From: Sulfuricurvum kujiense DSM 16994
GTDB lineage: Bacteria; Campylobacterota; Campylobacteria; Campylobacterales; Sulfurimonadaceae
NCBI RefSeq assembly: GCF_000183725.1
Contig: NC_014762.1
Location: 496,001 to 560,000, forward strand
DNA length: 64,000 nt
Direction: 5' to 3'
Each line of letters opens with the position of its first letter. Position 1 is the first letter of the stretch. The notes below the pieces were generated by a model. The model did no database searches. It was not told the origin of the DNA and saw nothing but the letters and a program-made list of their open reading frames with translations. Shown piece by piece: positions 1 through 64,000 of this stretch. A program made the translations under genes and the position numbers.

Positions 1-1
1 G

Positions 2-241
2 ACGGTCTTTTTCGTCGTATTGACCCTGTTCTTGTTCGGCGGAGACATTATGCTCGGGTTCAGCTTCCCGATGCTGGTCGGTGTTATTATCGGAACGTAT
101 AGTTCGATTTTCGTTGCGGCACAGCTTGTTGTTTGGACGGGATTCAGTGTCGGGCGTTATCGTGAAAAGATGGCTGAAAAACAGAAAATGCAAGCTGAAA
201 AAGAGAAAATGCGTGCTCAATTTGAGCAGGGCATTGTTTAA
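2..241 (+). CDS. secF: Protein translocase subunit SecF, C-terminal end (cut by window edge)
   Basis: Only the last 79 codons lie in the window; the frame is open from base 2, so there is no start here. SecF is an inner-membrane partner of SecD that uses the proton gradient to complete Sec-dependent export. The visible part holds hydrophobic segments typical of the SecF end, including the family stretch GVIIGTYSSIFVAA, followed by a charged cytoplasmic tail rich in Lys, Glu and Gln (KMAEKQKMQAEKEKMRAQF). It ends 29 bases before leuS on the same strand. The identification rests on the conserved last membrane helices. Confidence 0.88.
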   Translation, partial: TVFFVVLTLFLFGGDIMLGFSFPMLVGVIIGTYSSIFVAAQLVVWTGFSVGRYREKMAEKQKMQAEKEKMRAQFEQGIV

Positions 242-270
242 CATTTGACAAGAGTATTTAGGAGTTTTTT

Positions 271-2718
271 TTGAATTACACCCCCGCATCGATTGAGGCC
301 AAGTGGCAAAAAACGTGGAGCACGACGAAGGCCTATGAGCCTTCGGACGATTTTTCCAAACCTAAAAAATATGTTTTGAGCATGTTTCCTTATCCGTCGG
401 GACGTATCCATATGGGACACGTCCGCAACTATACGATCGGCGACGCATTTGCCCGCTACTATCGCCAGCAGGGCTTTAACGTTCTTCACCCTATCGGATG
501 GGACAGCTTCGGTATGCCGGCGGAAAATGCGGCGATCAAACACGGCGTCCATCCGAAAAAATGGACCTATGAAAACATCGCAACAATGCGCGGAGAGCTT
601 GCCGGGCTTGGGCTATCTTTCTCCGAAGATCGGGAATTTGCGACTTCTAACCCGGAATATACGGCGTTCGAGCAGGGTTTCATCATCGATATGTTTAATC
701 GTGGGTTGTTGTATCGAAAACAGGGGTTTTTGAACTGGTGCCCGCACGATTTGACCGTTTTGGCAAATGAGCAGGTGGTAGACGGCGGATGCTGGAGATG
801 CGGAACGCCGATCGTCCAAAAAGAGATGTATCAGTACTACCTCAAAATCAGTGATTACGCCGAAGAACTTCTTGAGTCTTTAAAAACGTTAGAGGGAAAA
901 TGGCCGAAGCAGGTTTTGACGATGCAGGAGAACTGGATCGGAAAATCGTACGGTTTGGAATTTGCGTTTAAACTCGACGAAGAGAGCGAAGGCAAACTGG
1001 GCGCCGTGTATCAAAGCTTCGATGTCTTTACGACGCGTCCCGATACGATCTACGGGGTGAGCTACGCCGCCTTGGCTCCGGAACACGAGATTGTCCGCCA
1101 TATGCTTTCGTTCGGCCTTTTGGATGAGGCTACAAGCGATGCTATCAAAGCGATGCAGCGGGTCAGTGCGCGTGACCGCGCCACGAGCCCAAAAGAGGGG
1201 GTGTCTCTGGGGATTCATGTCATCCATCCATTGACAGGGGCAAAAGTTCCGGTATGGGTGGCTAATTTCGTCCTTACCGATTACGGCTCCGGGGCAGTTA
1301 TGGCCGTTCCTGCACATGACGATCGTGACTATGAATTTGCGGCGAAGTACAATTTGCCGATCAAAGCGGTTATCTTCCCGAGCGAGGGTGAATTGCCGCT
1401 GGGGTGCGCCTATACCGAAGCAGGGACGCTTCGTGAGAGTGCACAGTTCAGCGGTTTAGACAATGTTACCGCTAAAGCTTCTATCATGGATCATTTCGAA
1501 GCTTCTCACCTCGGTAAAAAAGTGATAAATTTTCGTCTCAAAGACTGGGGAATCAGCCGTCAGCGTTACTGGGGTGCTCCGATCCCTCTGATTCACTGTG
1601 AGTCGTGCGGAATCGTTCCGGAAGATAAAGCCAACCTTCCGGTCGCATTGCCTGAAGACGTTGTGATTAACGGTGAAGGAAATCCGCTTGAGCACCACCC
1701 GACGTGGAAACACTGTACCTGTCCGAAATGCGGGAAGAGCGCCGTCCGTGAAACCGATACGATGGATACCTTTATCCAATCGTCATGGTATTTTTTGCGC
1801 TATACGGTCAAAAATGATTACCAAAAGGCGCTTGACCCTGCAGCACTTGATTACTGGATGGGTGTCGATCACTACATCGGTGGGATCGAACACGCCATTT
1901 TGCATCTGTTATACGCACGCTTTTTTACGAAAATGCTCCGTGATCTGGGATACGTCAACTCAGATGAGCCGTTTGAGCATCTTTTGACACAGGGGATGGT
2001 TCTCAAAGACGGGGCAAAAATGTCCAAGTCCAAAGGCAATACCGTCGATCCCGGAGAGCTGGTTGCAAAATATGGTGCCGATACGGCGCGTCTGTTCATC
2101 CTTTTTGCCGCCCCTCCAACCCAGGAGCTGGAGTGGAACGACAGTGCGGTTGAGGGGGCATTCCGCTTTCTGAAACGTTTTGCCGATCGAAGCCAATACG
2201 TCAATGTTACCGATAAATTACCGAGTATCGAGCACAGTACCCTTTCCAAAGAGGAGAAAGCGGCCCGCAAAAAAGTGTATGAAGCGCTGAAACGGGCTCA
2301 AGAGGTATACGGTGAACGTCATACATTCAATACCATGATCGCGGGTGTAATGGAAGCGATGAATGCGTTAAACGAACAAAATAACCGCGATGTCTGGACG
2401 GAAGGGTATTGGATTTTAACTTCCGTGATGGAGCCGATCGTTCCGCATATCTGCTGGGAACTTTCTACCAACCTTTTCAACGGCAAAAACTTCGGTACGC
2501 AAACGGTACGAGAAGAGGTATTCGAAGTGGAAGCGCTGGCGCTTGGAGTTTCGATCAACGGTAAAAATCGCGCCACGATCGAAGTGGGTGTGAATGAGTC
2601 TCAAGAGGCGATTATCGAGATTGCCAAAGCATCCGTAGAGAAATGGATAGAGGGCAAAGAGATCGTCAAAGCGATCGTGATCCCCGGCAAGCTCGTCAAT
2701 CTCGTCATAAAAGGGTAA
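271..2718 (+). CDS. leuS: Leucyl-tRNA synthetase
   Basis: Class I aminoacyl-tRNA synthetase that charges tRNA-Leu in the cytoplasm. The 815-residue length fits bacterial LeuRS. The HIGH-type motif HMGH is at residues 47-50 and KMSKS at 583-587. The region between holds the inserted editing domain, with the conserved [17 protein letters not shown] stretch around residue 340-350. Cysteine pairs near residues 170-180 and 445-490 look like zinc-binding loops. The start is TTG at 271, chosen because AGGAG lies at 260-264 with a six-base spacer. The gene runs directly into lptE with a three-base gap. Confidence 0.98.
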
Positions 2719-2721
2719 AGT

Positions 2722-3219
2722 GTGAAATACTGGATACTGAGCGCATTGATCTTTTTAGCCGGCTGCGGTTATCAGCCTTCGAGCCATTTGGCTAAAAATG
2801 TTGTGGGCGACAGTGTCAGTACCGAAGTGGTAATTAGGATGGAAGACCCTCAAAATACCGTTATTATAAAAGATGCCGTCGATATGGCGGTTATTACGAG
2901 ATTTAGAACGGCACTCGTTCCTAAAAATGTTTCGCATACCCATTTGAAAATAATGATAAATTCCGTATCTTTCAGTCCTCTCCGGTACGATACTAACGGC
3001 TATATCATAACCTACCGCACCGCGGTTGTAATGGGAATCAGCCGTACGACGGCGGGCAAAACGGCGAATTATACGACCAGCGGGGTATATGATTTCGATA
3101 TTGAACCGAATGCTATTATTTCCGATCAGGCACGTTTTGAAGCGATCCGTCAAGGGGCACAAAAAGGGATTGATGTTTTCATAGCACAGGTATCGGCACA
3201 GGGTTCTGACTCGAAATAA
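2722..3219 (+). CDS. lptE: LptE-like LPS-assembly lipoprotein
   Basis: Probable outer-membrane lipoprotein that plugs and stabilises the LptD barrel during lipopolysaccharide insertion. What is seen: a 165-residue protein with a short signal peptide ending in the lipobox LAGC (Cys at residue 15), then a small mixed alpha/beta domain with a long conserved-looking strand region and no enzyme motif. The start is GTG at 2722, just after the leuS stop. The position right after leuS matches the usual lptE location in proteobacteria, which supports the assignment more than the weakly conserved sequence does. It may be cotranscribed with the cyclase gene that follows ten bases later. Confidence 0.75.
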   Translation: MKYWILSALIFLAGCGYQPSSHLAKNVVGDSVSTEVVIRMEDPQNTVIIKDAVDMAVITRFRTALVPKNVSHTHLKIMINSVSFSPLRYDTNGYIITYRTAVVMGISRTTAGKTANYTTSGVYDFDIEPNAIISDQARFEAIRQGAQKGIDVFIAQVSAQGSDSK

Positions 3220-3228
3220 GGGGTAAAT

Positions 3229-4764
3229 ATGACCATTAACCAAATTGTTCGAAATACGGTCGAGAGGCTTAAAGCGGAAGGGAAAGTGTGGACTCCCGAC
3301 GTCTATGCCGAGACATTTTGTGCTGAAGCTAAAAAAGCGGGATTTGCGGTCGAAGACTGCAGCGGAATAGACCGCTATGTCGCTTTGATGGATAAAAAAA
3401 CACTCGATGAGATCAAACAATACCGTGTTCGGACAACGGCTGAACTGATCCGATTCCTAATCTCCAAACTGAGCCGCATGAACCCCAATGAAGCGACGAT
3501 TTTGGTCGAACTCCTAAGCGGCCTCGCCAAAAAAATGGCGCAAAGCATCGATTTGCTGCACAATCCGGATGCTTCCGCATTGGCAAAAAAGACAATCGCC
3601 ATTCTCGAGTCCCAAGGAGGATCGACGCAAATCGATCTGCTTAAACAGGCATGGACAAATTTTCTTTCCGTTTACGACGATTCGTTTTTAATGAAACTGG
3701 CTCATTTCGGTTCAGTCGACTCGACCAATTTACGAAGCACGATTGAGGGGCTTAAGTTCAAAACGAGCCAAGGAGGAGGGGTTGATTATGATAGAACGAT
3801 TCGTATTCTCATCTCTTCATTGGTCCCTTCCATCGCCCCCACTATGGACGATACGACAATAGAACTCTCCCAGAAACTTCATAGCAACCCGGCGTATATC
3901 GCAACCGATGAGTGCGAAAAAGAGATAAAAACTGCGATTGCGATGCGTATAGCCCTCGATAAACACAGTGTGGAAGAGATGGTTCACGCACTTGATGTAC
4001 TCCTAGATAAACTTTCGGTACAACTCATTGATTTGATCGAGAGAAGCGAAAGCTCAAGCAGTGAAATCCGGGAAGTAAAACGTGATCTTGAAGCGCTTGA
4101 GAGCCATAAGCCTGCTGATTTTAAAACCGCTCACAAACGGCTCTATACTATTGCCAGTACACTGGAAGAAAGAGTAGAAGTGTTGAGCAAAGATTTAAAA
4201 GTTCATAATGAAAAAGTGAATCAGATGGGGAAAAAGATCGCTACTCTGGAGGCGGAACTGGCGCAGGCGACTCAGGCGTCACGGGAAGACTTTTTGACGA
4301 AACTTTTTAACAAACGGGCGATTGAAGAGTATCTGAATTTGAAAGAGGCCGAATATGAGCGCCACGGACATTCGTTTTGCGTTGCGATGCTCGATTTGGA
4401 CCATTTTAAAGCGGTTAACGATACCTACGGCCATGAAGCAGGGGATGCGGTGCTGATCGCATTTGCCAAAATCTTGAAATTGGAAGCCCGAAACAGCGAT
4501 ATCGTCGGACGCTACGGAGGGGAAGAATTTTTGGCTATTTTGGGAGATACCGATTTGGAAGGGGCGAAAATCTTTTGCGAAAAAGTACGTGCCCATGTCG
4601 AGCAGGCCCATTTTATGTATCAGGGGCAGCGGATAGCCGTCAGTATAAGTATCGGTGTCGCACAGCGTAGTAACTTTCCTTCATTGAAAGCATTGATAAG
4701 CGGTGCGGATGAGCGGCTGTATGATGCTAAGCGTAAAGGGCGAAACCGCGTCGAGCCTGCATGA
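3229..4764 (+). CDS. Diguanylate cyclase with long helical N-terminal region
   Basis: Makes the second messenger c-di-GMP from two GTP. The C-terminal GGDEF domain (about residues 355-511) carries the active-site loop GGEEF at 430-434 and an RxxD product-inhibition site (RNSD) five residues upstream, so it should be an active, feedback-inhibited cyclase. The first 340 residues are predicted mostly helical with a coiled-coil stretch around 255-345; I recognise no sensor domain and no membrane segment, so the protein is probably cytoplasmic. It starts ten bases after lptE and its stop overlaps folC by four bases. The input signal is unknown. Confidence 0.9.
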   Translation: MTINQIVRNTVERLKAEGKVWTPDVYAETFCAEAKKAGFAVEDCSGIDRYVALMDKKTLDEIKQYRVRTTAELIRFLISKLSRMNPNEATILVELLSGLAKKMAQSIDLLHNPDASALAKKTIAILESQGGSTQIDLLKQAWTNFLSVYDDSFLMKLAHFGSVDSTNLRSTIEGLKFKTSQGGGVDYDRTIRILISSLVPSIAPTMDDTTIELSQKLHSNPAYIATDECEKEIKTAIAMRIALDKHSVEEMVHALDVLLDKLSVQLIDLIERSESSSSEIREVKRDLEALESHKPADFKTAHKRLYTIASTLEERVEVLSKDLKVHNEKVNQMGKKIATLEAELAQATQASREDFLTKLFNKRAIEEYLNLKEAEYERHGHSFCVAMLDLDHFKAVNDTYGHEAGDAVLIAFAKILKLEARNSDIVGRYGGEEFLAILGDTDLEGAKIFCEKVRAHVEQAHFMYQGQRIAVSISIGVAQRSNFPSLKALISGADERLYDAKRKGRNRVEPA

Positions 4765-5912
4765 CACTGAACGATTTTTTAGCGCAAAAGCCTTTATTTT
4801 ACGACGTGATCGATGTCGAGCGCTTTCCCAAAGCGTATCGGCAGATTGCACAGATGCTTCCAAAACCGAAACTCATTCATCTTGTCGGGACGAACGGCAA
4901 AGGCTCGACCGGACGTTTTTTGGCTACTGCACTCGATCGAGCCGGAAAGAAAACAGGACACTATACATCACCCCATATCCTTCGGTTTAACGAGCGGATA
5001 TGGATGGACGGCGCCGAGATAAGCGATAAGAGGCTGGAAGAGGCGCATCAAAAGCTTTTATCGCTTCTGACACGGGAGGTATCGGAATCGCTCAGCTATT
5101 TTGAGTATACGACCCTTGTAGCGATGGTTGCGTATGAGGGATGCGAATACGTTGTATGCGAAGCGGGGCTGGGGGGCGAGTTTGACGCTACCAATGTTTT
5201 TGATAAAGTATTGAGTATTTTCACTCCGATCGATTTTGACCATGCGGTGTTTTTGGGTACCACAATCGATTCGATCGCAACGACGAAACTGCGCAGTATG
5301 CAGGACATTGCTCTGCTGGGAAAACAAAAACATCCTGAAGTCGAAACGATCGCCAAAACGGTTGCGGCAGACAAAGGGTGTACTCTCTATACCCTCTCGG
5401 AGCGGCTGAACTCTCAAATCGAAGAGATGGCATGGCACCTTGCCACGAAAAATGGTCTTAGCGACTATTTACGCGATAATCTGACATTGGCAATGGCGGC
5501 GTATGAGCTATTGGGATATGAAGCAAATGAAGAGCTGTTTGATCAAAGTGCACTGTTCGGGCGTTTGAGTCAAATTGCCCCTAATGTTACGCTGGATGTA
5601 GGGCACAATGCATTGGCGGCCGATTCGATTGCGAAAGCATATGCTGGAAGAAAGGTGACTCTGATCTACAATACCTACGGCGATAAAGATTACCGGGAAA
5701 TATTGAGTATTCTAAAACCGATTATCAAATCGGTTGAGATTATTGAGGTTAATGAGGGGCGGATTGTAGAGAGAATGCTTCTCGAATCGGTATTGGAGCA
5801 ATTGGAAATACCCTATAGCCAATTTGAATCGATTGAAAAAGATAAAGAGTATTTGGTTTTCGGCTCCTTTAGTGTAGCCGAAACGTTTTTGAAGAGGATG
5901 AATAAGCACTGA
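4761..5912 (+). CDS. folC: Folylpolyglutamate synthase / dihydrofolate synthase
   Basis: Mur-ligase-family enzyme that adds glutamate to folates (and, in bifunctional members, to dihydropteroate) with ATP. The P-loop VGTNGKGSTGRFLA is at residues 42-55 and the family signature YTSPHILRFNERI follows. CEAGLGGEFDATN matches the conserved (E/D)xGxGG(R)xDATN block, and LDVGHN marks the C-terminal domain. At 383 residues it is shorter than the E. coli protein but within the range for Campylobacterota. The ATG overlaps the end of the cyclase gene by four bases, and the last base of its stop is the first base of the mfd start, so the three genes are translationally coupled. Confidence 0.93.
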   Translation: MTLNDFLAQKPLFYDVIDVERFPKAYRQIAQMLPKPKLIHLVGTNGKGSTGRFLATALDRAGKKTGHYTSPHILRFNERIWMDGAEISDKRLEEAHQKLLSLLTREVSESLSYFEYTTLVAMVAYEGCEYVVCEAGLGGEFDATNVFDKVLSIFTPIDFDHAVFLGTTIDSIATTKLRSMQDIALLGKQKHPEVETIAKTVAADKGCTLYTLSERLNSQIEEMAWHLATKNGLSDYLRDNLTLAMAAYELLGYEANEELFDQSALFGRLSQIAPNVTLDVGHNALAADSIAKAYAGRKVTLIYNTYGDKDYREILSILKPIIKSVEIIEVNEGRIVERMLLESVLEQLEIPYSQFESIEKDKEYLVFGSFSVAETFLKRMNKH

Positions 5913-8899
5913 TGTCACAAGCACGATGGTATGAATATAGTAAAAACAATCCGAAAGCTCTCCCCGAGATTCTTCTGTGCGAGGATGCGAAAGAGGCGTC
6001 GGAACTGAGCGACGTTTCCACTTTTTTAGAAATCCCCCACATCGTATTGCCCGATTTTCGTGCGACCTATATGGACGATCTCAGACCGTTTGGCGAAGAG
6101 CTATTTGCCCTTTTCGCCGCACTTCGAACCTATTATACAGCCTCAAAAAAACCGCTGATTATTTCCCCGCTCAAAACACTCCTTTTTCCGATGCCGCATG
6201 AGAGTTTGCTTCAAAGCGAGACGATCGAGTTCGCCTCCCGCATCGATCTGGGCAGCTTTAAACAAAAACTGCTCCATTGGGGGTACACCTTTGTTGATAT
6301 GGTGGAGATGGAGGGGGAGGTATCGCACCGCGGCGACATCCTCGACATCTACGTCCCGAACCAAAGCAACCCCTATCGTATCAGCCTCTTTGACGACGAG
6401 GTCGAAGAGATCAAAGCGTTTGATGTCGAAACCCAGCGCACCGACAAAGAGGAACTGGCCTCTATCGAAGTGACCAGCGCTTTTTTCTCCCTCGATGAGC
6501 AGCAGCACAAAGCGTTCGAAAAAGCGATAGCCGCCGCACAAAGCGACAGCTTCGTCAAAGACATTGCCTCGCTCGGGTTTTGGGTCTTGAATGAGCACGG
6601 AGTCGATCTGTGCGAGGGGAAAAAAGTCTCGCGTATCCGTGAGATGAAAAGTGTCCTCGACGAAGCGTACGGACTCAATCAACCCGTCTTGCCGCGAACG
6701 AGACTCGAAGCAGACATCCTCCCCGAATCCGAAAAGTACACTCCATTGGGGGGAGGGAATTTAGAAACCCTTCGAAGCGTCCATAAAAACAAAAAATTTA
6801 CCCTGATCGCCGCCAGCGATACGCAGCTCAAAGCGGCGGGGATTTTTGATCTAAAAGGAATCTTGGTTAAAACATCCGGGATCGTTCTGAATCTGATCGG
6901 TCCCGATGAGATCATCCTTTCTCTTAACCGTCATGAGAAAAAGCGCCGTCGCCGCCGTACCTCCATTCTCCTCGATGATTTGAAAGTAGGGGACTACGTC
7001 GTCCACGAAGAGTACGGGGTCGGGATATTCGTCGGGATCGAACAGGCGGAGATTCTCGGCGGGGTGAAAGACCTCGTCGTCATCAAATACATGGGGGATG
7101 ACAAGCTTCTCCTCCCCGTCGAAAACCTTGATACGATTGACCGCTATATCGCCTCAGGGAGCCTCCCCGTCCTTGATCGTCTGGGCAAGGGAAGTTTCGG
7201 CAAACTCAAAGAGTCGGTCAAAGCACGGTTGTTCGAGATTGCCTCCGAGATCGTCGGGATTGCGGCGAGCCGTGCGCTGATCAAAGCGTCGGTGATCAGT
7301 GTCGATGCGGGTGAGCTTCGAAGATTCCAAGATGCTGCCGGATTTGACTACACTCCGGATCAATCAAGTGCGATCAGCTCGATAGTCCGTGATCTCTCCT
7401 CCGGTCATATCATGGATCGTTTGCTCAGTGGAGATGTCGGTTTCGGGAAAACGGAGGTGGCGATGAACGCTATTTTCGCCGCCGCAAAAGGGGGATACCA
7501 ATCGCTCCTCGTCGTTCCGACCACCTTGCTCAGTTCCCAGCATTTCCAATCGCTTAAAACCCGTCTCGCACCATTCGGTCTTCGGGTCGCTAAGCTCGAC
7601 CGCTTCGTCAGCACCAAAGAGAAAAACGCAACCCTTCGGGCGCTTGAAGCGGGGGAACTCGACTGTGTCGTCGGAACCCACGCCCTGTTCGGGGTGAGCT
7701 GTAAGAAGCTCGGAATCGTCATTATCGATGAAGAGCACAAATTCGGGGTAAAACAAAAAGAGAAACTCAAATCGCTCTATGAAAACGTCCACCTTCTCAG
7801 CATGAGCGCGACCCCGATCCCGCGCAGTCTTAATCAGGCGCTCAGTTCGATTAAGACGATGTCCGAGCTTCTCACCCCTCCGAGCGAGCGCTTAGGGGTA
7901 CGGACATTTGTGAAAAACTACGACGAGAAACTGATCAAAGAGGTTATCTTGCGCGAGCTTCGCCGCGGCGGTCAGGTGTTTTACGTCCACAACTCTATCG
8001 ATTCGATGATCATCAAATCGGGTGAGCTGAAAGCGATCCTCCCCGATCTGCGTATACTCATCCTCCACTCTCAGATCAGTGCAAATCAGACCGAGGAGGA
8101 ACTGGCGAAATTTGCGAATCGCGAATACGATGTCCTTCTCGCAACCTCCATCATCGAATCGGGGATTCATATGCCGACGGTTAACACAATGATTATCGAC
8201 GGAGCGGACCGTTTCGGGATGGCCGATCTGCATCAGCTGCGCGGCCGTGTCGGACGGGGCCATATCGAGGGGTATGCCTATTTTATTGTCGATGACAAAG
8301 AGAACCTCACCGAAGAGGCGAAAAAACGTCTTGTGGCACTCGAATCGAACTCCTTTTTGGGAAGCGGATCGATGTTGGCGTACCACGACCTCGAAATCCG
8401 CGGCGGGGGGAATCTCGTCGGGGATGCTCAGAGCGGTCACATCAAAAATATCGGGTATGCCCTTTACTTGCGGATGTTGGAAGATGCGATCAAGCTCCTT
8501 ACCAACCAAACGACGGCGGTGCGGGCAAAAGTCGATATCAAGCTCACCGTCAGCGCCTTTATCAGCGATGAGATCGTTACCGAAGACCGCCTTCGACTTG
8601 AACTCTACCGCCGCCTGAGCCAGTGCGAAAGTCCGAGCGAGATATACGAGATCGAAGAAGAGGTCGGGGATCGGTTCGGCAAACCCGATACTCCTACGAA
8701 ACAGTTTTTCGAGATCATGGTGATCAAACTGCTCTGTATCGAGAAGAAGATCAAAATGGTGAGCAACTACAACCAAAACATCACCATAGAGTACCAAAGT
8801 GGCATCAAAGAGACGCTTCAGAGCAAAAGCAAAGACGATGATGATCTTATCGGTACGGTATTGCACTATCTTCGCACGACGAAACAAAAAGGGCTGTAA
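5912..8899 (+). CDS. mfd: Transcription-repair coupling factor Mfd
   Basis: ATP-driven translocase that removes RNA polymerase stalled at DNA lesions and recruits UvrA. In order: a UvrB-like N-terminal region (about 1-280), the RNA-polymerase-interacting CarD-like domain (about 345-410, with DYVVHEEYGVGIF), and an SF2 helicase core with Walker A GDVGFGKT at 507-514, DEEH at 606-609 and motif VI RGRVGRG near 779-785. A TRCF C-terminal domain follows. The 995-residue length is shorter than E. coli Mfd (about 1150), as is common in Campylobacterota. The ATG overlaps the folC stop by one base, and its stop overlaps the rlmC start by one base. Confidence 0.97.
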   Translation: MSQARWYEYSKNNPKALPEILLCEDAKEASELSDVSTFLEIPHIVLPDFRATYMDDLRPFGEELFALFAALRTYYTASKKPLIISPLKTLLFPMPHESLLQSETIEFASRIDLGSFKQKLLHWGYTFVDMVEMEGEVSHRGDILDIYVPNQSNPYRISLFDDEVEEIKAFDVETQRTDKEELASIEVTSAFFSLDEQQHKAFEKAIAAAQSDSFVKDIASLGFWVLNEHGVDLCEGKKVSRIREMKSVLDEAYGLNQPVLPRTRLEADILPESEKYTPLGGGNLETLRSVHKNKKFTLIAASDTQLKAAGIFDLKGILVKTSGIVLNLIGPDEIILSLNRHEKKRRRRRTSILLDDLKVGDYVVHEEYGVGIFVGIEQAEILGGVKDLVVIKYMGDDKLLLPVENLDTIDRYIASGSLPVLDRLGKGSFGKLKESVKARLFEIASEIVGIAASRALIKASVISVDAGELRRFQDAAGFDYTPDQSSAISSIVRDLSSGHIMDRLLSGDVGFGKTEVAMNAIFAAAKGGYQSLLVVPTTLLSSQHFQSLKTRLAPFGLRVAKLDRFVSTKEKNATLRALEAGELDCVVGTHALFGVSCKKLGIVIIDEEHKFGVKQKEKLKSLYENVHLLSMSATPIPRSLNQALSSIKTMSELLTPPSERLGVRTFVKNYDEKLIKEVILRELRRGGQVFYVHNSIDSMIIKSGELKAILPDLRILILHSQISANQTEEELAKFANREYDVLLATSIIESGIHMPTVNTMIIDGADRFGMADLHQLRGRVGRGHIEGYAYFIVDDKENLTEEAKKRLVALESNSFLGSGSMLAYHDLEIRGGGNLVGDAQSGHIKNIGYALYLRMLEDAIKLLTNQTTAVRAKVDIKLTVSAFISDEIVTEDRLRLELYRRLSQCESPSEIYEIEEEVGDRFGKPDTPTKQFFEIMVIKLLCIEKKIKMVSNYNQNITIEYQSGIKETLQSKSKDDDDLIGTVLHYLRTTKQKGL

Positions 8900-10017
8900 T
8901 GAGTTTTTGTTCCTATTTCGATACCCATCTTTGCCACTCATGCCGATGGATCGATTACCATTATGCCGAACAGCTGAAACTCAAAAGTGACCAGCTGCAT
9001 GCCCTGCTGAACAAATATCAGCCCAACGGGTGGCAAAAGCCCGTTACCTCGCAGCTCAAAGGATTCCGTAACAAGGCCAAGATGGTAGCGACCCCTACGC
9101 CGGAGGGGATTGTGCTTGGACTTTCCGAAGAGGTGAGTCTGATCGACTGCCCTTTATATGATCTTAGTATGCAAAAAGTCTTGCATAGCGTTCAAGAGTG
9201 GCTTCGGGAATTGGGGATCAAAGGGTATGACATCAAACTCCGAAAAGGGGAACTCAAATACGTCCTCCTCACCCGCAGCAAATCAAACGGGACGATGATG
9301 CTCCGTTTTGTCCTCCGCTCTCATGGTATTATTGCGCGGCTGGAGGGGGGACTGGAAGAATTGATCAAACGCTCACCGGAGCTGAAAGTGGTTACGGTCA
9401 ATATCCAGCCGGTCCATATGGCGATCTTGGAAGGGGACGAAGAGATATTTTTGAGCGAACAGCGCCGTCTCGAAGAGCGGTTTAACGGTATTCCTCTTTA
9501 TATCCGCCCCAAAAGTTTTTTTCAAACCAATCCCGACGTCGCCGAAAAGCTCTATCGCACGGCGAGCGAGTGGATCGATGAGATCAAACCGTCGCGGTTA
9601 TGGGATCTGTTTTGCGGCGTCGGAGGGTTTGCTCTGCACTGTTCTGCACCCGAGCGTGAAATCATAGGGATCGAGATCGAGCCCGAAGCGATAGAGTGCG
9701 CCCGCGATTCGGCCGCGCAGCTGGAGATGACGAATCTCCGTTTTGAGTCGCTGGATGCGGCAAGCTTCGGGGCAAATTCGGGAGAGAAGCCCGATGCCGT
9801 GATTGTTAATCCGCCGCGGCGGGGGTTGGGTGAACAGTTGTGCAAATGGCTCGAAAAAGTCTCGGCCGAACATCTGATTTATTCAAGCTGCAATGCGGTG
9901 ACGCTGGCAAAAGATTTGGAACGTTTAGGCTCGTATGAAATCCAAAAAGTACAGCTTTTTGATATGTTTCCCCATACGGAACATTATGAAGTTCTGGTAT
10001 TTTTAAAAAAACGGTAA
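8899..10017 (+). CDS. rlmC: 23S rRNA (uracil-747 C5)-methyltransferase RlmC
   Basis: SAM-dependent enzyme that methylates a 23S rRNA uracil; the paralogue RlmD or TrmA is the main alternative. The N terminus carries the [4Fe-4S] cysteines C4, C12, C15 and C84 in the RlmC arrangement. GFRNKAKMV at 55-63, NIQPVHMAILEG and SFFQTNPDVAEKLY are highly similar to E. coli RlmC (RumB). The catalytic nucleophile is C331 in SSCNAV, after NPPRRG. The SAM-binding DLFCGVGGFALHC loop lies near 235-247. There is no TRAM domain, which argues for RlmC over RlmD. The ATG overlaps the mfd stop, and it is the last gene of this plus-strand run. Confidence 0.93.
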   Translation: MSFCSYFDTHLCHSCRWIDYHYAEQLKLKSDQLHALLNKYQPNGWQKPVTSQLKGFRNKAKMVATPTPEGIVLGLSEEVSLIDCPLYDLSMQKVLHSVQEWLRELGIKGYDIKLRKGELKYVLLTRSKSNGTMMLRFVLRSHGIIARLEGGLEELIKRSPELKVVTVNIQPVHMAILEGDEEIFLSEQRRLEERFNGIPLYIRPKSFFQTNPDVAEKLYRTASEWIDEIKPSRLWDLFCGVGGFALHCSAPEREIIGIEIEPEAIECARDSAAQLEMTNLRFESLDAASFGANSGEKPDAVIVNPPRRGLGEQLCKWLEKVSAEHLIYSSCNAVTLAKDLERLGSYEIQKVQLFDMFPHTEHYEVLVFLKKR

Positions 10018-10036
10018 GTGAATAGGTAGAGGAAAT

Positions 10037-10066
10037 AACTGCGGCTGAGGGAGAGGAGCCGCAGTT
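10037..10066 (+). terminator. GC-rich hairpin after rlmC
   Basis: A perfect 10-bp stem AACTGCGGCT / AGCCGCAGTT encloses a 10-base loop, 20 bases after the rlmC stop. No T-run follows, so it is not a textbook Rho-independent terminator, but its position between convergent genes suggests 3'-end formation or transcript protection. Confidence 0.45.
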
Positions 10067-10087
10067 GCGTCTGCATCGGTAGCAGAT

Positions 10088-10159
10088 TTACTGTTCTCGC
10101 AGTAAATACGAAATAAGTCCCAAAGCTATTACAAGAGCAGGAACTTTTTTCTCATTCAT
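10088..10159 (-). CDS. Possible 23-residue hydrophobic micropeptide
   Basis: A short minus-strand frame of 23 codons, M-NEKKVPALVIALGLISYLLREQ-like, begins at ATG 10159 and ends with TAA at 10088-10090. AAGGA sits three bases before the ATG, which is close but usable. The peptide has a charged start (NEKK), about 13 hydrophobic residues and a polar end, like a single-helix membrane micropeptide. It lies 60 bases downstream of the histidine kinase gene on the same strand. The second hairpin of this gap (10086-10107) overlaps its last codons. No homologue is recognised; it could be chance. Confidence 0.25.
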   Translation of the reverse strand: MNEKKVPALVIALGLISYLLREQ

Positions 10160-10219
10160 CCTTATTGTCGGTGATACATCGCTGTACACGGTTGAAAGTA
10201 TAATAAAGAGTCCGTGAAG

Positions 10220-11392
10220 TTAGTGTGAACTTTTATTCCACGAAACTTTAAACTCGCTCCCTTCTGCGGTTTCTGAACGGACGGCAATTTTTAACTGGTA
10301 TTTTTGCGTGATCATCTGAACGATATTGAGTCCGATACCGAAACCTCCGTTGGCTTCATCAAAACGGGTATAGCGTTGAAAAATGTGCTCAATGACCTCT
10401 TTGGAGATACCGATTCCGGTATCGCGAATACTCAGAGATTGTGGTTCCAGCGTGATGTATATCTCGCCGGAGGGTTTATTGTACTTGATCGCATTTGAGA
10501 GGAGATTGTCGATCAGACGAATCATATGTTCCCTGTCAATTCGAAATGCCGCGGCTTTCAGGTCGGTTCGGATCGTGATTTTTTTTGCCTCGGCGATCGG
10601 ATTGAAATACTCGATACGCTCTTGAAGAAGCGCTTTGATATCGAGGTCGATGTTATGCTGTTTGCTCTGATCATGCATCAGCAAAAAGGTGAGGTCGTTG
10701 TAGAGATTGGAGATCGTCTTTGATGCGAGGGAAATTCTCTCAACGTGTTTGCGTTGTTTGGGGAGAAGCTCTTCTTTATGGAGTTGCTCAACAGACATCG
10801 TGATGACGGAGAGGGGAGTATTGAGTTCATGAGTGGTGTCTCTGATAAAGCGATCGAGTTTATGGATGGTATCACGAACGGGATGCAGGAAAAGTTTCCC
10901 CAGAACATAGATGACAACCGATAGAAAGAGGATCGAAAAAATCAAAAAAAGATAGATGCTTTTTCGGGTTTGTTCGAGCTGCGGCTCGATAGAGTCAGCC
11001 CGGACAAGAAGATAACGGACTTTTTTAAGATGTTGAAGTTCAATGGTATCGGTAAAAAAGTAGTGATGATCGTACTTATAAAAACCGAGGTGAAACGGAA
11101 ATACTACCTCGGGCGCCGATGTGTAGAGAATCTTTTTTTTGTGACTTAAAAGTACGACTTCAAAGCGCGGATCGCGGCTGAGATGTTTTTGGAGTTCATC
11201 CATATTTTTCGCATCGAAAATATGATCCTGAAGTGTTCCGGCATAGTATGACATGGCGTCGCGTCGGAGTTCGATATACATATTTCGCTGGTAATAATAA
11301 TACATCGTTGATATAATTAATAGAAAAATGGTGTTCAATACGACAAAAAGCGATACGAAGCGGATCAGCGATTTTTTTTCAGGCGAGTGCAA
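10220..11392 (-). CDS. Membrane sensor histidine kinase (pga-linked)
   Basis: Sensor kinase of a two-component pair. Transmembrane helices are at about residues 10-33 and 145-168, enclosing a periplasmic sensor of about 110 residues with no recognised fold. The dimerisation domain holds the phospho-accepting H188 in RDTTHELNTPLS. The ATPase domain has the N-box DNLLSNAIKYN, G1 DTGIG and G2 GFGIGLNIV. There is no clear HAMP domain. Its start overlaps the upstream response regulator gene by 14 bases, so the pair is coupled. The pair lies downstream of pgaBCD and the metallopeptidase on the same strand, so it may be cotranscribed with them and may report on the cell envelope. That role is inference. 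Confidence 0.92.
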   Translation of the reverse strand: MHSPEKKSLIRFVSLFVVLNTIFLLIISTMYYYYQRNMYIELRRDAMSYYAGTLQDHIFDAKNMDELQKHLSRDPRFEVVLLSHKKKILYTSAPEVVFPFHLGFYKYDHHYFFTDTIELQHLKKVRYLLVRADSIEPQLEQTRKSIYLFLIFSILFLSVVIYVLGKLFLHPVRDTIHKLDRFIRDTTHELNTPLSVITMSVEQLHKEELLPKQRKHVERISLASKTISNLYNDLTFLLMHDQSKQHNIDLDIKALLQERIEYFNPIAEAKKITIRTDLKAAAFRIDREHMIRLIDNLLSNAIKYNKPSGEIYITLEPQSLSIRDTGIGISKEVIEHIFQRYTRFDEANGGFGIGLNIVQMITQKYQLKIAVRSETAEGSEFKVSWNKSSH

Positions 11393-12071
11393 TCTGGTAC
11401 CCTTGTCCCCGTATATTTATAATTCTCTCTTTCCCCAGATGTTTGCGAAGATTTTTAATATGGGTTCGCAGACTCTCTTCGCTTCCGTCTTCGTCAAAAT
11501 CCCACGCCGATTCGATCAGAACTTTGGAACTGACGATTGAGCCCGGATGACAGAGGAGGATTTTTAAAATCTTCGCCTCTTTGCGTGGAAGGGTGATCTC
11601 GTCTTCATCGTTCGTAAGCCGTCCCAGCTTCGGATCAAAAACGATGGTTTCACTGATTGCTATCGGAGTATCTTCGCCGAGGATCGATGAGCGTTTGATG
11701 AGGGCTCGTATCCGCAGTTCGAGCTCTTTGAGTTCGAACGGTTTTTTGAGATAATCGTCGCACCCGGCATCGTATGCGTTTGATAGATCATCGATGGTGT
11801 TGAGGGAGGTTATGAAGATAGCAGGGGCTTTTCTCTCTTTATCCCGAAGTTCTCGCAGGACATCAAATCCGTTGAGTAGGGGGACTTTAACGTCGAATAA
11901 AAACAGATCGAACGCGATTTCGTATCCAAAATCCAGAGCGCTCTCCCCGTTATACGCGCATGTGACGGAATATCCCTGATCGCTTAGATACTCTTCGATG
12001 ATCGATGAGAGGGTAAAGTCGTCTTCCAGCAATAAAATCCGAAGCGCTGTAGAGGAGATCGGTTTTGGCAT
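11379..12071 (-). CDS. OmpR-family response regulator (pga-linked)
   Basis: Receiver domain (about residues 10-122) followed by a winged-helix DNA-binding domain (about 140-229). The phosphorylation site is D60 in LFDVKVP, with acidic residues E16-D18, a Thr/Ser switch near ITSL and the conserved lysine K110 in LKKPF. The C-terminal domain has the Trans_reg_C signature with the ending IRGQGYQI. It is cognate to the overlapping kinase gene. A 43-base gap separates it from the metallopeptidase gene upstream; that gap contains an AT-rich TATTATAG stretch, so an internal promoter is possible. Confidence 0.94.
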   Translation of the reverse strand: MPKPISSTALRILLLEDDFTLSSIIEEYLSDQGYSVTCAYNGESALDFGYEIAFDLFLFDVKVPLLNGFDVLRELRDKERKAPAIFITSLNTIDDLSNAYDAGCDDYLKKPFELKELELRIRALIKRSSILGEDTPIAISETIVFDPKLGRLTNDEDEITLPRKEAKILKILLCHPGSIVSSKVLIESAWDFDEDGSEESLRTHIKNLRKHLGKERIINIRGQGYQIALA

Positions 12072-12114
12072 GCTTTCTCTTTTGGATGTTTGGATGTATT
12101 ATAGAGCAGAAGAA

Positions 12115-12618
12115 TTAATAGAGTTTGCCGAAGTGATCAAGATAGGTCAGGTAGAGTCTTAATTCGAATTCGAGCTGATGATAGTGCGGCTCGATATGGG
12201 TACATAGGGAGTAAAATGCTTTATTGTGCTCTTTCTCTTTCAGATGGGCGAGTTCATGGGTAACGATCATCCGAAGAAACGGCTCGGGAACTTTCTTGAA
12301 CAGATGGGAAATTCGAATCTCGTTTTTTGCTTTGAGCTTTCCCCCCTGTACCCGTGAGACGAACGTATGGGTACCCAGTGCGGAGTGCAAATCGCGTATT
12401 TTGGTATCAAACAGCACTTTGGAGATGGGTGAGGAGCTTCGTAAATGGGTGTTTTTGATCTCCATCACATAGTCAAAGAGACTTTTGTCGCTGACGTAGG
12501 GATGAGGTTCGGGATATTTGTGCAAAAGCCGATCTCCGAGCGTATCGGTATCGATCAGCTCTTGTACCTGAGAGCGTATCTCCCGTGTGTAGTGGGCTAA
12601 ATATTTAAGTGTTTGCAT
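12115..12618 (-). CDS. YgjP-type zinc metallopeptidase (DUF45/M48-like)
   Basis: Putative zinc-dependent peptidase of the YgjP/WLM group. The motif H121-E122-L-A-H125 with a third ligand H131 (HELAHLKEKEHNKAF) is the zinc site of this family. The 167-residue protein lacks a signal peptide or membrane helix, so it is probably cytoplasmic. The substrate is unknown. It starts 12 bases after pgaD on the same strand, so it is likely cotranscribed with the exopolysaccharide genes, an unusual partner for them. Confidence is high for family membership and low for role. Confidence 0.85.
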   Translation of the reverse strand: MQTLKYLAHYTREIRSQVQELIDTDTLGDRLLHKYPEPHPYVSDKSLFDYVMEIKNTHLRSSSPISKVLFDTKIRDLHSALGTHTFVSRVQGGKLKAKNEIRISHLFKKVPEPFLRMIVTHELAHLKEKEHNKAFYSLCTHIEPHYHQLEFELRLYLTYLDHFGKLY

Positions 12619-12630
12619 ACGCTGAAAGCT

Positions 12631-13071
12631 TTAGCTCTTGTTTTCAATTTGGTCATTCAAGTGGATTATATGCCCGCGATCATCATGGTAAACCGTAACC
12701 AATTGACTATCAATACACTTCTGCAGTTCTGCATTGTCGATACGAAAATAATTGGAATAATCGTACGAAGTATAGAGTAGATGCTCGCTTGGTGCTCTGT
12801 GCCTATTGAGCCGTGATAAGACAAACAAGATGACAGGGGTCAGGATGAGCATATACAGAGCATTTTCAAACGTCACGCTGCTGACATTTTCGAAAATCCA
12901 ATCGGATATCGTATCGGGTGCTTCTTTGAGGGTAATGATTTTATACAATACGATCAGTAAAGGTTTCCATAAATAGATAAAGCCCAGCCACAGAGCGATG
13001 GTCATCGCATCCCAAAACCATCTTTTTCGTCTCGGCATTTCATGGCGTTTGTTAATAATAAGTGTTTCCAT
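12631..13071 (-). CDS. pgaD: PgaD-like subunit of poly-N-acetylglucosamine synthase
   Basis: Small inner-membrane protein that, in E. coli, pairs with the glycosyltransferase PgaC to form the c-di-GMP-activated polymer synthase. The 146-residue protein starts METLIINKRH, close in pattern to the E. coli PgaD start, then has two membrane helices (about residues 20-45 and 68-90) and a short cytoplasmic tail. PgaD sequences diverge quickly, so the call leans on topology and on its place six bases after pgaC. If it works as in E. coli, the c-di-GMP proteins elsewhere in this window could influence it. Confidence 0.8.
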   Translation of the reverse strand: METLIINKRHEMPRRKRWFWDAMTIALWLGFIYLWKPLLIVLYKIITLKEAPDTISDWIFENVSSVTFENALYMLILTPVILFVLSRLNRHRAPSEHLLYTSYDYSNYFRIDNAELQKCIDSQLVTVYHDDRGHIIHLNDQIENKS

Positions 13072-13077
13072 ACGATA

Positions 13078-14373
13078 TTACCCTTTCTTCTTCGGCAACT
13101 TTTGATGGACACCGCGGTCAGGACTAACCCATCGTGCACGCCCTTTTTTACCGAACAGTACTTTTGGAAACGCCGTTACGGCCGTGAACAAATTGAGCAG
13201 CCAGAAAGCGAACGGATACCAGATCATCCAGTAATAATTTTTCCCCATCCCTTCGTCATAATGCCCATCCAGCCATCGGCTGATCGCAAACTGTATCAAA
13301 CACGCACCGATGAGAATCACGCTGCTTTGATCGGGTAAAATAGGCGAACTCGACGGCATCAAATACGAAATGTGGACAAAGAGGCTTAAAAACCAGACCA
13401 AAAAGACCAGAACCATCGTGTAGGCCCAGATCGTACTGAGCATAAGCTCCGTCATAAGTCCCCAAAGATGGGTTTGCTTGTGGGAAAACAAAACCTTGAA
13501 GTTCTTCAGCATAACCTGAACGCCCCCCATAGCCCAGCGCAAGCGCTGTTTCCATAGCCCTCTTAAGGTCTCCGGCATCAAAATCCAGACCAGTGCCCGA
13601 GGCTCAAAACGGACGTCCCAGCCGTTTCGCTGCAGCTTCCAGGTAACATCGATATCTTCGGTGAGCATATCGGGACTCCAATACCCGATCTCATGCACCG
13701 CTGCTTTCCGAAAGCCGGTAATAACTCCCGAGACGGTAAATAACCGGCCGAAACTGCGCTGTGCCCGCTTGATCATCCCGACGATGGAAGAGAACTCGCC
13801 GACTTGAATCTTGCCCAACAAACTGGTGCGGTTGCGTATTCTCGGATTTCCCGTTACGGCGGCGACTTCGGGATAGCGGATAAAATGTTTGACCATCCAG
13901 TGGACACAATGTTTATCGATCAACGCATCGCCGTCGATACATATCAGATATTCATGTTTTGCCAACAGCGCTCCGGCTTGCAGCCCCAGTGCTTTTCCCT
14001 GATTTTCGGCCAGATTGACCACTTTCAGTTTCGGATTCTCTTTGGCCAGAGCGACCAATATATCCAGCGTATTATCCTTGCTTCCGTCGTTGATGGCGAT
14101 CACCTCGAACTCCGGATAATCGACATTCAAAGCATACGAGATGGTTTCGACGGCATTTTCCCCTTCATTATAGCACGGGATCAAAATACTCACCCCCGGC
14201 CAGCGTTCGTTGGCTCTAAGGGGAGGAATTTTGTATTTAAGATACGGTTTTTCATTTTTAAAATAGAAAAAGATTGCCCCGATTATCCACAAACTGGACA
14301 TAAACAGCGGATAATAGAACACATAGCCCAGCATTATGTGCCATAGCGAATGCCAAAATATATCGAATGTCAT
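13078..14373 (-). CDS. pgaC: Poly-beta-1,6-N-acetylglucosamine synthase PgaC (family 2 glycosyltransferase)
   Basis: Processive inner-membrane glycosyltransferase that polymerises N-acetylglucosamine from UDP-GlcNAc. An N-terminal helix (about 15-38) is followed by the GT2 domain with the substrate aspartates D96 (INDGS) and the D147/D149 pair (CIDGDA), the TED catalytic base at 238-240 and QRLRW at 276-280. Three or four membrane helices follow at the C terminus (about 310-420). The 431-residue length fits PgaC/IcaA. It begins 12 bases after the pgaB stop and is followed closely by pgaD. Confidence 0.94.
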   Translation of the reverse strand: MTFDIFWHSLWHIMLGYVFYYPLFMSSLWIIGAIFFYFKNEKPYLKYKIPPLRANERWPGVSILIPCYNEGENAVETISYALNVDYPEFEVIAINDGSKDNTLDILVALAKENPKLKVVNLAENQGKALGLQAGALLAKHEYLICIDGDALIDKHCVHWMVKHFIRYPEVAAVTGNPRIRNRTSLLGKIQVGEFSSIVGMIKRAQRSFGRLFTVSGVITGFRKAAVHEIGYWSPDMLTEDIDVTWKLQRNGWDVRFEPRALVWILMPETLRGLWKQRLRWAMGGVQVMLKNFKVLFSHKQTHLWGLMTELMLSTIWAYTMVLVFLVWFLSLFVHISYLMPSSSPILPDQSSVILIGACLIQFAISRWLDGHYDEGMGKNYYWMIWYPFAFWLLNLFTAVTAFPKVLFGKKGRARWVSPDRGVHQKLPKKKG

Positions 14374-14385
14374 TCTGAATCCTTC

Positions 14386-16404
14386 TTATTTGTTCGGCAT
14401 GGTATTGTTTAGGGTCGTTTGATGCATATAGGTCGGTTTTTTCGCGAACGCTTGTCTCATCGTATCGGCATCGGGAATATTTTTAAATACGCTGTCGGGA
14501 TAATAGGCCAGATGATGTACTCCCAATCCGTACAGATGTTGTATTGTATCATTCAATTCCTCAGAAGAAATCGGTGCATCGTTTTTTCTCCAATTTACCG
14601 TTTGAAGCTCCATCACGGTACGCTCTACTCCGCACTCTTCTCTTTTTACCCGTTCGACGATTTTTTCGTAAAAGGCTTTTGGATCAGGTGCCTGTTCCAT
14701 ATACGGCATCGCCATAATAGCGGTGTAGTCGTATTTGTCGATTGACTCGGCCAGCCCTTGGGCATACCACTCTTCGGCGTATTCGTTCAGGGCGACTTGA
14801 GCATAGAGATTGCGTGCCGTTTTAAGTCCGGGGTGCTCTTCCCGTACGATTTGTGCCAATTTCATCGCAAACTGATCCAAAAAGTCCGTTTTGAGATTTG
14901 TCCACTTCTCGAATTGGCCGCTATCCGATCTGATCTGCGTCACGCTTTGTGCCAGCCCCCATTTTTTATACTGTCTGCGTGCAAACGGACTGTCGTCTTC
15001 ATAGTCGGAGAGGGTGACATCGTCATGAAACAATATTCCGTCGATTCGGGGCGATTTTGCCAAGTCTTCGTAAATCTCTTGGATCACTTTTTGTGCTTTG
15101 GGTGAAAACGGGGAGAGTCTCGGATACCCCATATTCAGATGGGTCGGATCGACCTGCAGCGTTACGACGGTATCGTTGGCCGCCGGATTGTTTTTCGGCA
15201 GCTGCCACGCCATCATCGGCATCCATGCATAGATGCGTTTGACCTGCGTACGGGTTGCAATCTGCCATGCTACGCGGTTAAACAGATCCGAGCGCATCGG
15301 TACGTTTCGGTTCGGGAAATAGACATAGTCTGCCGCACCGTTGGCATCGGGATCGGCAAATGCCTGCAGGTAGACCGTGTTGACCCCCAGCTTCTTGATC
15401 CGATCCAGCAAATCCCCCAGATTACGTTCCGTCTGTGCAGGATCGGGATCGTACATATAGTCCAGATCGATATGGGCCGCTTTGGTCACTCTGTCGTTAT
15501 CGGTGCGATTTGCATTGCGTGACCACATGTCTTGTTCCAACATTTTTAACGTCATGTTTTTTTCGATCAATATCCGTCGAAGTCCCCACAGCGGGGTGAT
15601 GGCGGTATTGCTTCCATCATCGAGTGTCAGCCCGATCGGCATGCCCAGGCGCTCTACGATCTGCCGAACCTCTTTGTTGTAGTAGCCGTACGGCCAAACC
15701 ATGATGCGGGGCTTTTGTCCCGTATAGTTCTCTAAAAACGTGTTATTTGTCGCCAAGTCGTTGTATATGCGCTCTTTATAGCTTTTTTCGTCTTCATACC
15801 GTTGTTTGTCACTCAGCCATTGGCGTGTGATGACGGCGGGCTGCATGTTCCCTTGCGGATTTCCGACGATCCCTTTGTGCAAAGAGTAGGTATGGCTGGC
15901 GATCTCCACCAATCCGCTTTGTACCATCTCTTTTATCTCTTTTTGGCTCAGGAACTTGCCGCGGGCTATTTTGTGCCCGTCGAAATCAACGCTCTCTTTG
16001 GCCTCCATCCAACTGCCGACCAATGCGATGACCACCGGAATCTTATGTTTTTTAATGACGGGGAAAGCGTTGGTATAGACCGACTGGTACCCGTCGTCAA
16101 ACGTCATCAAAACCGCTTTTTTCGGTAAAGGTTTTTTCCCTTTCCGGTACTTTAAAATATCATCGATACTGATAAAGCGGTACCCGCTTTTCATCAGCCA
16201 ATTCACCTGCTCTTCAAAATGTTCCGGCGTGACCGCATAGCTTGAATCGAGGGTTTCGCTTTTTTCGGAAATTTCGTGATAGCTCAGGACGGTAAATTCG
16301 TTCGGGTTCTGATCGCGACTGCAGATATTCGGGATCTCATTTGCCATTAGGCAGCTGCCAATACTTAAGAATGCAAAAATAAATTTGACGATTGGTTTAC
16401 GCAT
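14386..16404 (-). CDS. pgaB: Poly-N-acetylglucosamine deacetylase PgaB
   Basis: Periplasmic, probably lipid-anchored protein that removes some acetyl groups from poly-N-acetylglucosamine before export. Signal region 1-21 has a plausible lipobox ending at C18. The carbohydrate esterase 4 domain (about 35-300) shows SYHE, the metal and base aspartates D103 and D104 in TFDDGY, and ASHTYS for the metal histidine. The second domain (about 315-660) matches the PgaB glycoside-hydrolase-like half, with HIDLDYMYDPDPAQ and DGILFHDDVTLSDYEDD. Full length (672 residues) like E. coli PgaB. First gene of the minus-strand run; a TATAAT-type -10 lies at 16440-16445. Confidence 0.93.
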   Translation of the reverse strand: MRKPIVKFIFAFLSIGSCLMANEIPNICSRDQNPNEFTVLSYHEISEKSETLDSSYAVTPEHFEEQVNWLMKSGYRFISIDDILKYRKGKKPLPKKAVLMTFDDGYQSVYTNAFPVIKKHKIPVVIALVGSWMEAKESVDFDGHKIARGKFLSQKEIKEMVQSGLVEIASHTYSLHKGIVGNPQGNMQPAVITRQWLSDKQRYEDEKSYKERIYNDLATNNTFLENYTGQKPRIMVWPYGYYNKEVRQIVERLGMPIGLTLDDGSNTAITPLWGLRRILIEKNMTLKMLEQDMWSRNANRTDNDRVTKAAHIDLDYMYDPDPAQTERNLGDLLDRIKKLGVNTVYLQAFADPDANGAADYVYFPNRNVPMRSDLFNRVAWQIATRTQVKRIYAWMPMMAWQLPKNNPAANDTVVTLQVDPTHLNMGYPRLSPFSPKAQKVIQEIYEDLAKSPRIDGILFHDDVTLSDYEDDSPFARRQYKKWGLAQSVTQIRSDSGQFEKWTNLKTDFLDQFAMKLAQIVREEHPGLKTARNLYAQVALNEYAEEWYAQGLAESIDKYDYTAIMAMPYMEQAPDPKAFYEKIVERVKREECGVERTVMELQTVNWRKNDAPISSEELNDTIQHLYGLGVHHLAYYPDSVFKNIPDADTMRQAFAKKPTYMHQTTLNNTMPNK

Positions 16405-16439
16405 GAATCAGAGCACTTTGTATTAAATTTTAATCTGAA

Positions 16440-16445
16440 ATTATA
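16440..16445 (-). promoter_or_regulatory. Candidate -10 box for pgaB
   Basis: TATAAT on the minus strand, 35 bases before the pgaB ATG. No good -35 hexamer is visible at 16-18 bases. Campylobacterota sigma-70 promoters often lack a -35, so this is plausible but unproven. Confidence 0.4.
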
Positions 16446-16622
16446 CAGCAGAACCCCTTTATAGCTGCTATCGGTACACAGTAAATTTGTATGTTTTTGC
16501 TAACTTACGGGAGCTTTTGCTATCTTTATAGTATAGTTTCATTAAATTATAGATCAACGGAACAAAACCTCGTTCGGATGCGTTTGCCTCTGCCGAGTCA
16601 GAACATAATGCAAAGGTTCGGG

Positions 16623-17204
16623 ATGGAACACCAGAAGATTGATGAACTTGTAGCTCGTATCAAAGTACTCGAAGCGGAACTGGAGAGTGAACTGCAGCAG
16701 GAGTATGAGCGCTTTACCTGCGAGATCACGAAAAAACGCGATGAGATTCTGGCCTCTTATCGAAAAGAGCGGCAGGGTGCATGGCGCTATCTCTTTACCG
16801 CTCCGATTCTCAATCTCCTCAGTGCCCCCGTCATCTGGTCGGTTCTGTTTCCGGCGTTGATTCTGGACGGTTTCGTCACGATCTATCAGTGGATCTGCTT
16901 TCCGATCTACAAAATCTCGAAAGTCAAACGGCAGGATTACATCATCATCGACCGTCACCGTCTTGCTTATCTCAATAGCATCGAAAAACTCAACTGCCTC
17001 TATTGCAGCTATTTCAACGGCCTCATGGGATACATCACCGAGGTCGCCGGCCGAACTGAGCAGTACTGGTGCCCGATACGCCACGCCACACGGGTTAAAT
17101 CGATGCACGGCAATTATAAAAAATTCTTCGATTACGGCGACAGCGAGAACTTCCGTCAAAGACTCGCTGAGCTTCGAGAGGATCTAAGAGAGGAGAAAGA
17201 GTGA
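16623..17204 (+). CDS. Conserved hypothetical membrane-associated protein upstream of ymdB
   Basis: The frame is open from 16491, but the start at 16623 (MEHQKIDEL) is preferred because AAAGG lies about seven bases upstream and the earlier codons look like promoter DNA; ATG 16608 is the alternative. From this start the product has 193 residues: a coiled coil (about 1-45), a hydrophobic segment (about 55-95), and a C-terminal part with CLYC and, 27 residues on, a third cysteine in the block GRTEQYWCPIRHA. I have the impression that this block is conserved widely in proteobacteria; its function is not known. The cysteines could bind metal. The last four bases overlap the ymdB start. Confidence 0.7.
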   Translation: MEHQKIDELVARIKVLEAELESELQQEYERFTCEITKKRDEILASYRKERQGAWRYLFTAPILNLLSAPVIWSVLFPALILDGFVTIYQWICFPIYKISKVKRQDYIIIDRHRLAYLNSIEKLNCLYCSYFNGLMGYITEVAGRTEQYWCPIRHATRVKSMHGNYKKFFDYGDSENFRQRLAELREDLREEKE

Positions 17205-18010
17205 AGATAGCGTTTATCGGAGATATCGTCGGACGTCCGGGACGGAGCATGATCAAAGAGCATTTGAAGAGGCTTCGACGCGAACACGGGATCGATTTTG
17301 TCATCGCCAACTACGAAAATGCCTCCCATGGCTTCGGAGTGACGATGAAAAATGCCCATGAGCTGCTGGGGATGGGGATCGACTGTATGAGCGGCGGGAA
17401 CCACACGTGGGACAAAAAAGAGGTCGAACCGCTGCTCGAATCCCTCCCGATGCTCCGCCCCCACAACTACCCCGAGGGGGTTAAGGGGACAGGGTGTAAA
17501 ATCTTCGACGTGGCGGGGGAGAAACTCGCCGTGCTCAACATCATGGGGCATTACGGGATGCCGTATGTCGATAATGCATTCCGATGCGCCCGCGACACGG
17601 TAGCACAGCTCAAAAGCGAGGGAATCCATCATATCTTCCTCGATTTCCATGCCGAAGCCTCCAGTGAGAAGCGCGGTATGCTGATGCTCCTTTCGGGGGA
17701 AGTGAGCGGCATTATCGGAACCCATACTCATGTGGGGAGCGACGATTTCCAGATCGTCGGCGGGACGGCGTATCTGAGCGATATCGGTCTCAGCGGATGC
17801 CGCGACAACGTCATCGGAATGGATGCCAAAGTACCGCTGGATCGTTTTTTGACGGGGGTTGCGGGACGGTTCGAAGTCCCTGAGAAATGCCGAAAGATTC
17901 TCCAAATCGCCGTGATGAACCTCGAAGGGGGGAAATGCAACGACGCCTTCAAACTCAAAATCTTCGATGACGGCAGAGTGATTCGCACCGATGCGTGGGT
18001 AGAGGAATAA
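17201..18010 (+). CDS. ymdB: YmdB-family metallophosphoesterase
   Basis: Cytoplasmic calcineurin-like phosphoesterase of the YmdB/TIGR00282 family; in Bacillus the family member hydrolyses 2',3'-cyclic nucleotides and cAMP. Metal-binding motifs are clear: GDIVGRPGR with D8, NYENASHGFG, GGNHTWD and the late THTHVGSDD. The 269-residue length is normal. The GTG start at 17201 has AGGAG at 17191-17195 and overlaps the upstream gene's stop. Physiological role in this organism is not evident from context. Confidence 0.92.
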   Translation: MKIAFIGDIVGRPGRSMIKEHLKRLRREHGIDFVIANYENASHGFGVTMKNAHELLGMGIDCMSGGNHTWDKKEVEPLLESLPMLRPHNYPEGVKGTGCKIFDVAGEKLAVLNIMGHYGMPYVDNAFRCARDTVAQLKSEGIHHIFLDFHAEASSEKRGMLMLLSGEVSGIIGTHTHVGSDDFQIVGGTAYLSDIGLSGCRDNVIGMDAKVPLDRFLTGVAGRFEVPEKCRKILQIAVMNLEGGKCNDAFKLKIFDDGRVIRTDAWVEE

Positions 18011-18013
18011 GCG

Positions 18014-18664
18014 GTGGAACTGCAGGACTCATGGGAGCTTTTCAGCGCACTTGAAAAACTGAAGCTTTTAGAGAACTCTCCGCCGTTGTGGTGGCCTGCC
18101 TATGGAACCTTTGAGGTCGTCGTCGGGGCGGTGCTGACTCAAAACACCCAATGGGAGCGGGTTCAAATCTCTCTGGACAATCTCCGAAATTCTGAGATTT
18201 TAGCCCCCGATCTCCTCGCACAAACACATCCCGAAACCCTTATGGAGCTGATCCGTCCGAGCGGGCTGTTCAAAGCGAAAGCGTCCAATCTCATCCGTCT
18301 TTCACGCAATATGATGGAGGAGTTCGGCGATTTCGAGACCTTTGCGCTGAGTACCGACCGCAACTGGCTGTTAAGCCAAAAAGGGGTCGGTCCCGAGACG
18401 GCGGATTCGATCCTCTGCTACGCCTGCGCCCGTCCTTCTATGGTCGTCGATGCCTACACCGCGCGGCTGTTAAACGCGTTCGGATATGAGTTCGAGAGTT
18501 ATGATGAGCTGCAGGAGTGGTGTGAAACGGGGGTGAGAGGATATTTCGACACCGTTCAGCTTCCCGCCGCTTTTGCGCGGTTTCATGGGATGATTGTGGA
18601 GTATGTGAAGAGCAATAGTAAGGGGAAAGCGGTAAATATCGAGCGGATCAGCTCGACCATTTAA
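18014..18664 (+). CDS. magIII: MagIII-type 3-methyladenine DNA glycosylase (HhH-GPD)
   Basis: Base-excision repair enzyme of the endonuclease III superfamily that removes 3-methyladenine. The helix-hairpin-helix loop QKGVGPETADSIL (about residues 120-132) and the catalytic aspartate in MVVDAYTARLL are present, and the overall pattern (WWPAYGTFEVVVGAVLTQNT, ILCYACA) follows Helicobacter MagIII closely. There is no C-terminal four-cysteine iron-sulfur loop, as expected for MagIII and unlike Nth. GTG start at 18014, four bases after ymdB. The last 26 codons lie inside a 95-bp sequence that recurs at 19199-19293, and the gene's end overlaps the convergent brnA by 17 bases. Confidence 0.9.
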   Translation: MELQDSWELFSALEKLKLLENSPPLWWPAYGTFEVVVGAVLTQNTQWERVQISLDNLRNSEILAPDLLAQTHPETLMELIRPSGLFKAKASNLIRLSRNMMEEFGDFETFALSTDRNWLLSQKGVGPETADSILCYACARPSMVVDAYTARLLNAFGYEFESYDELQEWCETGVRGYFDTVQLPAAFARFHGMIVEYVKSNSKGKAVNIERISSTI

Positions 18665-18679
18665 CCTGCGGTTCGACGT
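18585..18679. repeat. 95-bp direct repeat, copy 1 (magIII 3' end plus brnA 3' end)
   Basis: Matches 19199-19293 in the same orientation at 94 of 95 positions; the only difference is C at 18613 versus G at 19227. This copy is functional sequence: it holds the last codons of magIII and, on the other strand, the last ten codons of brnA. Confidence 0.97.
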
Positions 18680-18860
18680 GGCGGATGGCACAGTCAGTGA
18701 GATATGAATTCATCAGCGTTTGATACGGCAATCCCGTTTTGAGGGCGAGCTGTTTGAAATACTCGATGGTATCGACTTCGATATTGAGCGAAATCTGTTT
18801 TTTTGCCGCTTTGGCATAAGGGTTTTGGACGGATTGTGAAAAATCGTATTCTTCTCTCAT
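18648..18860 (-). CDS. brnA: BrnA-type antitoxin
   Basis: DNA-binding antitoxin that neutralises BrnT and represses the operon. The start is ATG 18860 (MREEYDFSQSVQNPY), because AAGGAG lies seven bases upstream and the ATGA overlap with the brnT stop is typical of such pairs; a longer in-frame extension to 18950 would lie wholly inside brnT. The 70-residue product has a ribbon-helix-helix-like core (QISLNIEVDTIEYFKQLALKTG then LPYQTLMNSYL), as in BrnA/CopG proteins. Its 3' end overlaps magIII and lies within the 95-bp repeat. Confidence 0.88.
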   Translation of the reverse strand: MREEYDFSQSVQNPYAKAAKKQISLNIEVDTIEYFKQLALKTGLPYQTLMNSYLTDCAIRHVEPQVKWSS

Positions 18861-19150
18861 GGTAATAGCTCCTTGTATTGGCGTTCTTCGTTTTTGGTTG
18901 ATCGTCGGGCGGATATGATCCGTATTATTCTCTCTTGATCTCTGTAGCAATGGACTACCGCTAATATTTTTAACGTATAGCTCATCCCCAACAAGATAAA
19001 TCGTTCTTCTTGTTCCGAATGGTCGGGATCGGGAATCATACGGGCAAAATCATCATCAAATACCGTTTTGGCTTCTTCAAACGATACGCCGTGTTTGGTG
19101 ATATTTGACGAAGCTTTTGTATCATCCCATTCAAATTTTAACGATTTCAT
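18857..19150 (-). CDS. brnT: BrnT-type toxin (ribonuclease)
   Basis: Type II toxin of the RelE-like fold that halts translation by cutting RNA. The family signature is plain: FEWDDTKASSNITKHGVSFEEA at the N terminus, then VFDDDFAR, RFILLGMS and RIISARRSTKNEER with the catalytic-type arginines near the end. The 97-residue length is normal. It precedes its antitoxin with a four-base overlap. No ribosome site is visible before ATG 19150, and the promoter's -10 ends six bases upstream, so the mRNA is probably leaderless. Confidence 0.92.
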   Translation of the reverse strand: MKSLKFEWDDTKASSNITKHGVSFEEAKTVFDDDFARMIPDPDHSEQEERFILLGMSYTLKILAVVHCYRDQERIIRIISARRSTKNEERQYKELLP

Positions 19151-19156
19151 ATAGAT

Positions 19157-19185
19157 ACTATAATGATAATATCATGATTTGTCAA
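19157..19185 (-). promoter_or_regulatory. brnTA promoter with palindromic operator
   Basis: On the minus strand: -35 TTGACA (19180-19185), 17-base spacer, -10 TATAGT (19157-19162). The spacer contains the 13-base palindrome ATGATATTATCAT (19163-19175), a likely BrnA operator that would block RNA polymerase. The expected transcription start falls on or next to the brnT ATG. Confidence 0.75.
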
Positions 19186-19198
19186 GGGTGTGCTGTTT

Positions 19199-19293
19199 AT
19201 GGGATGATTGTGGAGTATGTGAAGAGGAATAGTAAGGGGAAAGCGGTAAATATCGAGCGGATCAGCTCGACCATTTAACCTGCGGTTCGACGT
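19199..19293. repeat. 95-bp direct repeat, copy 2 (non-coding relic)
   Basis: Near-identical copy of 18585-18679, lying 614 bases further on and just upstream of the brnTA promoter. Here it is orphaned: it encodes only the cut-off end of magIII in one direction and the end of brnA in the other, and after 19293 the sequence switches abruptly to the AT-rich pentapeptide/NTPase region. Confidence 0.97.
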
Positions 19294-19340
19294 CTCAAAA
19301 GATACAAATTTGTGAGAATAATATTTATTAACACAATTGT

Positions 19341-20225
19341 CTATTTTGTTTCATTTAATATGTATGTTCCATAATACAGCTCAAGATTTGCTCCATTAAG
19401 ATTTGCCCCTTCAATATTTGTTTTATTTAAATTACTGCTTGCAAGATTTGCTCCTTGCAGGTTAGCATTAGAGAGATTTGCTCCTTCAAGATTTGCTCTT
19501 TCAAGATTTGCTCCTTCAAAATTTGTTTCTTGCAGGTTAGCATTAGAGAGATTGGCATTTTGAAGGTTTGCATTTTGAAGGTTTGCTTTTTGAAGAGATG
19601 CTTCTTCAAGATTAGAATCTGCTAAATTTGCTTTATATAAATTTGCTTTATATAAATTTGCTCTATATAAATTTGCATGTTGAAGAAGAGAATGCGCCAT
19701 TGCTGAATCTGTTAATATTGAATTATTAAGGTCAGCACGATAAAAATCTTGTACATGTAATATAGCTGATGGTAAATGTATATAATTGAGACAGTCTAAA
19801 GCTAAAACATTATCTTCACCTATTCTTTGCTTTCTAAGTGAGTGTAAAAAGTCACCAAACTCTTGTCCTTGACAAGAAATAAGTGATTGTTGTTTTGTGG
19901 TGTTGGCACAAGCATTTAATGCTGCTAGTAAACTTTCTTTACTATTGCGAACAGAAGCAACAATTTTTTTATAAGAAATTGCTGATTCAGTAAGAGCAGA
20001 AAGCGGAAAATCATTTTGTATAGCATGTGATAGCAGTTTTATTAATGATTGCTGCCATTTTAGAGCTTTTTCATAATCAGCTAGCGATAGTTCATTGACT
20101 ATAAAATCAAAAACATACTGATCCATCCGTGATGGTCCAGTCCAAGCATACCAATTACTCAATGCTAATGTTTCATCCCAACCTGTACCATATTCTTCTT
20201 CATGCCTTGCCATTTCATCATGCAT
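19341..20225 (-). CDS. Pentapeptide-repeat protein (C-terminal part of the split NACHT-like gene)
   Basis: Frame from ATG 20225 to the stop at 19341-19343, 294 residues. Residues 1-150 are helical with no recognised motif. From about residue 165 onward the sequence is a run of pentapeptides of the A(N/D)LXX type, for example QHANLYRANLYKANL and LEGANLSNANLQGANL, which fold as a right-handed four-sided helix. No ribosome site is seen before ATG 20225, and the frame continues upstream to a TAA at 20361, so this is most likely the detached tail of a larger protein and not an independent gene. The repetitive DNA could also permit copy-number change. Confidence 0.6.
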   Translation of the reverse strand: MHDEMARHEEEYGTGWDETLALSNWYAWTGPSRMDQYVFDFIVNELSLADYEKALKWQQSLIKLLSHAIQNDFPLSALTESAISYKKIVASVRNSKESLLAALNACANTTKQQSLISCQGQEFGDFLHSLRKQRIGEDNVLALDCLNYIHLPSAILHVQDFYRADLNNSILTDSAMAHSLLQHANLYRANLYKANLYKANLADSNLEEASLQKANLQNANLQNANLSNANLQETNFEGANLERANLEGANLSNANLQGANLASSNLNKTNIEGANLNGANLELYYGTYILNETK

Positions 20226-20360
20226 TAATCGAATACTTCTAACAAGTCTTTTGGCGATTAAATATTCACCGAAACTTTTATGAGTGAATTCGAATGTTTG
20301 ATCAAAAGCATCACCACTATGACGAAAATAAAATGCTGTTAGTAGTTTTACAATACCTTT

Positions 20361-22052
20361 TTATGCCCCATCGGCAAAGCTTTTTAAAACGGCAGGATTA
20401 CATTTGTTTTCTATTTGCTGGATAGAGGCTTTTCGTCCGTCACTATGCCATACAGCTAATGAAATATCTTCAAGTGTTTGTTCAAATTGTTTTTTTGAAA
20501 TTCCTTCAATTGATTTATGTTTTTGTTCATATCCTCGCTCATAGACCCCTTCAAGAAGGTCAGCATAAACGGTATTTAAATTTTGTTCTTTAGTGAAATC
20601 GATTTTGCCTCGTTGATAACTTAAAGCTACTAAATAATTTAATAATGGTTGTGAAGTAACATCACGTAGCTTGGATTCATTTAATGCAGTAGGCAATCCA
20701 GTGACTTTTTGTCCGTTAAATTGTTGATAGCGATTCCACCATTCTACTCTTTGATCCAATGAGAGTAATTGATCTGAAGTGTATTCTTTAAATTCATTTT
20801 TTTCTATGGTATATGGCAATAAGTAAATAATTTGCCCTTCTTTTCTATAATCATCCATTATGGCTTGTATCACAATTTCACGACCACCGATCAATGCAAG
20901 TAATTTAGCTGTTTTATGTCCATTGTTATGTTCACTAATTTTTTCTTTGACATGCCGTATGAAATTGATAGCAGTTTCAGCTCCTACTTTGCCTTGCATT
21001 GCTAATTCATCAAGTCCATCAAAAATCAATAGTGTTGATTGAATATTGTCAATTTTTAGGGGATTTATTGATAATTTTGCATGCTTTTCAATGAATTCAT
21101 CAATAGCGTATTCAAAGTCATCTTTGACTTTTAGCCTATGTAGTGGGATTATAATGGTGTTTATTTCACGGTTTGATGCTAGCTCAGCAGCATACATCCG
21201 GGCAAAAGATGATTTTCCACTTCCAGGCCCACCACTGATAATTCGTATAGCATCTTTTGAGTCTTTTTTTCTAAGCCAAATAGATAATTCTTCTTTTAAC
21301 CAAAAAGCTTTTCGTAGTTGCTTCCTTAAAGAACCTTTTTCGATATAAGTTATTGTGTAAGCGCGAGGCCAAATAAACATATCTTTTAAACTGAACGCTT
21401 CATGGAACATACCATGTACTACATCAAGCTGTAAAGCTGAACAATAGCGTTCCCACTCACTTAATTGTGTCGTTGCTTGAGTAAAAGGTGAATTAATTTG
21501 AGTTTGCAAACATTTATAATTTTCATGATTACTAATCCACTCTTGATTGAGTGAATATACAAAATACATGGGAAAACGAGATTTGATCGCATGAGCTTTA
21601 TAATCAGGAATATTGAGATCAATAAGCCAACTTTTTAAGGCTTCTGTGAATGGAATAATGAAATTTAGTGATGCTGGATTTGAAAAGAAATCTTCATCAA
21701 GTTCAATTTCAAATGAATCGAGAGAATCACTTATTCTTTTGCAAAAATCTTCAATATCTGATTTACACGTTGAAAACTCATTAAAAATATCTGTATGTTC
21801 AGTTGACAGAGTGAAAATTGCATTGGTAAGAGACCTCGTGATTAATAACCATCCTCTTTCTTCACAAGTGTCTTGCAATCCCATTGCTGATAGAGAATCG
21901 AGTGCATCTTTGGCAGCATCATCCCATTTTGCATTATAGGCATCGACAGCAGATTTTGTTAGTGAAATAAATAAATTTTTGAACTCAAATTTCAATGGTT
22001 TATTTAAAAAATGTACTTGCTTTTTTAATTTGAATTTAGGAGTATTTAGCAT
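20361..22052 (-). CDS. NACHT-like P-loop NTPase (N-terminal part of the split gene)
   Basis: 563 residues from ATG 22052. Residues 1-265 are a helical region of unknown fold containing EAFSLKDMFIWPRAY just before the NTPase, a position where related STAND proteins have a similar FSLKD block. The NTPase has Walker A GGPGSGKSSF at 274-283 and Walker B LLIFDGLDEL at 341-350, the acidic pattern of the NACHT/STAND class, followed by sensor-like SQPLLNYLVALSY. The product ends at FADGA before a premature TAA. Probably a nucleotide-controlled switch, classically in antiphage defence; the N-terminal effector is not recognisable to me. Confidence 0.7.
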   Translation of the reverse strand: MLNTPKFKLKKQVHFLNKPLKFEFKNLFISLTKSAVDAYNAKWDDAAKDALDSLSAMGLQDTCEERGWLLITRSLTNAIFTLSTEHTDIFNEFSTCKSDIEDFCKRISDSLDSFEIELDEDFFSNPASLNFIIPFTEALKSWLIDLNIPDYKAHAIKSRFPMYFVYSLNQEWISNHENYKCLQTQINSPFTQATTQLSEWERYCSALQLDVVHGMFHEAFSLKDMFIWPRAYTITYIEKGSLRKQLRKAFWLKEELSIWLRKKDSKDAIRIISGGPGSGKSSFARMYAAELASNREINTIIIPLHRLKVKDDFEYAIDEFIEKHAKLSINPLKIDNIQSTLLIFDGLDELAMQGKVGAETAINFIRHVKEKISEHNNGHKTAKLLALIGGREIVIQAIMDDYRKEGQIIYLLPYTIEKNEFKEYTSDQLLSLDQRVEWWNRYQQFNGQKVTGLPTALNESKLRDVTSQPLLNYLVALSYQRGKIDFTKEQNLNTVYADLLEGVYERGYEQKHKSIEGISKKQFEQTLEDISLAVWHSDGRKASIQQIENKCNPAVLKSFADGA

Positions 22053-22198
22053 CCTGTTTTGTCCTTGTATATTGTCAAACAGCTTTATTAAAATCTATAT
22101 TTAAAAAATAAAATTAATATTTGTTTGTTTCTAATATAAATTGTATCCAAGATGATTTCAAAATGCAAATTATAAAAACTAGTGAATAGATAATTTAT
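22053..22198. other. AT-rich gap upstream of the NACHT-like gene
   Basis: 146 bases, very AT-rich, between the NTPase start and the ywbE stop. It should hold the promoter of the NTPase gene on the minus strand, but no clear -35/-10 pair stands out. I found no terminal inverted repeats or target-site duplication marking the right edge of the AT-rich region. Confidence 0.5.
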
Positions 22199-22390
22199 TT
22201 AAAACACCTCTTTGACTCGTCCCACTTCCCCGCTCATCAATCTCACTTTGATCCCGTGCGGATGGATGGCAGATTTGGTGAGGATATCGCGGACAATCCC
22301 CTCGGTGAGTTTCCCCGTTCTCTGATCCTCTTTGAGGACGATGCTCACCCGTTTCCCCGACATAATGTTTTTGCGTTCTCTGCCGTCCAT
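22199..22390 (-). CDS. YwbE family small protein
   Basis: 63-residue basic protein of the YwbE/DUF2196 family (GKRVSIVLKEDQRTGKLTEGIVRDILTKSA ... HGIKVRLMSGEVGRVKEV, described here by its blocks). The sequence looks like a small beta-barrel of the type that binds nucleic acid, but no function is established. ATG 22390 is preceded by AAGGAAAG. Longer frames upstream lack a ribosome site. Its 3' end borders the AT-rich island. Confidence 0.85.
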   Translation of the reverse strand: MDGRERKNIMSGKRVSIVLKEDQRTGKLTEGIVRDILTKSAIHPHGIKVRLMSGEVGRVKEVF

Positions 22391-22475
22391 AATCTTTCCT
22401 TGGTCTTAGTGGTGCAATGATAGCGGATAGAACCGCATTTGCATACCCGTAGAGATAACACTCCAAAGGGGAAGC

Positions 22476-23075
22476 ATGACGATCGATGTCAATCTATGCG
22501 ACGCAGATGAGGATTTTTTCGATAATCTGGATGATATTATGGAAGATTCGATGGTGCAGATGTTTTTCATCCATCCGACCACTCCCCGAGAGATCACCGA
22601 AGCAAAAAAGATCGCGGGCGAATACGGGAGCATCTTTTACTCTCTGCCGCTTCATTTGAGCGATCAAGCCGATGAAAACTGCATCGCCTATTCGGTAGTG
22701 GATGAGCAAGACCGCGCATTGCTTCCGACAACACAGAAGCCTCTCGTAATTGACGAATCGTATCTGAATGAGACGCTAAGATCGTTGTTAGCTGATTGTC
22801 GAGGCGTTATTCTGAACGCGACACACGAAAACAGCGAGTTGCCGAACTTTTTACTCGCATTGGGGGCGGGTACTATCGGAGCATTTGACACCGAGTCTCT
22901 CAATAAACTGAGTATGGATCGCCTCGTACTGCAAAGCACCTATCCCACTCACGGGTTTGAGGAGATAGCGGGGGCGGTAAAGGTGATTTCCGATGCGATG
23001 CTCAGACCTGAACAGAGCATCATTGCCCGTGCGACGAAAAGTTCGTTGGAACTGTTCGGATTTCGTAAAAGCTGA
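22476..23075 (+). CDS. Hypothetical protein, possibly a degenerate TatD-like hydrolase
   Basis: 199 residues. The C-terminal third (LALGAGTIGAFDTESLNKL, then LVLQSTYPTHGFEEIAGAVKVISDAM and ATKSSLELFGF, given as blocks) resembles the end of TatD-family metal-dependent nucleases, where a conserved (L)ETD(A)P segment and a final N(A)xxLF helix occur. Here the metal-binding His and Asp residues of TatD (HxH near the start, ETD late) are missing, so if related it has lost the active site. The N terminus is acidic. ATG 22476 has AGGGG nearby. Role unknown. Confidence 0.6.
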   Translation: MTIDVNLCDADEDFFDNLDDIMEDSMVQMFFIHPTTPREITEAKKIAGEYGSIFYSLPLHLSDQADENCIAYSVVDEQDRALLPTTQKPLVIDESYLNETLRSLLADCRGVILNATHENSELPNFLLALGAGTIGAFDTESLNKLSMDRLVLQSTYPTHGFEEIAGAVKVISDAMLRPEQSIIARATKSSLELFGFRKS

Positions 23076-23076
23076 T

Positions 23077-23715
23077 TTAGAGTTTTTCCAGCAGAGCGAC
23101 CAATTCGTCGAGCGTTTTGATCCGATGGGTCGCTTTGGTAAAATCGTGGCTTTCGGTAAAGCGGTTGTGGACGATGACACACTCGATCCCCGCATCCACC
23201 GCAGAGCGAAGGCCCCGTTCGGAATCTTCGACGATGATTGTCTCGTGTTTCTCACCCCCCAGACGCTCCAGTCCCAGGAGATAGGGGTCGGGGTAGGGCT
23301 TGGCACGGGGGTATTCGCCGCTGCAGAGGACGAAATCCATATAGTCGGTTATTCCGCGCGCGGCATGGATGAGTTCGAAATCGCATCGCAGCGCCGAGGT
23401 GACGATCCCCATGCGGTAGCGCTCGGAGAGTTGCTCAAGTACTTCCCGCACGCCCGGGATGGCGATCTCTTCGGTGCGGAGATAGTGCTGATAGAGTTCG
23501 TTTCGCTTTGCGCGCCATCGGTCGGTGACGCTGATCGGCACCCCCGTCTCTTCGGCGATCAGAAAGGCGCTCTCTCCCGCGATCATGATGTCGCGGTAGC
23601 GCTCGGGGGTGAGGGTGTAGCCGTGTGACGCTAACACTTCGGCGCTGGCGGTATAGTACCAGTGTTCGGTATCGACGAGGACGCCGTCGTTGTCAAAAAG
23701 GATATGCTTTTTCAT
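23077..23715 (-). CDS. HAD-family phosphatase, beta-phosphoglucomutase-like
   Basis: 212-residue haloacid-dehalogenase-type hydrolase. The nucleophile motif is DNDGVLVDTE at residues 7-16 (first D the nucleophile), motif II is GIVTSA, and motif III/IV is KPYPDPYLLGLERL followed by IIVEDSERGLRSAVDAG. The helical cap between residues about 17 and 85 is of the beta-phosphoglucomutase/phosphoglycolate phosphatase type. The substrate cannot be told from sequence. The gene converges on the hypothetical gene at 22476, with the two stops one base apart. Confidence 0.88.
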   Translation of the reverse strand: MKKHILFDNDGVLVDTEHWYYTASAEVLASHGYTLTPERYRDIMIAGESAFLIAEETGVPISVTDRWRAKRNELYQHYLRTEEIAIPGVREVLEQLSERYRMGIVTSALRCDFELIHAARGITDYMDFVLCSGEYPRAKPYPDPYLLGLERLGGEKHETIIVEDSERGLRSAVDAGIECVIVHNRFTESHDFTKATHRIKTLDELVALLEKL

Positions 23716-23762
23716 AGCGCAATGATATCCAATGATAAACCTATTGTGAACGGCAAACGGGC

Positions 23763-23768
23763 TATAAT
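23763..23768 (+). promoter_or_regulatory. -10 box for the mini-lipoprotein gene
   Basis: TATAAT 31 bases before ATG 23799. A weak TTGTGA lies upstream but with only a 13-base spacer, so no proper -35 is claimed. Confidence 0.55.
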
Positions 23769-23798
23769 TCGCAACTATTTAAAAATTTAGGAGAAAAT

Positions 23799-23930
23799 AT
23801 GACCCGTTCGGTACTGGTGAGCCTAATGGCAATTTTGATGTTGAGCGGATGTACCGCCAAAGAGTTCGGTGACGGTGTCAACGACGGCCTCAATGACGTC
23901 AAACGTGTTATCCGCGGAACCAATAACTAA
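23799..23930 (+). CDS. Entericidin-like 43-residue lipoprotein
   Basis: Short gene with its own TATAAT promoter and a strong TTAGGAG ribosome site. The product starts MTRSVLVSLMAILMLSGC, a lipoprotein signal with lipobox LSGC (Cys at residue 18), leaving a mature peptide of only 26 residues (CTAKEFGDGVNDGLNDVKR and a short tail). The mature GDGVNDGLND pattern resembles entericidin A/B lipoproteins. It is probably anchored in a membrane of the envelope. The function is not known. Stop at 23928-23930 converges with the cupin gene two bases away. Confidence 0.8.
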   Translation: MTRSVLVSLMAILMLSGCTAKEFGDGVNDGLNDVKRVIRGTNN

Positions 23931-23931
23931 T

Positions 23932-24291
23932 TTAGCACGCTAATACTTCGATAACGTCCGTCCCTTTCGGTACGAGACACAAAAAACTGTACGTTTCGTC
24001 TCCGAGTGTCTCATAGCTGTGAGGAACCCCTGCGGGGATGAGCAGTACATCTCCCGCCCCAGCTTCAATCGTCTTATCCCCGATCGTTACTTTTGCCCGT
24101 CCGCCGAGGACATACTGTTCATGTTCGACCGTATTGGTGTGCAGCGGCATATGTCCGCCCGCTTCGATCGTAAAGTTGCGCATCGCAAAGTGGGGAGATT
24201 CATCGGGTGAGAGGAGCATTTTCATAGCCACCCCTTTGCCCGCTTTTTGGGGAGCCGCTTCAATAGTGTCGATTTTTTTGTGCAGAAACAT
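23932..24291 (-). CDS. Cupin-domain protein
   Basis: 119-residue single-domain cupin. The two cupin motifs are visible: HTNTVEHEQYVLGG with the metal-binding HxH...E pattern (about residues 50-65) and a later GDVLLIPAGVPHSYETLG with the second-motif histidine. Such small cupins bind a metal and may be isomerases, dioxygenases or sensors. No neighbour points to a substrate. Confidence 0.88.
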   Translation of the reverse strand: MFLHKKIDTIEAAPQKAGKGVAMKMLLSPDESPHFAMRNFTIEAGGHMPLHTNTVEHEQYVLGGRAKVTIGDKTIEAGAGDVLLIPAGVPHSYETLGDETYSFLCLVPKGTDVIEVLAC

Positions 24292-24346
24292 AGAGTGCCT
24301 CGTTATGGTAAATTACGAAAGAGTAGCACAGGGGAGTTAAAAATTT

Positions 24347-25000
24347 CTAACGTTTGTAGCGTAAAAGCTGCCCTTTAAAGGGGAGGGTAAGATAGTGGGT
24401 ATCGAGAGGTTTGCTCTGGGTATGGGAAAAATCGAGACTCACCATTCTTTTGCTGAAATTGGCGTGGTTGCCGCGGCCCGGATCGACGATGATCACTTCG
24501 CACTCCTGCGCGGTGTGGCGGTCGATGAATCCCGCCAACAGATGGATATGATCACGCTCGTAGAGAAGATCGCTTCCGATGATGAGGTCGAATTTGCCCA
24601 GAGCATCGTCCAAATCTCCCCATCCGGTTCGGATAAACGGGATGTGCTCGTCGTTGTTAATTCGGACGTTCTCATCCATAAAGCACTCCGCCTCGGGGTG
24701 GTAATCGGTTGCGGTGATGTCGGCGGATCGGTGGTTGAGGACGAGACTGGCCAACCCTATCCCGCACCCCACCTCTAAAATCCGTTTCCCCTCGATATCA
24801 AAATCGCTCATCAGATGGGCGAGAATCTTGCTCGAATCCCAGATCACTCCGAACAGCGGCCACGAGGCTGAGGATATCCCGAGCTTTTCGGCCCTGCCGT
24901 CGGTGTCAAAGTACTGCTGTGTGTCTCGGAGGGTTCGGACGTGGATATCCGTATTCGTAAATTCGAGGGTCTGGTAGCGAAATCGTATGGATTCGGACAT
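24347..25000 (-). CDS. Class I SAM-dependent methyltransferase (Methyltransf_16/lysine-methyltransferase-like)
   Basis: 217 residues. SAM-binding motif I is ILEVGCGIGLASLVL (about 73-87), motif II ITATDYHPEA, and the motif IV region FDLIIGSDLLYE carries the S/D-LLYE block typical of the METTL21/Methyltransf_16 group that includes protein lysine and nicotinamide methyltransferases. The substrate is unknown. The start at 25000 gives MSESIRFRYQTLEF, which fits the family beginning. The neighbouring 61-residue gene ends 12 bases upstream, so the two could be cotranscribed. Confidence 0.8.
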   Translation of the reverse strand: MSESIRFRYQTLEFTNTDIHVRTLRDTQQYFDTDGRAEKLGISSASWPLFGVIWDSSKILAHLMSDFDIEGKRILEVGCGIGLASLVLNHRSADITATDYHPEAECFMDENVRINNDEHIPFIRTGWGDLDDALGKFDLIIGSDLLYERDHIHLLAGFIDRHTAQECEVIIVDPGRGNHANFSKRMVSLDFSHTQSKPLDTHYLTLPFKGQLLRYKR

Positions 25001-25012
25001 AAGGACCTTCGC

Positions 25013-25198
25013 TTATGCGCGAAGGTTTAACCATGAAGGGGGATTGTCGAAACGGAGTTCACTTTCGTGCCAGTCGGTTTTTTCGCTGCTGCGGGCGTGA
25101 AGCTGTCCGCCGATCAGGGTGTATTGGAGTCCCGTAATGGTGCTGGTAAGTTTTTTACCCTCTTTTAATGCGCTTAAAACGGCTTCTTTGCTTTCCAT
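25013..25198 (-). CDS. Small hypothetical protein, 61 residues
   Basis: ATG 25198 (MESKEAVLSALKEGKKL) is chosen because AAGGA lies six bases upstream; the in-frame extension to 25363 would run through the hairpin cluster of the cold-shock gene and is rejected. The protein is a short helix followed by beta-rich sequence (TSTITGLQYTLIGGQLHAR, then WHESELRFDNPPSWL). No family is recognised. Confidence 0.65.
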   Translation of the reverse strand: MESKEAVLSALKEGKKLTSTITGLQYTLIGGQLHARSSEKTDWHESELRFDNPPSWLNLRA

Positions 25199-25273
25199 AG
25201 TGGTCCTTGTAAATCGGCTTGGAAAAACACCTAATAGTGTCTTAGTAAAATGATTTGTGGAAAAAATGGAATC

Positions 25274-25291
25274 TTCCGCATAAATGCGGAA
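25274..25291 (-). terminator. Hairpin 3 downstream of csp, with T-rich trailer
   Basis: Inverted repeat TTCCGCAT/ATGCGGAA with a two-base centre; on the minus strand it is followed, eleven bases on, by a run of T residues (ATTCCATTTTTT). The most terminator-like of the three hairpins after the cold-shock gene. Confidence 0.5.
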
Positions 25292-25308
25292 AGCTTTAGG
25301 GGATTGCA

Positions 25309-25326
25309 AAGGACAAAATTGTCCTT
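25309..25326 (-). repeat. Hairpin 2 downstream of csp
   Basis: Near-perfect palindrome AAGGACAA/TTGTCCTT with a two-base centre. One of three successive stem-loops between the cold-shock gene and the 61-residue gene. Confidence 0.5.
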
Positions 25327-25328
25327 GC

Positions 25329-25357
25329 CATCTAAATGGGCTTAGCTCATTTAGATG
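25329..25357 (-). terminator. Hairpin 1 downstream of csp
   Basis: Ten-bp perfect stem CATCTAAATG/CATTTAGATG with a nine-base loop, 17 bases past the csp stop on the minus strand. No T-run follows directly; it may protect the 3' end or act with the two following hairpins. Confidence 0.5.
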
Positions 25358-25374
25358 TGTCACACAAGTATAAG

Positions 25375-25593
25375 TTACAGTGCAGTAACGTTTTCTGCTT
25401 GTGGGCCTTTTTCGCCTTGACCTACAGTGTAAGTTACTTTTTGACCTTCGTCAAGAGAAACACGGCCGTAACCAGTGCTGTTGATTTGACGGAAATGTAC
25501 GAATACATCTTTACCGCCGTTATCTTGTTGGATAAATCCAAAACCTTTTTCGCTGTTGAACCATTTAACGGTTCCGTTTAGTACGTCTGCCAT
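25375..25593 (-). CDS. Cold-shock protein (CspA family)
   Basis: 72-residue single cold-shock domain that binds single-stranded nucleic acid as an RNA chaperone. RNP1 is KGFGFIQ (residues 16-22) and RNP2 is DVFVHF (29-34), with the typical start [16 protein letters not shown]. It has its own promoter 150 bases upstream, giving a leader of about 140 bases, as in temperature-sensing csp mRNAs, and three hairpins behind it. Which csp paralogue this is cannot be told from sequence. Confidence 0.96.
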
Positions 25594-25742
25594 AGTAAAC
25601 CCTTTGTGTTAAAAATACACCTTTTTCAAGGTGGCCGAAAATATAAAGTGGAGTATTCTAAGGTAGATCGTACTGTTAACTAAAAGGTCTTCAATAAAAA
25701 GCAAACCAAAGATGAAACTCTAAATCATCTTTCTTAACGGCA
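25594..25742 (-). promoter_or_regulatory. Long 5' leader of the cold-shock gene
   Basis: About 140 untranslated bases between the predicted transcription start and the csp ATG. It includes the possible stem AAGGTGTATTTTTAACACAAAGGG near the ribosome site. In E. coli cspA a comparably long leader folds differently in the cold and controls translation. That role here is inferred from length and position only. Confidence 0.45.
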
Positions 25743-25771
25743 AGTATAGCTGAAAAAAACCTTAATAGCAA
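25743..25771 (-). promoter_or_regulatory. csp promoter
   Basis: Minus strand: -35 TTGCTA (25766-25771), 17-base spacer, -10 TATACT (25743-25748). The -35 box sits inside the loop and stem of the dnaX terminator hairpin, so termination of dnaX and initiation of csp share the same bases. Confidence 0.7.
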
Positions 25772-25778
25772 GGTTTTT
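25755..25778 (-). terminator. Rho-independent terminator of dnaX
   Basis: Minus strand: stem AAAAACCTT / AAGGTTTTT with a six-base loop GCTATT, continuing into a run of T residues. It starts 12 bases after the dnaX stop, the classic intrinsic terminator arrangement, although the stem is AU-rich. Confidence 0.75.
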
Positions 25779-25790
25779 CTTAAATTCTTT

Positions 25791-27440
25791 TTAAACTTTC
25801 GATTGGACGGTGATTTTGGTCGCTTCGAACAATTCAGCCGCCTTTTGGATCATCGGTTCTTTGAGGACGTCGCCGCCGTCAAACTCTTTGACACTGCTCT
25901 CGTCGCACTGACTGACGCAGCTTCCGACGCCGATTTCGGCCTCCTCGATCATAGAGTCGTTCTCGGCAACCGTTTCTTCTTCGGCAGGGGCTTCGGTGAA
26001 TGAGGGCTCTTCGATAACGGGAGCGGGAGAGAGTTCTTCCGCGCTCTTTGTACACCCTTGCGATTTGATCTGGGTTGTGACCCCGTAGATTTCACGGACA
26101 AACTGGCGGATGATGCCGAAACTGTTTTTGAGCAGCTCTTTATCTTCTCCTTCGGCACAGCTTTCCCAGGTCAGGATACTCTCTTCATACGAAAGGAACG
26201 TAACGTTGTTTTTAAAACATGCGCCCAGCTCCGCACTTCGGTCACTGATCAGGGCGCACAATTGTTCGAATTGCGATTTTACAGGCATAGGAGCCGGTGT
26301 AACACGGATACTCGGCGTTTCGGCGGCGGCTTCGCTGTGTATCGGTGAAGCCGTTGCTTTGGCCGGAGTATGAGAGACGCGTGATTCGAGCGATTCGATC
26401 ATCTCGTCGATCTCTTTGATCTTGAGCGCTTCGATCATTTTAAAGAGGACGAGACTCACGACAAACCCGCCGTCGGCATTGATCGCAAAAAGGGTTTTGG
26501 CATCGCTGAGGATTCTAAAAAACCGCTCGATGACGAGCGGGCTGAAACGGTGATCCCCCTCATACAATCGCTCTTTGAGATAAGCGATCAGCTCGTCGAT
26601 CACCATCTCCGATTCGTACGCTTCGAGCTCTTGAAGCATAGAGATGAGGCTAGAGCGGTCTTTGGCAAAAATAGCGTCAAAGAGTCGGCTGATGTAGTCG
26701 GGATCCAAAAGCCCCAGCATATCGGCAACCGTTTTGACGTCGACGAACCCTTTGGAATAGATGATCGCCTGATCGAGGAGGGTGAGGGTGTCGCGCAAAG
26801 ACCCCGAACCGCTGCGGGCGAGAATATCCAACGCTTCGGCTTGATACTCGATATTCTCCAGATGGAGGATATGGCTCAGATGGTGGACGATGTTGGGGTG
26901 GCTGATCCGTTTGAACCGGAAATGCTGCGTTCGGCTCAGAATCGTCGGAGGGAGCTTCAGCGGATCGGTCGTCGCGAGGATGAACTTGACGTATTCGGGC
27001 GGCTCTTCAAGGGTTTTAAGGAGGGCATTATGCGCCTCTTTGGTCAGCATATGGACTTCGTCGATGATAAAGATTTTAACGTTCGCGCTGGCGGGGCGGT
27101 ATTTGGTGTGTTCGATCAGATCGCGGATATCGTCGATTTTGCGGCTGGAAGCGGCGTCCATCTCGATGATGTCGATATGGCGCCCCTCGTTTGCCATGAC
27201 ACAGTGGCTGCACACGTCGCACGGCGCCGAAGTCGGGCCGTTTTCACAGATAAGCGATTTGGCAAAAATACGGGCGGTCGAGGTTTTACCCGAACCGCGA
27301 AGTCCGGAAAAAAGATATGCGTGAGAGAGGCGTTTGGAATCAAGGGCGAGAGAAAGGGTCTGGGAAATACTCTCCTGTCCGATCAGTTCTTCGAAACGTC
27401 GAGGACGGTATTTAAGTGCGAGTACTTCGGATGTGCCCAA
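25791..27440 (-). CDS. dnaX: DNA polymerase III subunit gamma/tau
   Basis: AAA+ clamp-loader subunit of the replicative polymerase. Walker A is SGLRGSGKTSTARIFA (about residues 44-59), followed by a zinc module with CENGPTSAPCDVCSHC. Walker B is IFIIDEVHML (about 114-123), and SRTQHFRFKRI marks the sensor-1/SRC region. The clamp-loader domains end near 360; residues 360-549 form a low-complexity, acidic tau-like tail. The start is TTG 27440 (MGTSEVLALKYRPRRF), the only codon matching the conserved family start. No A-rich frameshift site like the E. coli gamma/tau switch is obvious. Confidence 0.95.
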   Translation of the reverse strand: MGTSEVLALKYRPRRFEELIGQESISQTLSLALDSKRLSHAYLFSGLRGSGKTSTARIFAKSLICENGPTSAPCDVCSHCVMANEGRHIDIIEMDAASSRKIDDIRDLIEHTKYRPASANVKIFIIDEVHMLTKEAHNALLKTLEEPPEYVKFILATTDPLKLPPTILSRTQHFRFKRISHPNIVHHLSHILHLENIEYQAEALDILARSGSGSLRDTLTLLDQAIIYSKGFVDVKTVADMLGLLDPDYISRLFDAIFAKDRSSLISMLQELEAYESEMVIDELIAYLKERLYEGDHRFSPLVIERFFRILSDAKTLFAINADGGFVVSLVLFKMIEALKIKEIDEMIESLESRVSHTPAKATASPIHSEAAAETPSIRVTPAPMPVKSQFEQLCALISDRSAELGACFKNNVTFLSYEESILTWESCAEGEDKELLKNSFGIIRQFVREIYGVTTQIKSQGCTKSAEELSPAPVIEEPSFTEAPAEEETVAENDSMIEEAEIGVGSCVSQCDESSVKEFDGGDVLKEPMIQKAAELFEATKITVQSKV

Positions 27441-27464
27441 TTGAGACCTCTTTAATTTATTTTA

Positions 27465-27482
27465 CGCACTTTTAAAAGTGCG
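27465..27482. repeat. 18-bp perfect palindrome between murI and dnaX
   Basis: CGCACTTTT/AAAAGTGCG, a perfect inverted repeat with no loop. It lies 25 bases before the dnaX start and could be a hairpin in the dnaX leader, part of murI transcript termination, or an operator. Confidence 0.6.
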
Positions 27483-27491
27483 CATAAATAC

Positions 27492-27519
27492 CACTAAAAC
27501 GGATGTATTCGTTTTAGTG
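27492..27519 (-). terminator. Hairpin downstream of murI
   Basis: Ten-bp stem CACTAAAACG/CGTTTTAGTG with an eight-base loop, 48 bases after the murI stop on the minus strand. No clean T-run follows, so a terminator role is only likely. Confidence 0.5.
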
Positions 27520-27566
27520 CATAACATCATATATGTTACTTTACCGTGGTTACGATAAATTTTAGA

Positions 27567-28313
27567 TTACAGTGCCAGCCACTCTTTGGCGACGCGGCGA
27601 AGCCCTTCGGGATTTTCGGAAGCGAAAAACTTGAGATTCGTAGTATCAAAGCGTTTTGTGAAGTCGTAATGGCTCTCCAGATATTCGACGATTGCTTCAC
27701 CCGAGTGAATCAGGGTGCTTTTTCCTTCGAAATAGGTATCGATCGCACGGGCTACGAGGGGGAAATGGGTACATCCGAGGATGATCGCGTCGGGAGTTTT
27801 TTCCAAATCGCGGAAATAGTGGTGCAGCGCACTTTGGAGTACTTCCCCCTCATACAGCCCCTCTTCGACGATAGGGACGAGGAGGCTTGTCGCAATAGCA
27901 CTGAGGTTTCGGTAGCCGAGGGAGCGAAGCCCTTTTTCGTAGGCTCCCGATTTGACGGTTGCTTTGGTCCCGAGGATGAGGATATTGGCGTCATTCGAGG
28001 GGATCGCATTTTTAAGGGCCAATACCCCCGGATCGACAACCCCGATAACGTCGCAGTGGCTGTGTTCTCTCATCTCATCAAGAGCATAGGCGCTGACGGT
28101 GTTGCACGCGGTGATGAGCAAGTCGATTTCAAAGTTTTTGAAAAATTCGAGGGCTTCGAGAGAGTATCGGATGATCGTGTTTTGATCTTTGACCCCGTAA
28201 GGGACGCGGGCGGTATCCCCGAAGTAGATGATCTCTTCGAAGAGTTTATGTTCCAAAAGCGATTTGACGACGCTTAAACCCCCGACACCGCTGTCAAAGA
28301 CCCCGACTCTCAT
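27567..28313 (-). CDS. murI: Glutamate racemase
   Basis: Interconverts L- and D-glutamate to feed peptidoglycan synthesis, cofactor-free. The two catalytic cysteines are in LLITACNTVSA (about residue 70) and ILGCTHFPLVA (about 180). The N-terminal FDSGVGGLSVVKSL and the YFGDTARVPYG block are signature MurI sequences. At 248 residues it is full length. ATG 28313 overlaps nothing and lies one base after the rho stop, so murI is downstream in the rho transcript. Confidence 0.96.
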   Translation of the reverse strand: MRVGVFDSGVGGLSVVKSLLEHKLFEEIIYFGDTARVPYGVKDQNTIIRYSLEALEFFKNFEIDLLITACNTVSAYALDEMREHSHCDVIGVVDPGVLALKNAIPSNDANILILGTKATVKSGAYEKGLRSLGYRNLSAIATSLLVPIVEEGLYEGEVLQSALHHYFRDLEKTPDAIILGCTHFPLVARAIDTYFEGKSTLIHSGEAIVEYLESHYDFTKRFDTTNLKFFASENPEGLRRVAKEWLAL

Positions 28314-28314
28314 C

Positions 28315-29640
28315 TTATTTGGTCGACTCGTTCATGCTGTCAAGGAATTCGATATTGGACTTGCTTTTGAGCATGGTGTTGTAGAGGAAGCGGAGCGCTT
28401 CGACTTCGTCCTCTTGTTTATGCAGCATCGAGCGAAGGACAAATACTTTTTGCAATACATCCGGTCCGAGGAGAAGCTCTTCTTTACGGGTTCCCGATTT
28501 GAGGATATCGATAGCCGGGAAGATACGGCGATCGGAGATTTTACGGCTGAGGACTATCTCGGAGTTACCGGTCCCTTTGAACTCTTCGAAAATAACCTCG
28601 TCCATACGGCTTCCCGTCTCGACGAGGGCGGTTGCGATGATCGTCAAACTTCCGCCGTTTTCGATGTTACGCGCCGCACCGAAGAACCGTTTCGGTTTGT
28701 GGAGTGCATTCGCATCAACCCCTCCCGAGAGAACTTTTCCCGAACTCGGCGTTACGGTATTGTACGCACGTGCGAGACGGGTGATTGAGTCAAGGAGGAT
28801 CACGACGTCTTTGCCGAGCTCGACGCGCCGTTTTGCCCGTTCGATGACCATTTCGGCGACTTTGACGTGATTTTTTGCCGGTTCGTCAAATGTCGAGCTG
28901 TAAACTTCACCTTTGACGGAGCGCTCCATGTCGGTAACCTCTTCGGGGCGTTCGTCGACGAGGAGAACCATCAGTTCGATTTCGGGGTGGTTGTTGGTGA
29001 TACCGTGGGCGATCTCTTTCATCAACTCCGTTTTACCCGATCTAGGAGGTGCGACGATCAGTCCGCGCTGCCCTTTACCGATAGGGGCAAACAAATCCAT
29101 CATCCGTCCGGTGAGTTTCGTCGGCTGGTATTCGAGTTTGATCTGCTCCAGCGCATAAAGCGGAGTAAGATTTTCGAATAAAGGACGTTTTTTCGACTCT
29201 TCGGGAGGGAGGTAGTTGATCGCTTCGACTTTGAGGAGGGCGTAGTAGCGCTCCTGATCTTTCGGTGCGCGTACCTGACCCGTAACGATATCCCCGTTAC
29301 GAAGTGCGAAACGGCGGATTTGGGTGCTGGAAACGTACGCATCGTGCATCGAGTCGCTGAAAGACTGATCAACGGCACGCAAGAAGCCGTAGCCGTCTTG
29401 CATAATCTCCAAAATTCCCGTAAAGAGGATGAATCCCCCTTGCTGAACCTGTGTTTTGAGAATTTCAAAAATCAAATCCTGACGTTTGAGTTCGTTAGGA
29501 TCTTCAATACTTAACGAGGTGGCAATCTCAAGGAGATCTTCAAGCTTTTTGGTACGGAGTGCTTCAATCGTAAAGCCGTCAACCGGTATATGGGTTCGGT
29601 TTTTCGAGTTGTTTCGAGGAGTTTTTGCGGTATCGCTCAT
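28315..29640 (-). CDS. rho: Transcription termination factor Rho
   Basis: Hexameric RNA-dependent helicase that ends transcription. N-terminal helical segment, then the RNA-binding cold-shock-like domain (about 75-150, [14 protein letters not shown]), and the RecA-like motor with Walker [13 protein letters not shown] (about 207-218), Walker [17 protein letters not shown], and the Q/R-loop region. 441 residues. A consensus promoter lies about 85 bases upstream. The gene is followed one base later by murI, suggesting a rho-murI transcript. Confidence 0.97.
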
Positions 29641-29723
29641 GCGTGGAATGCCTTAAAGTGTAGTGGATTTAATCGGCGAGTTTTAGGTGAGATGTCATCG
29701 ACAGGTCATTGTTTTATTGCGAC

Positions 29724-29753
29724 ATTATAAACTATAGCGAAGCGGGTTGTCAA
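29724..29753 (-). promoter_or_regulatory. rho promoter (consensus sigma-70)
   Basis: Minus strand: -35 TTGACA (29748-29753), 18-base spacer, -10 TATAAT (29724-29729), both perfect. The resulting leader of roughly 75 bases precedes the rho ATG, room for the autoregulation by Rho known from other bacteria (an inference here). Confidence 0.82.
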
Positions 29754-29784
29754 GAATATAAATTTTCCAAATTGTGAACGGTTT

Positions 29785-29813
29785 TTGCTATGTCTCTTTT
29801 CATTAAGTAGAAT
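29785..29813 (+). promoter_or_regulatory. Promoter of the FGE-like gene
   Basis: Plus strand: -35 TTGCTA (29785-29790), 17-base spacer, -10 TAGAAT (29808-29813), 23 bases before the TTG start. Divergent from the rho promoter. Confidence 0.55.
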
Positions 29814-29836
29814 AAACATATTTAAAAAGGTTTGCC

Positions 29837-30640
29837 TTGTTCGATTTTTTCAAAAAGAAAGCCGAAGAAATACCCGCGGCAGCCGCGGTGGAAACTCCCA
29901 GACATTTTACGAATTCGATCGGTATGGAGTTTTTGTATGTTGACGGCGGAGAATATATGATGGGACGCAACCCTCAGTATAATGAGGGAGGAGAGGTCGA
30001 ATCGCCTGAACACCCCGTAAGACTGGGCGGGTTTTGGATCGCGAAATACCCTGTAACGCAAGAACAGTATTTCAAACTTACCCGTGTTAACCCTTCCTTT
30101 TTTAAAAATGACAAAGTTGAAGAGGAGAGTTCCCGCCGCCATCCGGTGGAGCAGGTGAGTTGGTTTGACGCCAAAGCCTACGTGGAGCTGATGAACCGTT
30201 TTGAGGGGAAAACACGTTTTTACGCGTTACCGACCGAAGCGCAATGGGAATATGCCGCCAAAGCGGGAGGAAATACCCGCTTTTCATTCGGAGATTCCGA
30301 AGCGCTGCTGGATGACTACGCTATTTATGAATACAGCTCGAACGGTCGGACGTCGATTGTTGACGATAAACTGCCTAACCGTTTAGGGATTTACGGGCTG
30401 CTCGGAAACGTATGGGAATGGTGCGAAGACGACTTTTTCGCCAACTACAACGGAGCGCCGAATGACGGCAGCCCCCGTATCGGCGGAGCCGAGGGGGAGT
30501 CATTTAAGGTGCGCCGCGGCGGAAGCTACAAAACGGGATATTTGTGTCTTCGAAGTTCGTTTCGGGGATATTCGCGTCCCGATCTGGTTGCCAACGATAT
30601 CGGCTTTCGTCTGGTCATCAACGGGAATCCATTACGTTAA
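29837..30640 (+). CDS. Formylglycine-generating-enzyme-like (sulfatase-modifying factor) protein
   Basis: 267-residue protein with the FGE-sulfatase fold: FWIAKYPVTQEQYFKL, HPVEQVSWFDAKAYVE, YALPTEAQWEYAAKAGG, LLGNVWEWCEDDF and VRRGGSYKTGYLCLRSSFRG appear in family order. True FGE enzymes have two active-site cysteines in the last block; only one is seen here (YLCLR), so aerobic formylglycine formation is doubtful and another role, such as a structural or binding module, is possible. No sulfatase gene is nearby. The start is TTG 29837 after AAAAAGG; no signal peptide is seen. Confidence 0.82.
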   Translation: MFDFFKKKAEEIPAAAAVETPRHFTNSIGMEFLYVDGGEYMMGRNPQYNEGGEVESPEHPVRLGGFWIAKYPVTQEQYFKLTRVNPSFFKNDKVEEESSRRHPVEQVSWFDAKAYVELMNRFEGKTRFYALPTEAQWEYAAKAGGNTRFSFGDSEALLDDYAIYEYSSNGRTSIVDDKLPNRLGIYGLLGNVWEWCEDDFFANYNGAPNDGSPRIGGAEGESFKVRRGGSYKTGYLCLRSSFRGYSRPDLVANDIGFRLVINGNPLR

Positions 30641-30664
30641 TTTGATACGCTGTTCCCGTGCGCG

Positions 30665-31066
30665 TTATTCTTTAAATTCTCCGCTCTCATAAAGCCATTT
30701 TCCGCCTTCTTTTAAAAAGCGGCTTTTCTCTTTGAGGATACCGCTGTCGAATAGGGCTTCAAACGTCACAAACGCCTCTTCGCTTCCGTCAATAAAATCA
30801 TGAATCTTCAAACCTAAAAAACGGGTTCCGTTTGAAAAACTCAGGATGCTTTGTCTCCAGCTCTCTTTATCCTCTGTATAGTCGGGATTATTCGGATGGG
30901 TAGTCGCCATGATATAGTCTGCTGCGCCCAATGCAAAAGCACTGTAGCGTGAACGCATCAGTTTCAGGGCATCGGCGGGGAGGATTCCTTTATGATAAGG
31001 CTGACAGCATTGTTTGTATTTTTTGCCGCTGTGGCAGGGGCAGGGGGCATTGGATGATATCTTCAT
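30665..31066 (-). CDS. YchJ-like SEC-C motif protein
   Basis: 133 residues. The N terminus carries the zinc-binding SEC-C motif CPCHSGKKYKQCCQPYH (residues 8-24), as in the SecA C terminus and YchJ, followed by the YchJ middle domain (ALKLMRSRYSAFALGAADYIMATTHP). This NTF2-like domain family (UPF0225) has no established role. It may bind the ribosome or protein substrates via the zinc module. Convergent with the preceding plus-strand gene and divergent from rmuC. Confidence 0.88.
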   Translation of the reverse strand: MKISSNAPCPCHSGKKYKQCCQPYHKGILPADALKLMRSRYSAFALGAADYIMATTHPNNPDYTEDKESWRQSILSFSNGTRFLGLKIHDFIDGSEEAFVTFEALFDSGILKEKSRFLKEGGKWLYESGEFKE

Positions 31067-31102
31067 GCCGTATCTTACAAAATGACATCTTTTTAACCTC
31101 TT

Positions 31103-31121
31103 AGCCCTCCTGGGCTATAAT
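31103..31121 (+). promoter_or_regulatory. rmuC -10 region with overlapping palindrome
   Basis: TATAAT at 31116-31121, eight bases before the rmuC ATG. The five-bp inverted repeat AGCCC-N4-GGGCT (31103-31116) directly overlaps its left edge, a position suited to an operator. The short distance to ATG suggests a very short leader. Confidence 0.45.
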
Positions 31122-31128
31122 CGCTTTT

Positions 31129-32439
31129 ATGATCTACGAAATAACAACCCTTATCGGCTTTACGGCTGCCGGAATACTCGGATGGATGTGGAACCAATCC
31201 CGCCAACACTACGCATTGCTCGAAGCACGTGCCCTGCAGCTGCAGGAACTGTATATAAAAGAACAGTCACTGAAAACAAAAATCCAGGGAGAACTCGACA
31301 CCGTCCAAAAAGAGTATCACGCATTGGAGAGAGATTTCGCGGTGCTCCATACCCGGTACGAAGAGTCGTCACGCGGTTTTGAAGAAAAAATTCGCCTTCT
31401 GGATGAAGCGAAGGCACAGATGAAAGTGCAGTTCGAGCAGTTGGCGGCGCAGATTTTCGAACAAAAGGCCAAAACCTTTGACGAAGCGCATACCAAAGGG
31501 CTGGATCTGCTGCTTAAACCGTTTCGCGAGCAGATCGCACAGTTCGCAACCCAGAGCAAAGAGCAGTTTATCCATGACGCCAAAGAGCGCCAAAGTATCA
31601 AAGACGAAATTCTCCGTCTCAAAACCCTCAACGAGCGGCTTAGCCAGGATGCGCTCAACCTCACCCAAGCGCTTAAAGGGGAAAACAAAACCCAGGGGAA
31701 CTGGGGAGAGATCGTTCTCGAGCGGATTTTGGAAGAGTCGGGTTTGCGCGAGGGGCATGAGTACGAAGTGCAAAGCACCCTCAGCGACGAAGAGGGGAAA
31801 AAGTTCCGCCCCGACGTCATTATCCATCTGCCGCAAAACAAAGACATCATCATCGACTCGAAAGTCTCCCTCGTAGCCTACGATGCGTTTATCCGTGCTG
31901 AGAGTGATGAAGAGCGCTCCCATGCGCTGAAACAGCATCTTCTCTCGATCCATTCCCATATTAAAGGGCTAAGCACAAAACGGTACGAACAGCTCAGCGG
32001 TGTGCGAACCCTCGATTTTGTTCTCCTTTTTATGCCGATCGAGGGGGCGTTTCTCCTTGCACTGGAGCAGGATAACACCTTCTTTAAGACGGCATATGAG
32101 CAAAACATTGTCGTCGTTTCGCCTTCTACTTTATTGGTTACCCTTCGCACGATAGAACATATCTGGCGAAGCGAGTATCAGGAGCGTAACGCCAAAGCGA
32201 TCGCCGAATCGGCCGAAGCGCTGTATGAGAAACTGGTGGCGTTTGTAGAGGATATGGAGAAAATCGGCGAGCAGATCGGACGCACCCAGAAAAGCTATGA
32301 GGGGGCGATGAACAAACTCAGTAGCGGAAAAGGAAATCTCATCCGTCGTGTCGAGTCGATGCGCAAACTGGGATTGAAGCCCAAAAAGTTGCTTCCGTCA
32401 TCTCTTACGGAAGCAGACGACGAAGAAACGCTTTTATAG
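31129..32439 (+). CDS. rmuC: DNA recombination protein RmuC
   Basis: 436-residue RmuC, a membrane-tethered nuclease-fold protein that limits inversions and other rearrangements. An N-terminal hydrophobic helix (about 1-20) is followed by a long coiled coil (about 25-170), then the PD-(D/E)XK-like core: GNWGEIVLERILEESGLREG, RPDVIIHLP, DIIIDSKVSLVAYDAF and KGLSTKRYEQL. C-terminal helices follow. The stop overlaps the convergent pssA-like gene by six bases. Confidence 0.94.
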   Translation: MIYEITTLIGFTAAGILGWMWNQSRQHYALLEARALQLQELYIKEQSLKTKIQGELDTVQKEYHALERDFAVLHTRYEESSRGFEEKIRLLDEAKAQMKVQFEQLAAQIFEQKAKTFDEAHTKGLDLLLKPFREQIAQFATQSKEQFIHDAKERQSIKDEILRLKTLNERLSQDALNLTQALKGENKTQGNWGEIVLERILEESGLREGHEYEVQSTLSDEEGKKFRPDVIIHLPQNKDIIIDSKVSLVAYDAFIRAESDEERSHALKQHLLSIHSHIKGLSTKRYEQLSGVRTLDFVLLFMPIEGAFLLALEQDNTFFKTAYEQNIVVVSPSTLLVTLRTIEHIWRSEYQERNAKAIAESAEALYEKLVAFVEDMEKIGEQIGRTQKSYEGAMNKLSSGKGNLIRRVESMRKLGLKPKKLLPSSLTEADDEETLL

Positions 32440-32982
32440 GTGAGGAATCTTCACCTTTGAATTCAGCAGCGCTCCGATGATGATCATCAGAGCAAGTACC
32501 CCCATCCATCCGATAAAATCAGACCCAAGCCAGACCAGCCACAGCAAAATCGCTCCCAGCGGTGTCGGAACCCCCGTAAAATGTTTCGCCACTTCTCCCG
32601 CATCGGTATTGATGTTAAACTGGATCAGACGGCGAAGACCGCTGATCACATAGTAGATAGAGGCGATCGAAGTGATGATAAGCGGTAGTCCTGAGAGGTG
32701 GGTATAGACCCCCTGAAAGATAAAAAAGGTCGGGACAAGTACGAAACTGAGAAAGTCGGCGAACGAATCAAGCTGTACCCCAAACTCATTGGATAATGCG
32801 TATTTACGGGCGATTTTTCCGTCGAAAATATCAAATGCTCCCCCCATCCATGCGAGGATTACGGCGACTATGAATTGGTTTTGGGTAATGAAATAGGTTG
32901 CCAAAAGACCGCAGGTGATATTTGCCATAGTTATGAGGTTGGCTAAGTTAAAGTGACTGGTAGAGCGCCATAAAAATTGCAT
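32434..32982 (-). CDS. pssA: CDP-alcohol phosphatidyltransferase, phosphatidylserine synthase type
   Basis: Inner-membrane enzyme that transfers a phosphatidyl group from CDP-diacylglycerol, most likely to serine, starting phosphatidylethanolamine synthesis. The family motif D-G-x2-A-R-x8-G-x3-D-x3-D is exact: D54 G55, A58 R59, G68, D72, D76. The later ISGLRRLIQFN resembles the LRLARFN-type segment of class II PssA. About six membrane helices fill its 182 residues. A close PgsA alternative cannot be excluded, but the motif context favours PssA. Confidence 0.85.
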   Translation of the reverse strand: MQFLWRSTSHFNLANLITMANITCGLLATYFITQNQFIVAVILAWMGGAFDIFDGKIARKYALSNEFGVQLDSFADFLSFVLVPTFFIFQGVYTHLSGLPLIITSIASIYYVISGLRRLIQFNINTDAGEVAKHFTGVPTPLGAILLWLVWLGSDFIGWMGVLALMIIIGALLNSKVKIPHL

Positions 32983-33043
32983 AAAAGTCCTAATAAGGTA
33001 TTATTTGATTCAGTATTATATCTAAAGTCACAAAACGCTCTAA

Positions 33044-33094
33044 TTGAAAAAGGTTATCATTATTAAGGATAGTATAAGTTGATAATCTTTATCA
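33044..33094 (+). promoter_or_regulatory. Fur-box-like operator and promoter region of porin-feoAB
   Basis: TGATAATCTTTATCA at 33080-33094 matches the 7-1-7 Fur pattern TGATAAT-N-ATTATCA at 13 of 14 half-site positions. A second, weaker TTATCATTATTAAGG lies at 33054-33068. A TTGAAA (33044-33049) could serve as -35, with a poor -10 (GATAGT 33068-33073). Iron-loaded Fur would be expected to shut off this promoter. Confidence 0.65.
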
Positions 33095-33131
33095 TTCTGC
33101 TAATAAGATAAAATGAACGTAAGGAATAGTG

Positions 33132-34325
33132 ATGAAGAAGACACTGTTGGTTAGTATCGCGGCTGTTACGGCATTAAGTGGTGCGAATATCGAAGATGCA
33201 CTTAAGACGGGCAAGGCAAGCGGACAGATACGTGCGGCCTATGTTAATCAGGATAATGCACTCGGAGCTGATACGTATGCTACAGCACTCGGCGGAGTGC
33301 TCAAATACGAGACTGGAGTATGGAACGACCTAAAGTTCGGTGTTGCGGCATACATAAGCCAAAAGCTCCCGTTTGCAACGGGGGATAATGAAAAAGCCAA
33401 TAACGACCTATTTGCGGATAATGCCGATTCCTACGTCTATCTGGGTGAAGCGTATATCGATTATACGCGAAACGATTTCGCATTGCGTATCGGACGCCAG
33501 CAGATCGACACCCCGTTGGCCGATACCGATGATATCCGTATGCACCCCAATACTTTTGAAGCGGCAATAGCAACCTATAAAGGATTCGAGGGCTCAACGC
33601 TGGTAGGCGGAGTCGTGAAGCGTTTCGCCGGATACGATTCGGGTAACGATATATCGAAGTTCAAAAAACTGGACGGTGCCGACAGTCACGGTGCTGCTAT
33701 AGCGGGGATTACCAACGAGAGTGTCGAGAATCTGGCATTGCAGGGGTGGTACTACGGTATCGACAATATAGCCAATGTCCTTTATGCGGATGCGACATAC
33801 GCAATGGAACTCTACGAAACATCGGGAATCGAAGTGGCAGCCCAGTTCGGGCAGTTTAACGAATCGCTAAACAGTACGATCGACGGTACGGTTTACGGAG
33901 TCGGTGCGAGTTTTAATATCGATATGTTGACGGTTGGTGCGGCGTATAACGAAGTCAACAGCGATACCGGAAAAGCGATCGTCAACGGATTCGGCGGGGG
34001 ACCGTATTTCACGTCGATGGAAGAGATGACGATTGATGGATTGGAAGATGCAAAGGCTTATCAGTTCAATGCCGAACTGGATATGAGCGATGCAGGGATA
34101 GATGGGCTGACATTAGCGGCGCTGTACGGAAAATTCAAAGGAAAAACGGGCGGTTTGGACGCCAAAGTGAGTGAATTTGATATCGTACTGGCCTATGATA
34201 TTAACGAAAATGTATGTGCCGATATGAGCTATGCGACCATCGATGACAAAAATAAAAATACGGGCGATTCAGGAACGGACGGCGGTTATGACCGCTTTTT
34301 GCTCCGGCTTAGCTACAGTTTCTAA
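33132..34325 (+). CDS. Outer-membrane porin (OprD/Opr-type) linked to feoAB
   Basis: Outer-membrane beta-barrel channel. ATG 33132 follows AAGGAA at five to six bases (a GTG three bases earlier is less well placed). The signal peptide is MKKTLLVSIAAVTALSGA, cut before NIEDAL. The mature part is a run of alternating, aromatic-ended strands with acidic loops, ending in the typical terminal phenylalanine (LLRLSYSF). The KASGQIRAAYVNQDN start and the GRQQIDTPLADTDDIRMHPNTFEA block match Campylobacterota Opr-family porins. It is 11 bases from feoA, so it may admit iron chelates or small acids under iron control. Confidence 0.9.
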   Translation: MKKTLLVSIAAVTALSGANIEDALKTGKASGQIRAAYVNQDNALGADTYATALGGVLKYETGVWNDLKFGVAAYISQKLPFATGDNEKANNDLFADNADSYVYLGEAYIDYTRNDFALRIGRQQIDTPLADTDDIRMHPNTFEAAIATYKGFEGSTLVGGVVKRFAGYDSGNDISKFKKLDGADSHGAAIAGITNESVENLALQGWYYGIDNIANVLYADATYAMELYETSGIEVAAQFGQFNESLNSTIDGTVYGVGASFNIDMLTVGAAYNEVNSDTGKAIVNGFGGGPYFTSMEEMTIDGLEDAKAYQFNAELDMSDAGIDGLTLAALYGKFKGKTGGLDAKVSEFDIVLAYDINENVCADMSYATIDDKNKNTGDSGTDGGYDRFLLRLSYSF

Positions 34326-34336
34326 GAAGGATTAGT

Positions 34337-34576
34337 ATGAATACGATGACATTACTGAGTGCCTGCACCAAGGGGGGAGTCGCTACAGTTGTCAAAATCA
34401 ATGCCAAAGGGCCGCTAAAACAGCGTCTCATCTCGTTCGGGCTGATGAAGGGTTCGGAAGTCAAAATGCTGGAGTGTGCTCTCACCAACAGCACCTTTGA
34501 GATCAAAGTGGGGAATATGAATATTGCGCTGCGCCGTGAAGAGGCAGAGCTGATCGAGGTAACCGATGTCCGATAA
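34337..34576 (+). CDS. feoA: Ferrous iron transport protein FeoA
   Basis: 79-residue SH3-like cytoplasmic protein that assists FeoB. The family block KQRLISFGLMKGSEVKMLECA is present, with the later IKVGNMNIALRREEAELI. The ATG follows GAAGGATTAGT. Its 3' end overlaps feoB by 11 bases, so the two are translationally coupled. Confidence 0.93.
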   Translation: MNTMTLLSACTKGGVATVVKINAKGPLKQRLISFGLMKGSEVKMLECALTNSTFEIKVGNMNIALRREEAELIEVTDVR

Positions 34577-36677
34577 AAAAATTAAAGTCGCTCTCGTAGG
34601 ACAGCCTAATGTGGGAAAAAGCATGCTTATCAATTCGATCAGCAACGCACGGCTTCATGTCGGAAATTTTACGGGGGTGACGGTTGAAAAGACCGAAGTC
34701 ATATTTGAATACGACGGATACGATTTCAGTGTCGTCGACCTCCCCGGAACGTATGCATTTACGGACTACTCGATCGAAGAGCGGGTAACGCACGACTTTC
34801 TATGCAATGAGCATTATGATTTGATTATCAATGTCCTCGATTCGACCAATCTGGAGAAAAATCTTCAGCTTACGGCGGAGCTGATGACAATGAGCAAAAA
34901 GATCGTCATGGCGCTCAATATGTCGGACGAAGCCGATCGTGAGGGGATAGAGATCGATGCAGCGTATCTGACCCAGCTGCTCGGTATTCCGTGTATCCGT
35001 GTATCGGCGGCGGCAAAATCGGGGCTGGATGAGCTGATGAGAGCGGTGATCAGTGTGTATGAGAACCCTGTTCAGGAACAAAAACTGATCTTCAGCGAGG
35101 CGGTCGAAGAGGAAATTGCCCTTATTACCGATTATCTGGATAAACATAAATTCAAGGCATCCATCAGCAACCGAAACATCGCGATCAATCTTCTCCAAAA
35201 AGAGAAAAAAACCTATCGTACGCTGCATGACAATCCGATCTGGACCGAATTGCAGCCGATGCTGATCGAAGCGGACCGCCATATCGAGCTGCATCATGAC
35301 AGCGACGATATCAAAGAGATTTTTGCCGAAGAGTATTTCTCCTACAATCGGGGAATTTTGGCCGAAGCGGTCAAGGTGAAACCCAAAGCAGCTCAGCAGA
35401 AAACGACGACGGAGAAAATCGACAGCGTGTTGATTCATCCGATATTCGGGATACCGATTTTTCTCTTTTTCATGTGGGGGCTGTTTCAGCTTACCTTTGA
35501 GATCGGAAGCATTCCGATGGATTGGATCGATGCCTTTTTCGGCTGGTTCGGCGAAGCGGTAGGTTCAACGATCCGCAATGACGAGATCCGCTCTTTGATC
35601 GTGGACGGAGTCATAGCCGGGGTGGGCGCGGTGGTATTGTTTGTCCCCAATATCGTTATTTTGTTTGTGGGGATCGCATTGCTCGAGGCGACGGGATATA
35701 TGTCGCGTGTCGCGTTTTTGCTGGACGGTTTTTTCCATAAATTCGGTTTGCACGGACAGTCGTTCATTCCGCTGGTAACGGGTTTCGGATGTTCGATTCC
35801 CGCCTATATGTCGGCGCGGATTTTGAAAAATGACCGTGACCGCCTTTTGACCCTTTTTGTCATCGGGTTTATGAGCTGCGGTGCGCGTCTCCCCGTCTAT
35901 GTCCTCTTTACGGGAGCATTTTTCGGACCCGAAATGGCGGGGAACGTACTTTTTGGCATCTATATTCTCGGAGCGATTATCGGACTTATTGCCGCGAAAG
36001 TTCTTAAAATGACGGCGTTTAAAGGTGCTGATGAGCCCTTTGTCATGGAGATGCCGAAATACCGCCTCCCTTCGGTGAAGCTCATTTGGCATACGGTTTT
36101 GACCAAGACGATGATGTATCTGAAAAAAGCGGGGACGTTCATCGCCGCGGCGTCACTGCTCGTGTGGTTTTTAAGTACCTATCCGAAAGACAGCGCTCTT
36201 GATAAGGCGTATGCACTGAAAATCGAAGCGGCATCGTCGCCGGAAGAAGTAAAAATACTGGAGAACCGATTGGCCGAAGCGGCGTTGGAACAAAGCTTTT
36301 TGGGAAGAATCGGACATGCAATCGAACCGGCGTTTGAACCGCTCGGATTTGATTGGAAAATGGCGGTGGCTTTACAGACGGGATTGGCGGCAAAAGAGGT
36401 CGTCGTTTCGACGATGGGCGTATTATACTCACTCGGAAGCGATGCGACGGAAGAAGACCATTCGCTTATCTCGACGATCAGTTCTCAAATCCCGTTTGCT
36501 TCGGCGGTAGCGTTTATCGTCGTCATTATGACCTACTTGCCGTGTCTGGCGGCATCGGTCGTCTTTACCCGTGAAGCGGGGGGGATCAAATATTTCGGAT
36601 ATCTGTTCGCCTTTACGACGATTGTCGCCTATTCATTGGCATTTTTAGCCTATCGTCTGGTCTTAGCGATCAGCTAA
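34566..36677 (+). CDS. feoB: Ferrous iron transporter FeoB
   Basis: GTP-controlled Fe(II) permease of the inner membrane. The G domain has G1 GQPNVGKS (12-19), G3 VVDLPGTYAF and G4 ALNMSDEADREG; note Met-Ser in place of the usual NxxD spacing variant. Residues about 150-270 form the helical guanine-dissociation-like part. About eight to ten membrane helices follow (from 287 on), with the two gate regions, including GFGCSIPAYMSARILKN and MTYLPCLAAS carrying conserved cysteines. 703 residues is normal. It follows the porin and feoA in one apparent operon. Confidence 0.95.
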   Translation: MSDKKIKVALVGQPNVGKSMLINSISNARLHVGNFTGVTVEKTEVIFEYDGYDFSVVDLPGTYAFTDYSIEERVTHDFLCNEHYDLIINVLDSTNLEKNLQLTAELMTMSKKIVMALNMSDEADREGIEIDAAYLTQLLGIPCIRVSAAAKSGLDELMRAVISVYENPVQEQKLIFSEAVEEEIALITDYLDKHKFKASISNRNIAINLLQKEKKTYRTLHDNPIWTELQPMLIEADRHIELHHDSDDIKEIFAEEYFSYNRGILAEAVKVKPKAAQQKTTTEKIDSVLIHPIFGIPIFLFFMWGLFQLTFEIGSIPMDWIDAFFGWFGEAVGSTIRNDEIRSLIVDGVIAGVGAVVLFVPNIVILFVGIALLEATGYMSRVAFLLDGFFHKFGLHGQSFIPLVTGFGCSIPAYMSARILKNDRDRLLTLFVIGFMSCGARLPVYVLFTGAFFGPEMAGNVLFGIYILGAIIGLIAAKVLKMTAFKGADEPFVMEMPKYRLPSVKLIWHTVLTKTMMYLKKAGTFIAAASLLVWFLSTYPKDSALDKAYALKIEAASSPEEVKILENRLAEAALEQSFLGRIGHAIEPAFEPLGFDWKMAVALQTGLAAKEVVVSTMGVLYSLGSDATEEDHSLISTISSQIPFASAVAFIVVIMTYLPCLAASVVFTREAGGIKYFGYLFAFTTIVAYSLAFLAYRLVLAIS

Positions 36678-36684
36678 GAGCGTT

Positions 36685-37041
36685 TTAGTTCCCGAGGTGA
36701 AACTTGGGAACTAAATACCGATAGACGATAATCCCCGCAATCACCCCTATAGCGTCCGCAGCGATATCCAAAAGAGAAAAATAACGTCCCGGAATAAAGT
36801 ACTGGACAATTTCAATCTGAAACGCGATGAATGTCATTATGACCGTTTTTTGAGCGGTAGAGAAATCTCTGTAAGCCATTCCCAGCAAGAGGTACAAAAC
36901 CAAAAAAGCGACGAAATGGTTTTGCTTGTCCCAAAAACTCTCGATGATTTCGATATGCCGGGGGGTGAGAGCCAGATATTCGATAATAAAGAAATTGAGG
37001 TAAAAGAGGGTTTTGTAGAGGAGCGTTTTCATACAAAGCAT
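36685..37041 (-). CDS. VanZ-like membrane protein
   Basis: 118 residues, four membrane helices with the VanZ signature KQNHFVAFLVLYLLLG (helix 2 start) and QIEIVQYFIPGRYFSLLDIAADAIG (given as blocks). ATG 37041 or the second ATG at 37032 (MKTLLYK) are both possible; the latter has the better surroundings. VanZ relatives are often linked to envelope or teicoplanin resistance, but here the name marks only the fold. Convergent with feoB. Confidence 0.8.
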   Translation of the reverse strand: MLCMKTLLYKTLFYLNFFIIEYLALTPRHIEIIESFWDKQNHFVAFLVLYLLLGMAYRDFSTAQKTVIMTFIAFQIEIVQYFIPGRYFSLLDIAADAIGVIAGIIVYRYLVPKFHLGN

Positions 37042-37089
37042 TGTACTGTATTAGGAAACTATTAACCCACTCTTCGTTACAATATCTTC

Positions 37090-37752
37090 ATGAGTAAAAT
37101 ATTAATGATTGAAGATGATCTTGAGCTTGCCGAGATCCTGACCGAATTTTTAGAACAGTACGATTTTCAAGTGACGACGGAAGACGATCCGTTCAAAGCC
37201 CTCAGTATTCTCAAACTCGAAAAATTTGATGCGGTCATTTTGGATTTGACCCTGCCGGGGATGGACGGGCTGGAAGTATGCGAAGCGATCCGCTCTAGGC
37301 AGAATATTCCGATCATTATCTCTTCGGCACGCTCGGACGTGACCGATAAGATCAATGCCCTTGAACTCGGAGCCGATGACTATCTCCCGAAACCCTATGA
37401 TCCCCGAGAACTGGTATCGCGTATCCATTCGGTATTGCGCCGATACGATGCGGTTTCGATAGCGGCGTCGGAAAGTGCGTGCGATTTTAAACTGAATGAA
37501 TCGGCCATGCAGATCAGCTATAAAAATCGTCCGATTGAGTTGACCAATGCGGAATACGGCATCTTGGCGCACATGATCAAAAAACAGGGGATGGTCGTTT
37601 CACGCGAAGACTTGATCCACAACGTTTCCGCGATTAATGAAGACTCTTCGAACAAAAGCATCGATGTTATGATGGGACGTATCCGAAACAAACTCGGAGA
37701 TAAAGCGCTGATCGAATCGATTCGCGGTATCGGGTATAAATTATTAAAATGA
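37090..37752 (+). CDS. OmpR-family response regulator, ArsR type
   Basis: 220 residues. Receiver domain with E8-D9-D10 acidic pocket, phosphorylation site D52 (VILDLTLP), switch serine in IIISSARSD and K in LPKPYDP. The winged-helix domain ends SIRGIGYKLLK. The partner kinase downstream is of the ArsS type, which in Helicobacter works with ArsR in acid response, so this is the likely equivalent (role inferred). A pair of hairpins lies in the gap to the kinase gene. Confidence 0.9.
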   Translation: MSKILMIEDDLELAEILTEFLEQYDFQVTTEDDPFKALSILKLEKFDAVILDLTLPGMDGLEVCEAIRSRQNIPIIISSARSDVTDKINALELGADDYLPKPYDPRELVSRIHSVLRRYDAVSIAASESACDFKLNESAMQISYKNRPIELTNAEYGILAHMIKKQGMVVSREDLIHNVSAINEDSSNKSIDVMMGRIRNKLGDKALIESIRGIGYKLLK

Positions 37753-37764
37753 GAAATAAACTCT

Positions 37765-37807
37765 GCCCTGAAAGGGCTAGTGTAGGGCAAGGGATTTTAT
37801 TCCTTGC
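37765..37807 (+). promoter_or_regulatory. Two intercistronic hairpins between regulator and kinase genes
   Basis: First stem GCCCT-GAA-AGGGC (37765-37777); second stem GCAAGG-N9-CCTTGC (37787-37807). A third GGGC (37785-37788) can compete for the first arm. Such a pair could lower kinase expression relative to the regulator by partial termination or RNA processing. Confidence 0.45.
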
Positions 37808-37822
37808 ACGTTCAAAATCAAA

Positions 37823-39124
37823 ATGATTAAAAATAATGCGGTTCTGGCTACCGTCGTATTTGCCATGGCGGTGACCGTATCGAGTGTCAGCTATACGTTT
37901 TACCAGCTTTATGAAAACAACCGTGCGAAACATATCGACAACATCTTCAGCAAGCACTCCCTTATCAGTCAGATCTATCATACCTATTTGGTAAAACAGA
38001 TATCCCAGCCGATATTTGAAGCCAATTTGGCACTGTACAATTTGGATGAAGTGTTAGATCATCATGCGTATGAAGCAATTGTCCGTTACGGAAAAGTACT
38101 TAAAAGTGACGGCAATACGGCCGATGATTTGATGCAGGATTTTTCACTTCCGTCTTCATCCTTCGATACCCACGTTTCACAGCAAGTAATCACCTCTATG
38201 ATTGAGTATCAGGGGAATATCTATTTTTGGGTAGAGTCCGCACGCCACAGTATGCTCCTTGAAGATCGGAGTATTGAGCCGTATCATCCGGTGAATCTTA
38301 TTTCGGCATACGGAACGCTGATGATGATTCTGCTCACCTCTTTTGCCCTGATTATCTACCGACTGCGTCCGCTGCGCCATTTGCGCAAACAGATCGCCCG
38401 TTTCGGAGAAGGGGATATGGGGGTACGATTTCGTATCAGCGGGTCGGATGAAATCGCTTTGATCGCCAATGAACTCGACTCGACCCAAAACAAGATTCGT
38501 GCCCTCATCGAAGCGCGTACCCTATTTTTACGTAATATTATGCATGAGCTTAAAACGCCGATTGCCAAAGGGAGAATCGTCGCGACAATGCTCAGTGATG
38601 AGAAACAGCGCGGACGGTTTGAGGGAATTTTTGAGCGGCTAGAGTCACTCATCGGCGAGTTTGCCCTGATCGAAGAGATCGCTTCGGGGAATCAGCATCA
38701 TCAAAAAAGCGAGTATCGGCTTATCGATATTATCGACGGTGCGATCGATTTGGCAATGGTGGAGTATGATGCCGTTGAGAGGAACATCGATGCATCGATC
38801 AAAGTAGAGGTGGATTACCGCCTTTTTGTAACGGCGGCGAAAAATCTGATTGATAACGCGATTAAATACTCCCCCGAAAAAAAGATGCGCATTTGGACGG
38901 AAGAGGGGGAGATCATTTTTGCCAATACGGGCGAAGTGCTCAAACATCCTCTGGGCTATTATATCGAGCCGTTTACCAAAGAAGCTCCGACGAAGGACAG
39001 TTTCGGGCTGGGGCTTTATATCGTCGATGCGATTTTAAAAGAGCACGACTATATTTTGGCGTATGAGCGGCGCGGTGAATACAACTGTTTTATTTGCGTA
39101 CCGGCAAAAATCAAAAGGAGATAG
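37823..39124 (+). CDS. ArsS-family sensor histidine kinase
   Basis: 433 residues. Membrane helices at about 7-28 and 158-179 flank a periplasmic sensor domain of about 130 residues. A HAMP-like stretch (RPLRHLRKQIARFGEGDMGVRF, described in blocks) leads to the phospho-accepting H241 in MHELKTPIAKGRI, the exact H-box style of Campylobacterota ArsS kinases. N-box KNLIDNAIKYS and G2 SFGLGLYIV complete the ATPase. In Helicobacter ArsS senses acid; the signal here is unknown. The gene is 70 bases after the regulator and its stop is next to the surE start. Confidence 0.9.
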   Translation: MIKNNAVLATVVFAMAVTVSSVSYTFYQLYENNRAKHIDNIFSKHSLISQIYHTYLVKQISQPIFEANLALYNLDEVLDHHAYEAIVRYGKVLKSDGNTADDLMQDFSLPSSSFDTHVSQQVITSMIEYQGNIYFWVESARHSMLLEDRSIEPYHPVNLISAYGTLMMILLTSFALIIYRLRPLRHLRKQIARFGEGDMGVRFRISGSDEIALIANELDSTQNKIRALIEARTLFLRNIMHELKTPIAKGRIVATMLSDEKQRGRFEGIFERLESLIGEFALIEEIASGNQHHQKSEYRLIDIIDGAIDLAMVEYDAVERNIDASIKVEVDYRLFVTAAKNLIDNAIKYSPEKKMRIWTEEGEIIFANTGEVLKHPLGYYIEPFTKEAPTKDSFGLGLYIVDAILKEHDYILAYERRGEYNCFICVPAKIKRR

Positions 39125-39892
39125 ATGAAAAAAATTTTGATTACCAACGATGACGGATATGAATCCGAAGGGCTGCTAGCCCTCATCGAAGCACTGGACG
39201 GTTTGGGGCAGATCACGGTTGTCGCCCCATCGACTGAGAAATCGGCATGCGGGCATTCGCTGACGTTGACCCGTCCTCTTAGCTTTATCTGTGTAGGGGA
39301 CGATTTTTACAAACTGGATGACGGAACGCCTAGCGATTGCGTCTATCTGGCGCTTCATTCGATGTTCGACGATCAAAAGCCCGATTTGCTGATCAGCGGG
39401 ATCAATAAAGGCTCGAACATGGGAGAGGACATTACCTACTCGGGTACGGCGGCGGCGGCGATGGAAGCGGTACTTCACAGTGTTCCGGCGATCGCCGTCT
39501 CTCAGGTGATGGATTTTACACAGCCGATCGGCGATTTTGCATTGGCTAAAAAAGCGATCCGCCATCTTGCCGAAAAGATTTTGACGGGAGATTTTCCGCT
39601 GAACGAACGGGAATTTTTGAACGTCAATATCCCTTATGATGTAGACGAGTTGGAGTTCGCGGTGACGTATGCAGGATATCGCTATTATGCTAATGATGCG
39701 CACCTGCACCGTAACCCGAGAGGGCTGGAATATTATTGGCTCGGACTCCACCCGCTGGAATTCAAACCGCGTGAGAAACGGAGCGCTTTGTGCGATTTCG
39801 AAGCGATTGAGGCGGGGAAAGTGTCGTTGACACCGATCAAACTCGATATGAGTGCGTACAAATCGATGCAGCAGCTGCGGGAGTGGCTGTGA
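39125..39892 (+). CDS. surE: 5'/3'-nucleotidase SurE
   Basis: 255-residue stationary-phase survival phosphatase acting on nucleoside monophosphates. The metal site motif ITNDDGYESEG (D8, D9) is at the N terminus; SACGHSLTLT, SGINKGSNMGEDITYSGTAAAAMEA and FLNVNIP follow in family order. Starts directly after the kinase gene stop. The last bases overlap the next gene's start region. Confidence 0.96.
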   Translation: MKKILITNDDGYESEGLLALIEALDGLGQITVVAPSTEKSACGHSLTLTRPLSFICVGDDFYKLDDGTPSDCVYLALHSMFDDQKPDLLISGINKGSNMGEDITYSGTAAAAMEAVLHSVPAIAVSQVMDFTQPIGDFALAKKAIRHLAEKILTGDFPLNEREFLNVNIPYDVDELEFAVTYAGYRYYANDAHLHRNPRGLEYYWLGLHPLEFKPREKRSALCDFEAIEAGKVSLTPIKLDMSAYKSMQQLREWL

Positions 39893-40533
39893 GACATACC
39901 CGCACCCGCCTCGTGTTCGGCGAAGAGAATTTTGAGAAGTTTCATAATGCCAAAATCCTCATGCTCGGTGTCGGAGGGGTAGGGAGTTTTTGTCTCGACT
40001 GCCTTTACCGCTCCGGCGTCCGTGACATTACGATCGTCGATTTTGACCGCTACGATCTCACCAACCAAAACCGCCAAATGCACTCCGAATCTCATGAGGG
40101 GGAACTCAAAGTCGAAGCACTCAAAACCCACTATCCCGAAGTGATCGCTATGGCGGAAAAAATTACCCCCGAATGGGTCGAAACGTTTGATTTTGAGCCG
40201 TATGATCTGATCCTCGATGCAATCGACGATACGCGTGCTAAACTTGCCCTTATCCAAAAATGTTATCCGAAGCTTATCTCCTCGGTCGGTTCCGCCAAAC
40301 GGCTTGATCCTACGAAAATAGAAGTACGTTCTTTTTGGAAAATCGAAGGAGACCCTTTTGCCTCAAAACTTCGAAACGAGCTGCGCAAACGTAAGTTTAA
40401 GGGCGATTTCAGCTGCATCTGCTCATCCGAGCTTCCGAGGATAAAAGAAAAAGGGAGCTTTGTGGCCGTAACGGGAGCATTCGGACTGGCGATGTGTTCA
40501 TTGGCGTTACGGAGAATCAGTTTATTAAAGTAG
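39883..40533 (+). CDS. tcdA: TcdA/ThiF-family tRNA threonylcarbamoyladenosine dehydratase
   Basis: E1-like adenylating enzyme that in E. coli (TcdA/CsdL) converts t6A to its cyclic form in tRNA. The nucleotide loop GVGGVGSFCLDCLYRSG, VDFDRYDLTNQNRQ (adenylation site), DAIDD and the later cysteine-containing CICSSELP are present. 216 residues is shorter than E. coli TcdA, lacking the C-terminal membrane helix. The start is uncertain: GTG 39883 or GTG 39889, both overlapping the surE stop. Confidence 0.85.
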   Translation: MAVRHTRTRLVFGEENFEKFHNAKILMLGVGGVGSFCLDCLYRSGVRDITIVDFDRYDLTNQNRQMHSESHEGELKVEALKTHYPEVIAMAEKITPEWVETFDFEPYDLILDAIDDTRAKLALIQKCYPKLISSVGSAKRLDPTKIEVRSFWKIEGDPFASKLRNELRKRKFKGDFSCICSSELPRIKEKGSFVAVTGAFGLAMCSLALRRISLLK

Positions 40534-40625
40534 TAAATCTTTTATTTTATTATAATAAATATAATATTCATGTATGATTAATTATAACTACGATACACTC
40601 CCCGAAATTTTCCCCGGGATTTTCA

Positions 40626-40979
40626 ATGGTATTTTACTGCGCACTTTTTCTCTCATTTTTGTATTTTAAAATTGCCCGTGTTCATAAAAAAGAGGAACGG
40701 CTTTCCCCACTGTTTTTAGCACAGCATCTTATGACGGCGGTTGCAATTGTCAGCTTGTTGGCGTATGGCTTTATGTACGAGAACCTTTATGTGTTCGTAC
40801 CGATTCTTTTTGTTTTTGCCTCCATGGTATCGATGATGATTACCGCGGTTCAGGTAGGGATATTCGTGGACGGAAAACCGCTTTTCGGGTTGACGCAAAT
40901 ATATCGCTATCTCTCTGTATTAAGCATTATTACCCTCTTGCTCATATCTTCTCTTTGGATTACACAGATCGCTTTTTAG
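40626..40979 (+). CDS. Hypothetical membrane protein, three to four helices
   Basis: 117 residues with hydrophobic helices at about 1-15, 30-48, 53-75 and 90-112 and a conserved-looking loop GIFVDGKPLFGLTQIYRY. No family recognised. It follows a 92-base AT-rich gap containing TATAATATT-like sequence, so it is probably transcribed on its own. Confidence 0.65.
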   Translation: MVFYCALFLSFLYFKIARVHKKEERLSPLFLAQHLMTAVAIVSLLAYGFMYENLYVFVPILFVFASMVSMMITAVQVGIFVDGKPLFGLTQIYRYLSVLSIITLLLISSLWITQIAF

Positions 40980-41049
40980 CCGTATAAATTTTCACAGGGT
41001 GCGATATCGAAAATAAACGGTTTGTAACCTTACGGTGACAAGCGGGTTC

Positions 41050-41055
41050 TATACT
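41050..41055 (+). promoter_or_regulatory. -10 box directly before the EAL-GGDEF gene
   Basis: TATACT ends seven bases before ATG 41063, so the transcript would start at or next to the ATG, and no ribosome site is visible. No good -35 was found at 16-18 bases. Confidence 0.35.
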
Positions 41056-41062
41056 TTCCATT

Positions 41063-42817
41063 ATGGAACCGTTGCACCCCCTCTATCATCATTATCTTGA
41101 AGTCTTGGATGTGGCATTTCAACCCATCGTTGATATCCATTCGGGCATCACTTTCGGTGTAGAAGCATTACTTCGCGGAACCGATACGCTGGGGTATGAA
41201 AGTATTTTTTCCTTTTTTGACCGTTTGTACGAAGAAAACATCCTGTATACGTTCGATGTACAGCTTCGTAAAAAAGTGATTGAAAAATTCTGTTTGATCG
41301 AAGGGCATGAGAAACTCAAACTTTTTTACAATCTTGATAATCGTGTATTGGAGATGACTGACTTTTCCAAAGGGAATACCCATCGCCTGCTTAAACGCCA
41401 TAATCTTGATCCCAAATCGATCGTTTTTGAACTCTCCGAACACAATGAAATTCTAAATTTGGACCATTTTACCAAATTGATGCACCATTACGGCGATGAG
41501 GGATTTTGTATCGCGATTGATGATTTCGGGATCGGTCAATCAGGGTATAAACTTCTGTATCACTGCACTCCGAACATCATAAAGATCGACCGTTTCTTTT
41601 TAAGCGAAATCGATAAAGATCCGAAAAAAAAGCTGCTGGTCCGCAATATGGTACAACTTGCAACTCTGCTCGGATGCCGGGTGATTGCCGAGGGAGTAGA
41701 GACCGAACGGGAACTTATGGTGTGCAAAGAGATCGGATGTCACATGGTGCAAGGCTATTTTATTCAACGCCCGAGTGTTGATTGTACATTGATCGCTGAA
41801 AAATATTTAACGAACATGGTTGCTTTTAAAGGCGAAAAACGCGCGCTAAGCAATCAAAAAATTATATTGAAACGGCTTGAACCGCTCAAATCGATTATGA
41901 TTCACGATTCGATGGAGACGTTACTGGATCTATTGAATGAAAAGGGTACCTATCTGGTTCCAGTGTTGGACGCCGCTATGCATCCGGTCGGGATTATTCA
42001 TGAACATCAGCTCAAAGCGATTGCCTGTTCTCCCTACGGGCGCTCTTTAACCCAAAACCGCTCTTCCAACCTCTCCGCACTTGAAACCTATATCGAACCG
42101 ATTCCCGTAGTTGATTTGACGATGCCTCTGGAGACGATGATTGAACTGTTTTCCCTTTCTCAGACCGCTCCGGGGGTTTTAATCGTCGAGTCTTCCCGTT
42201 ACATCGGGTATCTGAGCGCACGGGAGATGATCGAGGTGGTGCATGAACGCAATCTGATCCGTGCACGTGACGAAAATCCTCTGACACGCCTTCCCGGAAA
42301 TTTCAGGATTAACGAATATATTGCCAATGTAATCGAAAGCGGCACGGATGCCGTATTGGTTTATTTCGATTTTGACCATTTCAAACCCTATAACGATTAT
42401 TACGGCTTTCGAAACGGGGATCGGGTCATTTTGCTTTTTGCCGAGTTAATGCATAAAGTATTGTGTGCCGATTATTTCAAAGGTCACATCGGCGGAGATG
42501 ACTTTTTTGTAGGTGCCGTTTTGGATGAGTCGCACACGTTTGAAAAAATATGCGGCGAAGTCGAAACGTTGATCGCAACCTTCAGCGATGAGGTGAGAGC
42601 TTTTTACGAGCCGGCCGATCGTGAACGCGGATGTATCGTCGCGGAAGATCGTGACGGCAATAGCCGTGAATTTAAACTTTTAGGGGTAAGCTCCGTGGTT
42701 ATCCGAATGGGAAGCCATTCGGGGATCACGTCAAGCGAGCATCTTCAGCGGACGTTTGCCATGGAAAAGAAAAACGCAAAAAAATCTCCCAATCATATGA
42801 GCATCATCGGTTCTTAG
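41063..42817 (+). CDS. c-di-GMP protein: EAL-CBS pair-GGDEF
   Basis: 584-residue cytoplasmic protein with three parts. The EAL phosphodiesterase domain (about 15-255) keeps the catalytic set: E34 in EALLRG, N90, E123, D153-D154 (DDFG), K174, AEGVE and QGYF. The middle (about 275-395) reads as two CBS-like repeats (SIMIHDSMETLLDLL...VPVLDAAMHPVG; VVDLTMPLETMIELF...IVESSRYIGYLSAREM), likely to bind an adenine nucleotide. The C-terminal GGDEF domain (about 405-565) has GGDDF at 477-481 and no RxxD inhibition site, so it is either a weak cyclase or a GTP sensor. Net activity is probably degradation of c-di-GMP tuned by nucleotides. Confidence 0.9.
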   Translation: MEPLHPLYHHYLEVLDVAFQPIVDIHSGITFGVEALLRGTDTLGYESIFSFFDRLYEENILYTFDVQLRKKVIEKFCLIEGHEKLKLFYNLDNRVLEMTDFSKGNTHRLLKRHNLDPKSIVFELSEHNEILNLDHFTKLMHHYGDEGFCIAIDDFGIGQSGYKLLYHCTPNIIKIDRFFLSEIDKDPKKKLLVRNMVQLATLLGCRVIAEGVETERELMVCKEIGCHMVQGYFIQRPSVDCTLIAEKYLTNMVAFKGEKRALSNQKIILKRLEPLKSIMIHDSMETLLDLLNEKGTYLVPVLDAAMHPVGIIHEHQLKAIACSPYGRSLTQNRSSNLSALETYIEPIPVVDLTMPLETMIELFSLSQTAPGVLIVESSRYIGYLSAREMIEVVHERNLIRARDENPLTRLPGNFRINEYIANVIESGTDAVLVYFDFDHFKPYNDYYGFRNGDRVILLFAELMHKVLCADYFKGHIGGDDFFVGAVLDESHTFEKICGEVETLIATFSDEVRAFYEPADRERGCIVAEDRDGNSREFKLLGVSSVVIRMGSHSGITSSEHLQRTFAMEKKNAKKSPNHMSIIGS

Positions 42818-43008
42818 CCTATAACTTTCTGTTGTTTTGTTTCAAAAAAATATTGTTAAAACAAGTAAAATAGTGTGTAATTTCGGAACATGCTGTGCAA
42901 CCGTATAACTTTCATGGGTATTTGTTATTTTAAATTCACCCCTTAATTACCATTAATCATATATAGTACTTAAAAATAGCAGCTAAGTTTTAGTATAAAG
43001 GGCTAGAT
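42818..43008. other. AT-rich gap with chemoreceptor promoter region
   Basis: 191 bases without a gene. TATAGT at 42962-42967 is a candidate -10 for the chemoreceptor gene and AAAGGG at 42997-43002 is its ribosome site. I saw no sigma-28 or sigma-54 consensus, and no terminator hairpin for the preceding gene. Confidence 0.45.
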
Positions 43009-44613
43009 ATGACCATAAAGCAACAAATCAGTGTCGGTATCGGCTCCATCATTATAATGGTGGTAATCAATGCGGTTATAGGTACTATAAACACTCAAAA
43101 TGTAAAAGCTCTTATCGATCAAACAGCGGAGGAATCGGTCCCCCAGGCCTTTTTGGCAGCGGACGCAAAATTCCAGACATCCCAAATCCAGCAGTTTGTC
43201 AATGATGCGGCTTTGACTCAGGAGAATGACTCTATAAACGAGGCGGAAAAGGCGTATTCAGCTCTTTTGGAGGATATTGCTTCATTTGAAAAAATGTTTA
43301 AAGAAGAGGGCGATACCAAAGGGTTGAACGAGGTCAGCGGAATTAAACAGGATGCGACCGATATGCTCGATGCGGGCAAAGAGATGAAAAAAGCTTACGG
43401 GCGCAGCGATTCCGAGGGTGATGAGTCAATGAAAAGATTCGATCAACTCACAGCGAAGGTGTCCGATCGGATTGACGCACTTCAGGATTCACAGATGAAT
43501 GAAGCCAAAGGGAACCTTGCTACGGTCATTGCCAAAGCCCAATCTTCTTCTACGATGACGATCGTTTTAGGGATTTTGTCGGTTACGATCGGATTGGCAG
43601 CCGCGTATTTTACGATTTCCATCATTAGCCGTGCAGTACAGACTTTAAACAGCCGCATCCGAATGATGGTCACCAACAAAGATCTCACCCAATATATTCT
43701 CCTTGAGGGGAAAAATGAGCTGAGCGAAATCGCCGATGACATAAATGATTTGACACGTACTTTAAGAGAGACATTTGCAACGGCTCAAAATGCGGCGGTT
43801 GAGAATGTATCGGTATCGGCCGAACTTTCCACTACCTCATTGTCGATCGGAAAGCAGGCCGAACATGCGTCCGGCATCGTCGAAGAGACAACCGCAAATG
43901 CCAATCTGATTAAAATGGAAATGAATTCGGCGCTTTCCCGCACGACTCAGGTAACGGAAATGGCGGTCAATGCGAGAAATAACCTTGAGTCGGCTCAGCG
44001 TTCGTTGCGTGAAACCATTGAATCGCTCAACGAAACGGTCGAGATAGAAAACGGTATGAATGAGCGTTTAAATGCACTGACCCAGGAAGCCGATCAGGTT
44101 AAGAACGTACTTACCGTCATATCCGATATCGCAGAACAAACCAATCTGCTTGCCCTTAATGCGGCTATCGAAGCGGCACGTGCGGGAGAACACGGACGCG
44201 GATTTGCCGTTGTTGCCGATGAAGTGCGAAAACTGGCGGAGAGAACCCAAAAAAGTCTTGTAGAATCGAATGCTACCGTAAACGTAATTGTTCAGTCCAT
44301 TATGGATATGTCAGAGCAGATGAACCGTAATGCCAAGCAGATGGAGAAACTCTCAACATCAGCCTTGAATGTTGAAGCACAAACAAATATGGCGGTAAAT
44401 ACGTTGATCGAAACCGTAGGCGGTATGAACGATGTTGCCCAAAAAGCGAAAGTCAATACCGAACGAAACGATATGATTATTGATGAAATCAATAAAATCC
44501 AAGTGATGTCCACCTCCAATGCCAGAAGTGTTGAAGAGATAGCGTCTGCGGCTGAACATTTGCACAAGGTTTCAGAAAATATGTCTGCGCAAATTTCTGC
44601 TTTTAAAATTTAA
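43009..44613 (+). CDS. Methyl-accepting chemotaxis protein
   Basis: 534-residue chemoreceptor. Membrane helices at about 7-29 and 183-205 enclose a helical periplasmic ligand domain of the four-helix-bundle type. A HAMP domain follows (about 206-262). The signalling domain holds the conserved hairpin tip [39 protein letters not shown] (given as a family landmark around residues 375-415 by its parts [17 protein letters not shown] and [19 protein letters not shown]). There is no obvious C-terminal CheR-tether pentapeptide. Its ligand is unknown. It has its own terminator, separate from the che genes 2.3 kb downstream. Confidence 0.93.
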
Positions 44614-44625
44614 TTGCGACACATA

Positions 44626-44660
44626 AAAAAGGTGCTTCCCGCAAGATAGAAGCGCTTTTT
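44626..44660 (+). terminator. Rho-independent terminator after the chemoreceptor
   Basis: Stem AAAAAG(G)TGCTTC / GAAGCGCTTTTT with one bulge and one wobble, ten-base loop, ending in five T residues. It lies 13 bases after the stop. Confidence 0.75.
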
Positions 44661-44686
44661 GAGAGGCTAAATATCATTAGGTTTGG

Positions 44687-44692
44687 TATAAT
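44687..44692 (+). promoter_or_regulatory. greA -10 box
   Basis: TATAAT, 30 bases before the GTG start of greA. No clear -35. Confidence 0.5.
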
Positions 44693-44721
44693 GTTCCATT
44701 ATTATTTCTGCGGAGCAAACA

Positions 44722-45219
44722 GTGGAACAAAAAGAACCTATGACCAAATACGGGTTTCAACGTCTCAGCGATGAGTTGAATACCCTAAAAAATATCGATT
44801 TGCCGGCTGTCAATGTCGAAATCGACCGTGCCAAAGAGTACGGAGACCTAAAAGAAAATTCCGAATACCATGCGGCACGCGAAAAGCAGGCATTTATCGG
44901 ATCTCGAATCGCAGAACTCGGTGAAGTGATTTCTCGAGCTCAGATCGTAGACCCGAGTGAACTCGAACATGCCCGTGTCAGTTTTGGCTCTACGGTGGTG
45001 CTGTGTGATTTGGAGAGCGATGAAGAGGTTACCTATACGATCGTCGGAGGGTGCGAAAGCAATCCTGACCGCGGACTGATCTCATTTAACTCTCCTCTGG
45101 CAAAACAGCTTTTAGGACGTCAGGAAGGGGATGAATTGAACGCAAAACTCCCCGGCGGTACCAAAAATTTTGAAGTGCTCGAAGTGAAATATCAGGAGAT
45201 CGTGTTTGAAAGCCATTAA
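44722..45219 (+). CDS. greA: Transcription elongation factor GreA
   Basis: 165 residues. GreA rescues backtracked RNA polymerase by stimulating transcript cleavage. The N-terminal coiled coil with the tip acids (REYGDLKENSEYHAAREKQ region; tip D/E in GDLKENSEYH) and the C-terminal FKBP-like domain (GSTVVLCDLESDEEVTYTIVG, SPLAKQLLGRQEGDELN) are both complete. GTG 44722 gives MEQKEPMTKYGFQRL, similar to the Helicobacter start. Its end overlaps argC by 14 bases. Confidence 0.95.
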   Translation: MEQKEPMTKYGFQRLSDELNTLKNIDLPAVNVEIDRAKEYGDLKENSEYHAAREKQAFIGSRIAELGEVISRAQIVDPSELEHARVSFGSTVVLCDLESDEEVTYTIVGGCESNPDRGLISFNSPLAKQLLGRQEGDELNAKLPGGTKNFEVLEVKYQEIVFESH

Positions 45220-46219
45220 TGTCGGCATTATCGGAGTCAGCGGCTATACGGGTTTAGAACTCGTAAAAATGCTCATTTCCCATCCGATTTTCAATCTCGT
45301 TTATTGTGCCAATACCGAAGGTGCGACAACAGTGTCCGACCTGCATCCCGCCCTCATGGGCGTATGCGATTTGAATGTCGAAAAAGTCGATATTGAGCGT
45401 ACGGCACAGCTGTGTGAGCTGGTATTTTTGGCGCTTCCGCATAAAACGGCGATGCAGACGGCCAAAGGGTTATTGGCTAAAGGGCTCAAAGTGGTCGATC
45501 TCTCCGCCGACTACCGTTTGAGTCAGGAGAATTACGAAGCGTTTTATTGCGAACACGAAGATTTGGACAATCTCTCCCATGCAGTCTATTCGATCCCTGA
45601 ACTTCACGGCAAGCGTGCAGAGGGGGCGAAACTGATCGCCAATCCGGGATGCCATGTCACCGCGACATTGATGGCATTGGCTCCGTTTTTGGATCATATC
45701 GATTTATCTCAGCCGATATTCGTCGATTCGAAAACCGGGGTGTCGGGTGCGGGAAAATCACCGAGTGCGACGGTTCATTACGTGAGTGTCAACGACAATA
45801 TAAACTGCTATAACATTATCAAGCACCGCCATGCGACCGAGATTGAACAACACGCTTCGGCACTTTGCGACGGCTCGGTAAAAGTGACGTTCGTCCCCTC
45901 ACTTGTCCCGATGACGCGGGGAATGCTCGCGTGTGTCTATGCGACACTCAAAGACGATTGCGATCCGCTTGCTCTGATGGAGGCTTTTTACAACGGCAAA
46001 CCTTTTGTCCGTCTCCGTAAAGCTCCTCCGCATACGAAAATGACGTCTGGAACGAATTTTGCCGACGTGTATGCAACCCGCCACGGCAATGCCCTCGTCG
46101 CAATGTGCGCTATCGACAATCTGATGCGCGGTGCGAGTTCGCAGGCATTGGCGAATGCCAATATTATGATGGGACTGGACGAAACGCTCGGAATCCCTCG
46201 CATCGCGTATGTCCCTTAA
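45206..46219 (+). CDS. argC: N-acetyl-gamma-glutamyl-phosphate reductase
   Basis: Arginine biosynthesis enzyme that reduces N-acetylglutamyl phosphate with NADPH. Type I ArgC: NAD-binding VGIIGVSGYTGLELVKML at the start, LALPHKTAM, the catalytic cysteine in NPGCHVTA (about residue 150) and the active-site RHATEIEQHAS. 337 residues. The start is TTG 45206 with AGGAG at 45194-45198, inside greA. Overlaps the phosphoesterase gene by 11 bases. Confidence 0.95.
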   Translation: MKAINVGIIGVSGYTGLELVKMLISHPIFNLVYCANTEGATTVSDLHPALMGVCDLNVEKVDIERTAQLCELVFLALPHKTAMQTAKGLLAKGLKVVDLSADYRLSQENYEAFYCEHEDLDNLSHAVYSIPELHGKRAEGAKLIANPGCHVTATLMALAPFLDHIDLSQPIFVDSKTGVSGAGKSPSATVHYVSVNDNINCYNIIKHRHATEIEQHASALCDGSVKVTFVPSLVPMTRGMLACVYATLKDDCDPLALMEAFYNGKPFVRLRKAPPHTKMTSGTNFADVYATRHGNALVAMCAIDNLMRGASSQALANANIMMGLDETLGIPRIAYVP

Positions 46220-46940
46220 AACGCTTCAAGAGGGGGCGATTCTCATCGCAGATGCCCACTGTGCCCCGTGGCGCACCTCATTCATCGATTTTCTTCATGC
46301 CCTCGAATCAGACAAGATAGTGACCCCTCAGCTCATTTTGATGGGGGATATCTTCGATATGCTTTACGGCCCGATACAAAGATCGTATCGCTACAGTACC
46401 GAAGGGATCGATCTGCTAAACCGCCTCGGCAAAAAAATTGAGATTATCTATTTAGAGGGAAACCACGATTTCCTCCTCACTGATTTATTCCCGGGTATTA
46501 CCGTCATCCGTCGAGAAGAGCAGCCTATTGTCATGGATTATGAGGGGAAGAAAGTTGCTTTATCACACGGCGACAGCAGTATGGGATGGGGATATGAACT
46601 CTATACGGCGCTGATCCGAAATCCTTTGCTGTTAGCTTTTTTGCGTATGCTGGATACTCTGGGTGGAGGCTTTATCGTAAGTTGGCTGGAAGAGCAGATG
46701 AAACGAAAATCGCATTGCCGGAATATTGACGATTTTGAACGTTTGACAGAGCAGCGCCTGAGCGGGTTTAAAAGCGGCTCGGCTGATGTTTTAATCGAGG
46801 GTCATTTCCACCAGAACCGAAGCATAAAATTCCCTCAATTTGATTACATTAACGTCGGTGCTTTTGCTTGCAATGAAAGATACTTTACTGTACAATCAAA
46901 TCAAAATAAGACGTTACTGCGTGAATGCAGTTTTTCGTAA
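46209..46940 (+). CDS. LpxH-like UDP-2,3-diacylglucosamine diphosphatase
   Basis: 243-residue metallophosphoesterase. The five metal motifs are visible: ADAHCAP, GDIFDMLYG, GNHDFLL, SHGDSSM and GHFHQNRS. The set and spacing resemble LpxH/LpxH2, which hydrolyse UDP-2,3-diacylglucosamine to lipid X in lipid A synthesis, and Campylobacterota have this type. It lacks further distinguishing signs, so a different phosphoesterase is possible. It overlaps argC and ends nine bases before cheV. Confidence 0.78.
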   Translation: MSLKTLQEGAILIADAHCAPWRTSFIDFLHALESDKIVTPQLILMGDIFDMLYGPIQRSYRYSTEGIDLLNRLGKKIEIIYLEGNHDFLLTDLFPGITVIRREEQPIVMDYEGKKVALSHGDSSMGWGYELYTALIRNPLLLAFLRMLDTLGGGFIVSWLEEQMKRKSHCRNIDDFERLTEQRLSGFKSGSADVLIEGHFHQNRSIKFPQFDYINVGAFACNERYFTVQSNQNKTLLRECSFS

Positions 46941-46949
46941 GGAGCCCCT

Positions 46950-47894
46950 ATGAAGGGACAAGGTGATATTTTAAAAGTCGGCAGCAACGAAATGGAGCTC
47001 GTCGATTTTCGTATATTTAAACGCGAAGGCGATGAGGTATACGAAGGGATCTATGGGATCAACGTCGCCAAAGTACGTGAAATTATCCGATTTCCGAAAT
47101 TGACGGAATTGCCGGGAACCCCGCCGTTTATCGAAGGGATATTCGATCTTCGCGGTGTCGTTATTCCGGTCGTCAATTTGGCCAAATGGATGGGTGTCGA
47201 TGCACCGGACGGGGTCGAGAAAGAGTCTCGGGTCATTATTACCGAATTTAACAACATCCTGATCGGATGCGTCGTGCATGAAGCCAAACGTATCCGCCGT
47301 ATCAACTGGAAAGATATCGAACCGGCATCCTTCGTATCCGGGGATGGCGGAATGGACAGCTCCAAGATTACAGGAGTTACCCGTATCGAAGACGATGCGG
47401 TTCTTTTGATTCTGGATTTGGAAAGCGTCGTTCAGGAACTCGGTTTGTATCAGCCTGCAAGCGGAAAGCTTGAAGACGGCAAATACAATTTCAGCGGTTA
47501 TGTTCTTCTTCTCGATGACAGTTCTACGGCACGCCGTATTATCAAAGAGGCGCTGGAACAAATGGGCTTTGACGTCATCGAAGCGACAGACGGAGAAAAC
47601 GGAATGAAAATTCTGGAAGATATGTACGCTAAATACGGTGAGAATATTTCCAGCAAGCTTCGCCTTATCGCTTCGGATATTGAAATGCCGTTGATGGACG
47701 GATTCCATTTTGCCGCCAACGTGAAAGCGGATCCGCGATTTAAAATGATACCGATCGTCTTCAATTCGTCTATCAGCGATTATTTTAGCGAACTTCGCGG
47801 CAAAGAGGCAGGCGGAGAAGCGTATCTGGTCAAATTTGATTCAAATTTATTTTACGATGAAGTAGCACGTGTCGTTCGTGCACATATTCAATAG
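46950..47894 (+). CDS. cheV: Chemotaxis coupling protein CheV (CheW-REC)
   Basis: 314 residues: CheW-like domain (about 10-165, with GIYGINVAKVREIIRFP and GIFDLRGVVIPVVNLAKWMG described as blocks) followed by a receiver domain (about 180-310) with acidic LLLDDSSTARR and phosphorylation site D243 (ASDIEMP). CheV couples receptors to CheA, and its receiver domain tunes the coupling. First gene of cheV-cheA-cheW, the usual Campylobacterota order. Confidence 0.94.
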   Translation: MKGQGDILKVGSNEMELVDFRIFKREGDEVYEGIYGINVAKVREIIRFPKLTELPGTPPFIEGIFDLRGVVIPVVNLAKWMGVDAPDGVEKESRVIITEFNNILIGCVVHEAKRIRRINWKDIEPASFVSGDGGMDSSKITGVTRIEDDAVLLILDLESVVQELGLYQPASGKLEDGKYNFSGYVLLLDDSSTARRIIKEALEQMGFDVIEATDGENGMKILEDMYAKYGENISSKLRLIASDIEMPLMDGFHFAANVKADPRFKMIPIVFNSSISDYFSELRGKEAGGEAYLVKFDSNLFYDEVARVVRAHIQ

Positions 47895-47904
47895 GGGATA
47901 GGCA

Positions 47905-50403
47905 ATGGATGAATTTCAAGAAATATTACAGGACTTTTTGGTTGAGTCGTTTGAACTGATAGAGCAGCTTGACCAAGACCTGGTCGAATTGGAATCACGA
48001 CCTGACGATTTGGATTTGCTCAACCGTATTTTCCGGGTAGCCCATACGATTAAAGGGGCAAGTTCATTTTTAAATTTCGATGTATTGACCCATTTGACCC
48101 ACCATATGGAAAACCTGTTGAATATGGCTCGTCACGGGGATTTGGTCATTGATGCCGATGTCATGGACGTTATCCTCGAATCGATCGATTTGATGAAAGC
48201 GCTTCTCGTCCGTATCCGCGACAGCGGTGAAGACTCCGGATTGGAAGTTGAGCCGTGTGTTCTCCGTCTTGATGCGGTAGCGAACGGAACCTCTATACCG
48301 AAAAGTGCAGATGCGCCTGCCGCTGCGCCTGAACCTGTCGTTACTACTGCAACTTCGGAAGGGGAAGAGGATTATTCCGGAATGAACGAAGAGGAAGTTG
48401 AAGCGGAAATTGAACGTCTGATTGCTTTGCGCCAAGCGGAAGATGCTGCGAAAAGGGCTGCACATGCCGGTGAAACGTCGAGTGCTCAAACGGAAGAAGA
48501 GCCTGATTACTCGGGGATGAGCGAAGAGGAAGTCGAAGCGGAAATTGAACGTCTAATCGCTTTGCGCCAAGCGGAAGATGCGGCGAAACGCGCACAAAAA
48601 GGGTCAGAACCGGAGGCACCGAAAGCAGAATCTGCCCCTGCCCCTGCTCCGGTAGCGGCTCCCCCTGCAGCTGCACATAAAAGCGAATCGGCTCCTGCGG
48701 CTAAAACTGCTGCGCCGGCACCGAAAAAAGTCGAGTCCAAAGACGATGAAAACCGCGGCGGTTCGGCGGTTGAGCAAACTATCCGTGTCGATGTCAAACG
48801 ACTTGACCATTTGATGAACTTGATCGGTGAACTCGTTCTGGGTAAAAACCGTTTGATCAAAATCAACGATGATGTCGAAGAGCGCTACGAAGGGGAAGCT
48901 TTCCTCGAAGAGCTTAACCAGGTCGTATCGATTGTCTCTTTGGTTACGACCGACTTGCAAATCGCCGTTATGAAAACACGTATGCTTCCGATCGGGAAAG
49001 TGTTTAACAAATTCCCGCGTATGATTCGCGACCTTTCCCGTGAGCTTAACAAAAAAATTGAGCTTGAAATTACAGGGGAAGAGACGGAACTTGACAAATC
49101 GATCGTCGAAGAGATCGGCGATCCGTTAGTACATATCATCCGCAACTCATGCGACCACGGAATCGAGACACCGGAAGCACGTCTTGCAGCCGGTAAAGAA
49201 GAGGGCGGAACGATTCAGCTTAAAGCATATCATGAAGGTAACCATATCGTCATCCAGATTATTGATGACGGTAAAGGGCTTGATGCCGAAATGCTCAAAC
49301 AAAAATCGATCGAAAAGAATATCATTACCGAAAAAGAAGCCGATACTATGTCGGAGAAAGAGGCTTTCGGTCTCATCTTCCGTCCGGGATTCTCAACAGC
49401 CGCACAGGTTACCAGCGTTTCGGGCCGCGGTGTGGGGATGGACGTTGTTAAAACGAACATCGAAAAACTTAACGGTATGATCGATATTGACTCGGAAGTG
49501 GGTCAAGGTACGTCGATGAAACTCAAAATCCCACTAACCCTGGCGATTATCCAAGCGTTGCTGGTAGGGGTTCAGGAAGAGTATTATGCGATTCCTCTCG
49601 CATCGGTTCTTGAAACGGTACGTATCAGCAAAGACGAGATTTATACGGTTGAGAGCCGCTCGGTCATGCGTCTGCGTGACGAAGTCCTCTCTCTCGTCCA
49701 TATCGGGGACATTTTTGAAGTTGAGCGTGTATTTGACAACAGCGAACACGCGTACGTCGTTGTCCTCGGACTGGCAGAGAGCAAAATCGGACTTATCGTC
49801 GATTCATTGGTCGGGCAAGAAGAGATCGTTATTAAATCTTTGGGTGAATATCTTAAAGGGATTGAAGGGATCGCAGGGGCGACTATCCGAGGCGATGGCG
49901 GCGTAACGTTGATCGTTGACGTTGCGGCATTGATGCAGATGGCAAAATCGGTCAAATCGACCGTAGGTCAGGAGAGTGCGGAAGCCAAAGGGCGTGGCGG
50001 TGCTAAAAATTCACCGACGGATTACTGCGTGATGATTGTCGATGACTCTAAAACCGACCGTACCATCATGCGCAAAGCGCTTGAACCGATGGGGATTACC
50101 CTTGTCGAAGCCAACGACGGTGTCGAAGCACTGAATATTCTCAAACAGGGTGAATATAACTTCGACGGTATGCTGGTTGATATCGAAATGCCGAGAATGG
50201 ACGGATACACTCTGGCAGCCGAGATTAAAAAATACAATAAGTATAAAAATCTCGCACTGATTGCCGTTACGTCACGTACCGGAAAAGCAGACCGTATGCG
50301 CGGAGTAGAATCGGGTATGGTGGAATACATCACAAAACCGTATTCGCCGGAATATCTGATGAATGTCGTCAAACGCAATATCAAGTTTAACGAGGGGCTA
50401 TAA
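47905..50403 (+). CDS. cheA: Chemotaxis histidine kinase CheA with C-terminal receiver (CheA-Y)
   Basis: 832 residues. Phosphotransfer domain with H47 (RVAHTIKGASSFL); a linker (about 110-290) that contains a 45-residue module repeated twice in tandem (SGMNEEEVEAEIERLIALRQ and SGMSEEEVEAEIERLIALRQ) and then a Pro/Ala-rich stretch; dimerisation domain (RLDHLMNLIGELVLGKNRL); ATPase with HIIRNSCDHGIETPEAR and GRGVGMDVV; CheW-like domain (about 550-680); and a receiver (about 705-830) with the acceptor in LVDIEMPRMDGY. The fused receiver is typical of Campylobacterota CheA. 10 bases after cheV, two before cheW. Confidence 0.96.
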   Translation: MDEFQEILQDFLVESFELIEQLDQDLVELESRPDDLDLLNRIFRVAHTIKGASSFLNFDVLTHLTHHMENLLNMARHGDLVIDADVMDVILESIDLMKALLVRIRDSGEDSGLEVEPCVLRLDAVANGTSIPKSADAPAAAPEPVVTTATSEGEEDYSGMNEEEVEAEIERLIALRQAEDAAKRAAHAGETSSAQTEEEPDYSGMSEEEVEAEIERLIALRQAEDAAKRAQKGSEPEAPKAESAPAPAPVAAPPAAAHKSESAPAAKTAAPAPKKVESKDDENRGGSAVEQTIRVDVKRLDHLMNLIGELVLGKNRLIKINDDVEERYEGEAFLEELNQVVSIVSLVTTDLQIAVMKTRMLPIGKVFNKFPRMIRDLSRELNKKIELEITGEETELDKSIVEEIGDPLVHIIRNSCDHGIETPEARLAAGKEEGGTIQLKAYHEGNHIVIQIIDDGKGLDAEMLKQKSIEKNIITEKEADTMSEKEAFGLIFRPGFSTAAQVTSVSGRGVGMDVVKTNIEKLNGMIDIDSEVGQGTSMKLKIPLTLAIIQALLVGVQEEYYAIPLASVLETVRISKDEIYTVESRSVMRLRDEVLSLVHIGDIFEVERVFDNSEHAYVVVLGLAESKIGLIVDSLVGQEEIVIKSLGEYLKGIEGIAGATIRGDGGVTLIVDVAALMQMAKSVKSTVGQESAEAKGRGGAKNSPTDYCVMIVDDSKTDRTIMRKALEPMGITLVEANDGVEALNILKQGEYNFDGMLVDIEMPRMDGYTLAAEIKKYNKYKNLALIAVTSRTGKADRMRGVESGMVEYITKPYSPEYLMNVVKRNIKFNEGL

Positions 50404-50405
50404 CA

Positions 50406-50900
50406 ATGAGCGAAAAACTTCAACAAATTATCAACAAACAGCACAAAACCCTCTCCGGAGATGATGTCAAAATCGATGAAGTGATCCAATTGGTCGGTTT
50501 CATCGTGGGAGACGAAGAATTTTCGGTACCCATTTTGAGTATCCAAGAGATCATTAAACCGATTTCATGGACACGTGTTCCTCAAACACCTCCCTATATT
50601 TTAGGGGTATTCAATCTGCGCGGATCGGTTATCCCGTTGATCGATTTACGTTCACGTTTCGGTTTGGAGATGCAAAAGCACACCGAAGAGACCCGTTTCA
50701 TCGTGATGAAAAACAACGATGACGTTGCCGGATTCGTCATTGACCGTCTCACCGAAGCGATACGTTTGCCGAAGAAAGATGTCGGACCGGCGCCGGATAC
50801 GATTTCTGAGGAAGAGAGTATGATCGACGGCGTCGGTAAACAGGCCGACCGCATCATCACGATTCTCAAAGTCGGAAAACTTTTGGAAAGAAATTTCTGA
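50406..50900 (+). CDS. cheW: Chemotaxis coupling protein CheW
   Basis: 164-residue scaffold that links receptors to CheA. The CheW signature FSVPILSIQEIIKPISWTRVP and NLRGSVIPLIDLRSRFGL are present, with RFIVMKNNDDVAGFVIDR after. ATG 50406 starts two bases after the cheA stop. Followed by a strong hairpin that probably ends the cheVAW transcript. Confidence 0.95.
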   Translation: MSEKLQQIINKQHKTLSGDDVKIDEVIQLVGFIVGDEEFSVPILSIQEIIKPISWTRVPQTPPYILGVFNLRGSVIPLIDLRSRFGLEMQKHTEETRFIVMKNNDDVAGFVIDRLTEAIRLPKKDVGPAPDTISEEESMIDGVGKQADRIITILKVGKLLERNF

Positions 50901-50915
50901 TTTAGAATTCTCTAT

Positions 50916-50940
50916 GCTAATCGGCTAAGTTCCGATTAGC
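50916..50940 (+). terminator. Hairpin ending the cheV-cheA-cheW run
   Basis: Perfect nine-bp stem GCTAATCGG/CCGATTAGC with a seven-base loop, 16 bases after the cheW stop. The following bases are T-rich only in part (TGCTTTAAC). Confidence 0.65.
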
Positions 50941-51017
50941 TGCTTTAACACTGCGTTCTCATCTACTGAATTACCAAAACCGTTTGCGATTTTTTTTAAT
51001 TATGGCACAATACCCTC

Positions 51018-52322
51018 ATGAAAGAAATCCATTATTCCAACCGACGCAAGCAGCTTCTTGAACGTATGGAGCAAGGTGTTGCGATCATTAGCGCAGCGAT
51101 GCCTGCGCTGCGGTCGAACGATACCGAACACCCCTACCGTCAAAACAGCGATTTTTACTACCTGACCGGCTTTAATGAAAGCAATTCGTTACTGATTTTG
51201 ATCAAAAACCACAGCGAGACAAAAACGATATTGTATGTGGAAGCGTATGATGAACAATATACGCTATGGAACGGTGCACGCCACGGTATAGAGAAAGCCA
51301 AAGAGCGTTTTGATGTCGATGATGTCCGCAACATTAAAGATTTCCCCGATGAAGTCAAAGAACTTTTGCGCGAACATGTGAACCTCTACATCGATCTTTT
51401 TGACGATTCGGAGGCCTTGAGCGAAGCCAAACTGGCAGCCAGACTGCTGCGCGAAACGCGCGGTGTCAAACGTCATATCCGCTCCTTCCGTGATATTACC
51501 CATCTGATCCGATCACAGCGCCTTATTAAAGCACCTGAAGAGGTTGAGACGATCCGCCGAGCCGTTGCATTGACTGCGGATGCCCATCATGCCGCGATGA
51601 AGCGTTCTCATGCCGGGATGAAGGAGTATCAGCTGCAGGCCGAAATGGCGTATGTTTTCGTTAACGGCGGCGGCCATACCGAAGCTTACGGTACGATTGT
51701 CGCAGGAGGGAATAATGCCAATACTCTGCACTATGTCGACAATAGCGATGAACTCCGAGACGGAGAGCTGGTACTGATCGATGCGGCGTGTGAGATAGAA
51801 CTCTATGCGAGCGACATCACCCGCACCTTTCCCGTAAACGGAGTATTCAGCGATGCACAGCGTGAAGTCTACAACGCGGTATTAGAGGTGCAGCTCCGTG
51901 TGATCGAGGCTATAGCTCCGGGTGTTAAACGCGATTGGCTCCAAACCTACAGCGAAGAACTGCTTTGTGACGCGTTGATTGCATTGGGCGTATTGAGCGG
52001 TGAGCGAAGTGAGTTGATGGAAGCCAAAGAGCATAAGAAATATTCTCCGCACGGGATCGGGCATTGGATGGGGTTGGACGTCCATGATCCGTGTCCGTAT
52101 GTGGATGAAGCGGGGGAAGCGTTGGCTTTTGAGGCGGGGATGGTGATGACGATCGAACCGGGGCTTTATTTCCGCGCCGATGATGAGAGTGTCCCCGAAC
52201 GCTACCGCGGCATCGGTATCCGTATCGAGGATAATATCCTCGTCACCGAAAGCGGTTATGAGAACCTCTCGGCGATGATTGCGAAAACAGTCGATGAGAT
52301 TGAAGCGATGTGTAAGAAGTAA
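51018..52322 (+). CDS. pepP: Xaa-Pro aminopeptidase (aminopeptidase P)
   Basis: 434-residue M24 metallopeptidase that removes an N-terminal residue before proline. N-terminal domain with RQNSDFYYLTGF. The two-metal site is complete: D in LIDAACEIELY, D in ASDITRTFP, H in HGIGHWMGLDVHD, E in TIEPGLYF and E in GIRIEDNILVT. AMP-type length. It is preceded by its own gap and followed by three hairpins. Confidence 0.95.
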   Translation: MKEIHYSNRRKQLLERMEQGVAIISAAMPALRSNDTEHPYRQNSDFYYLTGFNESNSLLILIKNHSETKTILYVEAYDEQYTLWNGARHGIEKAKERFDVDDVRNIKDFPDEVKELLREHVNLYIDLFDDSEALSEAKLAARLLRETRGVKRHIRSFRDITHLIRSQRLIKAPEEVETIRRAVALTADAHHAAMKRSHAGMKEYQLQAEMAYVFVNGGGHTEAYGTIVAGGNNANTLHYVDNSDELRDGELVLIDAACEIELYASDITRTFPVNGVFSDAQREVYNAVLEVQLRVIEAIAPGVKRDWLQTYSEELLCDALIALGVLSGERSELMEAKEHKKYSPHGIGHWMGLDVHDPCPYVDEAGEALAFEAGMVMTIEPGLYFRADDESVPERYRGIGIRIEDNILVTESGYENLSAMIAKTVDEIEAMCKK

Positions 52323-52327
52323 AAATA

Positions 52328-52401
52328 GCACACAAGTGTGCGTGGGCTTCCTGCCGAAGGAAACTCAGTGTTAACATAGCTAATCGGGGCTTTGCTCCGA
52401 T
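52328..52401 (+). terminator. Cluster of three hairpins after pepP
   Basis: Stems GCACAC/GTGTGC (52328-52341), TTCCT/AGGAA (52348-52362) and ATCGGGGC-TTT-GCTCCGAT (52383-52401). The last is the strongest and lies between convergent genes, so it could serve both. Confidence 0.5.
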
Positions 52402-52412
52402 AGCGTATAAAA

Positions 52413-52838
52413 TTAGTTATAACTATAACTCCATCCGCTGAGGCCGTCTTTGGCCTCTTTAAACCCTTGTGAATCCCCTAGAAAATCGATGATATGCAGC
52501 AAGGTCCACGGAATACTATTGGCTTCGGCATCATCGATAATGTGTTTTGGCATCGGAGTCTTTTGGGAGGTGAGGGCAAACGCGATCCGCTCACGGTTGC
52601 TTAGCACATGGCTTGTCGCGGTGATATCCAATTCACGGCAGAATTTTTCCAAAATCAGCGGTTTGACATCTTCGGGGATAACATCGGCGGTATTAAGGAT
52701 AATGGTGAAATGGATCGGGTGCTCTTCGGGCATCAGAGAAGGGGATGCCATCAGGATATATTCGACCTTCTCCAGAAGGGTTGTGATTTCTCCCGCAGAG
52801 AGGTAGCTGTTGACTTTAAGGGGCTGCATTTCCTGCAT
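52413..52838 (-). CDS. Hypothetical protein A of a coupled pair
   Basis: 141 residues, no signal peptide or membrane helix, no family recognised. It starts at ATG 52838 with a one-base TAATG overlap with the upstream gene, so the two are translationally coupled and probably act together. Composition is ordinary for the genome. Confidence 0.6.
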   Translation of the reverse strand: MQEMQPLKVNSYLSAGEITTLLEKVEYILMASPSLMPEEHPIHFTIILNTADVIPEDVKPLILEKFCRELDITATSHVLSNRERIAFALTSQKTPMPKHIIDDAEANSIPWTLLHIIDFLGDSQGFKEAKDGLSGWSYSYN

Positions 52839-53326
52839 TAGACTTTTCCTTCGAGTATTTTAGTGATAAGCGACGTCATTCCGATATGGAGATTGTAGTT
52901 GGTGATCGGAAAATCGACCCATTCATCGCGCAGATTGACGCTGTAGCCGCTGAGATATTTTCCCAAAATTTCCAGATCGATCGGCGTATACACAGCGCAA
53001 AGATCGGAGGATAGTTTGGTACGCACTAATCTCTCCTCTTTATTGCTATGCGTAAGGGTAAATGCAAGCGTCTTAAGGCTAAGCAGATCGCACCAGCGGA
53101 TAAAAAGAGCCGACGTAAGTTCAGAATGGGGGTTCCCCTCGGGATCAAATAAGAGTTTTTGTTCTCGCAGAGGAATAAGGACGCTCAAAATAGCTTCACA
53201 AAACGGGACAGACTTCTGACGCCAAAACGGAGCCTCATCGCTTCGCTCCAATGCCGTGGAGACGGCTCCTAAAATGGCAGACGATTCACCCGATCTGAGC
53301 AAAGTATCCATAGTATGCAAAATCAT
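52838..53326 (-). CDS. Hypothetical protein B of a coupled pair
   Basis: 162 residues, mostly helical, with blocks such as FWRQKSVPFCEAILSVLIPLREQ and LGKYLSGYSVNLRDEW. No family recognised. The start could be ATG 53326 (MILHTMDTLL) or the next ATG at 53311. A faint likeness to helical segments of conjugation/secretion proteins was noted but is not strong enough to name it. Coupled to the gene after it. Confidence 0.6.
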   Translation of the reverse strand: MILHTMDTLLRSGESSAILGAVSTALERSDEAPFWRQKSVPFCEAILSVLIPLREQKLLFDPEGNPHSELTSALFIRWCDLLSLKTLAFTLTHSNKEERLVRTKLSSDLCAVYTPIDLEILGKYLSGYSVNLRDEWVDFPITNYNLHIGMTSLITKILEGKV

Positions 53327-53399
53327 CTACCTCTCCTTTTTTGGGTGTAACTTTAGCCTTTTTTGTATAATACGGGCATTAACGATAGGAGTTTTTGAA

Positions 53400-54098
53400 A
53401 TGGATAAAGGATGGATCACTAACGGAGTGTCATTGGGCGTTGTCGGAGCTTCGTATATGGTAGAGGGATCAGCGGGTGCGGCGTTGCGGAGTGCGGGTCT
53501 ATTCGCCCTCTCCGGTGCCGTAACCAATCAGCTGGCTATTCACATGCTGTTTGAAAAAGTTCCGTTTTTGTACGGCTCGGGGATTATACTCGATCGGTTC
53601 GAATCGATACGCGAAGCGATAAAAAACCTAATTATGGAGCAATTCTTTACCCCTGAAAAGATTGAAGCGTTTGTCAAAACACAGGAACGCTCTATCGATT
53701 TGACCCCCATCATCCAACAAACCGATTTTACCCCTGCATACGATGCGCTGGTCAAAAGTGTGATGGAATCACCGATGGGGGGGATGATCGGAATGTTCGG
53801 CGGTGAAGCGATCATCGGGAAATTAAAAGAGCCCTTTTTGGAGAAGATTAAACTCTCTACGATTGAGATATCTCAGAGTGAATCGTTTATGATGGCGTTG
53901 AACGAGCATATGCATCATGAAAGCGGGCACATGACCGATACGATTGGTGAGATTGTAGAATTACGCCTTGCCGAGCTGACCCCGATGATGGTCAAAGAGA
54001 TGCTTCATACCCTGATAAAAGAGCATTTGGGATGGCTTGTCGTATGGGGAGGCGTCTTCGGAGGTCTTATCGGATTGGCCTCTTATTTTATTATCTAA
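53400..54098 (+). CDS. DUF445-family membrane protein
   Basis: 232 residues from ATG 53400, chosen because AGGAG lies nine to ten bases upstream; an in-frame extension to 53256 would run into the divergent gene's 5' end. N-terminal membrane region (about 5-45) with GAVTNQLAIHMLFEKVP, the DUF445 signature, then a long helical part (EAIKNLIMEQFFTPEKIEAF), and a C-terminal helix LGWLVVWGGVFGGLIGLASYF. Function not established in the family. Confidence 0.82.
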   Translation: MDKGWITNGVSLGVVGASYMVEGSAGAALRSAGLFALSGAVTNQLAIHMLFEKVPFLYGSGIILDRFESIREAIKNLIMEQFFTPEKIEAFVKTQERSIDLTPIIQQTDFTPAYDALVKSVMESPMGGMIGMFGGEAIIGKLKEPFLEKIKLSTIEISQSESFMMALNEHMHHESGHMTDTIGEIVELRLAELTPMMVKEMLHTLIKEHLGWLVVWGGVFGGLIGLASYFII

Positions 54099-54116
54099 AA
54101 GATTTTATGCAAAAGA

Positions 54117-54147
54117 CTTGACAATAAGTGACTCAAAGTAATATAAT
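54117..54147 (+). promoter_or_regulatory. clpB promoter with HAIR-like HspR site
   Basis: -35 TTGACA (54118-54123), 18-base spacer, -10 TATAAT (54142-54147), both perfect. Overlapping them, CTTGACA-N7-ACTCAAA (54117-54137) matches the HspR operator CTTGAGT-N7-ACTCAAG at 11 of 14 positions with the exact spacing. In Campylobacter and Helicobacter, HspR represses chaperone genes, so heat induction is likely. Confidence 0.7.
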
Positions 54148-54174
54148 TCTTGTAACTCAATTTAGGAGAATTTT

Positions 54175-56754
54175 ATGGCATCTAATATTTTTGAAAAACT
54201 TACCCACCAAATGACCGAGATGATCGAGTCCTCGATCTCTCTTGCCTTGCATAACAAAAACAGCGAAGTAGAACCGATCCATTTTTTATGGGCATTGCTG
54301 GCAAACAGCAACTCGCCTCTCAATCAGATGCTCAACAAAATGAGCATCGATAAAACCGCTATCGAACTCGATGTGAAAAGTGCGGCATCAAAGCTGCCGA
54401 GTGCCTCACACGTTACGAAAGAGAGTATTCGTCTATCGCGGAACTTTGCCCATTCGCTCGAAGTGAGCAGCGGAGAGATGGCGAAAAACGGCGACAGCTT
54501 TTTGGCGATTGATACCTATATCATCGCCAATCTCCAAAACGATCCGTTTAAATCGATTTTGGGCAAATACGTCGATTTGCGCGAATTGGCTAAAACGTTT
54601 GAAGCTTCCCGAGCGGGGCAAAAGATCGAATCACAAACGGCCGATGAAAATCTCGAATCACTCTCCAAATACGGGATCGATTTGACACGTGAAGCAGCCG
54701 ATGGGAAACTCTCTCCGGTGATCGGACGGGACGAAGAGATCGGGCGGATGATGCAGATTCTGATCCGTAAAACGAAAAACAATCCGATCCTCCTCGGTGA
54801 ACCGGGTGTCGGTAAAACGGCTCTCGTTGAGGGATTGGCGCAGCGCATCTATAGCAAAGAGGTACCGCTCAGTCTCCAAAACAAACGGGTTATCGCTTTG
54901 GACATGAGCGCATTGATCGCCGGAGCAAAATATCGCGGTGAGTTCGAAGACCGCCTCAAAGCGGTCATCGATGAGGTGAAAAAATCGGCCAACGTCATCC
55001 TCTTTATCGATGAGATTCACACCATCGTCGGTGCGGGTGCATCGGAGGGATCGATGGATGCGGCCAATATCCTCAAACCGGCACTGGCGCGGGGAGAATT
55101 GCATACGATCGGGGCTACGACTCTCAAAGAGTACCGTAAATATTTCGAGAAAGATGCGGCGTTGCAGCGCCGTTTTCAACCGGTCAATGTGGATGAGCCG
55201 AGCGTCAACCAGTCGCTTCAAATCCTTCGCGGACTCAAAGAGCGCCTCGAAGCGCACCATAACGTAACGATCACCGATTCGGCGCTGGTAGCGGCGGCAA
55301 AACTCTCCGACCGTTACATCAATGATCGGTTTCTGCCGGACAAAGCGATCGATTTGATCGACGAGGCGGCAGCCGAGCTGAAAATGCAGATCGAATCGGA
55401 GCCGAACGCCCTTGCCGCGGTCAAACGCCGCTTAACGCAGCTTCAGGTGGAAAAAGAGGCGCTTAAAATGGAAGAGTCTGTCGCTAACACCAAACGTCTC
55501 GAAGAGATAGAGCGTGAATTGGCGGATGCGGGCGAAGAGCGACGAACGCTGGAATCGCAGTTTGCCCATGAAAAAGAGGTGTTCGAGCGGGTCGCCAAGA
55601 TCAAAGCCGAAATCGAATCCAAACGCCGTGAAGCCGAAAGCGCGAAACAAGCGGCCGATTTTAACAAAGCCGCCGAGATCGAATACGGCCAGATACCGAA
55701 ACTTTTCGAGGAAGAAAAAGCGCTTCAAGAGAAGTGGAAAGTGATGGTCGCAGAGGGGACGTTGCTTAAAAACAGTGTCGATGAAGCCTCTATCGCGGGA
55801 ATCGTGAGCCGCTGGACGAAAATTCCGGTGAATAAAATGCTCCAAAGTGAAAAAGAGAAGATTCTCCATATCGAAGATGAACTCAACCGTGATGTTGTGG
55901 GGCAGGAGCGTGCAACCCACGCCGTAGCGCGCGCGATCAAACGGAACAAAGCGGGACTCTCTGATAAAAGCCGTCCGATCGGATCGTTCCTGTTCCTCGG
56001 ACCTACGGGGGTCGGGAAAACGCAGACGGCGAAAACGCTGGCGAAATTCCTCTTTGACAGCAGTGAGTCGATGATCCGTATCGATATGTCCGAATATATG
56101 GAGAAACACGCCGTGTCACGCCTCGTCGGTGCCCCTCCGGGGTACGTCGGATTCGATGAGGGGGGACAGCTCACCGAAGCGGTACGCCGCAAGCCGTACA
56201 GCGTTATTTTGTTCGATGAGGTGGAAAAAGCCCATCCCGATGTCTTTAACGTATTGCTTCAGGTGCTCGATGACGGGCGTCTGACCGATAACAAAGGGGT
56301 CGTGGTCGATTTTACCAACACGATCATCATCTTGACCTCTAATATCGCCAGCGACAAGATCATGGCGCATCACGGCGACCCTAAGTTGGAAGAGATGGTA
56401 TTGGGTGAACTTAAACAACACTTTAAACCGGAGTTCTTGAACCGTTTGGATGATGTGGTGGTCTTTAATCCGCTGGGTGAAGCGCAAATCCTCAGCATCG
56501 TCGATCTGTTTTTCAAAGATATTTCGGCCAAAGTGGAAGAGCGTGATATTACTCTCACCCTCACCGAAAGTGCGAAACGCTATATCGCGCGTGCGGGATT
56601 TGATCCGGTCTACGGTGCGCGTCCATTGAAACGGGCATTGTACGAGATCGTCGAAGACCGTCTGGCCGATTTGATTCTCGGCGGAGAAGTGGATGAGGGT
56701 TCGTCGGTCACGTTTGATGCAAAAGATGAAGAGATTAATGTAACTGTGGCATAA
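54175..56754 (+). CDS. clpB: ClpB disaggregase chaperone
   Basis: 859-residue Hsp100 ATPase that pulls proteins out of aggregates with DnaK. N domain (1-145), first AAA+ with Walker A GEPGVGKT (about 204-211) and Walker [11 protein letters not shown], the long coiled-coil middle domain (about 400-520, [16 protein letters not shown]), and second AAA+ with [12 protein letters not shown] and [18 protein letters not shown] sensor, and the GAR (ARPLKRAL) sensor 2. Pore loop YRGEFEDR present. ClpB length and middle domain exclude ClpA/ClpC. Confidence 0.97.
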
Positions 56755-56762
56755 TCCGTTTC

Positions 56763-57116
56763 ATGAAAACGATTGCTCTATTTTTTATTTTATTATTACC
56801 GTTGTGGGGATGTACGGGGGATTGTATGACCTGTCACCCCGCACTCCTTAAAAACATCGATGCCGATAAACGGCATAAACCGATGACGACATGCATAAAG
56901 TGTCATAGTGCTAATCCGGCAAAAATGGCCGATTGCGGGAGTGACTGTTTCGCATGTCATCCGGTTGCCAAAATCGAGGGATCGCGCGTAGCCGAGCATA
57001 TGGTAATCCGTGAATGCCGCGATTGCCATATGAAGCTCAAAACGTCTTTAAATCTGGGCAACACCCCTAAAGGGCAGTCGCTACAGCCGACGCTGCGGGA
57101 TTTTTTAAATCCTTAA
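56763..57116 (+). CDS. Small tetraheme c-type cytochrome lipoprotein
   Basis: 117 residues with a lipoprotein signal (lipobox LWGC, Cys17) and four heme-binding CxxCH motifs in 65 residues: CMTCH (21-25), CIKCH (44-48), CFACH (62-66) and CRDCH (85-89). Such a protein would carry electrons on the periplasmic face of a membrane. No terminal oxidase or reductase gene is nearby to name its partner. It starts eight bases after clpB, possibly in the same transcript. Confidence 0.9.
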   Translation: MKTIALFFILLLPLWGCTGDCMTCHPALLKNIDADKRHKPMTTCIKCHSANPAKMADCGSDCFACHPVAKIEGSRVAEHMVIRECRDCHMKLKTSLNLGNTPKGQSLQPTLRDFLNP

Positions 57117-57637
57117 GCGTATAACGGTTCGAAAAGTTTATCGAATCCCTCAAGTACTTTTTTGAGCAGTTTTTGCGCTTCGTCGATCATTTTTTCCGTG
57201 CTCTTGGTACTATTGACCGCATTGTCAAATAGATCAACGACCCCTTTTTTCGCCTGATTTTTGACATTTTCATCGCTGTGTTTCAGATTCCCGATCAGTT
57301 TTGTTATATCCGACGCGACTTTGTTGATCGGTGAGGTTTGGTTTTGATCTTGTAACTCTTTCATAAATTTATCGATGTAGGGCTGCGCCTTTTTCATAAA
57401 CGCATTGATCTCTTTTTGATCCTGTTCGCTGATACCGTTGCTTTCCATTTTAAAGGAAAAAGCCTGCATCGAAGAGAATGAAAACGATTGCTCTTTGCTG
57501 TTTCCCGATTTTTTTTCATTTAATGATAGGGATTGCTCGTTTTGAAAATTGAGAGCGAGGGTATCTCCGCTGCTCGTTTTCATATATAAATTAAGTTCAT
57601 GCGAGCGGTACGCATCTAAAGAAGTGGCAGTTGTCAT
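57113..57637 (-). CDS. Hypothetical helical protein
   Basis: 174 residues from ATG 57637 (MTTATSLDAYRSHELNLYM), preferred because AAAGG lies about eight bases upstream; an extension to 57715 lacks a ribosome site. N-terminal half is polar and serine-rich (SGNSKEQSFSFSSMQAFSF), C-terminal half is helical and charged, with NAFMKKAQPYIDKFMKEL. No signal peptide, no family recognised. Its last four bases overlap the convergent cytochrome gene's end. Confidence 0.65.
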   Translation of the reverse strand: MTTATSLDAYRSHELNLYMKTSSGDTLALNFQNEQSLSLNEKKSGNSKEQSFSFSSMQAFSFKMESNGISEQDQKEINAFMKKAQPYIDKFMKELQDQNQTSPINKVASDITKLIGNLKHSDENVKNQAKKGVVDLFDNAVNSTKSTEKMIDEAQKLLKKVLEGFDKLFEPLYA

Positions 57638-57782
57638 CACTGTACCTTTAGTATAAGATTGAAAGTTGGTGACAATATCGGCTGTTTTTGCGATTGTTTT
57701 AACAAGCTTGCACAAAGCTTAATCGACCTTTAAGTAAGAATTGTCTATTATTGCGTGCTAAAAATTTCTAAAGGGAATGGCT

Positions 57783-57917
57783 ATGAAAAGAACATACCAA
57801 CCGCATAATACGCCACGTAAACGTACACACGGTTTTCGCGCTCGTATGGCGACAAAAAACGGCCGCCGAGTATTGAACGCTCGTCGTGCTAAAGGTAGAA
57901 AACGATTGGCTGTCTAA
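57783..57917 (+). CDS. rpmH: Ribosomal protein L34
   Basis: 44 residues, unmistakable L34: [40 protein letters not shown] and the final KRLAV. Arg/Lys-rich 50S component. ATG 57783 follows AAAGGGAATGGCT. First gene of the rpmH-rnpA-yidD-yidC-jag-mnmE block, the standard bacterial order. Confidence 0.98.
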
Positions 57918-57928
57918 ATAGCTTTTCG

Positions 57929-58273
57929 ATGTTGAAGCTTCACAGTGAGTTTCAGCGTGTTTATCAACGCGGTAAAAATGCGCACAGCACGTCGATCGCG
58001 TTGTTCTATCTCCCCTTAGCGGGAGAAAAAAAAGTCGGATATACGGCCAGCAAAAAAGTCGGAAATGCGGTAGTGAGAAATCGGTGTAAAAGGCGTCTTC
58101 GGGCCCTTTTTGATGAGTTCTCGCCTTCAGTTCAGGACGGATGGTACGTTTTTGTTGCCAAGAAGGGGTTATTTGACAACCCTTTCGATACAGTGCGACG
58201 CGACTGCAAATATGTTTTAAAACGGACGGGCGCTATGGCTGGAGTGAGTGATGATAAGAATCTTCTTTCTTAA
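57929..58273 (+). CDS. rnpA: Ribonuclease P protein component
   Basis: 114-residue protein subunit of RNase P, which trims the 5' end of tRNA precursors with the RNA subunit. The family motif VGNAVVRNRCKRRLRALFDEF holds the basic RNR box. ATG 57929 lies 11 bases after rpmH, and its end overlaps yidD by 26 bases. Confidence 0.95.
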   Translation: MLKLHSEFQRVYQRGKNAHSTSIALFYLPLAGEKKVGYTASKKVGNAVVRNRCKRRLRALFDEFSPSVQDGWYVFVAKKGLFDNPFDTVRRDCKYVLKRTGAMAGVSDDKNLLS

Positions 58274-58583
58274 GCTCCTCTGGCTCTATCGGCACTCTTT
58301 CTCTTTGGTGACGCGCGGTTCGTGCCGTCATTACCCCTCTTGCTCCGAATATGCCCTATGGCAGTTTGAACGCAATACGCTTCCTCGTGCATTTACTTCT
58401 ACCTTTTTTCGTATTTTGCGGTGCAATCAATTGTTTCCAGGCGGGATTGATTATCCGATAATCAACAAACCGATGATAAAACCCTCCGAACTCTCCATAA
58501 ATACGATAAAATACTGGTTTGTTCCATATAAACAGAATTATTTTCTGATTAAAAATTTTAAGTTTAAAGGGTCACAGTGCTAG
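58248..58583 (+). CDS. yidD: Membrane protein insertion efficiency factor YidD
   Basis: 111 residues. Signature GSCRHYPSCSEYALWQFERN with the three conserved cysteines, and an N-terminal amphipathic helix that places it at the inner membrane. The start is GTG 58248 or ATG 58251 (MIRIFFLKLLWLYRHSF). It has a longer C-terminal tail than many YidDs. Overlaps rnpA and yidC, indicating tight coupling. Confidence 0.93.
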   Translation: MMIRIFFLKLLWLYRHSFSLVTRGSCRHYPSCSEYALWQFERNTLPRAFTSTFFRILRCNQLFPGGIDYPIINKPMIKPSELSINTIKYWFVPYKQNYFLIKNFKFKGSQC

Positions 58584-60187
58584 AAAAGTTTACTCCCAAT
58601 CAGCGACTCCTCGTTGCCGTCGCTTTATCTTTTATCTTTTTTATAGGATATACAACGATTTTTCCTCCGAAAGCTTCGAATTTAGAAGCCAATACGACAA
58701 ATACCGCAGTCTCAACAGTAGCTGCAGCGCAGCCTGAAACGTCAGCAAAGGAAGCAGTTACAGATACGCAAAGCGCTTCTGAGGTACAAACAACGGCGAC
58801 GGATACGTTAACGACCGTCAATTCCAAAGAATTTACTCTAAAAATCGATACACTCGGACGTATTTCATCGGTTATTTTGAGCAATAAAAAGCATAACGGA
58901 AAAGACGGCAAACTTGCCGAGCTCGTCTCTTCGGTCGGTGCAAAGCCTCTTTATATCCGATTTGCCGATGAGGCGCTAAACGCAGCCGCATCGAAAACAC
59001 CGTATTCGTCTGATCTTAACAACATTACGTTGGGTGAAAACGGCAAAGCAGTCGTAACGCTGACCCAAAATCTCCCTGAGCTCACGGTTACTAAAACATT
59101 AACCTTTTATACGGACGGACATTATGACGCTAAAATCGCTCTTTCTAACGAAAAGCGCTATTTCGTTTATCTCGGACAGCATCCGCAGGTGATCGAGCAG
59201 ATGATGACGGTTGTCGGAGGGATGATCTATTCGGGTGATAATTTGACGACTATTTTCGAAGACAAAGATGTAGAAGGGCGTTCGATCTTTACCGATGTCC
59301 ATTTCGCTTCGTCGTTTGACCAATATTACGCATCTATCATCTACGGTTTCTCAAAAGAGACTCAAGTGTACGTTGACCGTGATGCGCAAAGTAATCCGGT
59401 AACATACCTTGAAGGGACCAATAACTTTACGTTTAACGGCTATATCGGTCCAAAAGAGCATAAAACGCTTGAAGCGATCAATCCGGTATTGACGAATGCC
59501 ATCGAGTACGGATGGTTCACTTTTGTTGCCGCTCCGATTTTTAAAATTTTGATGTGGCTTCACGGACTCCTCGGCAACTGGGGATGGTCGATTATCGCAT
59601 TGACGATTATCATCCGTATTTTCCTCTACCCTTTGACTCACAAAGGGATGGTCTCTATGCAAAAAATCAAAGAGATCGCACCGCGGATCAAAGAAGTTCA
59701 GGAAAAATACAAAGGTGATCCTGCACGTATGAACGCTGCGGTTATGGAGATGTATAAAAAACACGGTGCCAATCCGCTTGGCGGATGTTTGCCGCTATTG
59801 CTTCAAATTCCTGTTTTCTTTGCAATCTACCGCGTTCTTCTCAATGCGGTGGAACTGCAAGGGGCAGAGTGGGTAATGTGGGTACATGACTTGTCCCGTA
59901 TGGATCCGTATTACATTTTGCCGATCCTGATGGGTGCGACGATGTATTATCAGCAAAAAATTACTCCGAGCAACTTTACCGATCCGTTGCAGGAAAAAAT
60001 CTTTAAATTTTTGCCGGTTATTTTCACGTTCTTCTTCTTCACATTCCCTGCAGGGCTTGTGTTGTACTGGTTTGTGAACAATATCTTCTCTATCGCACAG
60101 CAATATCTGGTCAACAAACAGTTTGAAGCGGCGCGTGCGGCACGACATGAAGCTCATCTTGCGGAAAAGCATCATGAAAAAGATTGA
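58577..60187 (+). CDS. yidC: Membrane protein insertase YidC
   Basis: 536 residues. N-terminal helix (about 13-27), large periplasmic domain (about 85-320), then five C-terminal helices with the hydrophilic-groove arginine in IIRIFLYPLTHKGM (about residues 347-360) and the PLLLQIPVFFAIYRVLLNAVEL stretch. Inserts inner-membrane proteins alone or with SecYEG. The GTG start at 58577 gives MLEKFTPNQRLLVAVALSF. Its end overlaps jag by 14 bases. Confidence 0.97.
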   Translation: MLEKFTPNQRLLVAVALSFIFFIGYTTIFPPKASNLEANTTNTAVSTVAAAQPETSAKEAVTDTQSASEVQTTATDTLTTVNSKEFTLKIDTLGRISSVILSNKKHNGKDGKLAELVSSVGAKPLYIRFADEALNAAASKTPYSSDLNNITLGENGKAVVTLTQNLPELTVTKTLTFYTDGHYDAKIALSNEKRYFVYLGQHPQVIEQMMTVVGGMIYSGDNLTTIFEDKDVEGRSIFTDVHFASSFDQYYASIIYGFSKETQVYVDRDAQSNPVTYLEGTNNFTFNGYIGPKEHKTLEAINPVLTNAIEYGWFTFVAAPIFKILMWLHGLLGNWGWSIIALTIIIRIFLYPLTHKGMVSMQKIKEIAPRIKEVQEKYKGDPARMNAAVMEMYKKHGANPLGGCLPLLLQIPVFFAIYRVLLNAVELQGAEWVMWVHDLSRMDPYYILPILMGATMYYQQKITPSNFTDPLQEKIFKFLPVIFTFFFFTFPAGLVLYWFVNNIFSIAQQYLVNKQFEAARAARHEAHLAEKHHEKD

Positions 60188-60965
60188 AGCTCCGACATTA
60201 GAACAAGCATACGCTAAAGCGGCTGCTGAATTTGGATGTTCCGTTACCGCTTTACAAGTAGAGATCGTTCAGTTCCCTTCGAAAGGGGTATTGGGGCTCT
60301 TTAAAAAATCGGCGATTATTATTGCCAACCTTCCTCAAAAACCTTCGGCTCCTGTTGAAGAAGAATCGATACCTGTGAGTGTCGAGAAACCGCTTGCGAC
60401 GTTGGCTGAACCGGATGAACTGGTGCTCAGCGACAAGTTTTACGAGCAGGCGGACGACTTTGAGGAAGAGGGGGAATATGAGAGCGATATGTATCAGCTC
60501 TCCGCACAAGAGTGCGCCGATGAAGTGAAAGAACAGATCAATATCCTCTTTAAAGACATCTGTTTCGACATTAACGATATCGATGTCAGCGTGTATGATG
60601 AAAATACGCTTCTTGTCGAGTTTAGCGGTGTCGATGCGGCATTGATGATCGGCAAAGAGGGATACCGCTACAAAGCACTCTCGTATATGCTCTTCAACTG
60701 GATCAATGCGGTTTACGGAATGCAGCTGCGTCTTGAAATTGCAGAGTTTTTGAAAAATCAGGAAGAGTCGATTTCCCGATATCTGGTCAATATCTGTGAT
60801 ATCATCGACCAAGAGGGGCGTGCCCAAACCAAAGTGCTCGACGGTGTATTAGTGCAGATCGCGTTAAAACAGCTTCGTGACCGATATCCTGACCGCTATG
60901 TTGCTATCCGCTCTACCCGTGACGGCGGAAAGTTTATCATTATCAACAGTTACCACGAATATTGA
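60174..60965 (+). CDS. jag: Jag/KhpB RNA-binding protein
   Basis: 263 residues from ATG 60174 (MKKIEAPTLEQAYAKAAAEF), inside yidC's end; a longer frame to 60123 is rejected because the Jag_N domain begins at KKIEA. Order: Jag_N (1-52), acidic linker (60-125), KH domain (about 140-205, GKEGYRYKALSYMLFNW) and R3H domain (about 210-263, DRYPDRYVAIRSTRDGGKF). Binds RNA and, in other bacteria, affects cell division and wall synthesis. Overlaps mnmE. Confidence 0.92.
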   Translation: MKKIEAPTLEQAYAKAAAEFGCSVTALQVEIVQFPSKGVLGLFKKSAIIIANLPQKPSAPVEEESIPVSVEKPLATLAEPDELVLSDKFYEQADDFEEEGEYESDMYQLSAQECADEVKEQINILFKDICFDINDIDVSVYDENTLLVEFSGVDAALMIGKEGYRYKALSYMLFNWINAVYGMQLRLEIAEFLKNQEESISRYLVNICDIIDQEGRAQTKVLDGVLVQIALKQLRDRYPDRYVAIRSTRDGGKFIIINSYHEY

Positions 60966-62308
60966 TGAATGAGACTATTGCCGCCATTGCCACCGCAAAC
61001 GGCATCGGCTCCATTTCGATTCTCCGCCTGAGCGGAGATCGCTCGCTTGAAATCGCTTTAAAGCTCACCCGAAAATCGAACCTGCAACCCCGCTATGCAA
61101 CCCTTGCCTCTTTGCATCACAACGACGGTACTTTGATTGACGAAGCGATTGTTATCTACTTCCAGGCACCTCGCAGTTTTACCGGAGAAGAGGTTGTCGA
61201 ATTTCAATGTCACGGCGGCTACGTCGTTGCCGAATCGCTGCTTCGTGCCGTTTTACATGAAGGGGCACGGTTGGCGGAACCGGGAGAGTTCAGCAAACGG
61301 GCATTTTTAAACGGCCGTCTCGATCTGACGCAAGCCGAAGCGACCGCCGCGCTGATCGAAGCCAAAAGCGACGATGCAGCGCGGATACTAGCGCGTCAGA
61401 TGAAAGGGGAGCTGCGCGGATACATCGAGGGGATCCGCGATTCGCTGCTAGAGATTTTGGCCTATTCGGAAGTGGTCATCGATTATGCCGAGGAGGATCT
61501 CCCCGAAGATGTCGTTGATCAGATCGAAGTCAAACTCGAAAATATCAAACATACCCTTTCGCGTACCCTCGAATCAAGCCGAAGACGCTCAGGATTGATG
61601 CAGGGATTTCGGGTCGCTATTATCGGAAAACCCAATGTCGGGAAAAGTTCGCTTCTCAACGCACTGCTCGATTACGAGCGTGCGATCGTCAGTGACATCG
61701 CAGGGACTACCCGTGACACGATCGAGGAACAGGTGCGTATCGGTACTCATTTGATCCGTCTGGTCGATACGGCAGGAATACGTAACGCAAGTGATGAAAT
61801 CGAGCGGATCGGTATTGAGCGCTCCATTGCGGCGATTGAAAATGCCGATGTAGTGATTGCATTGTTTGACGCTTCACGCGAGATTGATGAAGAAGACCGC
61901 TCTATCATTGATCTCGTCGAGCGTTATCGAAGCGAAAAACCGTTTATCTGTATTGTAAACAAATCGGATCTGCCTCAAGTGTTTGATATGAGCTCAATAG
62001 AGCACTACCATCCGATTCGCCTTAGCTGCAAACAAGATACTCAAGTCTTGGTCGATACCCTTAGCAGTTTGATGGATCACGAGAATGACGGCGAGGAGAT
62101 GATGCTTATATCAGCGCGTCAAATCAGCGCAACCGAGGGGGCTGTCCGTTCCATCGACGAGGCGTATGAACCGCTTCGTGACGGAGAACTGGAATTCTTC
62201 TCATTCCATATCAACGCCGCGATCCGATATGTTGCTTCGATCAGCCGGCCGTATGAGCTTGATGAGATGTTTGACCGGATGTTCGGTCAGTTTTGTCTGG
62301 GGAAATAA
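60965..62308 (+). CDS. mnmE: tRNA modification GTPase MnmE
   Basis: 447 residues from ATG 60965 (a TTG three bases earlier is also possible), which overlaps the jag stop by one base. Works with MnmG to add carboxymethylaminomethyl groups to wobble uridines. N-terminal folate-binding domain, central helices, and the inserted G domain with G1 IGKPNVGKSSLLN, G2 GTTRDTIEEQ, G3 DTAGIRN and G4 NKSD. The C-terminal FCLGK keeps the family cysteine. Its stop overlaps ruvX by one base (TAATG). Confidence 0.96.
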   Translation: MNETIAAIATANGIGSISILRLSGDRSLEIALKLTRKSNLQPRYATLASLHHNDGTLIDEAIVIYFQAPRSFTGEEVVEFQCHGGYVVAESLLRAVLHEGARLAEPGEFSKRAFLNGRLDLTQAEATAALIEAKSDDAARILARQMKGELRGYIEGIRDSLLEILAYSEVVIDYAEEDLPEDVVDQIEVKLENIKHTLSRTLESSRRRSGLMQGFRVAIIGKPNVGKSSLLNALLDYERAIVSDIAGTTRDTIEEQVRIGTHLIRLVDTAGIRNASDEIERIGIERSIAAIENADVVIALFDASREIDEEDRSIIDLVERYRSEKPFICIVNKSDLPQVFDMSSIEHYHPIRLSCKQDTQVLVDTLSSLMDHENDGEEMMLISARQISATEGAVRSIDEAYEPLRDGELEFFSFHINAAIRYVASISRPYELDEMFDRMFGQFCLGK

Positions 62309-62700
62309 TGGGTGCTATTATCGCGATCGACCTGGGACTGAAGCGGATAGGACTGGCGCTGAGCTACGGTAACACTCTGGTAACGCCATTGCCGGCCATC
62401 GAGCGGAAAAACCGTAATCAGGCGGCTAACGATGTCAAAAAAGTGCTGAACGAATACGAGGCGACTACGGTGGTAGTCGGTATCCCGATGGGGAGTACGA
62501 CTGAGGATGAGATGCGCCGTCGTGTGGCGCACTTTATGAATTTGGTCGAATTTAACGGAGAGATTGCCTATCAGGACGAGTCGCACAGTTCCAAAGAAGC
62601 GGAAGAATTGATGAAAGGGGACATACGCTACAAACGTGACGGGCGTATCGACTCCCTTTCGGCAAAGATTATTTTGGAACGCTATTTGAAAATTATTTGA
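62308..62700 (+). CDS. ruvX: Holliday junction resolvase-like protein RuvX (YqgF)
   Basis: 130 residues from ATG 62308 overlapping the mnmE stop; an in-frame start at 62293 is less likely. RNase H-like fold with the catalytic D in IAIDLGLKRIGLAL, GIPMG and a later acidic D in RDGRIDSLSAKIIL. In E. coli YqgF acts in 16S rRNA maturation as well as junction resolution. Abuts the convergent hypothetical gene with no gap. Confidence 0.92.
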   Translation: MGAIIAIDLGLKRIGLALSYGNTLVTPLPAIERKNRNQAANDVKKVLNEYEATTVVVGIPMGSTTEDEMRRRVAHFMNLVEFNGEIAYQDESHSSKEAEELMKGDIRYKRDGRIDSLSAKIILERYLKII

Positions 62701-63339
62701 TCAAACCGCTTTGAAAAACTCTGCAGCTTCGGCTTCGTCATCGGTGAGGGTGGTAAAATCTTCATCGTTTTCCAGTTTATCTTTAATCGTTGCCGCGCAA
62801 TAATCAAATCCGATTTGACGTGCGTGTTCCACATCAAATACAAATCCCAAACCGCTGAACTGATACGGCTCTTCTTGCTCGATGCAGAGCAAAATTCCCT
62901 CACACTGCGCTTCGAATTGCTCGACGATGTCGCGATAGCCGATATTAAACTCGGTTGCGTGCCATCCTATATCTTCCAGTGGTTTATCGGAAAATTCGGC
63001 GATGCCGTCTCCGGAGGTATCGTCGTATAAAGAGCGTTTTTGGTTGTATCCGATAATGCTTTGCCATGCACCGGAGGCTTTGATAAGGAGTCGATCATCA
63101 TCCTCGACGATACGGTAATTGTCTCCGATCATCGATGCAATCGGACGGGAAAGATCGGTTGAGAGGGGGGAGAGGGGCGCAACGGAACCTTCGTAAATAG
63201 AGATCAGGGTATGCGGTAACGGTTCGTAATGTATCTCGCCGTTATAGGCAATGGCAAAGCGTTTTGCGGAGTTTACCGCACGCAAAAAATCACTTTTGGA
63301 TACGATGATAATCTCTTTAAAAAGGTTGAATTTTTTCAT
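62701..63339 (-). CDS. Hypothetical protein
   Basis: 212 residues, acidic C terminus (DEDFTTLTDDEAEAAEFF), no signal peptide or membrane helix and no recognised family. It starts MKKFNLFKEIIIV and is preceded by GGGG. Divergent from ilvC, whose start lies about 165 bases away, and convergent with ruvX. Confidence 0.65.
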   Translation of the reverse strand: MKKFNLFKEIIIVSKSDFLRAVNSAKRFAIAYNGEIHYEPLPHTLISIYEGSVAPLSPLSTDLSRPIASMIGDNYRIVEDDDRLLIKASGAWQSIIGYNQKRSLYDDTSGDGIAEFSDKPLEDIGWHATEFNIGYRDIVEQFEAQCEGILLCIEQEEPYQFSGLGFVFDVEHARQIGFDYCAATIKDKLENDEDFTTLTDDEAEAAEFFKAV

Positions 63340-63455
63340 GAAAATCCCCTATGTTTTTGGGTGAATTGTAGCACGGGATCGTTTGGACATCCTTAGCGAA
63401 CGATTTAGCAAGATGCCATAAGGGTGCGCTAATTTTTTTTTATGCAAAAGTGGGA

Positions 63456-63461
63456 TATAAT
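63456..63461 (+). promoter_or_regulatory. -10 box for ilvC
   Basis: TATAAT, 43 bases before the ilvC ATG, with a T-rich stretch but no -35 hexamer upstream. AAGGA at 63493-63497 is the ribosome site. Confidence 0.55.
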
Positions 63462-63483
63462 TCGCCAAATTTTAAGCCAATGA

Positions 63484-64000
<517 letters not shown>

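Follow-up and report, generated by a model that had tools for sequence, protein, structure and literature searches.

A pgaBCD cassette without PgaA in Sulfuricurvum kujiense and its relatives across several phyla

The window (the whole stretch of DNA analysed, 64,000 nucleotides of the sulfur-oxidising bacterium Sulfuricurvum kujiense DSM 16994) carries six genes at positions 10220-16404, all on the minus strand, which encode PgaB, PgaC, PgaD, a YgjP-like protein, a response regulator and a histidine kinase. These genes and the two that flank them are as follows.

14386..16404, minus strand: pgaB, periplasmic two-domain enzyme (TIGR03938, 828 bits against a cut-off of 322; PF01522 and PF14883), with a CE4 deacetylase domain at residues ~91-256 and a GH153 hydrolase domain (PF14883) at residues 311-635
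13078..14373, minus strand: pgaC, GT2 poly-beta-1,6-GlcNAc synthase (TIGR03937, 594 bits against a cut-off of 422)
12631..13071, minus strand: pgaD, small membrane partner of PgaC (PF13994; TIGR03940, 122 bits against a cut-off of 31)
12115..12618, minus strand: ygjP-like zinc peptidase (PF01863, HELAH motif), no apparent signal peptide
11379..12071, minus strand: OmpR-family response regulator (PF00072 and PF00486)
10220..11392, minus strand: membrane histidine kinase with HisKA and HATPase domains (PF00512 and PF02518)
8899..10017, plus strand: rlmC (TIGR02085), a fixed flank of the insertion site described below
16491..17204, plus strand: genus-conserved protein of a family without a name (0 Pfam or NCBIfam matches), the other flank, a conserved neighbour of ymdB in roughly half of the genomes of the genus

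The assignments of PgaB, PgaC and PgaD rest on the curated NCBIfam cut-offs for PNAG equivalogs. The intergenic gaps calculated from the coordinates are 12 nt between pgaB and pgaC, 6 nt between pgaC and pgaD, 12 nt between pgaD and ygjP, and 43 nt between ygjP and the regulator gene, while the regulator and kinase genes overlap by 14 nt. The coordinates and the family models thus bear out the first-pass annotation, which had described a run of six genes on the same strand at short gaps. Since the gaps are short, pgaBCD and the three genes that follow may be carried on one transcript in this strain. A sequence scan placed promoter- and terminator-like sites at the locus at chance level, so that the limits of an operon are not readable from the sequence. 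A second PgaB of the same type is absent from the genome, whose remaining deacetylase genes encode ordinary proteins of 247-283 aa.

Alignment of the PgaB with E. coli PgaB (4f9d) and with the glycoside hydrolase domain of Bordetella PgaB (6au1) revealed that the CE4 motifs are conserved. In the GH153 domain, the residues D313, D315, D351, H460, D461 and E570 correspond to D326, D328, D364, H473, D474 and E585 of the Bordetella enzyme, which were found to be important by mutagenesis (PMC5933820). Likewise, the DGD, TED and QRLRW motifs of PgaC are invariant in comparison with the E. coli and Acinetobacter enzymes. Judging from its sequence, the PgaB of the window looks active. We also considered whether PgaB lost its lipid anchor in step with the loss of PgaA. 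Indeed, the conserved lipobox cysteine was not found in the PgaBs of this clade, the copy in the window having a borderline IGSC. This idea was rejected, because the E. coli PgaB-C21S variant still binds PgaA (PMC9384988) and the PgaA-linked PgaBs of the order likewise lack the lipobox, which is thus not diagnostic. The signal peptide of PgaB is of the non-lipoprotein type in most of the clade.

PgaA, an outer-membrane TPR porin, is regarded as essential for the secretion of the biofilm sugar PNAG by Gram-negative bacteria. The first-pass annotation had reported the locus to be without pgaA, and this holds both at the locus and genome-wide, as neither the full-length model TIGR03939 nor the barrel model PF21197 detected PgaA in the genome (100% complete, 5 contigs), although a strongly diverged porin might slip past these models. 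Both models recovered E. coli PgaA as the positive control, and in eight relatives within the order TIGR03939 detected PgaA with scores of 505-625 bits. In the genome of the window, PF21197 gave no match, and TIGR03939 gave two sub-cut-off matches at 20.8-23.5 bits, both to TPR proteins without the PgaA barrel. A pgaA gene beside another pga cluster, which had been named as evidence against a PgaA-less system, was not found in the genome either. The earlier suggestion that the system may differ is therefore supported in the sense that it departs from the textbook Pga system, with pgaA missing genome-wide. A BcsC-type barrel is also absent from the genome.

Several candidates for a substitute exporter were considered and rejected. 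A TPR protein of 508-537 aa with weak similarity to PgaA occurs in 3 of the 41 genus genomes; the genome of the window gave only a 21.7-bit match, which lies in a TPR protein, and the ORF map places none of its deacetylase genes near such a protein. An extra gene that replaces PgaA beside pgaBCD was not apparent, since no family other than pgaB, pgaC and pgaD is general within 9 kb around pgaB in 37 loci of the same clade. Finally, the large proteins encoded beside pga in two relatives are a 2020 aa Ig-like/RTX protein and a 1925 aa kinase/PAS protein, neither of which is a porin.

We then surveyed the distribution of pgaBCD without PgaA. In the order, full PgaB above the cut-off is present in 15 of 299 genomes; pgaA adjoins pgaB in eight of the 15, while in the other seven, which include the genome of the window, PgaA above the cut-off occurs nowhere in the genome. 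The PgaBs of the other six PgaA-less genomes are 68-76% identical to that of the window, as compared with 31-47% for the PgaA-linked ones. Within the genus, an uninterrupted PgaB of the window type is encoded in 26 of 41 genomes, with pieces in three more, and the 25 uninterrupted PgaBs other than that of the window share 70-81% identity with it. A scan of species genomes gave the 80 nearest relatives of this PgaB, the nearest named ones being from Sulfuricurvum genomes, and at none of the 80 did a local PgaA model detect a pgaA that adjoins pgaB. At two Moraxellaceae loci, a pgaC-pgaA pair lies close by, with pgaA ~3.7 kb from pgaB. Furthermore, no convincing PgaA barrel was present in any of the 36 genomes reached through loci of the same clade; two of them (G343 and G346) gave weak partial PgaA matches, that of G346 in a different type of protein. 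The flanks of pgaBCD vary from locus to locus elsewhere in the clade.

In a quick PgaB tree, in which the PgaA-linked sequences sit on long branches, the 78 PgaBs without adjacent pgaA formed one group (SH-aLRT 100), apart from the 10 with it; the sample was chosen by similarity to the clade of the window, so that PgaA-linked members of the lineage may be missing, and the Bordetella and Burkholderia PgaBs were left out. The PgaB of the window falls inside this 78-member group, which is drawn from several phyla and comprises sequences from Campylobacterota and from contigs named Gallionellaceae, Chromobacteriaceae, Lysobacter and Anaeromyxobacter, as well as the second Acinetobacter PgaB. In a plasmid collection, the Acinetobacter PgaB1 is 56% identical to the PgaB of the window, and the Burkholderia and enterobacterial PgaBs are 38-40% identical. 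The locus thus has the features of a pgaBCD-only lineage, namely the gene order pgaB-pgaC-pgaD without adjacent pgaA and a PgaB that clusters with Acinetobacter PgaB1. These results show that the absence of PgaA alongside pgaBCD is a systematic and widespread type, and not a local accident.

We consider it reasonably probable, with moderate confidence, that pgaBCD is a complete cassette of a distinct lineage without PgaA and makes and trims PNAG, that the product leaves by an unlinked exit other than PgaA, and that ygjP, the regulator and the kinase are mere neighbours. As predicted from the protein families, PgaC and PgaD would polymerise beta-1,6-GlcNAc and pass the polymer into the periplasm, where PgaB would partly deacetylate and clip it. 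The chains or oligomers would then exit via an unlinked, non-PgaA outer-membrane route, which is the weakest step of the scheme; the shorter products of PgaB could possibly pass out through general porins.

The main rival to this last step is that the PgaBCD product is not exported but stays in the periplasm, where PNAG that is partly deacetylated, or oligomers clipped from it, would act within the envelope, for example by binding cations or by contributing to osmotic balance or permeability. The absence of both PgaA and a BcsC-type barrel from the genome is consistent with such retention, as are the conserved hydrolase residues, by which the chains could stay short, and the authors of PMC9935895 supposed that PNAG accumulates in the periplasm when the A. 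baumannii PgaB is lost. However, AbPgaB1, which belongs to the same lineage, aids biofilm at the cell surface (PMC9935895), although A. baumannii has a PgaA as well. We regard periplasmic retention, including the roles proposed for it, as rather unlikely, though a serious competitor, and an exit through an unlinked route is the favoured, if provisional, interpretation.

The first-pass annotation had further proposed that the peptidase and the sensor are companions of pgaBCD that could regulate synthesis or release. If so, the six genes would form a single operon, with PNAG synthesis or release under the control of the peptidase and the two-component pair, as the same strand and the short gaps would allow. 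Moreover, one relative (G324) has the same order pgaBCD-ygjP-RR-HK (RR, response regulator; HK, histidine kinase), and another (G170) has ygjP-RR-HK-pgaBCD. However, comparison of the gene order in relatives did not sustain the proposal. A strong orthologue of ygjP is present in 34-36 of the 41 genus genomes, in nearly all of which it is flanked by rlmC and ymdB, mostly without pga there; rlmC adjoins ygjP or the insertion in most of the genus genomes. At this rlmC-ymdB site, 12 of 36 genomes carry pgaBCD, divided evenly between the two sides of ygjP with six on each, and the RR-HK pair lies beside ygjP in five of the 36. The pair occurs at the site in 3 of the 12 genomes with pga there versus 2 of the 24 without it, a difference that is not significant (Fisher p = 0.31). 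Both of the latter (G315 and G323) encode an orthologue of the kinase and have ygjP-RR-HK without pga at the site, with pga elsewhere in the genome. Among the 37 loci of the same clade, rlmC and ygjP were the next commonest families near pgaB, each at 11 loci, and at the other 26 no ygjP was seen within 9 kb, some of the contigs being short. Neither the genus site nor the 37 loci thus show that ygjP and RR-HK are consistently linked to pgaBCD.

All ten genomes with an orthologue of the kinase of the window also carry pgaBCD, in a sample that is rich in pga genomes, and we take this co-presence as a weak hint in favour of a functional link. The kinases of family f18 encoded near canonical pgaABCD were examined as possible orthologues, but they are nearer to another kinase of the genome of the window (39-42% identity) than to the kinase at the locus (36-38%), which argues against the single-operon proposal. 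We conclude that ygjP, the regulator and the kinase are ordinary neighbours at a shared rlmC-ymdB insertion site and not Pga components, and that their control of PNAG synthesis or release from a single operon is improbable. As for a decaying pgaABCD operon that has already lost pgaA, a course with a precedent in some enterobacterial pathogens that lost pgaA and kept other pga genes (PMC7112194), it is disfavoured and very improbable, since 26 genomes of the genus have intact reading frames with the PgaB identities given above, the catalytic residues are conserved, and the PgaA-less state is common to the whole lineage across phyla.

A literature search for Sulfuricurvum together with pgaB returned no papers, and recognition of the pgaBCD-only cassette as a cross-phylum lineage in wholly PgaA-less genomes was not found in the literature searched. 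The retention, in PgaA-less genomes, of a synthase, a deacetylase and a hydrolase that all seem to be active makes it directly testable how, or whether, the polymer exits, and the lineage also covers the second Acinetobacter pga locus, which is poorly understood. More tentatively, and with somewhat less than even confidence, we suggest that a PNAG pathway without PgaA is widespread among Gram-negative bacteria, served either by a new channel or by a polymer that remains in the periplasmic envelope, and that PgaA would then not be a defining component.

Among the known systems, E. coli pgaABCD shares with the locus the PgaB, PgaC and PgaD families, their domain order and the catalytic residues, whereas the locus lacks PgaA and its PgaB lacks the conserved lipobox cysteine (C21 in E. 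coli). The pga-derived clusters of Thauera sp. MZ1T, with a duplicated pgaC, resemble the locus in that pgaA is undetectable, but clusters of this type lack pgaD and the hydrolase domain of PgaB (PMC7112194), both of which the locus keeps. A parallel is also provided by the BcsC-less cellulose operons of alphaproteobacteria (PMC7112194), which combine a synthase and periplasmic parts without the known porin, although they concern another polymer and other gene families. A close counterpart is the second pga locus of A. baumannii, pgaBCD A1S_0938-0940 (AbPgaB1; PMC9935895, PMC10117892), a partial pga duplication noted previously (PMC7112194), whose PgaB1 deacetylates PNAG and, when deleted, leads to lower biofilm formation (PMC9935895). 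This locus, too, comprises pgaB, pgaC and pgaD in that order and lacks pgaA, and its PgaB and PgaC are ~56% and 62% identical to those of the window, respectively. The difference is that A. baumannii has pgaABCD elsewhere, and hence PgaA, which the genome of the window lacks; with PgaA supplied from the other operon, export in A. baumannii may be canonical. In A. venetianus, the cassette is present and PgaA above the cut-off was not found. In the PgaB tree, the other Acinetobacter copies belong to the 78-member group that contains the PgaB of the window.

Further features of the window, two of them judged by eye, are as follows:

16491-17204: gene for a 237 aa protein; roughly half of the Sulfuricurvum genomes conserve it ahead of ymdB
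18648-19150, minus strand: two small overlapping genes that look like a BrnT/BrnA toxin-antitoxin pair (by eye)
19341-22052: gene for a pentapeptide-repeat protein, preceded on the same strand by a NACHT-like NTPase gene (by eye)

The 237 aa protein had no match in Pfam or NCBIfam.

Among the relatives, a pgaB of the Campylobacterota clade, with 67-71% identity, was found on four contigs named Gallionellaceae/Pseudomonadota (L123, L125, L127 and L130; GC 0.48-0.57). In L123, the GC content is 0.46 in pgaB versus 0.53-0.54 in the flanks, and this compositional difference suggests that pgaB may have been transferred between phyla.

In two Moraxellaceae loci, L152 and L154, from Alkanindiges and another member of the family, pgaBCD and a pgaC-pgaA pair are convergent, face to face. 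No second pgaB was detected in either locus, as if a single PgaB served both gene sets.

Two further arrangements involve TPR proteins, at the following positions within the pieces from relative genomes:

L268:7796-13810: GT2 synthase/TPR gene set
L269:7479-10517: TPR/polysaccharide deacetylase fusion gene
L270:8541-11633: TPR/polysaccharide deacetylase fusion gene

The first, present in three of the 41 Sulfuricurvum genomes (L266, L267 and L268), combines a GT2 synthase with a 773-790 aa protein bearing TPR at its N-terminus. The set also encodes, separately, a TPR protein of 508-525 aa that weakly resembles PgaA. In the second arrangement, TPR repeats and a polysaccharide deacetylase are fused in one protein of 1012-1030 aa, the C-terminus of which is weakly PgaA-barrel-like in L269. 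Next to the fusion gene lie a gene for a GT2-type synthase and one that resembles sugar-nucleotide dehydrogenase genes, and these loci apparently represent a different exopolysaccharide system in Sulfurimonadaceae.
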